Made by a program: the position numbers and the translations under genes. The notes beneath the pieces are model-generated. The model was not told where the DNA came from and ran no database searches. It saw nothing but the letters and a program-made list of their open reading frames with translations. DNA of 39,608 bases from Clostridiales bacterium (GTDB lineage Bacteria > Bacillota > Clostridia > Christensenellales > SZUA-584). Each line of letters begins with the position of its first letter. The first letter of the stretch is position 1. The stretch is taken from the NCBI GenBank assembly GCA_029265435.1, contig JAJUJH010000007.1:1-39608 (forward strand), given 5' to 3'. Of the stretch, positions 1-39,608 are shown piece by piece.

Positions 1-57
1 ATACTCAAGCGGTTCATCGCGGAACGGCTCGGCAAGGAGGAGAAAGCGAATGGATAA
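1..57 (+). CDS. C-terminal tail of an upstream ORF (partial, ...ILKRFIAERLGKEEKANG*), overlapping the AOR start
   Basis: Frame 1 is open from the window edge to TAA at 55-57; contains GGAGG-type RBS for the next gene; product not identifiable. Confidence 0.4.
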   Translation: MLKRFIAERLGKEEKANG

Positions 58-1981
58 GTGTTACGGCTTTACCGGCAAAACGCTGCGCGTGAACCTGACG
101 AGCAAAGAAATGCGGGTGGAGGATAATTCGGCCTATTACCGCGATTTTTTAACATCGAGCGGCTATGCGGCCAAGATCATATACGACGAAGTCAAAGACT
201 GGGTGACGCCGTTTGATCCTGCGAACAAGGTGATATTCTCGGCCGGCGCGCTGATAGGCACCGTGGCGCCGGGAGCGTGCAAAATGAACATCAGCACCAT
301 CGGCCCCATGACGGGCGGCTGGGCGACAGGCTCTAGCGACAGCTATGTGGCGATGGAAATGAAGCACGCGGGCTACGACGCGATCATTGTGGAAGGGCGC
401 AGCCACAGGCCGTGCTATTTATATGTGACGGATGAGAAGGCGGAAATCCGCGACGCGTCTTCGCTGTGGGGCAAAACCACGTGGGAAACGCTGGACGCGC
501 TGCGCGAGGAGCTGGGCGACCCAAAGCTGCATATCGTTTCCATAGGCCCTGCGGGAGAGAACCTGACGCGAGGCGCGTGCGTGATACAGGACAAGGGGCG
601 CGGCTTCGGGCGCTGCGGCACCGGCGCGGTGATCGGCTCCAAAAACCTCAAGGCGATCGTTTGCAAAGGCAAAAAGCCGATACAGGTCGCCGATCCCGAA
701 CGGTTTATGGAAGCTGCGATGCGCTGCCGCAAAAAGATCACCGACTGCCCCGAAACCGAACGGTTCAGAAAATACGGCACGCTCGGCATATTTCAGCACA
801 AGCAGGACATGGGCGCGATACCGTATAAAAATTCGCAGGAAAGCGTGTTTCCGGAGGATACGGACGTTTCGATGGATCCGGTGCGGGTTATCGATAAATA
901 TACGGTTTCCAAGCAGAACTTTCCGGGCTGTCCGATCGGCTGCGGCCGCCATGTAACGATCACGGACGGCCCTTACAAGGGTCTGACGGCGGAGTTTAAC
1001 CACTGGGAAGCGTTCGGCACCATCGTGGGACGCTGCGCGGTGACGGAACCCACGTTTATGGTGAAGGTGACGGCCTACTGCAACGAACTGGGCATCGATT
1101 TTAATATCGCTGGCTGTGCAATCGCCTGGGCGATGGAATGCTATCAGCGTGGCATATTGACCAAGGACGATACGGACGGTATGGAGCTTGAATGGGGCAA
1201 CGAGGCGCAGATACTCGAACTGATCCGCAAAATGAGCTACCGTGAGGGGTTCGGAAACATACTTGCCGAGGGCAGCAAGCGCGCGTCGGACATTATCGGC
1301 CGGGATTCGGGTTATTACGCGATGCATATTAAAGGGCAGGATTTATACGAATGTCTGCGCGGCTCCAACGCGTGGATGCTCGGCGCGGTGGTTTCGACGC
1401 GCGGCGGCGGCCACACCACCGGCACATGCGGATATGAGCAGGCCATCAACGTGGATAAGGAAAAGGCGTACAAGCTGCTGGGCATCCGCCATGTGGAAGA
1501 TCCGTTAAGCTATGAAGGCAAGGCGGAGGTTACTTATCTGTTTGAGGTGCTGCATCGGATAAACAACTCCACGGGCATATGCCATCAGAACACGATATAC
1601 AACAAGCTGGATTATCTGGTTGTGGCGGATATTGCCGAATTGCTGTCGGCCGCCACGGGCATTGAGATGACGGAAAAGGATCTTGAGGACATCGCGCAGC
1701 GGCAGATCAACATCGAAAAAGCCATCAACGCGCGCTTTACGAGCTTCTCCCGCAAGGACGACATGCCGACGCCAAGGGACCAAACGGAACCGCTCCATAA
1801 AGGCAAAATGGACGGATGGAAACTCGACATGGACAAATTCAATCAAATGCTCGACCGTTATTATGAGCTTCACGGCTGGGATAAGGAAACAGGCTGGCCG
1901 AAGCGCAGCACGCTGGAAAGGTACGGCCTTGGGTATGTGGCGGACGAGCTTGAGCGCAGAGGCAAGCTCGGCAAAGAATAA
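50..1981 (+). CDS. Aldehyde ferredoxin oxidoreductase (AOR) family protein
   Basis: 643 aa; AOR-like N-terminus (GPMTGGWATGSSDSYVAMEMKHAGYDAIIVEGRS), GFGRCGTGAVIGSKNLKAIV, CPIGCGR motif; RBS aaggaggag upstream. Confidence 0.9.
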   Translation: MDKCYGFTGKTLRVNLTSKEMRVEDNSAYYRDFLTSSGYAAKIIYDEVKDWVTPFDPANKVIFSAGALIGTVAPGACKMNISTIGPMTGGWATGSSDSYVAMEMKHAGYDAIIVEGRSHRPCYLYVTDEKAEIRDASSLWGKTTWETLDALREELGDPKLHIVSIGPAGENLTRGACVIQDKGRGFGRCGTGAVIGSKNLKAIVCKGKKPIQVADPERFMEAAMRCRKKITDCPETERFRKYGTLGIFQHKQDMGAIPYKNSQESVFPEDTDVSMDPVRVIDKYTVSKQNFPGCPIGCGRHVTITDGPYKGLTAEFNHWEAFGTIVGRCAVTEPTFMVKVTAYCNELGIDFNIAGCAIAWAMECYQRGILTKDDTDGMELEWGNEAQILELIRKMSYREGFGNILAEGSKRASDIIGRDSGYYAMHIKGQDLYECLRGSNAWMLGAVVSTRGGGHTTGTCGYEQAINVDKEKAYKLLGIRHVEDPLSYEGKAEVTYLFEVLHRINNSTGICHQNTIYNKLDYLVVADIAELLSAATGIEMTEKDLEDIAQRQINIEKAINARFTSFSRKDDMPTPRDQTEPLHKGKMDGWKLDMDKFNQMLDRYYELHGWDKETGWPKRSTLERYGLGYVADELERRGKLGKE

Positions 1982-2000
1982 AGTGATGCGGGATGAGAAC

Positions 2001-3227
2001 ATGAAAACGATCGCAGTCATATTGAGCATCGACACGAAGGAAGCGGAAGCGCGTTTTTTGAAAAAACGCATCGAGGAGAGCGGCCATAAAGCGCTGGTCA
2101 TCGACATTTCCGCGCGCGGTGTTTACGATTTCGTTCCCGACATATCGCGCGACGAGGTGTGCTTGGCCGGAGGGACGCCGCCCTCGGCGCTTAAATCTAT
2201 GCCTAAGAACGAGGCGGTTCAGGCGATGATCGACGGCGCGAAGGCCATCGTGCCCGCTCTTTATGCGAAGGGCGCTTTCGACGGGATCATATCCGCCGGC
2301 GGTCTTCAGAACACGATGGCGGCGGTGGGCGCGATGCAGACACTGCCCATCGGCGTGCCCAAGGTCATGGTATCCACGGTGGTTTGCGGAAACCGCTCGT
2401 TTGAGCCGTTTACAGGCATCAAGGATATTGTGATGATACCGTCGATAGCGGATATTACGGGCATCAATTCGGTTACAGAGGTGATACTCGGCAATGCCGC
2501 GGCGGCCGTTATCGGAATGGCGGAACATGCAAGGCGGCTTCCAAACGACGGCAGGACGCGCATCGGCGCCACGCTCATGGGCGTCACAAACAACTCGGCG
2601 GTGCAGGCGATAAGGCTGCTAGAGCAGTGGGGTTACGAGGTGATCAGCTTTCACTCGACGGGCGTGGGCGGACGGTATCTCGAGCATCTGATCGGGCAGG
2701 GGCTTATCACGGCGTCGATGGATTTGTCGCTTCACGAGGTGACGGCGGCGGACGTGTTTGGCCTCGGGTTCTCGAACGGCGCACCCGGCAGGCTGAAGGT
2801 GGGCTGCGAGAAAGGCATACCGATGGTTGTCGCGCCGGGTGCGCTCGATTTTGTGGATGTGTACGTCGAAGATTTCAAAAACGGCATCATCGGCGATTAT
2901 CGGAAGCGCAAATACAATCTGCACAATAACGCGGTGGCGCATGTGAAAGTGTTTGTGCCGGAAGCCAAAAAAGCGGCGGAGATCGTGGTGGAGAGGCTCA
3001 ACAAGGCCAAAGGCCCTGTCACAGTGCTGCTTCCTCTGCGAGGGATGCGCGTTGACACGCTGCCGGGACAGAGCCTGTACGATCCCGAAGTGGATGAAAC
3101 CATACTGGACGTGTTCCGCCGGGGGTTGGATCCGCGCATTAAACGGATTGAGGTGGATGCGAATTTGACGGACATGGCGTTCAGCGAAACCGCCGCGAGC
3201 GAGATGGCGGCGCTGATTGAAAGATAG
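2001..3227 (+). CDS. UPF0261 / Tm-1-like ATP-binding domain protein (ORF track start at 1683 is too far upstream; ATG at 1986 or 2001)
   Basis: MKTIAVILSIDTKEAEARFLKKRIEESGHKALVIDIS...; GIISAGGLQNTMAAVGAMQTLPIGVPKVMVSTV; VTNNSAVQAIRLLEQWGYEVISFHSTGVGGRYLEHLI, typical of the family. Confidence 0.85.
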   Translation: MKTIAVILSIDTKEAEARFLKKRIEESGHKALVIDISARGVYDFVPDISRDEVCLAGGTPPSALKSMPKNEAVQAMIDGAKAIVPALYAKGAFDGIISAGGLQNTMAAVGAMQTLPIGVPKVMVSTVVCGNRSFEPFTGIKDIVMIPSIADITGINSVTEVILGNAAAAVIGMAEHARRLPNDGRTRIGATLMGVTNNSAVQAIRLLEQWGYEVISFHSTGVGGRYLEHLIGQGLITASMDLSLHEVTAADVFGLGFSNGAPGRLKVGCEKGIPMVVAPGALDFVDVYVEDFKNGIIGDYRKRKYNLHNNAVAHVKVFVPEAKKAAEIVVERLNKAKGPVTVLLPLRGMRVDTLPGQSLYDPEVDETILDVFRRGLDPRIKRIEVDANLTDMAFSETAASEMAALIER

Positions 3228-3241
3228 CTGGGGAGACGACA

Positions 3242-4486
3242 ATGTATTTTGACTATCCTTTTGATAATTCGGTATCTGTGGCGGACGGGGACTATGTGAT
3301 CGCGACGTATTTTGCGTTCGGCATCACCAATGCGGCCGCGCTCAAAAAGGCGGGGCAGTTTGCGACGGGGCAGACCGTCGGCACATGGCTGCCGCTGCCC
3401 GGCGTCACACGGGACATGGTGGAGAACTGGCAGGCGCGCGTGCTGGCGGTATATCCGCTGCCTGCGGATGAAAGCGTTTCGGTGCTGCGCGTCGCGTTCC
3501 CGCACCATAACTTTGCGTCAAGCTTTGCGATGATGCTGACGGCGATGGTCGGAAACGATGTGTCTACGGCGCTTCGCATTAAGCTAGTGGATCTCGAGCT
3601 GACGCCAAAGGCGCTTCAAGCATACGCGGGCCCCAAACAGGGTATAGAAGGCTGGCGCAAAGCGACGGGGGTATACGGCAGGCCGCTCATTCTCAATATG
3701 ATTAAGCCCTGCCTTGGATTTCCGCCGGAACGCGGCGCGGAGCTGTTTTACCAAAGCGGCCTCGGCGGCGTCGATCTGATCAAGGACGACGAGGTATTCG
3801 GCAACACGACGGTCAGCGGCGTGGCGGGACGGCTCAAGGCATATCAGGCGGCGGCGCGGCGGCTCAGGGACGAAACGGGGAAAGCGCCCGTTTACGTGGT
3901 CAACATCACGGATACGCCCAAACGCATGCGCGCTCACGCCAAAACGGTCATTGAAGAAGGCGGCAAGGCGGCGATGATCAACTTCGTATCGACGGGAATC
4001 GACGCGTTCAGGGAGATAACCGGCGAGTTCGGCGATTCGCTTTGTTTTCTTGCGCATTATGCGGGTGCGGGAATGATGAATTCGCCGCGTCTTGGCATCG
4101 CAGGCAGCGTGCTGTTGGGTGTGATGGCGCGTCTTGCGGGTGCGGACTCGGTGATGACGATGTACGCGGGTACTGCCGATACATACGAGCTGTTTGAGTG
4201 TCTGCAGACCGTACAAAAGCAGAAGCTGCCGATGGGCGGCATCAAACCCGTGATGACGGCGCTCGGCGGCGGCGTGACGCCGCTGTCTATAGGCGGCATG
4301 GTCAATACATTCGGAAACGACGTGATATTCGGCGTTGGCGGCGCGGTTCAGGGGCATCCCATGGGGACCACCGCGGGCGCGAAAGCCGTGATGACGGCGC
4401 TTGAAGGCGTGATGCAGGGTAAAGAGCTTGACGATATCGCATCGGAGTCGCCGGAGCTTCAGGCGGCTGTAAACGCATGGAGATAA
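3242..4486 (+). CDS. RuBisCO-like protein (RuBisCO large-subunit family, noncanonical)
   Basis: 414 aa; GTWLPLPG, LILNMIKPCLG, GGVDLIKDDE (carbamylated-Lys motif region), GVGGAVQGHPMGTTAGAKA; RBS gggga 5' of ATG. Confidence 0.9.
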   Translation: MYFDYPFDNSVSVADGDYVIATYFAFGITNAAALKKAGQFATGQTVGTWLPLPGVTRDMVENWQARVLAVYPLPADESVSVLRVAFPHHNFASSFAMMLTAMVGNDVSTALRIKLVDLELTPKALQAYAGPKQGIEGWRKATGVYGRPLILNMIKPCLGFPPERGAELFYQSGLGGVDLIKDDEVFGNTTVSGVAGRLKAYQAAARRLRDETGKAPVYVVNITDTPKRMRAHAKTVIEEGGKAAMINFVSTGIDAFREITGEFGDSLCFLAHYAGAGMMNSPRLGIAGSVLLGVMARLAGADSVMTMYAGTADTYELFECLQTVQKQKLPMGGIKPVMTALGGGVTPLSIGGMVNTFGNDVIFGVGGAVQGHPMGTTAGAKAVMTALEGVMQGKELDDIASESPELQAAVNAWR

Positions 4487-4561
4487 AAACGCATATAAAC
4501 AGACGACGCTGATGAACGGCATATAAACGAAGCGTTCTCGGCCCGCAAGCGTGACAAAATG

Positions 4562-4594
4562 CAAGGGCTGTCCGGCCAAACGGGCAGCCCTTTG
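4562..4594 (+). terminator. Hairpin terminator-like after RLP gene
   Basis: agggctgtccg gccaaa cgggcagccct ttgg; short T-run. Confidence 0.5.
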
Positions 4595-4725
4595 GTATAT
4601 GCGTCATCGCGATGATGAATGAATTTATGCTTCACGCTCTTATGTTTCGGGTATATATAACCGATATAATAAGCGAGGACTTTCGCGGCATACGCCGCGG
4701 CAATGAAGGGAAAGATACCGTCACG

Positions 4726-5517
4726 ATGGACGCAGCAGCACTGAACGGAATGATACAAACGCGAATCAACGAAACGGCCTCGCCGACCGCCGCCAGGATT
4801 CTGACGGGTGGCTCGTCTTTTTCGGACTGCCTTGCGTCAGCGGCATCTGAAACGGATACGCAATATCAGACACCGGCGCTTGCGTCGGCTTACGCGGCGG
4901 ACGCCTCGTTGCTGGGAGAATCGGACGACAGTTTCGGCGCAAACGCGCTGCGGCTGATGCTTCTTTCCGGTTTGTCCGCAAACGGAAGCGCGGACACGGC
5001 GCTGCTGAGCGTGCTGCTCGGCATGTCGGGCGCGGGCCTAAGCGGTCTGCTTAACACGGTCGGCGTATCGGGTCTGCAATCAGTGTTTTCCGGCATATCG
5101 TCAAGCGAGACAGGCAGGGGCGTGGTGGCGCAGGCGCTGACGAGACTTGGCGATCCGTATTCCAAAACGCTGCGCGGGAAGGGCCAATATGTGGACTGCT
5201 CATATCTGGCGCAGTGGGCCTACGGACAGATGGGTATTGACATACCCGGAACGGCGGCGGCTCAGGCGCAGTACTGCCGCGAAAACGGGTATGAGATATC
5301 CAAAGACGAGCTGCAGCCCGGTGATTTGATTTTTTGGACTCAGCATTCCGCCGACGAGGGGCGATGGAATAACATTCATCATGTGGCTATATATATGGGT
5401 GACGATAAAATCGTGGAAGCAAGGAAATCGAAGAATTGTGTGCAAATTTCCAACATGTGGGGCAAAGAAGGCAGCGGCGGCGATTGGGAGATCGCCATGT
5501 ACGCAAGACCCCGATGA
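4726..5517 (+). CDS. NlpC/P60-family cell-wall peptidase-like protein
   Basis: C-terminal GDPYSKTLRGKGQYVDCSYLAQWAYGQMGIDIPG...LQPGDLIFW...HHVAIYMGDDKIVEA with Cys/His motifs; ORF track start 4612 lies upstream of a plausible -10 TATAAT at 4665-4670, so ATG 4726 preferred. Confidence 0.8.
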   Translation: MDAAALNGMIQTRINETASPTAARILTGGSSFSDCLASAASETDTQYQTPALASAYAADASLLGESDDSFGANALRLMLLSGLSANGSADTALLSVLLGMSGAGLSGLLNTVGVSGLQSVFSGISSSETGRGVVAQALTRLGDPYSKTLRGKGQYVDCSYLAQWAYGQMGIDIPGTAAAQAQYCRENGYEISKDELQPGDLIFWTQHSADEGRWNNIHHVAIYMGDDKIVEARKSKNCVQISNMWGKEGSGGDWEIAMYARPR

Positions 5518-5554
5518 AATTAATTGTCCCCATAAACCGGCTTAAAAGAAGTTG

Positions 5555-5596
5555 ATCGGAAAGCGCAAAGCGGACGGCCTTGCGCTTTGCGTTTAA
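5555..5596 (+). terminator. Hairpin after NlpC/P60 gene
   Basis: aaagcgcaaagc...gcgctttgcgttt inverted repeat. Confidence 0.5.
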
Positions 5597-5677
5597 TTGA
5601 AAAGCTTTGGTTTTTTGGGATGCGGTTGAAACAAAACGCCGGCGGCTATCGTTTTATGGGAAAAGGAGTTATAGAAG

Positions 5678-6067
5678 ATGAAAAGGATGATGCTCTTGTT
5701 TGCGGCGGCGGCAATCGCGGCGCTGCTTTGCGCATGCTCGGCGGGTGCGCAAGAAAAGGTTTACGGCAAAGAGGACACAAATATTTCCGTCAGCGCCGGA
5801 GACACATTTGTCATCAAGCTTGACGAAAACCCGACAACCGGTTATAAATGGAGCTTCACCGTCAGTGATGACAGCGTAATCGAGCTGAGCAAGGATGAAT
5901 ATATGCAGGAAAACCAAGATTCCGGCGTAGTGGGAGCGGGCGGTACAAGGGTGCTCACATTCAAAGCCAAAGCGGCGGGAAGTGCGCAGATCAATATGGT
6001 ATATGAACGAAGCTGGGAGAAAAACGAGGATGACGAAACGCTGACGTTCAGTGTTGATGTGAAATAG
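5678..6067 (+). CDS. Chagasin-family (I42) protease inhibitor-like lipoprotein
   Basis: Lipobox LLCACSAG; NPTTGYKW, GAGGTRVLTFKA, YERSWE motifs of chagasin-like inhibitors. Confidence 0.8.
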   Translation: MKRMMLLFAAAAIAALLCACSAGAQEKVYGKEDTNISVSAGDTFVIKLDENPTTGYKWSFTVSDDSVIELSKDEYMQENQDSGVVGAGGTRVLTFKAKAAGSAQINMVYERSWEKNEDDETLTFSVDVK

Positions 6068-6198
6068 CTTATGGCTGTCGGGATAAGTGCGGATAGATTG
6101 AATTACCATATATAAACTGCTTGAGCTAAAAATTCCATCGGCTGTTTTTTAAACAGCGTATATGAGCCTTTTAAGGATCACTTATATCTTTGTCAGTT

Positions 6199-6303
6199 TC
6201 AAGCCTTTCTTCTCTTATCAGATAATATCTGCGGCCTAAAGATTAGGAAAGCTATTTCTGCCATAACAATTACAAGCAAGACAATAATAATTAACTTTTT
6301 CAT
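6199..6303 (-). CDS. Small membrane protein, 34 aa (MKKLIIIVLLVIVMAEIAFLIFRPQILSDKRRKA)
   Basis: Not in the ORF track; read on minus strand; one hydrophobic helix plus basic tail. Confidence 0.35.
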   Translation of the reverse strand: MKKLIIIVLLVIVMAEIAFLIFRPQILSDKRRKA

Positions 6304-6474
6304 ATATTAATCATTCTTTCTGTGATGTTAATGTCTGAGACATGCTTGCTGTAGAACAAGTCTGCCATTTCGATATCACATAGCCATTTGCTTGAACCGC
6401 GCTATAAAACCATTGTACACTACCATAGCCGGAAATTGTACCACTATTTCCTTGTGCTTGTTGGTTAGTGATTG

Positions 6475-6650
6475 TCACGCTTGTTTGAAATACTGCATAT
6501 ACGGACTTTCAGCAATCATCTCTACCGTATCAATATCCGATAGACCGAATTTCTCCTTTATGATCAGCGACCCTATTGCCGAATATGATGAAAAAAGCAG
6601 ACCTTTTTCTTTGAACAGGAATTGACCTGCTATACAAATTGAAATTTGAC
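6475..6650 (-). pseudogene. Transposase N-terminal fragment
   Basis: FSSYSAIGSLIIKEKFGLSDIDTVEMIAESPYMQYF resembles the N-terminal domain of IS5/IS1182-type transposases; truncated right after PYMQYF. Confidence 0.65.
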
Positions 6651-6883
6651 TATTTCTTTTTATAGGCTTCAAATCCACAGATGCCAAGGCCAATCAACAT
6701 AATAATTACAAAAGCAATCGTTATGCTTAAAGTTCCTCTTCCAAGGAAAGCGCCTTGAAGGCCTCCTATTCCATCATAAATACAAGGATTCAGAATAGCA
6801 TCTATGTAATTAAACACTGATACTACTGCACCCAGTAGAAAAACGATTAGTCCAAACAAAAATTTTTTCATTTTCCCATACAC
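6650..6883 (-). CDS. Small hydrophobic membrane protein (77 aa or shorter, MKKFLFGLIVFLLG...)
   Basis: Hydrophobic segments; GAAGGG RBS-like upstream on minus strand. Confidence 0.5.
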   Translation of the reverse strand: MYGKMKKFLFGLIVFLLGAVVSVFNYIDAILNPCIYDGIGGLQGAFLGRGTLSITIAFVIIMLIGLGICGFEAYKKK

Positions 6884-7149
6884 CCTTCAAATTTCTATTT
6901 TTGACATCATAATCTTACCATATGTTATAAGTTCTATCAACCGTCCTAATGTAAGTATTGACTGGACTATTCTCGGAATGTAAAAAATTGAGTAGTCCGA
7001 CTGAATGTAACTAGGGACTGCTGATTTACACTGCATGTTGCAGGCAACCACGTATCCCAGCCTATACAAATCACCAGATCGCCTGGATAGCCGATCTGCC
7101 AAATTGGCATAAAAAGTCTTCAGCCGCTTCCACAGGTTCATCGTCAGTA

Positions 7150-7388
7150 CGATCATGGCTGTTCATACAGCTTGCGTACTACCTCAAGCCGTTGTATCGA
7201 TTCGGATGACAAATTCTCTGTGCCGCAGGCTTCAATCGCCTCAAGATCACGGCGCATATAGCCCTGCTGCCCTTGACCGCCTTGCGGATCCGCTTCCCTG
7301 TGGGCTTGCGGTTCCTGACGAAACGCAGGCAGTCTTTACGGGCGACCCGCTGGTGATTATTTCTTATACATGGCGACTCCAAGTGCAA
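7150..7388 (-). pseudogene. Degenerate transposase middle fragment with a frameshift
   Basis: ARKDCLRFVRNRKPTGKRIRKAVKG then, in another frame, GQQGYMRRDLEAIEACGTENLSSESIQRLEVVRKLYEQP; pattern of IS5/IS1182-type transposases. Confidence 0.65.
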
Positions 7389-7663
7389 GGTTTTAGTGTC
7401 TTTTCGGCTCTTTTTTCTGCATTTATTATATCATATATTCCATATTCCCGCTTTTCGCCTTGTTCGCTGGGCTTTCTTGTTATTCAGTAGCCCCTAAATA
7501 ACGATATAAAATGGGCGGCATCGAAACGATTTTGCCTGTCGCCAGAGATGGACAGGTTGATATCAGTGTTGTATCATTTTTATATGACCATAAAAAAGGC
7601 TTCAATAAATAAGCGGAATTGGCGGCTATATTGCGCATACTAGAACCGACGGAGGAGAAGAGC

Positions 7664-8071
7664 GTGGAGACGAATTACAGGGTGACGGGAATGTCTTGCG
7701 CGGCATGCGCGGCGCATGTGCAGAAGGCCGTCGCCAAGCTGGACGGCGTTGAGCAAAGCGAGGTCAACATCTCGACCGAAAAACTGCATGTGAAATTTGA
7801 CGAAAGCAAGCTGGATTTCGAAAGAATCAAAAAAGCAGTGGAGGACGCGGGATACGGGCTTGAAAACGACAAAACTGTCAAAAGAGCCGAGCTGGGAGTG
7901 GAGGGCATGACGTGCGCCGCGTGTTCGGCCGCGGTGGAGCGTTCGATCAAAAGGCTGTCCGGCGTCCATTCCGCGTCGGTGAACCTTGCGACTCACCGTG
8001 CCGCTGTGGAATATGATCCGTCTGTGGTCAGGCTTTCCGCGATCAGACAGGCGATCGAGAAGGCGGGCTAA
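7664..8071 (+). CDS. copA: N-terminal part of copper-type P-type ATPase: two HMA domains, ending at in-frame TAA
   Basis: GMSCAACAAHV and GMTCAACSAAV CxxC motifs; GTG start at 7664 with GGAGGAG RBS at 7651; TAA 8069-8071 is in frame with the ORF starting 8144. Confidence 0.75.
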   Translation: METNYRVTGMSCAACAAHVQKAVAKLDGVEQSEVNISTEKLHVKFDESKLDFERIKKAVEDAGYGLENDKTVKRAELGVEGMTCAACSAAVERSIKRLSGVHSASVNLATHRAAVEYDPSVVRLSAIRQAIEKAG

Positions 8072-8143
8072 AAGCCTGTCGATATTCGGGAAGGAACGGA
8101 GCGAAGCGCCGATGAGGAGAAGCGGATCAGGGCGCTTAAGAGG

Positions 8144-10153
<2,010 letters not shown>

Positions 10154-10209
10154 AAAACGCGCTTCAGATTAAAACGCGTATACAGCTTATATTGGCCCAA
10201 AAACAAAGG

Positions 10210-10782
10210 TTATTCGCGGAAAGAAACCGTTTGGTTTTCCATGCTGTCGATAATGGCGAGGCTTTGTACGTTGTAGCCGGCTTCGCGCAGGCGGTCTCCG
10301 CCGCCCTGAAACCCTTTTTCAATCACGATGCCGATGCCGACAACGGTTGCGCCAGCCTGGCGGCTGATATCAAGAAGGCCTCTTTGCGCCTTTCCCGTTG
10401 CGAGTATGTCGTCGATGATCAGTATGCGGTCTTGCGGCGTGAGGAAGCGTTTTTCAAGAATAACGGTATAATCTTTGCCGCGCGTATAGCTCGTGACGGT
10501 TGTCTTGTATACGTCGCCGTCGATGTTTTTGCTTTCCGACTTCTTCGCAAAAACGATGGGCACATTAAAATGCTGCGCCGTCAGACACGCGACGGCGATT
10601 CCGCTTGCTTCGATCGTGATGACTTTTGTGATGTTCTCTTTGCCGAACAGCCGTTTAAACTCTTTTCCGATCTCGCTTAACAGGGCGATATCGATTTGAT
10701 GATTCAAAAATCCGTCAACCTTGATGATATGACCGTCCTTGATTTTTCCGTCCTTGCGGATGCGCTGTTTTAAGAGCTCCAT
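10210..10782 (-). CDS. xpt: Xanthine phosphoribosyltransferase
   Basis: 190 aa; MELLKQRIRKDGKIKDGHIIKVDGFLNHQIDIALLSEIGKEF...ILIIDDILATGKAQRGLLDI PRPP-binding motif. Confidence 0.93.
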   Translation of the reverse strand: MELLKQRIRKDGKIKDGHIIKVDGFLNHQIDIALLSEIGKEFKRLFGKENITKVITIEASGIAVACLTAQHFNVPIVFAKKSESKNIDGDVYKTTVTSYTRGKDYTVILEKRFLTPQDRILIIDDILATGKAQRGLLDISRQAGATVVGIGIVIEKGFQGGGDRLREAGYNVQSLAIIDSMENQTVSFRE

Positions 10783-11084
10783 TCAATTCCCCTCAAGTGA
10801 AAAATGTATATTGATTCTATTATACCGCAGTATTGAATATTTGGAATAGCAAGTGTTAAAAAAGTTCGCATTTATACCGATTAAATATAGGAAAAGAGAG
10901 AAAAATACAGAGGAGAAGGCCAATAAATTGTAGAAAAATAAAATAATTAAAAGATTCGGCAATTTTCGATACTCAATTATTGCCGAATGATGCAATAACA
11001 ATGTAAAATAATAGCCATAATAATGATTTCAAACCATTTGATATCCCATATGTTCAATATTAACTGAGCGAAGGATGATGAACG

Positions 11085-12842
11085 ATGCTTACTGGTAGCA
11101 ATGGTTATGGAACGCTTGTCGATAACGCAAACCGAAGGGTCAAAATTTCTTATTGGATATGGCTTTTTGCGTGTATTGCTTTCTATATCGGATGCAATTC
11201 CATCATTATTGCCATGTCAATCGCAAAAAAAAGCACGGTATTTGCAAATGTCAGCAAATATACGCTTAACGGAGTTCTTGCTCAGGGCCAAGTGATCGCG
11301 GTCATCCTGATTTCGCTGAACCCGATTAAACTGAGCTACATTGCGGCGCTGTTTTTGTGCGGCTTTACCTCTATGTCGTCGCTGATGACCGTGCTGGCCG
11401 GCGGAGGCTTTGACGCGCTGCCCGGCGTGATTGTACCGCTGACTTCGGCCGCCATGAGCCTGATCATCCACAATTACGGCAGACGTTTCAAAGACCAGCT
11501 TCAAAGGGTGCTGGAATACAGCGGCATCGTGAAGAAAAACGAAGAAATGCTGCATTATCTCGCTTATTACGATATGGTGACGGGGCTTCCGAACCGTACG
11601 ACGCTGATGGATCAGATCGATATGCTGACAGAGAAGGACGATCCGGAGCGCAAGGGGTTTTATCTTGTGTATATGGATATCGACGATTTTAAAATTATCA
11701 ACGATACGTTGGGGCATAACGCAGGCGACAGCGTTTTGAAGGAAGCCGCGCGGCGCTGGGAAAGCTGCTGCCGAAACGAGGACCTGCTTGCGCGGGTGGG
11801 CGGAGACGAGTTTGTGCTGTTGATCTGCTCGGAAATGGATCCGAAACAGCTTCGAGAATATTTAATTGGGTTCCGGTCTGTGCTCAAAGCGCCGATTTTA
11901 AGCAATCATAAGGAATTTTCGATCAGCGTCAGCTTCGGGATAGCCAGATATCCGGATGACGGGAAAAACGGGGAAGAACTGATGCAGAATGCCGATATCG
12001 CGCTGTATAAGGCAAAAAAGCTTGGGAAAGACAGATATCTGTTTTTTAGTGCAAAGATCAGGGACGAGGTTGTCAGAAAAATCAAGCTCGAAAACGATCT
12101 GCTGTCGGCAATCGGCAACGGTGAACTTTATATGGTCTATCAGCCACAGTACCATTGCGGTTCTTTAAAGCTTAAAGGTTTTGAGGCGCTGATTCGCTGG
12201 AAGCATCCGGAGCTTGGCCTGATCAGTCCGGCGGAATTCATTCCGATTTCGGAAAGGGCGGGAATGATCATCGATATCGGCCGATGGGTTTTGGAGAACA
12301 CGCTGAACGTTTTTTCCGAGCTGCAAAGGAACGCACAGATCCAGACCGTCGTATCCGTCAATATTTCCGTTGAGCAGCTTTCGCATCCGGGATTTGCCGC
12401 GATGGTGAGCGATATACTCGCAAAAACGTGCTTCAACAGCCGGTTTCTCGTATTGGAAATGACGGAATCCGTTTTTATCACGGAACCCGAATATATCACC
12501 GGTGTGCTGCGCCGCCTCAAAGAAATGGGGATCGGTCTGGCGCTAGACGATTTCGGAACGAAATACGCATCCCTGAACTATTTGCAGATGCTGCCGGTGA
12601 CCATGCTGAAAATCGATAAAACATTTATCGATCAGATTTCGCCTTCTCATCTGATGACGGGCGCGGTGATATCGCTGTCGCATAAGCTGGGCATGGAGGT
12701 GATGGCGGAGGGTGTGGAGACGAAGGAGCAGCTGGATTACCTTTCTGAAAACGGGTGCGATTATATTCAAGGATATCTTTTGAGCAAGCCTGTCGAAAAA
12801 GAACAAATTGAGCCGATTTATCGGGACAACGCAACGGCATGA
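11085..12842 (+). CDS. Membrane GGDEF-EAL dual-domain c-di-GMP protein
   Basis: VGGDEFVLL with RNED (RxxD I-site) five residues upstream; EALIRWKHPELG, ALDDFGT, AEGVET, IQGYLLSKP; N-terminal TM segments. Confidence 0.9.
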   Translation: MLTGSNGYGTLVDNANRRVKISYWIWLFACIAFYIGCNSIIIAMSIAKKSTVFANVSKYTLNGVLAQGQVIAVILISLNPIKLSYIAALFLCGFTSMSSLMTVLAGGGFDALPGVIVPLTSAAMSLIIHNYGRRFKDQLQRVLEYSGIVKKNEEMLHYLAYYDMVTGLPNRTTLMDQIDMLTEKDDPERKGFYLVYMDIDDFKIINDTLGHNAGDSVLKEAARRWESCCRNEDLLARVGGDEFVLLICSEMDPKQLREYLIGFRSVLKAPILSNHKEFSISVSFGIARYPDDGKNGEELMQNADIALYKAKKLGKDRYLFFSAKIRDEVVRKIKLENDLLSAIGNGELYMVYQPQYHCGSLKLKGFEALIRWKHPELGLISPAEFIPISERAGMIIDIGRWVLENTLNVFSELQRNAQIQTVVSVNISVEQLSHPGFAAMVSDILAKTCFNSRFLVLEMTESVFITEPEYITGVLRRLKEMGIGLALDDFGTKYASLNYLQMLPVTMLKIDKTFIDQISPSHLMTGAVISLSHKLGMEVMAEGVETKEQLDYLSENGCDYIQGYLLSKPVEKEQIEPIYRDNATA

Positions 12843-13081
12843 TCCGGGCATCCATATCTTTATGATGTTCGGCGCGGCTCATTTCTCCGGCCTTAAGCGG
12901 CAGGGATCTGTCCGATATGGATATTATTATCCGAAGATAAGCAAAATGTTTAAAATACTGCTAATATGGTCTATGGCGAAAAAAATAGCGGGTTGCTAGA
13001 ATAAAAAAGGGTATCCGATACCGCGAAAGCGGTTAAGCGTTTCGGGATATCCATGAATTCAAATGAAACGAGGTTTTCGCT

Positions 13082-14398
13082 ATGAAAGAATACTTCTCCG
13101 GTGTGCCAAAGATCCAATACAAAGGGAAGGACGGCGACGCTTTATCCTTCAAGTTTTATAATCCCGATGAAAAGCTGGGCGGCAAAACGATGAAGGAACA
13201 TCTCCGGTTTGCCATGTCTTACTGGCATACGCTGTGCGGAAACGGCGCGGACATTTTTGGCATGGGCGGGACCATGGACAAAACATTCGGGGGCGCAACG
13301 CCGCGTGAGATCTTTGAACATAAGGCCTATGCGGGCTTTGAGCTGATGGAAAAGCTCGGGATCGACTTTTTCTGCTTCCATGACCGCGATATCGCGCCGG
13401 AGGGAGACACGCTGGCCGAAAGCAACGCCATACTGGACGATTTTGTGACGCTGCTCGAAAAGCTGATGAAGGATACCGGAAAGAAGCTTCTTTGGGGCAC
13501 TGCCAACCTTTTTAGCAACAAGCGGTTTTTGCACGGCGCCGCCACTTCCTGCAATGCGGACGTGTTTGCGTTTGCCGCCGCACAGATCAAAAAGGCGATG
13601 GAATGCACAAAACGCCTGAACGGCGAAGGATATGTTTTCTGGGGAGGCCGCGAAGGGTATACCACGCTGCTCAATACCAACATGGGGCTTGAGCAGGATA
13701 ATCTGGCGCGCATGCTCACAATGGCGCGCGATTATAAAAAAGCCATCGGGTTCGAGGGCGATTTCTATATTGAGCCAAAGCCGATGGAGCCGACGGCGCA
13801 CCAGTACGATTACGATGTGGCGACAGTGCTCGCTTTCCTTAGAAAGTACGGTCTCGAAAAGGATTTCAAGATGAACATAGAAGCCAATCATGCCACGCTC
13901 GCGGGCCACAGCTTTGCGCATGAACTGCGTGTGGCGCGTGAAAACGGCGTTTTCGGTTCGATCGACGCGAACCAGGGCGAGGTGTTCAACGGATGGGACA
14001 CGGATAATTTCCCGACCAACGTCTACGACATCACGCTGGCTATGTACGAAGTGATCAAGGCCGGCGGGTTCACGAAAGGCGGCACCAATTTTGACGCCAA
14101 GCTGCGCCGCGAATCCATTGCGCCGGAAGACGTGTTCCGCGGATATATCGTCGGCATGGATACAATGGCGCTCGGTTTCAAAACCGCTTACAAGCTCATC
14201 GAAGACGGCCGGATCGACAAGTTCGTGGAAGACCGCTATGCGAGCTATAAAACCGGCATCGGCGCGAAGATCGTGAGCGGGCAGGCCGATTTTGCGTCGC
14301 TCGAAAAATATGCGCTTGAAATGGGCGAAGTCACAACGAACAAGAGCGGTTCGCAGGAATACCTCGAGGGAATCATCAATTCCGTGATATTTGGCTGA
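13082..14398 (+). CDS. xylA: Xylose isomerase
   Basis: 438 aa; [30 protein letters not shown]..., [46 protein letters not shown]. Confidence 0.97.
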
Positions 14399-14611
14399 AC
14401 GCCATTGAAACAACCGGATTATCACTGTTCGAGACAAATGGTCTTTTAAACGCGGCTTGCAATCGGACAGAGTTCGACCGAATGGATGGACGTTGTTAAC
14501 GTGATGCCGACGGGCGTTGGCGGCGCCTTGCTTGGTTCAGTTTTTTCTCCGGCGCAGGTACTGCATCGCCAGGCATTCCCCCCGTCCGGCTATAGGAGGG
14601 AGAAAGGGAAT

Positions 14612-14683
14612 ATGATTTTACTGCTCATCCTGATTTTGCTGATACCCGCGGTTCTGCTCGACCTTGCACGCCGCAGCAAATAA
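14612..14683 (+). CDS. Very small hydrophobic protein, 23 aa (MILLLILILLIPAVLLDLARRSK)
   Basis: Strong purine-rich RBS (ggagggagaaaggga) upstream of ATG; followed directly by a CCCCGG/CCGGGG hairpin. Confidence 0.5.
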   Translation: MILLLILILLIPAVLLDLARRSK

Positions 14684-14701
14684 CCCCGGTCAGGCCGGGG
14701 C
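14684..14701 (+). terminator. Hairpin CCCCGG-tcagg-CCGGGG after the microprotein ORF
   Basis: Perfect short GC stem. Confidence 0.4.
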
Positions 14702-14714
14702 TATCGACAAAAAA

Positions 14715-14740
14715 GCCGTGCCGCCATTGTGCGGCGCGGC
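14715..14740. repeat. Left copy of locus-specific terminator hairpin (A-tract on its left side)
   Basis: GCCGTGCCGCCATTGTGCGGCGCGGC preceded by aaaaa; repeated at 14893. Confidence 0.85.
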
Positions 14741-14892
14741 TCCGCTTGTCGAAAAACCTTCGGTTTTCCGCCAGTTTTCCTGTTTTGCTTGTTCCCCTTA
14801 AGCTCGAAACGGCGCAAAACCGCAAGGTGTGGGCAAGCGCGGGCAAAGCTCGTCTTGCCCACGAATGATATTTTGCTTTATTGACAGTCTGA
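14741..14892 (+). repeat. Copy 1 of ~150-nt dispersed repeat element nested between terminator hairpin duplicates
   Basis: tccgcttgtcgaaaaacc...tttattgacagtctga; roughly 90% identical by hand alignment to 25124-25275. Confidence 0.85.
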
Positions 14893-14923
14893 GCCGTGCC
14901 GCCATTGTGCGGCGCGGTTTTTT
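14893..14923 (+). terminator. Right copy of the same terminator hairpin, with T-tract
   Basis: GCCGTGCCGCCATTGTGCGGCGCGG TTTTTT. Confidence 0.85.
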
Positions 14924-15170
14924 GCATTGTTGCATTGTATAGAACGGCGGCAAAGGCAAGATGGAGAGCAGCGCGGCTCGGTTTTTTGATGTGTGACCGC
15001 ACAAATGAAACTGGATTATTTTATCATTGAAATAATAAAAAAATCCAGATGTGCGCAACTGGTGCCGATGCATGTTAAAAAAAAGCATGACCATCACAAT
15101 TTTCACTATTCATCGATTTTCACATATAGGATAACATGTCAGCATCAAAAACATAAGGAGGAACCCCTAG

Positions 15171-16328
15171 ATGTCTAAAAAAATAGGCGGTCTTTTACTG
15201 GTTCTGGTTATGCTCGTCGCGATGTTTGCGGCTTGCTCGAGTCCTGCCGCTTCGCAGTCTCCCTCGGAATCCGCAAGCGCTGCTCCCAGCGAAAGCGCAT
15301 CGGCCGAAGCTCCATCGTCTGACGTCGGCGCCGGCAAACTGGTTGGCGTCACAATGCCGACAAAGTCTCTCCAGAGATGGAATGAAGACGGCGCGAACGT
15401 GAAGGCCGCTCTTGAAGCCCAGGGTTATCAGGTTGACCTTCAGTATGCCGACAACAAGCAGGACGTGCAGAACGGCCAGATCGAGAATCAGATCACCAAG
15501 GGATGCGACGTTCTTGTTATCGCGTCGATCGACGGCGGTGCTCTCGGCGGCGTTTTGTCTCAGGCTAAGGCGGCCGGAATCCCCGTTATCGCTTATGACA
15601 GACTGATCACAAATACGGACGCGGTTGACTACTATGCGACGTTTGACAACTACGGCGTGGGCGCTATGCAGGGACAGTTCATCATCGATACGCTCGGTCT
15701 TGCGAAAGGCGAGAAGGGCCCCTTCACGATGGAATGCTTCGGCGGCGACCCGGGCGACAACAATGCGAAGCTGTTCAACCAGGGCGCAATGGATCTTCTC
15801 CAGCCCTACATCGACAGCGGCGTGCTGGTCGTGAAGTCCGGCCAGACCAAATTCCCGGAGCAGATCGCGATCACGAACTGGGAATCGAAAGGCGCTCAGG
15901 ACAGAATGGACAACCTGCTCACAGGTTACTATGCTGACGAGAACATCGACGTGGTGCTCTCCCCGAACGACAGCCTTGCTCAAGGCATCGTGGCTTCGCT
16001 GAAAGCGGCCGGCTACGGCTCGAAAGACAAGCCGTTCCCGATCATCACCGGTCAGGACTGCGACAAGATCAACGTGGGTCAGATCATCCGCGGCGAGCAG
16101 TCGATGTCGATATTCAAAGACACCCGTGTGCTGGCGCAGCAGGTCATCGACATGACCTCCGCGATCCTTGCCGGCAAGGAAGTTCCGACGAATGCGGAAT
16201 ATGACAACGGCGTGAAGAAGGTCAAGTCCTTCAACTGCGAGATTCAGTTCGCGAACAAGGACAACTGGAAGGCTCTGCTTGTTGACAGCGGTTACTACAA
16301 ACTGTCTGACATTCCTGATGCGGAATAA
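15171..16328 (+). CDS. chvE: ChvE-type multiple monosaccharide-binding lipoprotein (ABC transporter)
   Basis: Lipobox AACSS; GVTMPTKSLQRWNEDGANVKAALEAQGY...IASIDGGALGGVLSQAKAAGIPVIAYDRLI. Confidence 0.88.
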   Translation: MSKKIGGLLLVLVMLVAMFAACSSPAASQSPSESASAAPSESASAEAPSSDVGAGKLVGVTMPTKSLQRWNEDGANVKAALEAQGYQVDLQYADNKQDVQNGQIENQITKGCDVLVIASIDGGALGGVLSQAKAAGIPVIAYDRLITNTDAVDYYATFDNYGVGAMQGQFIIDTLGLAKGEKGPFTMECFGGDPGDNNAKLFNQGAMDLLQPYIDSGVLVVKSGQTKFPEQIAITNWESKGAQDRMDNLLTGYYADENIDVVLSPNDSLAQGIVASLKAAGYGSKDKPFPIITGQDCDKINVGQIIRGEQSMSIFKDTRVLAQQVIDMTSAILAGKEVPTNAEYDNGVKKVKSFNCEIQFANKDNWKALLVDSGYYKLSDIPDAE

Positions 16329-16341
16329 GCCGTAATACGGT

Positions 16342-16372
16342 AAAATGGCGGCAGCAAGGCTGCCGCCATTTT
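16342..16372 (+). terminator. Intercistronic hairpin between binding-protein and ATPase genes (attenuator or 3'-stabiliser)
   Basis: AAAATGGCGGCAGCAAGGCTGCCGCCATTTT, near-perfect stem. Confidence 0.75.
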
Positions 16373-16436
16373 GCCTTAAACGGGGTTGCTTTTTATGAGG
16401 ATCTTAGGTTCAAGTATATAAACAAGGAGTGGTCGC

Positions 16437-17990
16437 ATGTCGGAATACATACTGGAAATGGACAATATCACAAAGGAGTTCCCCGGTGTCATCGCTCTTA
16501 AGGATGTAACATTCAAGGTTCAAAAAGGCGAGATACATGCGCTGGTCGGCGAGAACGGCGCGGGCAAATCCACACTGATGAATGTCTTGAGCGGAATCCA
16601 CCCTTACGGTTCTTATTCGGGAAACATCATTTTCAAGGGGATGGAGTGCAAATTCAGAAGCATACGCGAAAGTGAAGAGGCTGGCATCGCCATTATCCAT
16701 CAGGAACTGGCCCTGAGCCCCTATATGACAATCGCGGAAAATATTTTTATAGGAAACGAAAGAGCCAAACATGGGATCATCAACTGGGATGAAACCAACA
16801 CAAGGGCTGAAGAGCTGATGAAAAGAGTCGGCATCAGGGAAAAACGAAGCGCCCTGATCAAGGATATCGGCGTGGGCAAGCAGCAGCTGGTCGAAATCGC
16901 GAAAGCGCTTTCAAAGAACTGCGAATTGCTGATACTTGACGAACCGACGGCGGCGCTCAATGACGATGATTCGGATCATCTGCTTGAGCTGCTCAAAACA
17001 CTGAATAAAGAGCATGGACTGACATGTATCCTGATTTCACATAAAATCCATGAAGTCTTAAAGATTGCGGATAATATCACGGTGCTGCGTGACGGCCAGA
17101 CGATTGAAACGATCCCCAATAACGCGGAAGTCAGCGAAAGCCGTATCATCAAAGGAATGGTGGGCCGTGAAATGACGGACCGTTTCCCGAAGCATGTGTC
17201 TCATGCGGGGGATATCGGTTTTGAGGTTGTGGACTGGGTTGTGCACGATCCGCTTGACGAGGAGAGAGTCGTGATCGACCATGTCAGCCTCAATGTGCGC
17301 AAGGGCGAAATCGTGGGGCTGGCCGGGCTGATGGGCGCCGGAAGAACGGAACTGGCCATGAGCATATTCGGCAGGGCATACGGACGGAAGATCAGCGGAA
17401 AGCTGATTAAAGACGGCAAGGAGATTGTTCTGCACAACGTCAGCCAGGCCATTGACAACGGCATTGCCTATGTGACGGAGGACAGAAAAACAGCCGGCCT
17501 TATTCTGATACAAGATATTAAACAGAACATCACGCTGGCGAATCTCAAGGGAATCACGAGAGGCGTTGTGGTGAATAACGACGAGGAGCTGCTTGTCGGC
17601 AAACAATATCGTGAAAAACTGTCGATCAAGTCTTCAAGCGTGTTCCAGAAGGCCGGCAACCTTTCGGGCGGTAACCAGCAGAAGGTCGTGCTGAGCAAAT
17701 GGATATTTGCGAATCCGGACGTGCTGATACTCGACGAACCCACCCGCGGCATCGACGTGGGCGCCAAGTATGAGATTTATAAAATCATTCTGCAGCTCGC
17801 GGAGGAAGGAAAATGCGTCATCATGATCTCGTCCGAGCTGCCCGAGATTTTGGGAATCACAGACCGTTTGTACATTATGAACGAAGGCCGCATCGTTGGC
17901 GAAATGCAGACCAGCGAAGCGACACAGGTGGATATCATGTCAACTATTATCCAAAGTTCTGCAGAAGGCAATAGGGGGAATAAGAAATGA
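16437..17990 (+). CDS. mmsA: Sugar ABC transporter ATP-binding protein (two ABC domains, MmsA/GguA type)
   Basis: GENGAGKSTLMNVLSG, LILDEPTAAL, LSGGNQQKVVLSKW, LILDEPTRGIDVGAKYEIY. Confidence 0.92.
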   Translation: MSEYILEMDNITKEFPGVIALKDVTFKVQKGEIHALVGENGAGKSTLMNVLSGIHPYGSYSGNIIFKGMECKFRSIRESEEAGIAIIHQELALSPYMTIAENIFIGNERAKHGIINWDETNTRAEELMKRVGIREKRSALIKDIGVGKQQLVEIAKALSKNCELLILDEPTAALNDDDSDHLLELLKTLNKEHGLTCILISHKIHEVLKIADNITVLRDGQTIETIPNNAEVSESRIIKGMVGREMTDRFPKHVSHAGDIGFEVVDWVVHDPLDEERVVIDHVSLNVRKGEIVGLAGLMGAGRTELAMSIFGRAYGRKISGKLIKDGKEIVLHNVSQAIDNGIAYVTEDRKTAGLILIQDIKQNITLANLKGITRGVVVNNDEELLVGKQYREKLSIKSSSVFQKAGNLSGGNQQKVVLSKWIFANPDVLILDEPTRGIDVGAKYEIYKIILQLAEEGKCVIMISSELPEILGITDRLYIMNEGRIVGEMQTSEATQVDIMSTIIQSSAEGNRGNKK

Positions 17991-19210
17991 ACAAAGTCAG
18001 AGAGTACTTCAGCCGCAATTTGCGGCAATACGCAATGCTGATCGCTCTGATTGTGATTATGATCTTTTTCGGATTTATCACGCAGGGCAAGCTCATTTGG
18101 CCGAGAAATGTTTCAATGCTTGTACGGCAGAACAGCTATGTGTTGATACTTGCCACCGGCATGTTGTTTTGTATACTGACAGGCGGAAACGTTGACCTTT
18201 CCGTGGGTTCGCTTGTGGCCTTGGTCAGCGCCATGTCGGGTCTGATGGGTACAACGCTGGGGCTGCCCGCATGGTTAGCGATGATCATCAGCCTTTTAAC
18301 AGGTTTTTTGGCGGGTTTGTGGCAGGGCTTCTGGATCGCTTATGTCAAGGTGCCGCCTTTCATCACCACGTTGAGCGGCATGCTGATATTCAGAGGCATC
18401 GACAACGTGATTCTTCAAGGTCAAACGCTGCCGCTGCCGGATCTTTATGTAACGGTGGGTTCGGGCTCTCTGCCGGATATCGCGCCGAATTCTGTCCCCG
18501 ACTTTTTGGGTATCAGCAACCTGCTGAATCTGCAGAACAAGGTCGAATTCCTGAATGTGACGACGCTGGTCGTGGGGCTGGCGATGTCGGTCATCTATGT
18601 CGTGTATTTGTTCGTCAGCAGGAAAAGCAAGCTGGCGCGCGGCTATGAAGTGCCCACATTTGGCTCGGTCGTCGGCAAAGCCGCCGTATTCTTCATCGTC
18701 ATCAACCTGTTCTCATACTGGCTTGCGATGGACGAAGGCATTCCGAACCTGCTGGTCATCGTGGCTGCGTTGTTTGCGATATACACTTTTATCGCGCAGA
18801 AAACGATTATCGGCAGGCACGTATATGCTGTGGGCGGCAACCTCAAGGCTGCGGAGCTTTCGGGTGTCAATACGAAGAAGATCATGTTCCTCGTGTATAC
18901 GAACATGGGCATCCTCGCGGCGATCGCGGGTATCGTGACGGCCGGACGTTTAAATGCGGCGTCTCCGAACGTGGGCGCAAACTTTGAGCTTGACGCTATC
19001 GGCGCGTGCTTTATCGGCGGCGCTTCCGCTTACGGCGGCATCGGTACCATTTGGGGCGCGATGGTCGGCGGCTTGATCATGGGCATCATGAACAACGGTA
19101 TGTCGATTATCGGGCTGGACGTTTTCCTGCAGTCGATCGCCAAAGGGCTTGTTGTGCTGTTCGCGGTGGCTTTCGATATGTATTCCAAGTCAAAGTCGAG
19201 AGTCAAGTAA
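17987..19210 (+). CDS. mmsB: Sugar ABC transporter permease (MmsB/GguB type)
   Basis: Polytopic; GGNVDLSVGSLVALVSA, VYAVGGNLKAAELSGVNTKK, GGASAYGGIGTIWGAMVGGLIMGIMNNGMS. Confidence 0.92.
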   Translation: MNKVREYFSRNLRQYAMLIALIVIMIFFGFITQGKLIWPRNVSMLVRQNSYVLILATGMLFCILTGGNVDLSVGSLVALVSAMSGLMGTTLGLPAWLAMIISLLTGFLAGLWQGFWIAYVKVPPFITTLSGMLIFRGIDNVILQGQTLPLPDLYVTVGSGSLPDIAPNSVPDFLGISNLLNLQNKVEFLNVTTLVVGLAMSVIYVVYLFVSRKSKLARGYEVPTFGSVVGKAAVFFIVINLFSYWLAMDEGIPNLLVIVAALFAIYTFIAQKTIIGRHVYAVGGNLKAAELSGVNTKKIMFLVYTNMGILAAIAGIVTAGRLNAASPNVGANFELDAIGACFIGGASAYGGIGTIWGAMVGGLIMGIMNNGMSIIGLDVFLQSIAKGLVVLFAVAFDMYSKSKSRVK

Positions 19211-19248
19211 AATAGAGCTGCCGATTATGGCGGTAAGAAGGACGCGAG

Positions 19249-19295
19249 ATGGCCTGAAAGGCGGCTGACGACAGCCGTCCGACAGGCCATTCTTG
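19249..19295 (+). terminator. Hairpin terminator after the transporter operon
   Basis: agatggcctg...caggccattct inverted repeat with inner ggctg/cagcc stem. Confidence 0.5.
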
Positions 19296-19383
19296 ACAAT
19301 AAGCGCAGCTATCAGCCGCGCGGCAGATATGTTATACTGTTTCAGGGTGACCGCAATCAGTCATTCAAGGCGGGGTCATGTTT

Positions 19384-19935
19384 ATGAAAATCAAGATTTC
19401 AAAAAGCAAAGCCGGCGAGACGCGGATCGATTATCTTAGAATTAAAGACAAGGCGCAATTCCGTTTCAGGCTGATGAAGAAGCTGACGGAAGCGTTCGGC
19501 AATGACGCCGCCATATTGGTTGACACCAACCTGCGCGTTGAAAAGCGATCGGGGACTGAAATGCTGGAAAGATTGCGTCAGGCCGGGTATGAGCCTTCGG
19601 GGATGAGAATTCAGGCTGATTCGGAGCATTTTTTCGGAATGCGGGTTGATTTTTGGACAAAGAACGATATCGAATATCTGATTTATCTGGAGCTTCAAGG
19701 AAAGCCGTTTTCGGAAGAATTGTCTGACATATTCGCCGGACATGACATCTCTTTGGGGCTGAAGCAAAAAGAGCCGGCCGTTGATCGGCTGAATTTGGCC
19801 GCTGTCAATTCCGCGCTGATGCTTAAAACCTGTTTTGAAAACAGGATATACGATTCGGTCATCTGTTCGCGCATCAACAGCGATTTTGACATAAGCCGAT
19901 ATGTTGAGGAAGTCTTAAATGAAATGGGTATATAA
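19384..19935 (+). CDS. Hypothetical protein (about 183 aa), first gene of the sensing operon
   Basis: Open frame overlapping the next gene by 17 nt; no recognised family. Confidence 0.7.
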   Translation: MKIKISKSKAGETRIDYLRIKDKAQFRFRLMKKLTEAFGNDAAILVDTNLRVEKRSGTEMLERLRQAGYEPSGMRIQADSEHFFGMRVDFWTKNDIEYLIYLELQGKPFSEELSDIFAGHDISLGLKQKEPAVDRLNLAAVNSALMLKTCFENRIYDSVICSRINSDFDISRYVEEVLNEMGI

Positions 19936-20911
19936 GGCGCTTTTTGGTCTGCTCATATTGGTAACGGCAGCGGCCGCCGCTGGGTCGTTGTACTTTTTTT
20001 CGCGCGTCAACGGTACTGCGGAAAATGAAGCGGATTATCAGATCCGCAATTTTCCCGACAGCTATTTTTCACTGATACTCAACACGCAGGACGATGTATA
20101 CTGGCAGGATTATAAAAACGGCGCCATCGATGCGGGGAAAAAATACAATGCGGCCATTGAGATCAACGAAGTGACGGAGCCGGAGAGCGACCGGCAGATC
20201 ATCGAGTATCTTCGAATAGCCAAGCAGGCCAAAATGGACGGCATTGTGGTGGCGGGAGAAAGCTCGGAAGAGTTTAACCAAGCGATACTTGACGCTGCGG
20301 AAGCCAAGATCAATGTAGTTTTGGGAAACAATTCTTCCGGGAAGAACAACAGAGTGATATATGTGGGAACCAACAGCTATGAGTTTGGCGATGATGCCGC
20401 TGATCTGATAGCGCAGCTGCGGACGGATGAATCCATGGTCGATCTTGCCGTTATTTTTTCGGAGGAATACAGCGAGGATGCCGCCATCAATCCGGGCGTG
20501 ATGCTGAACGGGCTGAAAAGGGATTATATCAATGTGGTCAGCACGCTTTACGGCACCAGCGGGCTGCTGGGCGCCGAGGGCCGGATCCGCGCCACACTGA
20601 ATGACCATCCGGATATTGACGCGCTGCTTTGCACCAACGCAAAGGATACCATATCCGCGGCAAACGTGATTATTGAGAGAAACCTTGTGGGCAAAGTCAA
20701 AATAATCGGAACCGGCGTAACGGACCAAATTGTTGACTATATCAAAAAAGGCGTGATTGGCGGCGTGATCGACAGAAACGGCTATGAGGCCGGATTCGAA
20801 AGCGTGAGGCTGCTGTATGAGTGCAAGGGGACCACCCTCCCCACGCTCTATCTGGATATTAACGCAACGACTTACACGAAAGACAATATTTCGTTTTATA
20901 CAAAGCCATGA
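19919..20911 (+). CDS. Membrane-anchored periplasmic sugar-binding domain protein (XylFII-like sensor component)
   Basis: N-terminal TM, then type-1 periplasmic-binding fold (YFSLILNTQDDVYWQDYKNGAIDAGKKYNAAIEINE...); overlaps the LytS-like kinase gene. Confidence 0.8.
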   Translation: MKWVYKALFGLLILVTAAAAAGSLYFFSRVNGTAENEADYQIRNFPDSYFSLILNTQDDVYWQDYKNGAIDAGKKYNAAIEINEVTEPESDRQIIEYLRIAKQAKMDGIVVAGESSEEFNQAILDAAEAKINVVLGNNSSGKNNRVIYVGTNSYEFGDDAADLIAQLRTDESMVDLAVIFSEEYSEDAAINPGVMLNGLKRDYINVVSTLYGTSGLLGAEGRIRATLNDHPDIDALLCTNAKDTISAANVIIERNLVGKVKIIGTGVTDQIVDYIKKGVIGGVIDRNGYEAGFESVRLLYECKGTTLPTLYLDINATTYTKDNISFYTKP

Positions 20912-22449
20912 AGATAAAGTTTTTAAAGAAGCTGACGGGCAAAGTATTTCACAGCATACGGACGCGTATGATCTCCATTTATGTGCTGACGATGATACTC
21001 ATGAGCATCACGAGCGTCTTTATTTTGGTGATCTCCGGCAACCTGATCAACAAGATGGACGAAATGTTTTCCGTCAATGTTCAGATCGAAGAATTTCTTG
21101 AGACGATGCAAACGGTTGATAATCACCTTGCGAATTATCTGAGTACCGACGATTCGGACAGCCTTCTCGGCTTTTATAAGACCAGAGACGTTTTTCACGA
21201 CCAGACGCGCGCCATGTTCGATCCGGAAAAGGGCGTTTTCGACCAGGACGATCTGATATTCAGAGACATTGCCAAGATGGTGGAGTCGTATATCACGGTA
21301 ACGGACGAAGCGGTGGAAAACAAGCGTTTGGGAAACGCCGACGCTTATATTGAAAAATACTCGAATGCCGTAAAGATTGAGGGATATATCAAATCATATG
21401 CGAACCGTCTCAATCTCAACAAGGTTCGTATGAACACCATGCAATATCTCGGCATGGCGGATGATCTTAAAAACCTGGGACTCACAAACATCATACTGAT
21501 CGTATCCATCATCGTATTGAATATTATCATTATCACAAACATGACGTACAAAATGACGCATCCGATCATCAAGCTGGCGTCGTCGGCGGAAGAAATATCG
21601 ACGGGCAATTTCGATATTGAAGATATTCATGTGGCGTCCAAAGACGAAATCAGCATCATGGCGAATGCGTTCAACGCGATGAAGCACAGCATCAAGGATT
21701 ATATCGGAGAGCTTCACGATAAAGCGGATACCGAATCGCAGCTGCTGGAACAGCAAATCGAAAATCTGAAGATACAGTCGCTGCTTGTTGACGCGGAAAT
21801 CAAGGCCCTCCAAATGCAGATCAATCCGCATTTTCTGTTCAACACGCTCAATGCGGGAATGCAGCTTGCAATGCTCGAAGGCGCCGAGAGAACATCGGGC
21901 TTTCTTGACGATATCGCAAAGATGTTCCGTTATAATGTGAAAAGCTTGAACCGGAAAGTCAAGCTCAAGGAGGAAATCGATTCGATACGCGCCTACAGCA
22001 ATTTGATTTATGTTCGTTTCGGCGACACAATCAAGTTCAATTACGATATCGATATGAGCGTGCTCGATATCGATGTGCCGCCGCTCATCATTCAGCCGCT
22101 TGTGGAAAACGCAACGATTCACGGCATCGGAAATTTGGAGCGCGGCGGCACGATCAATATCATAATCGAGAGCGATGAGAACTATGCCCGCATCATTATC
22201 GAGGATGACGGGATTGGGATGAGCGAGGAGACGAGGCAGAGAATACTCAACTGTGAAGTGTTTGAAAACGAAAAATCCGGGCATACGACAGGAATCGGCA
22301 TTGCCAACGTGGTGCAGCGGCTGCGTCTGTTCTTCGGAATTGAGGATGTGATAGAAATTACGAGCAGCCCGGGCAAAGGAACAAGGATCGAGCTGAAGAT
22401 TCCGCTGTATACAAAATACCCGTATCCGTTCGGAGAGGAGAAAAAATAG
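20908..22449 (+). CDS. LytS/YesM-type sensor histidine kinase
   Basis: HAMP region and His_kinase motif LQMQINPHFLFNTLNAGMQLA; HATPase PLVENATIHGI, DDGIGMS, GIGIANVVQRL. Confidence 0.93.
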   Translation: MKIKFLKKLTGKVFHSIRTRMISIYVLTMILMSITSVFILVISGNLINKMDEMFSVNVQIEEFLETMQTVDNHLANYLSTDDSDSLLGFYKTRDVFHDQTRAMFDPEKGVFDQDDLIFRDIAKMVESYITVTDEAVENKRLGNADAYIEKYSNAVKIEGYIKSYANRLNLNKVRMNTMQYLGMADDLKNLGLTNIILIVSIIVLNIIIITNMTYKMTHPIIKLASSAEEISTGNFDIEDIHVASKDEISIMANAFNAMKHSIKDYIGELHDKADTESQLLEQQIENLKIQSLLVDAEIKALQMQINPHFLFNTLNAGMQLAMLEGAERTSGFLDDIAKMFRYNVKSLNRKVKLKEEIDSIRAYSNLIYVRFGDTIKFNYDIDMSVLDIDVPPLIIQPLVENATIHGIGNLERGGTINIIIESDENYARIIIEDDGIGMSEETRQRILNCEVFENEKSGHTTGIGIANVVQRLRLFFGIEDVIEITSSPGKGTRIELKIPLYTKYPYPFGEEKK

Positions 22450-22450
22450 A

Positions 22451-24022
22451 ATGTACAGCCTGATGGTTTTCGACGATGAGCAGATTGTGATTGAGTCGGT
22501 CAAGCATATTGTTGACAATGAATTTGCCAATATTCGGGTTACGCAAACGGCAAGATCGGGCCGGGAAGCCATTGAGAAGGTCCGCATGGAGCGTCCGGAT
22601 ATCATATTGACGGACATTCGCATGCCGGGTATCAACGGCCTTGAGGCTGTCAAGGAGATCAAGAAAATCCATCACAACATCAAATTCATTATTATGTCGG
22701 TGTATGAGTATTTCGAATTCGCGCAGCAGGCCGTGGAGCTTGGCGCGTGCGAATATCTGACAAAGCCGGTGAACAGAGCCAGACTTGTGGAAACGCTTGA
22801 GCGCATCACGCGTGAGCTGGACGAGGAACGGCGCAAATTCGATCAGGAGCTTGAGACCAAAGAGAAGCTGGATAAAATGCTCTCCGTGCTTGAGCACAGC
22901 TTTATATATTCGCTGCTGCTGTCCCGGGAAGCGGATATCGGACGGTATAAGGAGCTCTTTGATATTCAATGCGAAACGGGCTACATTTTTATTCTGACGT
23001 TTGGAGAGCGGCCGCTCGAAGAGCAGGAGGTGGCTCTTGGCGACAGCGTTCAGAACCAGAAATTTTATACGTTCTTCCGCGACTGCCTCAAATATAAAAG
23101 CAAATGCATCGTGGGACCGGTCATGCTGGACCGCGTTGTCGTATATGTGGCACAGAACGCCGATGACGAATATACGCAGCGCGTGGAGGCCATTTCATAT
23201 ATTGAAAGCATTGTCCAGAAGGTCGAACACAAATACAACATGAAATTCAAAGTGGGGATCGGCAAGATTCATCACGACAGGGATATACTGATTTCCTACC
23301 AGGAAGCGCTCAAAGCGCTGAACCATACGGAGGGTCAGAAAATTATTCATATCGACGATATCGCGCCGAATATCTCAAATATGGGTTTTGAAATGTTTGC
23401 GGAAGAAAACAGGCTTATCAAAGCCATCGAAAAAGGAGATCCGCAGCTTTGTCTGTCCATTTTGACGGATATGTTCGGCAAATATGATAATATTATGGGC
23501 CAAGAAGGAGTTCGCAACAGGTTTATCGAATTAGTCATAGTTGCACACCGGTTGGCGATCGAAAACGGCGTGGAAAACGATATTGAGTATTCCGGGTATT
23601 TGACGCAGCTTCTTAGCTGCACATCCACAATCGAATTTGAACAAATGCTGATTGAAAAAATCAGCGGGATTGCGCGCAGAATCAGCCGTTCAAAAGAAAA
23701 GACGATCGGATACATTGTCGATAAAGCCAATAAGATTATCAACGAGCGCTTCAGTCAGGAATTAACGCTCGACGATATTTCAAAAGAGCTGTACATCAGT
23801 CCGCAGTATTTCAGCAGGCTCTATAAACAGGAAATGGGCGTCAATTTTATTGAAAAGCTGACGGCTGTCCGCATGGAAAACGCGAAGAAACTGATGAAGA
23901 ACAGTGAATTGTCGATCAAGGAGATATGTTATTTGTCGGGCTACAGCGATCCCAATTATTTCAGCAGGCTTTTCAAAAAATACGAAGGCATTTCCCCATC
24001 AACCTACCAAAGGCAAATTTGA
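22451..24022 (+). CDS. YesN-type response regulator (REC + AraC HTH)
   Basis: DIILTDIRMPGINGLEAVKEI receiver; C-terminal IKEICYLSGYSDPNYFSRLFKKYEGISPSTYQRQI. Confidence 0.93.
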   Translation: MYSLMVFDDEQIVIESVKHIVDNEFANIRVTQTARSGREAIEKVRMERPDIILTDIRMPGINGLEAVKEIKKIHHNIKFIIMSVYEYFEFAQQAVELGACEYLTKPVNRARLVETLERITRELDEERRKFDQELETKEKLDKMLSVLEHSFIYSLLLSREADIGRYKELFDIQCETGYIFILTFGERPLEEQEVALGDSVQNQKFYTFFRDCLKYKSKCIVGPVMLDRVVVYVAQNADDEYTQRVEAISYIESIVQKVEHKYNMKFKVGIGKIHHDRDILISYQEALKALNHTEGQKIIHIDDIAPNISNMGFEMFAEENRLIKAIEKGDPQLCLSILTDMFGKYDNIMGQEGVRNRFIELVIVAHRLAIENGVENDIEYSGYLTQLLSCTSTIEFEQMLIEKISGIARRISRSKEKTIGYIVDKANKIINERFSQELTLDDISKELYISPQYFSRLYKQEMGVNFIEKLTAVRMENAKKLMKNSELSIKEICYLSGYSDPNYFSRLFKKYEGISPSTYQRQI

Positions 24023-24033
24023 GGGAGGTTTGT

Positions 24034-25074
24034 ATGAAAAAAAGCATACTGATACCGCTTATCCTGTTTTCTTTGCTGCTGTCCGGGTGCCAGGCAGCGC
24101 ATACTTATAAGAATGACGACGGCGTCATCAAAATCGGTTTTATGACGGATACGATGACTGTGGAAAGATGGGCTTTTGACCGCGACATTTTCGTGAAGAA
24201 GGCGGAAGAGCTCGGAGCGGAAGTGGTTGTGCAAAACGGCTATGAAGACAGTGAACGGCAGAAGCAGATCGCCATGGAGATGATCGATCAGGGGGTTGAT
24301 GTGCTTGCGATTGTCGCATACGACAAAGACTCGCTTTCGGAGGTCGTGAAGTATGCGCAAAGCCAGAACGTGAAATTTATCGCTTACGACAGGCTGATCA
24401 AAAACGCGAATGTGGATTTGTATATATCGTTTGACAATTACGCGGTGGGGCATTTAATGGCGCAGAAAGCGGTGGAGAGCGTGCCGAGCGGCAATTACCT
24501 GATTCTCAACGGCCCCAAAACGGACAACAATGTTTTTATGATAAACAGCGCATGCTACGAGGTGCTCAATCCGTATATTAACGCCGGAAGCATCAATATT
24601 GTGGGAGAGACGTATATCGACGCGTGGCGCGACGAAGTGGCTTACGAATATGTGAGCCAGAAAATCAGCGAAGGCGTTCATATCGACGCGATTATCGCGG
24701 GCGACGACAGGCTTGCGGAAGGCGCGATCAACGCGCTCAGCGAAAACAGGCTGGCCGGCAGCGTTTATGTGACCGGTCAGGACGCAGAGCTTGGCGCATG
24801 CCAGCGCATTGTGGAAGGAACTCAGCAGATGACGGTCTATAAGCCCATTAGCGTATTGGCTGAGGGCGCGGCGGAGATCGCCGTAAAAATGGCGCAGGGC
24901 GAGGGATTGAAAAATGCGGAAACGATAAACGACGGGACATACGACGTGCCGTATATCGTATATGAACCTACGCCTGTGACCGCCGATAACATCGCGGACG
25001 TGATCATAAAGGACGGATTTTATACGGTCGAACAGGTATACCAGAACGTACCGAAAAACGAATGGCCTCGCTGA
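24034..25074 (+). CDS. Second xylose/monosaccharide-binding lipoprotein (XylF/ChvE-like)
   Basis: Lipobox LLSGCQAA; GFMTDTMTVERWAFDRDIFVKKAEELGAEV...IAYDRLIKNANVDLYISFDNYAVG; RBS gagggagg. Confidence 0.87.
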   Translation: MKKSILIPLILFSLLLSGCQAAHTYKNDDGVIKIGFMTDTMTVERWAFDRDIFVKKAEELGAEVVVQNGYEDSERQKQIAMEMIDQGVDVLAIVAYDKDSLSEVVKYAQSQNVKFIAYDRLIKNANVDLYISFDNYAVGHLMAQKAVESVPSGNYLILNGPKTDNNVFMINSACYEVLNPYINAGSINIVGETYIDAWRDEVAYEYVSQKISEGVHIDAIIAGDDRLAEGAINALSENRLAGSVYVTGQDAELGACQRIVEGTQQMTVYKPISVLAEGAAEIAVKMAQGEGLKNAETINDGTYDVPYIVYEPTPVTADNIADVIIKDGFYTVEQVYQNVPKNEWPR

Positions 25075-25100
25075 AAATAAGCAAGCGCAAAACGTCCTTC

Positions 25101-25123
25101 GGCCCTTTCTATGCGGAAGGGCT
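25101..25123. repeat. Left copy of locus-specific terminator hairpin
   Basis: GGCCCTTTCTATGCGGAAGGGCT; repeated at 25276 with one mismatch. Confidence 0.85.
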
Positions 25124-25275
25124 CAGCTTGTCGAAAAACCTTTCGGTTTTCCGACAGTTTTTCGGTTTTGCTTGTTCCTCGCAAGCTCGAAACGGCGCAA
25201 AACCGCAAGGTGTGGGCGGCGCGGGCAAAGCCCGTCTTGCCTACGAATGATATTTCTAGCTTTATTGACAGTCTG
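25124..25275 (+). repeat. Copy 2 of ~150-nt dispersed repeat element
   Basis: cagcttgtcgaaaaacctttcgg...tttattgacagtctgg, matches 14741-14892. Confidence 0.85.
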
Positions 25276-25302
25276 GGCCCTTTCTATACGGAAGGGCTTT
25301 TT
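25276..25302 (+). terminator. Right copy of terminator hairpin with T-tract
   Basis: GGCCCTTTCTATACGGAAGGGCTTTTTT. Confidence 0.85.
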
Positions 25303-25446
25303 TAGTTTGGCCTGAATGGCCCGGAAAAATAAACAGAAAAAATAAAAAAACGAACACAAAGGGTAAAATATCAAACGTGAAGCATTGTGATAAGGATAAA
25401 GCTATTGTATCATGAAATAAAGCAAAAACAGATTGAGGGAGGCAGT

Positions 25447-27042
25447 ATGGATACACAAACCATCAGGAACGCGCTGGCAGACGGCGGCACATATCTTGGC
25501 ATAGAGCTTGGCTCCACGCGCATTAAAGCCGTTCTGATCGACCGGTCGCATAATCAAATCGCGTCGGGCGGGCATACGTGGGAAAACCGTTACGAAGACG
25601 GGAAATGGACATACTCTCTGGACGATATTTGGACGGGCATCCGCGATTGTTTTGCGCAGCTGCTGCAGGATGTGAACGATAAATACGGCGTGAAGCTGGA
25701 ACGCGTGGGCGCGATGGGCGTGTCTGCGATGATGCACGGCTATATGCCGTTTGGCAAAAACGACGAACTGCTTGTTCCTTTCCGTACATGGCGCAACACG
25801 ATAACGGGCGAGGCTTCGGAAAAGCTGACGAAGCTGTTCGGCTTCAATATTCCGCAGCGTTGGAGCGTTGCGCATCTGTATCAGGCCATACTCAATAAAG
25901 AGCCGCATGTGTGCGATATCCGTTTTTTGACGACGCTGGCGGGATATGTCCACTGGCAGCTTACGGGTGAGAAGGTGCTCGGCATCGGAGACGCCTCCGG
26001 CATGTTCCCGATAGACGACGCCACGCGCCATTATGACAAAAGGATGATGGCGCAGTTCGACGAGCTGACGGCGCAATTCGACTGGAAAATTGCCGGCATA
26101 CTGCCGGGCATACTGCCCGCAGGTGCGAATGCCGGCGTATTAACGGAAAAAGGCGCCAGACTGCTTGACCCGACGGGAACGCTCAAAGCGGGCGTACCGA
26201 TGTGTCCGCCCGAAGGCGACGCGGGCACGGGCATGGTGGCAACAAACAGCGTGCGTCCTCGTACCGGCAATATCAGCGCGGGAACCAGCGTGTTTGCGAT
26301 GATCGTGCTTGAAAAAGCGCTGAAACAGGTGCATGCCGAAGTGGATATGGTGACCACTCCGTCTGGAGACCCGGTCGCGATGGTGCATTGCAACAACTGT
26401 CTTGGCGATTTGGATGCCTGGGTGAGGCTGCTCGGTGAAGCGGGGAAGCTTCTGGGCGCGCAATTCGATACGAAAACATTGTACAGCAAGCTGCTCAATC
26501 ATGCGTTTGACGGCGGTGCGGACTGCGGCGGCCTGCTCTCGTACAACTATATTTCGGGCGAGCATGTAACGGGGTTTGAGGAAGGGCGTCCGCTGTTCAT
26601 GCGCACGCCGGACGCGGCGTTCACGCTCGCGAATTTTATGAGGACACACCTTTATTCTTCACTCGCGTCGCTCAAGATCGGCATGAAAATACTGCTTGAG
26701 GACGAAGGCGCGGCTCTGGATTCCATCACCGGCCACGGCGGGTTTTTCAAGGACGCGAACGTTGGGCTTCGCATCATGGCGGCGGCTATGGGGGCGCCTG
26801 TGACCGTGATGTCGACAGCGGGCGAAGGCGGGCCATGGGGCATGGCTGTGCTGGCGGCCTACATGATGAACAAGCAGGATCAAACGCTGCCGGATTATTT
26901 GAGCGACGGCGTATTTGCGGACAGCCAATCGACCACGGCAGACCCGATTCCGGAGGATATCGCCGGATACAAGGCGTTTCATGAGAAGTACGAGGCGGGG
27001 CTTTGTGCGGAGCGCAAAGCAGTCGAAGTCTTTCGGTTTTGA
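25447..27042 (+). CDS. FGGY-family carbohydrate kinase, likely ribulokinase role in the arabinose operon
   Basis: [46 protein letters not shown] 25447 follows a gagggagg RBS; adjacent to araA and araD. Confidence 0.82.
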
Positions 27043-27078
27043 AATACAACACGATACTTTTAAAGAGGAGACGGACAT

Positions 27079-28539
27079 ATGGCAAATAAGTTCTGGTTTG
27101 TGGTAGGGTCGCAGCACCTGTACGGCCCTGAAGTATTGAAGGAGGTTGCCGCCCACGCGCGGACGATGGCGGACGGTTTCAACGCGGACGGCAGCATACC
27201 GTTCGAAGTGGTGTTTAAAGGCGTCGTCACGACACCCGATGAGATCAAAGAGGTGTGCGTGGCCGCCAATGCCGACGGCGGCTGTGCCGGCGTCATCACG
27301 TGGATGCATACCTTCTCGCCGAGCAAGATGTGGATAGGCGGCCTGACGCTGCTCAACAAACCATACCTGCATATCAATACGCAGTTCAACAGGAATCTGC
27401 CGTTTGATACCATTGATATGGACTTTATGAATACGAATCAGTCGGCGCACGGCGACAGGGAGCACGGGTTTATCACCGCACGGCTTCGCATGAAGCGCAA
27501 GGTCATATGCGGCTATTGGGAAGACGCCGCGTTCAGGAGCCGGATCGGCGGCTGGATGAGAAGCGCTGTCGGCGCGATGGCGAGCAGAAATCTCAAGGTG
27601 TTGCGTCTTGGCGACAATATGCGGTATGTGGCGGTCACCGAGGGCGACAAAGTGCAGGCTGAGAAGGACCTTGGCTGGAGCGTCAACACATACGGCGTGG
27701 GCGCGCTTGTGGAGCTGGTCAATCAGGTGACGGATGCGCAGGTTGATGCAAAGGTGGCGGAATACACGAGCCGGTACGAGGTGAAGACGGACAATATGGC
27801 CGCCGTGAAATATCAGGCGAAGCTTGAAATCGCACTGGAGCAGATGCTCAAAAGCGGCGGCTTCAGCGCGTATACGGACAGCTTTGAAGATCTCTACGGC
27901 CTTGAACAGCTGCCGGGCCTTGCGTCTCAGAACCTTATGGGCAAAGGCTACGGTTTCGGCGCAGAGGGCGACTGGAAGCAGGCGGCGCTTCAGGCTGTGA
28001 TCGGCGCGATGTCTGAGGGGCTGACGAAGGGCTATTCGTTCATCGAGGATTATACATATCACTTTGAAAGCGGCAACGAAGCGGTGCTGGGCGCTCATAT
28101 GCTTGAGATATCGCCCGCGATCGCGAAGGAGAAGCCCGTCATCGAAGTGCATCCGCTGGGCATAGGCGGCAAAGCCGATCCCGCGCGTCTTGTGTTTGAA
28201 GGCAAAGAGGGCGACGCGATACTCGTGACGCTGGTAGATATGGGCGGCCGGTTCCGAATGATTGCGCACGACGTAAAAGCGATATCGCCGATGCGCAAGA
28301 TGCCGAAGCTGCCGGTTGCCAGCGTGATGTGGCGGCCGATGCCGGATATGGTGACGGGCAACGAGGCATGGATACGAAGCGGCGGCACACATCACAGCGT
28401 AATCTCTTACGACTTGACCGCCGAGCACATGGCGGACTTTGCGGAGATCATGGGTATCGAGTTTGTGCACATTGGCAAGAACACAACGATTGAGGACCTG
28501 AAAATGAAACTCGCTTTGGGCGACATAATTTGGAGATAA
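27079..28539 (+). CDS. araA: L-arabinose isomerase
   Basis: [67 protein letters not shown]. Confidence 0.97.
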
Positions 28540-28540
28540 T

Positions 28541-29233
28541 ATGCTGGAAACATTGAAAAAGGAAGTGCTCGAAGCGAATCTGAGCCTTGTGAAATACGGC
28601 CTGGTGCTTCTGACGTGGGGCAATGTGAGCGCATACGACGAAGAAACGGGGCTTGTGGTGATCAAACCGAGCGGTGTCAGCTACGATACGATGACCGCAG
28701 ACGATATGGTTGTGGTCGATCTAGAAGGACGCAGAGTCGAGGGAACGCTGAATCCGTCCTCGGATACGCCGACGCACGTGGAGATCTACAAAGCGTTCAA
28801 GGGTGTAAAGGCGGTTGTACACACCCATTCCAAATGGGCGACGAGCTGGGCGCAGGCGAACAAAGACATACCGGCGCTCGGCACCACGCATGCGGACAGT
28901 TTTTACGGGGGCATACCCTGCACGCGGCGCATGACGGACGCGGAGATTCAGGGCGCGTATGAAAAGGAAACGGGCAGCGTGATTATACAGACGTTCAACA
29001 AGCGCGGAATCAATCCGCTTCAGGTGAGCGCCGTTATCGTGGCAAACCACGGGCCGTTCAGCTGGGGAACATCGTGCGCGAAGGCGGTGGAGAATGCGGT
29101 GGTGATGGAATATGTGGCTGAGATGGCGTATATCACAACGGAATTGAATCCGGCTGCCGATATGCAGCAGACGCTTCTCGACAAGCATTTTCTGAGAAAA
29201 CACGGTAAAAACGCCTATTACGGTCAGAAATAA
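28541..29233 (+). CDS. araD: L-ribulose-5-phosphate 4-epimerase
   Basis: [55 protein letters not shown]. Confidence 0.96.
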
Positions 29234-29404
29234 AAACGGACATGCCGGAACACAACGATTAAGGCGCCGATTTCCTCCCGGCGTCTTTTCGTTATGGCAA
29301 AAATAGTGAGAAAAATCGCCAAAAATCAAAAAAACGTCAGCTTTCGCTTTATTTCCACGCATCCTTTTGATAGTATATATAATAAATAAGAAAGGACATT
29401 GCTT

Positions 29405-30673
29405 ATGAAAAGAGCCGCACGCCGTATCAATGGCTTAACAAAAAGCCTTGAGAAAAAGAGCCTTTTTGTGATGGTTCTGCTTGGTATCGTTCCGCTTGTG
29501 ATTTTTGGCATTGTGGCACTGGCAAGTACTGAAAGTATCGAAACGATTGGCGTTGTATTTGCCGCTGTAACGGGCGTTTCGACGGCAATGGTCTTTTTTT
29601 TCGGCGTGCAATTTGAAAGGTGCGTGGCGGCGCCGATCCGGAGGATAAACGAAACGCTGCGCCTTTATTTAAACGGGCAGCCGATACCAAAAGACCGCTT
29701 GTTGATGAAATCAGGCGATGAGATCGGCGAAATGAGCGAGCTGATCGACCGTCTTCTGGAGTTGCGCGAGGATACCACGCTCCAAAGAACACTGGAACAG
29801 AGGCTCAACGAGCAAAACCGCGAGCTTCAGGAAGCGATGGAAATGCTGAAAAGCACACAGCTTCGAATGATCCAGCAGGAGAGATTGGCGGCGATCGGAC
29901 AGCTGGCGGCCGGTGTGGCGCATGAGATCAACAATCCGCTCGGCTATGTGAGCGGCAATGCGGATATGCTGAGGCTGTATGTGCAAAGATATGAGACCAT
30001 ACTCGCGGAAACGCGCCGGCTGATGCAGGAGAAGCCGGACGATCCGTGCTATGCGCAAATAGATCGGAAATGGCGGGAAAGCAAAATCGATATGGTGATC
30101 GCGGACATGCCCGATCTTTTAAGCGATATTACGGAAGGATTGAAACGCATCGCCGCGATTGTCAACGGACTGAGAGGGTTTTCCAGAAACAATCTTGACG
30201 GAATATGCGCATATGATTTGAACGACGGCATCCACACAACGCTTTTGGTTGCGAACAATGAATTAAAATACCATTGCGATGTGGATCTGAAGCTTGGAGA
30301 TATACCGCTGATTTCCGTCAACGGCGGCCAGATCAATCAGGTGCTGCTCAACGTCATTATTAACGCCGCACACGCGATCCGGGAAAAACATGCCAATAAA
30401 AAAGGTCTGATTACCATTATGACATATACGGAAGATGATAAAGTGGTATGCAGCGTCAGCGATAACGGCTGCGGCATGAGCGAAGAAGTGAAAAACAGGA
30501 TTTTTGAACCGTTTTTTACAACGAAACCGGTGGGGCAAGGGACGGGCCTTGGACTGGGCATTGTTTATGACATTATCTGCAAACAGCACGAAGGCGGCGT
30601 TGATGTCCGGTCAACGCCAGGGGAAGGGACAAGTTTTGTTTTTTCATTGCCGATCAAACGGGGTGCGGAATGA
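29405..30673 (+). CDS. Membrane sensor histidine kinase (HAMP, HisKA, HATPase)
   Basis: RLAAIGQLAAGVAHEINNPLGYVSGNADML; NDGIHTTLLVAN; DNGCGMSEEVKNRIFEPFFTTKPVGQGTGLGLGI. Confidence 0.92.
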   Translation: MKRAARRINGLTKSLEKKSLFVMVLLGIVPLVIFGIVALASTESIETIGVVFAAVTGVSTAMVFFFGVQFERCVAAPIRRINETLRLYLNGQPIPKDRLLMKSGDEIGEMSELIDRLLELREDTTLQRTLEQRLNEQNRELQEAMEMLKSTQLRMIQQERLAAIGQLAAGVAHEINNPLGYVSGNADMLRLYVQRYETILAETRRLMQEKPDDPCYAQIDRKWRESKIDMVIADMPDLLSDITEGLKRIAAIVNGLRGFSRNNLDGICAYDLNDGIHTTLLVANNELKYHCDVDLKLGDIPLISVNGGQINQVLLNVIINAAHAIREKHANKKGLITIMTYTEDDKVVCSVSDNGCGMSEEVKNRIFEPFFTTKPVGQGTGLGLGIVYDIICKQHEGGVDVRSTPGEGTSFVFSLPIKRGAE

Positions 30674-31836
30674 AGAAAATCCTTGTGGTCGATGACGAAA
30701 CGGCGATCCAGAATTCTTTGCGGCGGATTCTTTACAATCTGCAGTATGAGGTTTTTACTGCGGACGACGGTAAAAAAGCGCTTGATATCATGGCGGCCGA
30801 AAAAATCGATTTGGTCATCAGCGACATGAGAATGCCGGGTATCGATGGGTATCAGCTTCTTTCGCGTATCAAAGAGCTGTATCCCAACACCATCCGAATC
30901 ATTTTGAGCGGATATGCCGACGAAAAGCTTGTGATAAAGGCGCTGCTTGAAAACATTGCGCGCACATACCTGTTTAAGCCGTGGGACAATAAGGTGCTTG
31001 CCGATTTGATCCGATACCTGTTCGAGACCGAAAACCTTCTGCAAAGCAGCCTGCTTTCCATCATCAATAACGCCAAAGATCTTCCCACAAGATTGTCAAG
31101 CTATAATTCCATACTCAAACTGATCGACGACGATTCGGAGATTGCGGAGGTGGCGAAAGCGATCAACGAAAACCAGACCATTGCGGGCAAAATCCTGCAT
31201 ATCGCCAATTCGGCGTTTTACGGTTTAAAAACGGGGTCGGTTCTGGAAGCGATCAAATATCTTGGCTTGAAAGCGATCCGCGATGTGGTGACGACGACTC
31301 CGATTATCGATGTATTTAAAGTCACAGGACCGATGTCAAGAATGATGGATATGCAGTGGAACCACGCCTTTTATACCAACAAATCGCTGATTTTAATATA
31401 CGAGAGGTTTTTTCATAAAAAGCTGTCGGAAATTGAAGGCAACGCCGGCTTGCTTCACAATATCGGATGCGCATTTCTAATCAAACACCGCTTTGCCGAC
31501 TATGCCGCGCTGAGCAAACGGTTGGGAAAAGGCCAAAAAAACGGCATCGATATGGAGCGGGATGCGCTTGGGTATACGCATTGCGAGGCGGGCGGACATC
31601 TGCTGAGCTGGTGGGATATACCGTATCCGATCGTAGAGTGCGCGCTGTACCATCATACGCCGTTTGATAAGCGCATTATCAACAAAGAGCTTGTAATGTC
31701 GGTGCATTTGGCGCAGAAATATGCGTGTGATTTTATCGGGGAAACGGCAAGCGATTTCTGTGATGACGTTTATGAAGCCCTTTCAATCGACAAAGAAAAG
31801 CTGGACAAGGCCATAATCGGTTTGCGGGAAGAATAG
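30670..31836 (+). CDS. Response regulator with HDOD output domain
   Basis: ILVVDDETAIQNSLRRIL, DLVISDMRMPGIDGYQLL; HDOD-like IAGKILHIANSAFYGLKTGSVLEAIKYLGLKAIRDVV. Confidence 0.92.
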   Translation: MKKILVVDDETAIQNSLRRILYNLQYEVFTADDGKKALDIMAAEKIDLVISDMRMPGIDGYQLLSRIKELYPNTIRIILSGYADEKLVIKALLENIARTYLFKPWDNKVLADLIRYLFETENLLQSSLLSIINNAKDLPTRLSSYNSILKLIDDDSEIAEVAKAINENQTIAGKILHIANSAFYGLKTGSVLEAIKYLGLKAIRDVVTTTPIIDVFKVTGPMSRMMDMQWNHAFYTNKSLILIYERFFHKKLSEIEGNAGLLHNIGCAFLIKHRFADYAALSKRLGKGQKNGIDMERDALGYTHCEAGGHLLSWWDIPYPIVECALYHHTPFDKRIINKELVMSVHLAQKYACDFIGETASDFCDDVYEALSIDKEKLDKAIIGLREE

Positions 31837-31847
31837 GGGGCTAACGA

Positions 31848-31886
31848 GAGCCGCCAAAGCCGGGACGGGCCTTTTTCCGGCGGCTC
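31848..31886 (+). terminator. Terminator-like hairpin after REC-HDOD gene
   Basis: GAGCCGCC...GGCGGCTC stem. Confidence 0.5.
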
Positions 31887-31946
31887 CCGTTTACCTTTAA
31901 ATATAAACGATATGGCTTAACCGACGCTTAACAAAATAAAGCAAAC

Positions 31947-31989
31947 CAAAAGAGTGCCGCAGTATATCTTATACTGCGGCACTCTTTTT
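31947..31989. terminator. Long bidirectional terminator/palindrome, left boundary of the solo-integrase segment
   Basis: aaaAGAGTGCCGCAGTATA-TCT-TATACTGCGGCACTCTtttt; at least 16-bp perfect arms. Confidence 0.85.
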
Positions 31990-32149
31990 ACCCAAATTGT
32001 AACAACATTTTGAACGAAATGCAAGAGCAAAAGAATTTTTATGTTGAAATTTAATTATATTTGTCGAAAAAAGGCGTGCTCCCATCGCTTTAATAATCAT
32101 ATAATGAGTTTACGTCGTCAAAATAACAGTCAGGAAAGGAGAAATAATC

Positions 32150-33307
32150 ATGAGCAAACGCGGCGAGAATATTTACAAAAGAAAGGACGGACGGTGGGAG
32201 GCAAGAATCAAAAAAGCTGACGGCCAATATGCATACGTATATGGAAAAACTTATTCGGAAGCAAAAATAAAGAAAATTGAAAAGATCAAAAACACTGCTG
32301 AAGCGAACGAAGCAGATTCATATACGAGCCAAAACAAGCTTGAAATGCTTGAAAATTGGCTGAACGAATGCGCCTCGCGGGTGAAACTTTCAACCTACGA
32401 AAATTATTTTTACTGCATCAAAACGTATGTTTTGCCGTACTTTGAAAAAACGAAAACGAAGCCGCTTTCAAAACCGGAATTAGAAGGGTTTTCGGCGTAT
32501 ATTCGCAATATTCCTTCACTGTCATACGCATATCAATACAAAATATTGACGGTTTTGAAGGTAGCTATCCGGTCGTCCATTACAGATGAGCATTTAAAAA
32601 AAACATTTCTTGACGCAATACGGCTGCCAAAAATCCCGGCAAAAATGATTCAGGTCTTTTCGGTTGAGGAGCAGAAAAAAATCGAGAAAACGCTTTTATC
32701 GGATGAATGTTTAAAATCCGTTTGCATTCTCCTGTGTTTTTATACCGGACTGCGGCTTGGAGAGCTTGGCGCACTTAAATGGAAGGATATTGATCTTACC
32801 TCAAATACGCTGACAATCAGAGCGACATTGTCCCGGAAGAAGAATTTTGGAGCCGGAGAAAGCAAGACGGTCCTTTATATCAGCTCGCCGAAGAACCGAA
32901 GCTCCCAGCGCCAGATACCCATACCCGATTTTTTAAACGAGATCCTCAAAAAATACGAAATTCCCAATCATGTAGAATATTATTTGCTATCAGGAAAAAA
33001 GACGCCGATGGATACGCGGTCTTTGCAGAAATACTATGTCAACATACTCAAAGCATCGGGTATTGAGCATCGGAAGTTCCATACGATCCGCCATACGTTC
33101 GTAACGCGTGCATTGGAAATGGGTGTTGATATCAAAACGGTCAGCGAACTGATCGGTCATGCTTCGGTAACGAATACACTCAATATTTACGCTCACTCGT
33201 TAATGGAACAGAAAAAGAAAGCGATTGAAAAATTAAACGCGATGCACTGCTTGCAGATGACAGGTACGCCGTCAGATACCATAAGCGGAACAAGTTCGCC
33301 TCGATAA
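32150..33307 (+). CDS. Tyrosine recombinase / site-specific integrase
   Basis: MSKRGENIYKRKDGRWEARIKK N-terminal arm-binding type; TGLRLGELGALKW, HTIRHTFVTRALEMG, LIGHASVTNTLNIYAHS catalytic R, HxxR, H, Y. Confidence 0.95.
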   Translation: MSKRGENIYKRKDGRWEARIKKADGQYAYVYGKTYSEAKIKKIEKIKNTAEANEADSYTSQNKLEMLENWLNECASRVKLSTYENYFYCIKTYVLPYFEKTKTKPLSKPELEGFSAYIRNIPSLSYAYQYKILTVLKVAIRSSITDEHLKKTFLDAIRLPKIPAKMIQVFSVEEQKKIEKTLLSDECLKSVCILLCFYTGLRLGELGALKWKDIDLTSNTLTIRATLSRKKNFGAGESKTVLYISSPKNRSSQRQIPIPDFLNEILKKYEIPNHVEYYLLSGKKTPMDTRSLQKYYVNILKASGIEHRKFHTIRHTFVTRALEMGVDIKTVSELIGHASVTNTLNIYAHSLMEQKKKAIEKLNAMHCLQMTGTPSDTISGTSSPR

Positions 33308-33328
33308 AATGGCGCTTCCGCCTCATAT

Positions 33329-33353
33329 GCCGCAGTATAAGATATACTGCGGC
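33329..33353. repeat. 25-bp near-palindrome, exact reverse complement of 31956-31980
   Basis: GCCGCAGTATAAGATATACTGCGGC versus GCCGCAGTATATCTTATACTGCGGC. Confidence 0.9.
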
Positions 33354-33472
33354 GGATAAAAGCCAAAGTTGTTATCAAGAAACAGTGATCCCTGATTGAG
33401 CTAATTTAAGCAGTTATCTATATCGGCAAAGAAGACAAACACAAAAAAAGCATAACTGAAAAGGTTGTTAAA

Positions 33473-34159
33473 ATGGGGGCTAAAATCTTTCCCGGGCAGC
33501 GTCTTGACACTGTGATCGCATCTATTCCCATTCAAGAGCTTTGGCACATGCAGCGCGTCGGCGAGCTGACCAATGAGTTGCTGCGGCTGATGGTTCAATA
33601 CGCAAGCTATCAAAATCATGTTGACAAATTGTCAAGATTCAATCATTATGGTTTTTTCCATGATATTGGTAAGGCGTGGATTCCGGTCGAAATTCTTAAA
33701 AAAAGCGATCTGCTTACCCCGGAAGAATATAAAAAAGTCAAAATGCACCCGGTCTATGCAAAAGAATATTTTGAAAAAAACCCGGATGTCATTGATATCG
33801 AGCCGTCAATAAAAAGCCTTCTGTTTGACGCGGCCGTATACCATCATGAAAGATGGGACGGCGGCGGTTATCCATATAACCTTTCTGGAGACAACATTCC
33901 ATTGATTGCGCGGGTGGTCGCCGTTTGCGACGCTTACGACGCGATTACGACAAAAAGACCATACAGAGAAGCCAAACCGCATAAAGAGGCATGCCGTGAA
34001 ATCAAAACGAATGCGGGAACCCAGTTTGACCCTGATATTGCAGCCATTTTTCTTGAGAATGAAAAAGGGTTCAGAGTTGTGCACAGAAGACAGTCGCTTC
34101 GGATGATGAACGAGGAGGTGGGCATAAAGGAGTTGTTCGATTCCGGCTGTTATTTATAA
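33473..34159 (+). CDS. HD-GYP domain protein (c-di-GMP phosphodiesterase-like)
   Basis: FFHDIGKAWIP, YHHERWDGGGYPYNLSGDNIPLIARVVAVCDAYDAITTKRPYR. Confidence 0.92.
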   Translation: MGAKIFPGQRLDTVIASIPIQELWHMQRVGELTNELLRLMVQYASYQNHVDKLSRFNHYGFFHDIGKAWIPVEILKKSDLLTPEEYKKVKMHPVYAKEYFEKNPDVIDIEPSIKSLLFDAAVYHHERWDGGGYPYNLSGDNIPLIARVVAVCDAYDAITTKRPYREAKPHKEACREIKTNAGTQFDPDIAAIFLENEKGFRVVHRRQSLRMMNEEVGIKELFDSGCYL

Positions 34160-34174
34160 AGGGGGGTGAAAAAT

Positions 34175-34663
34175 ATGGCATTGAATCAGTACGTGCTGGC
34201 TGAAGATGAAGATACTCAAAGCGGGAAGTATCTGGAGTTTCTCATTGATTCGGAGGTTTTTGGGATTCCGATTAAGTTCGTGACGGAAATAATCGGTATG
34301 CAAGCGATCAATGCGCTTCCCGAAGCGCCGATGTATGTGAAAGGCATTATTAACCTAAGGGGGAAGATCATCCCGGTGATCGACATGCACCGCCGTCTGA
34401 ACAGGAAAGACTTTGAGTATACGGACAGGACATGCATCGTGGTGGTGGAGACGGGAAAGATTAGCGTCGGGCTGATTGTTGACAGCGTCACGGAAGTGCT
34501 TGGGATTGATGAAAAAGACATTGTTCCCGCGTCTGACATTAATATGACGGGCAGCCGCGGATATTTGTCGGGCATCGGTAAAGTAAACGGAAAAGTGAGT
34601 CTGCTGCTGGACTGTGAAAAGCTGTTCAGCGAGGATGAAACAAAACTGATTGAAAGCTTATAA
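34175..34663 (+). CDS. cheW: CheW-like chemotaxis coupling protein
   Basis: YLEFLIDSEVFGIPIKFVTEIIG, YVKGIINLRGKIIPVIDMHRRL, VGLIVDSVTEVLGI. Confidence 0.93.
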   Translation: MALNQYVLAEDEDTQSGKYLEFLIDSEVFGIPIKFVTEIIGMQAINALPEAPMYVKGIINLRGKIIPVIDMHRRLNRKDFEYTDRTCIVVVETGKISVGLIVDSVTEVLGIDEKDIVPASDINMTGSRGYLSGIGKVNGKVSLLLDCEKLFSEDETKLIESL

Positions 34664-34679
34664 GGGGGGCGGACGAATA

Positions 34680-36731
34680 ATGAAGTGGTACAGAAATCTC
34701 AAAATCGGAAAAAAGCTGGTCATCGGCTTTTTGATTGTCGCGATACTCGCCGTTGCGGTAGGAACAGTGGGCATTATCAATATCGAGAATATCAAAAACA
34801 GCGACGCTTCTTTGTACGAGCAGGACACGCTGGGGCTCAAGCAGGCGGGCGACGCGGCGATCATATTTATGCAGATCCGTTACGACAGCTTAAAGCTGCT
34901 TTATTCGGATGAACAAAGCGCCAAAGAGGAGCTTGCGACAGAGCTTGCCCAATATTTCAGCCAGATGGACGAACTGCTCACGCAAAGCCAGCAGACCATT
35001 AAGAACACGGAGATACTCACGCAGCTTCAGGCGATACAAGCCAATTGGGATCAGTATAAGCCCTCGATGCTCAGCAATAATGAAAAGGCGCTGAAGGGCG
35101 AGCAACAGGCGGTTGACGAAAACATGGTGAAAATCGGCAGCGAGCTTCGCGAGCAGTATTTGGCGCTGTTTGAAAAAGTGGCGGCAGTTGCTTCTGAAAA
35201 AGCGAACAGCAACGCTGCGACGGCTCAAAGCGCATCCGTGCTGATGATTGCGGTGAGCGTCATCACCCTGATCATCGCGGTGCTTATGGCTGTTTTCATA
35301 TCCCGCACCATCAGCAAACCAATCAGGCATCTGAACGATGTGGCGAAACAGCTTGCCGTGGGCGATACGAATATTCAACGGACAAATTACCATGCCAAGG
35401 ATGAAGCGGGAGAATTGCTGGAATCCTTCAGAGCGATCCTCGATGCGATAAAGGCGCTTGTGACGGATACAAACATGCTGACTGATGCGGCCGTCGCCGG
35501 ACGGCTTTCCACGCGTGCCGATGCAAGCAAGCACCAGGGTGATTACAAAAAAATCGTGGAAGGCATCAACAATACGCTGGATAAGGTGATCGAACCGGTA
35601 AAGGAGGCTAGCGCCGTGCTTGAAGAGATGGCCAAGGGCAATCTCAATGTCGCGGTGGCTGGCGACTACCAGGGCGACCATGCAGTGATTAAGGAGGCGC
35701 TGAACAGTACCATCAATGCCATCAATGGATATATCATGGAAATTTCCGATGTGCTGGGAAGCATGGCCGAGGGCAATCTGGATGTGGGCATTACCTCGGA
35801 ATACAAAGGCGATTTCATCAAGCTGAAGGAGTCCATCAACGGAATCATCGCGTCTCTGAATGAACTGATGCGGGATATTCACATTGCGGCGCAGCAGGTG
35901 GCCGCTGGTACATCTCAGGTTTCGGACGGCAGTCAGGCGATATCGCAGGGGGCGACGGAGCAGGCGGCATCCATTGAGGAGCTTACGTCAACCATCACGG
36001 AGATTGCGGCGCAGACTAGGCAGAATGCGATTGACGCGGGCAAAGCGAACGAGATGTCGGAGACCGCAAGAGAAAACGCTATGAAGGGCAATGAGCAGAT
36101 GAAGGCGCTTCAAGCGGCGATGGGGGAGATCAACGAGTCGTCCGCCAGCATATCAAAGATCATCAAGGTGATCGACGATATCGCGTTCCAGACGAACATA
36201 CTGGCGCTGAACGCGGCGGTGGAGGCGGCACGTGCGGGTGTGCATGGCAAAGGCTTTGCGGTGGTGGCCGAAGAAGTCAGAAACCTGGCGGCGCGAAGCG
36301 CGCAAGCGGCGAAGGAGACAACGGAGCTCATCGAAGGGTCGATGAGGAAGACGGAGGCCGGTGCAAGACTCGCGGACGAAAGCGCGCATGCGCTGTCGCT
36401 TATCGTTGAAAGCGTTCAAAACGCGGTTGAACTGGTGGCTCAGATTTCTTCCGCATCCAACCAGCAGGCATCCGCAATCGGGGAAGTGAACAGGGGTATT
36501 GAGCAGATGTCGCAAGTGGTGCAGACAAATTCGGCGACGTCGCAGGAGGCCGCCGCGGCCGCTGAGGAGCTTTCGGGACAAGCCGTCATGCTCAAAGAGA
36601 TGGTTGCAAGGTTCAACCTCAAAGAGGAGGAGGTGAAGAAATCACAGCTTGTTTCTGCGAAAAAAGAAACAAAGGCCGGAGAAACAATGAATGTCTTAGA
36701 AATTGACGGCGGTGAGTTCGGGAAGTATTGA
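34680..36731 (+). CDS. Methyl-accepting chemotaxis protein
   Basis: Two TMs, HAMP-type repeats, [44 protein letters not shown] signalling hairpin; ATG 34680 after ggggggcgga RBS. Confidence 0.95.
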   Translation: MKWYRNLKIGKKLVIGFLIVAILAVAVGTVGIINIENIKNSDASLYEQDTLGLKQAGDAAIIFMQIRYDSLKLLYSDEQSAKEELATELAQYFSQMDELLTQSQQTIKNTEILTQLQAIQANWDQYKPSMLSNNEKALKGEQQAVDENMVKIGSELREQYLALFEKVAAVASEKANSNAATAQSASVLMIAVSVITLIIAVLMAVFISRTISKPIRHLNDVAKQLAVGDTNIQRTNYHAKDEAGELLESFRAILDAIKALVTDTNMLTDAAVAGRLSTRADASKHQGDYKKIVEGINNTLDKVIEPVKEASAVLEEMAKGNLNVAVAGDYQGDHAVIKEALNSTINAINGYIMEISDVLGSMAEGNLDVGITSEYKGDFIKLKESINGIIASLNELMRDIHIAAQQVAAGTSQVSDGSQAISQGATEQAASIEELTSTITEIAAQTRQNAIDAGKANEMSETARENAMKGNEQMKALQAAMGEINESSASISKIIKVIDDIAFQTNILALNAAVEAARAGVHGKGFAVVAEEVRNLAARSAQAAKETTELIEGSMRKTEAGARLADESAHALSLIVESVQNAVELVAQISSASNQQASAIGEVNRGIEQMSQVVQTNSATSQEAAAAAEELSGQAVMLKEMVARFNLKEEEVKKSQLVSAKKETKAGETMNVLEIDGGEFGKY

Positions 36732-36743
36732 ACCAATCGGAAT

Positions 36744-36780
36744 GGGCTCTGCGTAAAACGATGCGCGGAGCCCTTTTTTT
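36744..36780 (+). terminator. Rho-independent terminator after the first MCP
   Basis: GGGCTCTGCG taaaacga TGCGCGGAGCCC TTTTTTT. Confidence 0.9.
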
Positions 36781-36903
36781 GTGCATGGATTCGCCTGTCC
36801 ATGCGCCGCGTGAATAAAAGAATATTTTAATGGAAATTGACGGGAAACTCATGTAAAATCGATAATATCACAGGCAATTTGAATAAAGGCGGATGTTATC
36901 ACT

Positions 36904-37482
36904 ATGGCAAGCAAAGAAGAAATAAAGAACGCGGCTTTTATACTTTTTGCAAACAAGGGATACGATTCGACATCCATGCAGGATATTGCCAATGCGGTCG
37001 GGCTTAAAAAACAGTCGCTTTATTCCCATTTTTCCTGCAAACAGGATATATATGAGTCGATTCTTAAAGAACAAATGGCCGATATTATGTCGAAACTCTG
37101 CGAAGCTTTCAACAGCTTGATTCATGGATCGACAGAGGCTGTGTTTAAAGGCTTTTTCCGGAGTCTGATTGACGTGTTTTCATGCCGTGAGCGGCTGCTT
37201 CTTTGGAAGCGCGGCTTTTACATAGACGGCGGCAACGAGACGTCATCAAGGATTGCTGTGGCAAACTGGCATTTTGATAAGCGGCTTATCGATAAACTAT
37301 ACGAAAACATGAAGGGGAAAAATGAAAAACTCGCAGATCCCAAAGCTTTTCGTTCTTTTTTTATTTCATTCATGCTGTGTGTTCAAGGCTACTTTGACTG
37401 GATGGCGACGATGGGGCATGACGAAGCGGTTTTTGAGTCTTATTGGCATCATATCTGGAACGGCATTGCACTCTGCTTTTGA
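36904..37482 (+). CDS. TetR-family transcriptional regulator
   Basis: IKNAAFILFANKGYDSTSMQDIANAVGLKKQSLYSHFSCKQDIYESIL HTH. Confidence 0.92.
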   Translation: MASKEEIKNAAFILFANKGYDSTSMQDIANAVGLKKQSLYSHFSCKQDIYESILKEQMADIMSKLCEAFNSLIHGSTEAVFKGFFRSLIDVFSCRERLLLWKRGFYIDGGNETSSRIAVANWHFDKRLIDKLYENMKGKNEKLADPKAFRSFFISFMLCVQGYFDWMATMGHDEAVFESYWHHIWNGIALCF

Positions 37483-37551
37483 ATTCTCTTAAATATTACC
37501 AATTCACTTTTTATTAAGTCAAATTCGGTTTATTACGATAAATATAAAGAC

Positions 37552-37563
37552 GAACGGTCGTTC
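37552..37563. promoter_or_regulatory. Candidate TetR-type operator upstream of the second MCP
   Basis: Perfect inverted repeat GAACG-GT-CGTTC just downstream of a -10-like aatataaa. Confidence 0.5.
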
Positions 37564-37662
37564 ATTTCATCATCGTACATGCATGATTCAAACAGGATTC
37601 GGCCGTTTTTTCATATAGGCAATGAGAAAATAGACGTAAAGAAAAGGGGGATGGGATGAAGT

Positions 37663-39608
37663 ATGAAGTGGTTTAGGAATATGAAAATCGGGAAGAAAAT
37701 TGTCGGGGGATTCTTGTTGGTGACATTGTTGGTTGTGTCGGTCGGAGCGGTCGGCGTGAGCAGTGTAAGCAGCATGGAAAATAACAGCCGTGCGCTTTAT
37801 GAGGAAAACACGATGGGGATGGAATATGCGGGCAACGCCGCAATCGTGTTTATGCAGATTCGGTATAACAGCCTGAAGCTGCTTATTGCGCAGGACCAAA
37901 CCGAGAAAAACGATTTGACCGCTCAGCTCGACGAGAACTTCAAACAGATGGACGAATATCTTTCGAACTGTGATAAGACGATAACAAATGCCGACAGCCT
38001 GGCCCTGTTGAAAGAAATTCAAAAAAACTGGGAGCAATACAAGCCGGCGATGATAGAGAACAACCAATCCGCGCTCAAGGGTGAAAGAACCACGGCTGAT
38101 CCGGCCATGGTTCAGCTTGGTTCTGCGCTGAGAGACGGTTTTTTCTCACTTTTTGAATCGGTGTCGGCAGCCGCGGCCCAAACGGCGGAAATGAATCAAA
38201 CGATATCCGCCAACGCTTTGATGACGATGATCGGCATTTCCGTGCTTGCCGTTTTCGCCGCTTTTATATTGGGGTTCATCATATCGCGAGCCATCAGCAA
38301 ACCGATCAGGCATTTGAACGATGTGGCCAAACAGCTTGCCGTGGGCGATACAAATATTCAGCGGACAAATTATCACGCGAAGGACGAATCAGGGGAATTG
38401 TTGGAATCCTTCAGAGCCATTCTTGACGCTATACAGGCGCTCGTGGCGGATACGAATATGCTGATTGAAGCGGCCGTCAACGGACGGCTGTCTACGCGTG
38501 CGGATGCAAGCAGGCATCAGGGCGATTACAAAAAAATCGTCGAAGGCATCAACAATACGCTCGACGCGGTGATACAGCCGGTCAACGAGGCGAGCATGGT
38601 GCTCGGAGAGATGGCGAAAGGAAACCTTGGCGTCAGCGTGAAAGGAAATTACCTCGGCGACCACGCGGAGATCAAAGACGCGCTGAATGGCACGATCGAC
38701 GCTTTGAACGGGTATATCCGGGAGATATCCGATGTGCTCGGGCAGATGGCGCGGGGGAATTTCAACGTGGAGATCACATCGGAATACAAGGGAGATTTTG
38801 TCGAGCTGAAGGATTCGATCAACGGCATCAGCGCGTCGCTGAACGAGCTGCTGAGCGAGATCAATACCGCGGCGCAGCAGGTGGCATCGGGGACATCGCA
38901 GGTATCCGACGGCAGTCAGGCGATATCGCAGGGGGCGACGGAGCAGGCGGCGTCGATAGAGGAGCTGACCGCGTCGGTGACAGAGATAGCGGCGCAGACG
39001 AGACAGAACGCGATGAACGCGAACAAAGCGAACGAGATGTCGGAGCAGGCGAAGGAACAGGCGGTGCGCGGCAACGAGCAGATGAAGGCGCTTCAAGCGG
39101 CGATGGAGGATATCAACGAATCGTCGTCGAGCATATCGAAGATCATCAAGGTGATCGACGATATCGCGTTCCAGACGAACATACTGGCGCTGAACGCGGC
39201 GGTGGAAGCGGCGAGAGCGGGCGTGCACGGCAAAGGCTTCGCGGTGGTGGCGGAAGAGGTGAGGAACCTGGCGGCACGCAGTGCGCAGGCGGCGAAGGAG
39301 ACGACGGAGCTGATCGAAGGGTCGATCAGGAAAACGGAGGCCGGCACGAAGATCGCCGATGAAACGGCGGCCGCACTGAACCGCATTGTAGAGACGGTGG
39401 AAGAAGCGGTGAAGCTTGTGGGGCAGATCGCACAGGCGTCCAGCCAGCAGGCAACCGCGGTCGGGCAGGTGGATACGGGCATCGAGCAGATGTCGCAGGT
39501 GGTGCAGAACAACTCGGCCGTATCCGAGCAGACAGCGGCGGCGGCGGAGGAGCTTTCGAGCCAGGCGGCGATGCTCAAGGAGATGGTGGGCAGGTTTGTG
39601 CTGAAGGG
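37663..39608 (+). CDS. Second methyl-accepting chemotaxis protein, paralogue of the first (runs off the window end)
   Basis: [23 protein letters not shown]...; same HAMP region and [58 protein letters not shown]; no stop before window end so absent from the ORF track. Confidence 0.93.

Follow-up and report, generated by a model that had tools for sequence, protein, structure and literature searches.

The window, a stretch of 39,608 nucleotides from the draft genome of a Clostridiales bacterium, carries two copies of a short repeat that is very probably a high-copy MITE of an IS1182-type transposon, joining at the feet of terminator hairpins and thereby duplicating these hairpins. Target shape rather than target sequence appears to guide the insertion, since full-size transposons in other species duplicate hairpins likewise. 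The comparison of sequences revealed a repeat family, its ends, the hairpin duplications, empty sites and relatives that encode a transposase and share both the ends and the target habit. The genes flanking copy 1 (14742-14891, 150 bp) encode a xylose isomerase (13082-14398, TIGR02630) and a sugar-binding protein (15171-16328), copy 2 follows another sugar-binding protein gene. The features of both loci are as follows.

14709-14714: A-tract, outside the left hairpin of copy 1
14714-14741, no strand: left target-duplication hairpin of copy 1, matching 14892-14919 exactly over 26 bp or over 28 bp with a single mismatch
14742-14891, forward strand: MITE copy 1, about 100 genomic homologues, boundary from the modal target duplication
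14742-14757, forward strand: left terminal inverted repeat, family consensus CAGCTTGTCGAAAAAC, 14/16 identical to the end of the IS in genome G074 (L261) and of the IS in genome G112 (L274)
14747-14773, forward strand: inner hairpin 1, pairs kept with changes on both sides
14782-14821, forward strand: inner hairpin 2, from the count on the hand-set structure
14829-14862, forward strand: inner hairpin 3, including GTGGGCAAG (14829-14837) and CTTGCCCAC (14854-14862)
14876-14891, reverse strand: right terminal inverted repeat, reverse complement CAGACTGTCAATAAAG, 14/16 identical to the ends of the ISs in genomes G298 (L260) and G386 (L266)
14892-14919, no strand: right target-duplication hairpin of copy 1, direct repeat of 14714-14741
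14918-14923: T-tract, outside the right hairpin of copy 1
25101-25123, no strand: left hairpin of copy 2, GGCCCTTTCTATGCGGAAGGGCT, 26 bp past the stop of the ORF 23926-25074
25124-25275, forward strand: MITE copy 2, 90 % identity to copy 1
25276-25298, no strand: right hairpin of copy 2, GGCCCTTTCTATACGGAAGGGCT, followed by a T-tract

A first-pass annotation had placed a core at 14741-14892 between two copies of the same hairpin. The flanking hairpin was confirmed, as the window contains the 25-mer at exactly two places (14715-14739 and 14893-14917) and none of 100 shuffles contained it with up to 3 mismatches allowed; the bounds were corrected to 14742-14891. The exact direct repeat around copy 1 comprises 26 bp (14714-14739 and 14892-14917) and extends to 28 bp with a single mismatch (C14740 versus T14918). 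Based on this 28-bp repeat and on the modal boundary of the copies (33/61), the terminal T and A were assigned to the target. The A-tract and the T-tract on the outer sides and the inner inverted repeats were present as the annotation had described them. It had also reported no convincing ORF in the core, and indeed copy 1 showed no sign of a gene: the mechanical ORF list had no entries other than two minus-strand ORFs (125 and 102 aa) that overlap each other. The hairpin pair of copy 2 differs by one mismatch. Directly upstream of copy 1 lies a possible hydrophobic reading frame of 23 aa (14612-14683), followed by a further GC-rich hairpin, CCCCGGTCAGGCCGGGG, at 14684-14700.

The MITE family has about 100 copies in its own draft genome (G000; 2.59 Mb, 224 contigs). 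Scanning for a 19-base core pattern, at most 3 mismatches being allowed, yielded 103 matches and for the reversed control none. One hundred two instances were collected from the loci and from retrieved stretches of the genome, 78 of them full-length with both flanks, and the nearest-neighbour identity between copies had a median of 97 % in a set of 47. Several contigs end within a copy (e.g., L005, L027, L029, L129), thus such repeats also break draft assemblies in practice. Two genomes of the same genus, one of them Clostridia bacterium SZUA-584, possess the family with 22 and 4 matches, and among 38 other relatives a single marginal 23-base match was detected and none in the remainder. The elements end in imperfect terminal inverted repeats, CAGnnTGTC, in which 84 % of the cells pair compared to 26-43 % in slid controls; the two ends are only partly alike. 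The element proper reads CAG...CTG, according to the commonest boundary with its flanking base on each side inside the duplication. Short, gene-less, interspersed and multicopy, with terminal inverted repeats and a target-site duplication, the element has the features of a MITE. Applying a crude longest-ORF rule, both orientations relative to genes were observed and no strict orientation to the terminated gene was found; the occurrence of both fits a symmetric DNA target. Rearranged copies were present as well. In two copies of the own genome (L141 on contig C62 and L154 on contig C71) the central segment enclosed by the arms of hairpin 2 is inverted, and these copies adjoin hairpins. In the genome G001, copies are shortened to about 65-105 bp with the right end kept (L177-L183); several begin at one inner point (AAGGTGTGGGC) and some directly after a stop codon without a left hairpin. 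Shortened forms also adjoin hairpins. Two candidates for full-length ISs were dismissed: an inverted pair of right ends 1.5 kb apart on C42 proved to be two separate copies, and matches in G001 consisting of the right end only were shortened copies without a transposase.

Direct repeats at the element ends were present in 61 of the 78 full-length copies, counting scores of at least 10 in a search anchored at these ends, and in 1 of 1000 mismatched pairs of left and right flanks. The target duplications have a length of 14-35 bp, mostly 20-28 bp, and 22 are perfect. The duplicated hairpin differs from site to site. A stable stem was predicted to within 2 nt of both ends for 51 of the 61 duplications, compared to 132 of 2000 random stretches. 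A T-rich stretch past the right hairpin copy (48/61) and an A-rich stretch ahead of the left copy (27/61) point to terminator-like targets. In the commonest boundary (33/61), the duplication includes one base before and one base after the hairpin. Mismatches within hairpin pairs increase with the divergence of the copies (Spearman -0.45, p 3e-4), which fits hairpins that started out identical and drifted after the insertion. For 17 full-length copies no clear duplication was seen, which may reflect old age of the copies, recombination or some other outcome.

Empty orthologous sites were sought in 1.39 Mb of G001 by matching the left and right neighbour genes of the 78 insertions. At 12 sites both neighbours were close together in G001, for some by weak matches only. 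The counterparts of three insertions (L004, L028, L156) lack the element and have a single hairpin: GAAAGCCCCGGCAAAGCCCGGGGCTTTT is present once in G001 at the L004 site where G000 has AGCCCCGGACATACCGGGGCTT twice, GCGCTGCATCATTGCGGCGCTTTATTTTT once at the L028 site where G000 has two copies, and the L156 site has one hairpin, GAGACAGGATCATTCCTGCCTTCTTTT. The gene preceding L028 is presumably the last of an ATP-synthase operon, by reading of the sequence. Near the counterpart of L024, G001 has an element form of roughly 65 bp between two similar hairpins; the remaining sites were too diverged, hairpin-free or not informative. The first-pass annotation had proposed an insertion that duplicated a terminator hairpin. 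This proposal is now supported by other copies of the genome (61/78 with a duplication versus 1/1000 for shuffled pairings), by flanking hairpins that are not alike in all copies, each site having its own, and by orthologous sites without the core that carry one hairpin instead of two.

The element is filled by three hairpins, with 91 % of the cells pairing over 43 copies. The automatic structure of RNAalifold was weak, hence a hand-set structure was counted. Seven pairs have changed on both sides, in 15 cells compared to 6 in shuffles, a value reached by 0 of 500 shuffles, which is not a probability since the sequences are related. These changes give moderate support that the inner hairpins are kept, in DNA or in RNA. 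A search of Rfam yielded nothing near the gathering score for the element.

A covariance model of the element was run over 291 genomes of the class and matched in G200, G298 and G326. The matches in G298 and G200 have similar ends and are located between duplicated hairpins. G298 (contig C1, L259 1361-3187) has three consecutive copies of the hairpin ACCGCCGCATTATAAATGCGGCGGT. Hairpins one and two enclose a 1.5-kb IS with the ends CAGTCTGTCAATAAA and CAGTCTGTCAAAAAA and a transposase of 475 aa, hairpins two and three a MITE with the end CAGACTGTCGAAAAAC; one terminator hairpin was hit twice. The transposase belongs to the IS1182 family (NF033551, 417 bits at a cut-off of 270) and has the Pfam domains DUF772 and DDE. 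A protein search covering 391 genomes of the class identified ISs at 11 loci, in as many genomes, that are enclosed by whole-hairpin duplications of 17-35 bp, nine of them perfect; the ends of these ISs read, e.g., CAGACTGTCGAAAAAC or CAGACTGTAGACAAAG. Many other transposase hits were fragments or located at contig ends, and one full-length divergent IS (L272) had no hairpin duplication. G223 contains four identical IS copies of 1581 bp, three of which reside in three different, perfectly duplicated hairpins. The left and right hairpins of the fourth copy differ, which fits a recombination between copies. An Enterococcus faecium plasmid carries an ISEfa7-group member of the IS1182 family between two copies of AGATAGGCTAAACCTATCT.

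The ends of the MITE and of the ISs are identical in 14 of 16 positions on each side, compared to 1 of 20000 random 16-mers of the window; a parent IS in the genus would be expected to have the ends CAGCTTGTCGA and CAGACTGTCAA. The Clostridia IS1182-type ISs and the ISEfa7 group share with the MITE the inverted repeats (CAGACTGTnGACAAA and CAGTCTGTCGAAAAA) and the whole-hairpin target duplication, but are 1.2-1.65 kb long with a transposase gene, whereas the window element is gene-less with 150 bp. The earlier guess of a terminator-targeting MITE was right and has become more specific by the IS1182-type ends and target habit. In many of these ISs (e.g., L264, L267, L268, L274), each inverted repeat is followed directly on its inner side by a hairpin and a T-run, resembling terminators that would keep outside transcripts from entering the IS. 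In the MITE, inner hairpin 1 occupies the position of these subterminal hairpins. In the region upstream of the ISEfa7 gene on the E. faecium plasmid pGK923_1 (L340), two copies of the IS start CAGACTGTAGACAAA flank AAGCTGTCTGTGAGGACAGCTT, which looks like the insertion of one IS into the terminal hairpin of a second copy.

An IS1182-type transposase was not found in the draft assemblies G000, G001 and G002. Draft assemblies of metagenomes often miss multi-copy ISs, which is no evidence for the presence of a mobiliser, and many known MITEs are likewise without an autonomous partner. That no autonomous partner was detected in the own genome weakens the claim of a mobilisation in trans. As candidate mobiliser, the IS5-type transposase of G000 (L031/L170) was rejected for its unrelated ends, and an IS1182-like gene of G003 (L175) scored under the NCBIfam cut-off and had no related ends. 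The IS5-type gene on contig C163 (L170 1227-2378; NF033578, 383 aa, start of the model missing) is unrelated to the element. A transposase of another family that likewise creates hairpin-length duplications may have moved an element of this anatomy, and the failure to detect an IS1182-type transposase in the genus and the IS5-type transposase of G000 (L031, NF033578) speak for such an origin. However, the IS5-type copy lacks related ends, and IS1182-type ISs from 11 genomes and a plasmid correspond to the MITE in their ends and in their preference for hairpins, which renders another family very unlikely. The target hairpin may have been removed as by IS1272, a member of the same transposase family that is reported to replace its target stem-loop without duplication (PMC5678879; PMC4923244), the flanking hairpins then being something else. 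One hairpin at empty and two at filled sites, together with the identical IS copies of G223, each between two copies of a different hairpin, refute such a replacement for the duplication-bearing copies; some of the 17 others may have arisen in this way, and as a general explanation it is highly improbable.

The first-pass annotation had also considered a structured RNA. A regulatory RNA, selected in 3' untranslated regions between two terminators with hairpins repeated by design, agrees with the three inner hairpins, with some compensatory changes (the 15 cells versus 6 in shuffles) and with the location of all copies near gene ends. It is not needed and very unlikely, considering flanking hairpins that are site-specific, near-perfect direct copies, one hairpin at element-free orthologous sites, IS-like terminal inverted repeats, both orientations relative to genes, the tolerance of shortened and inner-inverted copies and the lack of an Rfam match. 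Group IIC introns insert near terminators, and some copies are shortened on the left with the right end retained, hence a retroelement, SINE-like or derived from such an intron, may be thought to spread by target-primed reverse transcription. This origin is largely refuted and extremely improbable: no match to a reverse transcriptase (PF00078) was obtained in G000 or G002, terminal inverted repeats are present at both ends, both orientations occur, the gene-bearing relatives encode a DDE transposase, and the same duplications surround the ISs.

For the MITE of an IS1182-type transposon, the positions of the insertions suggest a folded terminator, cruciform or hairpin, as the target recognised by the transposase. 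An IS1182-family (DDE) transposase would move the gene-less element in trans and would join its two 3' ends at the two feet of the hairpin, one per strand. The distance between the joints would equal one hairpin (about 17-35 nt), and gap repair would leave a full copy of the hairpin on either side. In this way, a bidirectional terminator would be split, the A-tract staying with the left and the T-tract with the right hairpin. Transcripts from either side would cross the element and then meet the hairpin with its T-tract on the far side; with this signal retained, the insertion should harm the host little and may have a mild or near-neutral effect on termination. High copy numbers at low cost would be explained by insertion at gene ends and copying of the stop signal. 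In most DDE transposons the length of the target duplication is fixed by the enzyme, thus a length that follows the target hairpin points to a recognition of DNA shape in the cell. The roughly 100 insertions and the 11 transposase-bearing relatives present natural data on shape recognition and on the cruciform extrusion of terminators in vivo. Chances are about even that the IS1182-type clade and its MITEs represent an undescribed structure-guided transposition, in which the duplication length equals the hairpin hit and about 100 terminators were colonised, leaving a hairpin on each side.

Palindromic targets are also used by IS1397 and ISKpn1, which insert with short duplications into particular repeat sequences of REP/BIME units, but any terminator hairpin is suitable for the present element. 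Variable direct repeats are recorded for the IS1182 family in ISfinder, thus its curators may have seen hairpin duplications. Within the scope of open PMC papers, the high-copy MITE family is new, as is the documentation of the hairpin-duplication mode over many sites and species. Members of the IS1182 family are described as choosing their target by sequence or by structure and as duplicating it in some cases but not in others (PMC12056078). Bacterial MITEs, as far as covered by the part of PMC10969869 considered, resemble the element in a size under 500 bp, terminal inverted repeats, target duplications, intergenic location and structured transcripts; their usual target duplications are short and enzyme-set, and no hairpin-duplicating MITE is named in that part. 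Wan et al. refer to a review that mentions palindromic targets without detailed data (PMC5678879). A whole-hairpin duplication was drawn by Wan et al. only as a hypothetical 'pathway b' (PMC5678879), a branch that the MITE, if our reading is true, would match. IS1272 and TnSha1 of staphylococci share with the presumed parent of the MITE the IS1182-family transposase and hairpin targets, often terminators (Furi et al., PMC4923244), of no common sequence. IS1272 is reported to replace the target stem-loop without target duplication (PMC5678879), and for both elements a loss or replacement of the target hairpin is reported, whereas here the whole hairpin is doubled, with two hairpins at filled and one at empty sites. 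Within one family, a comparison of IS1272, which loses the hairpin, with the MITE and its IS group, which double it, could show what determines which foot of the hairpin is attacked.
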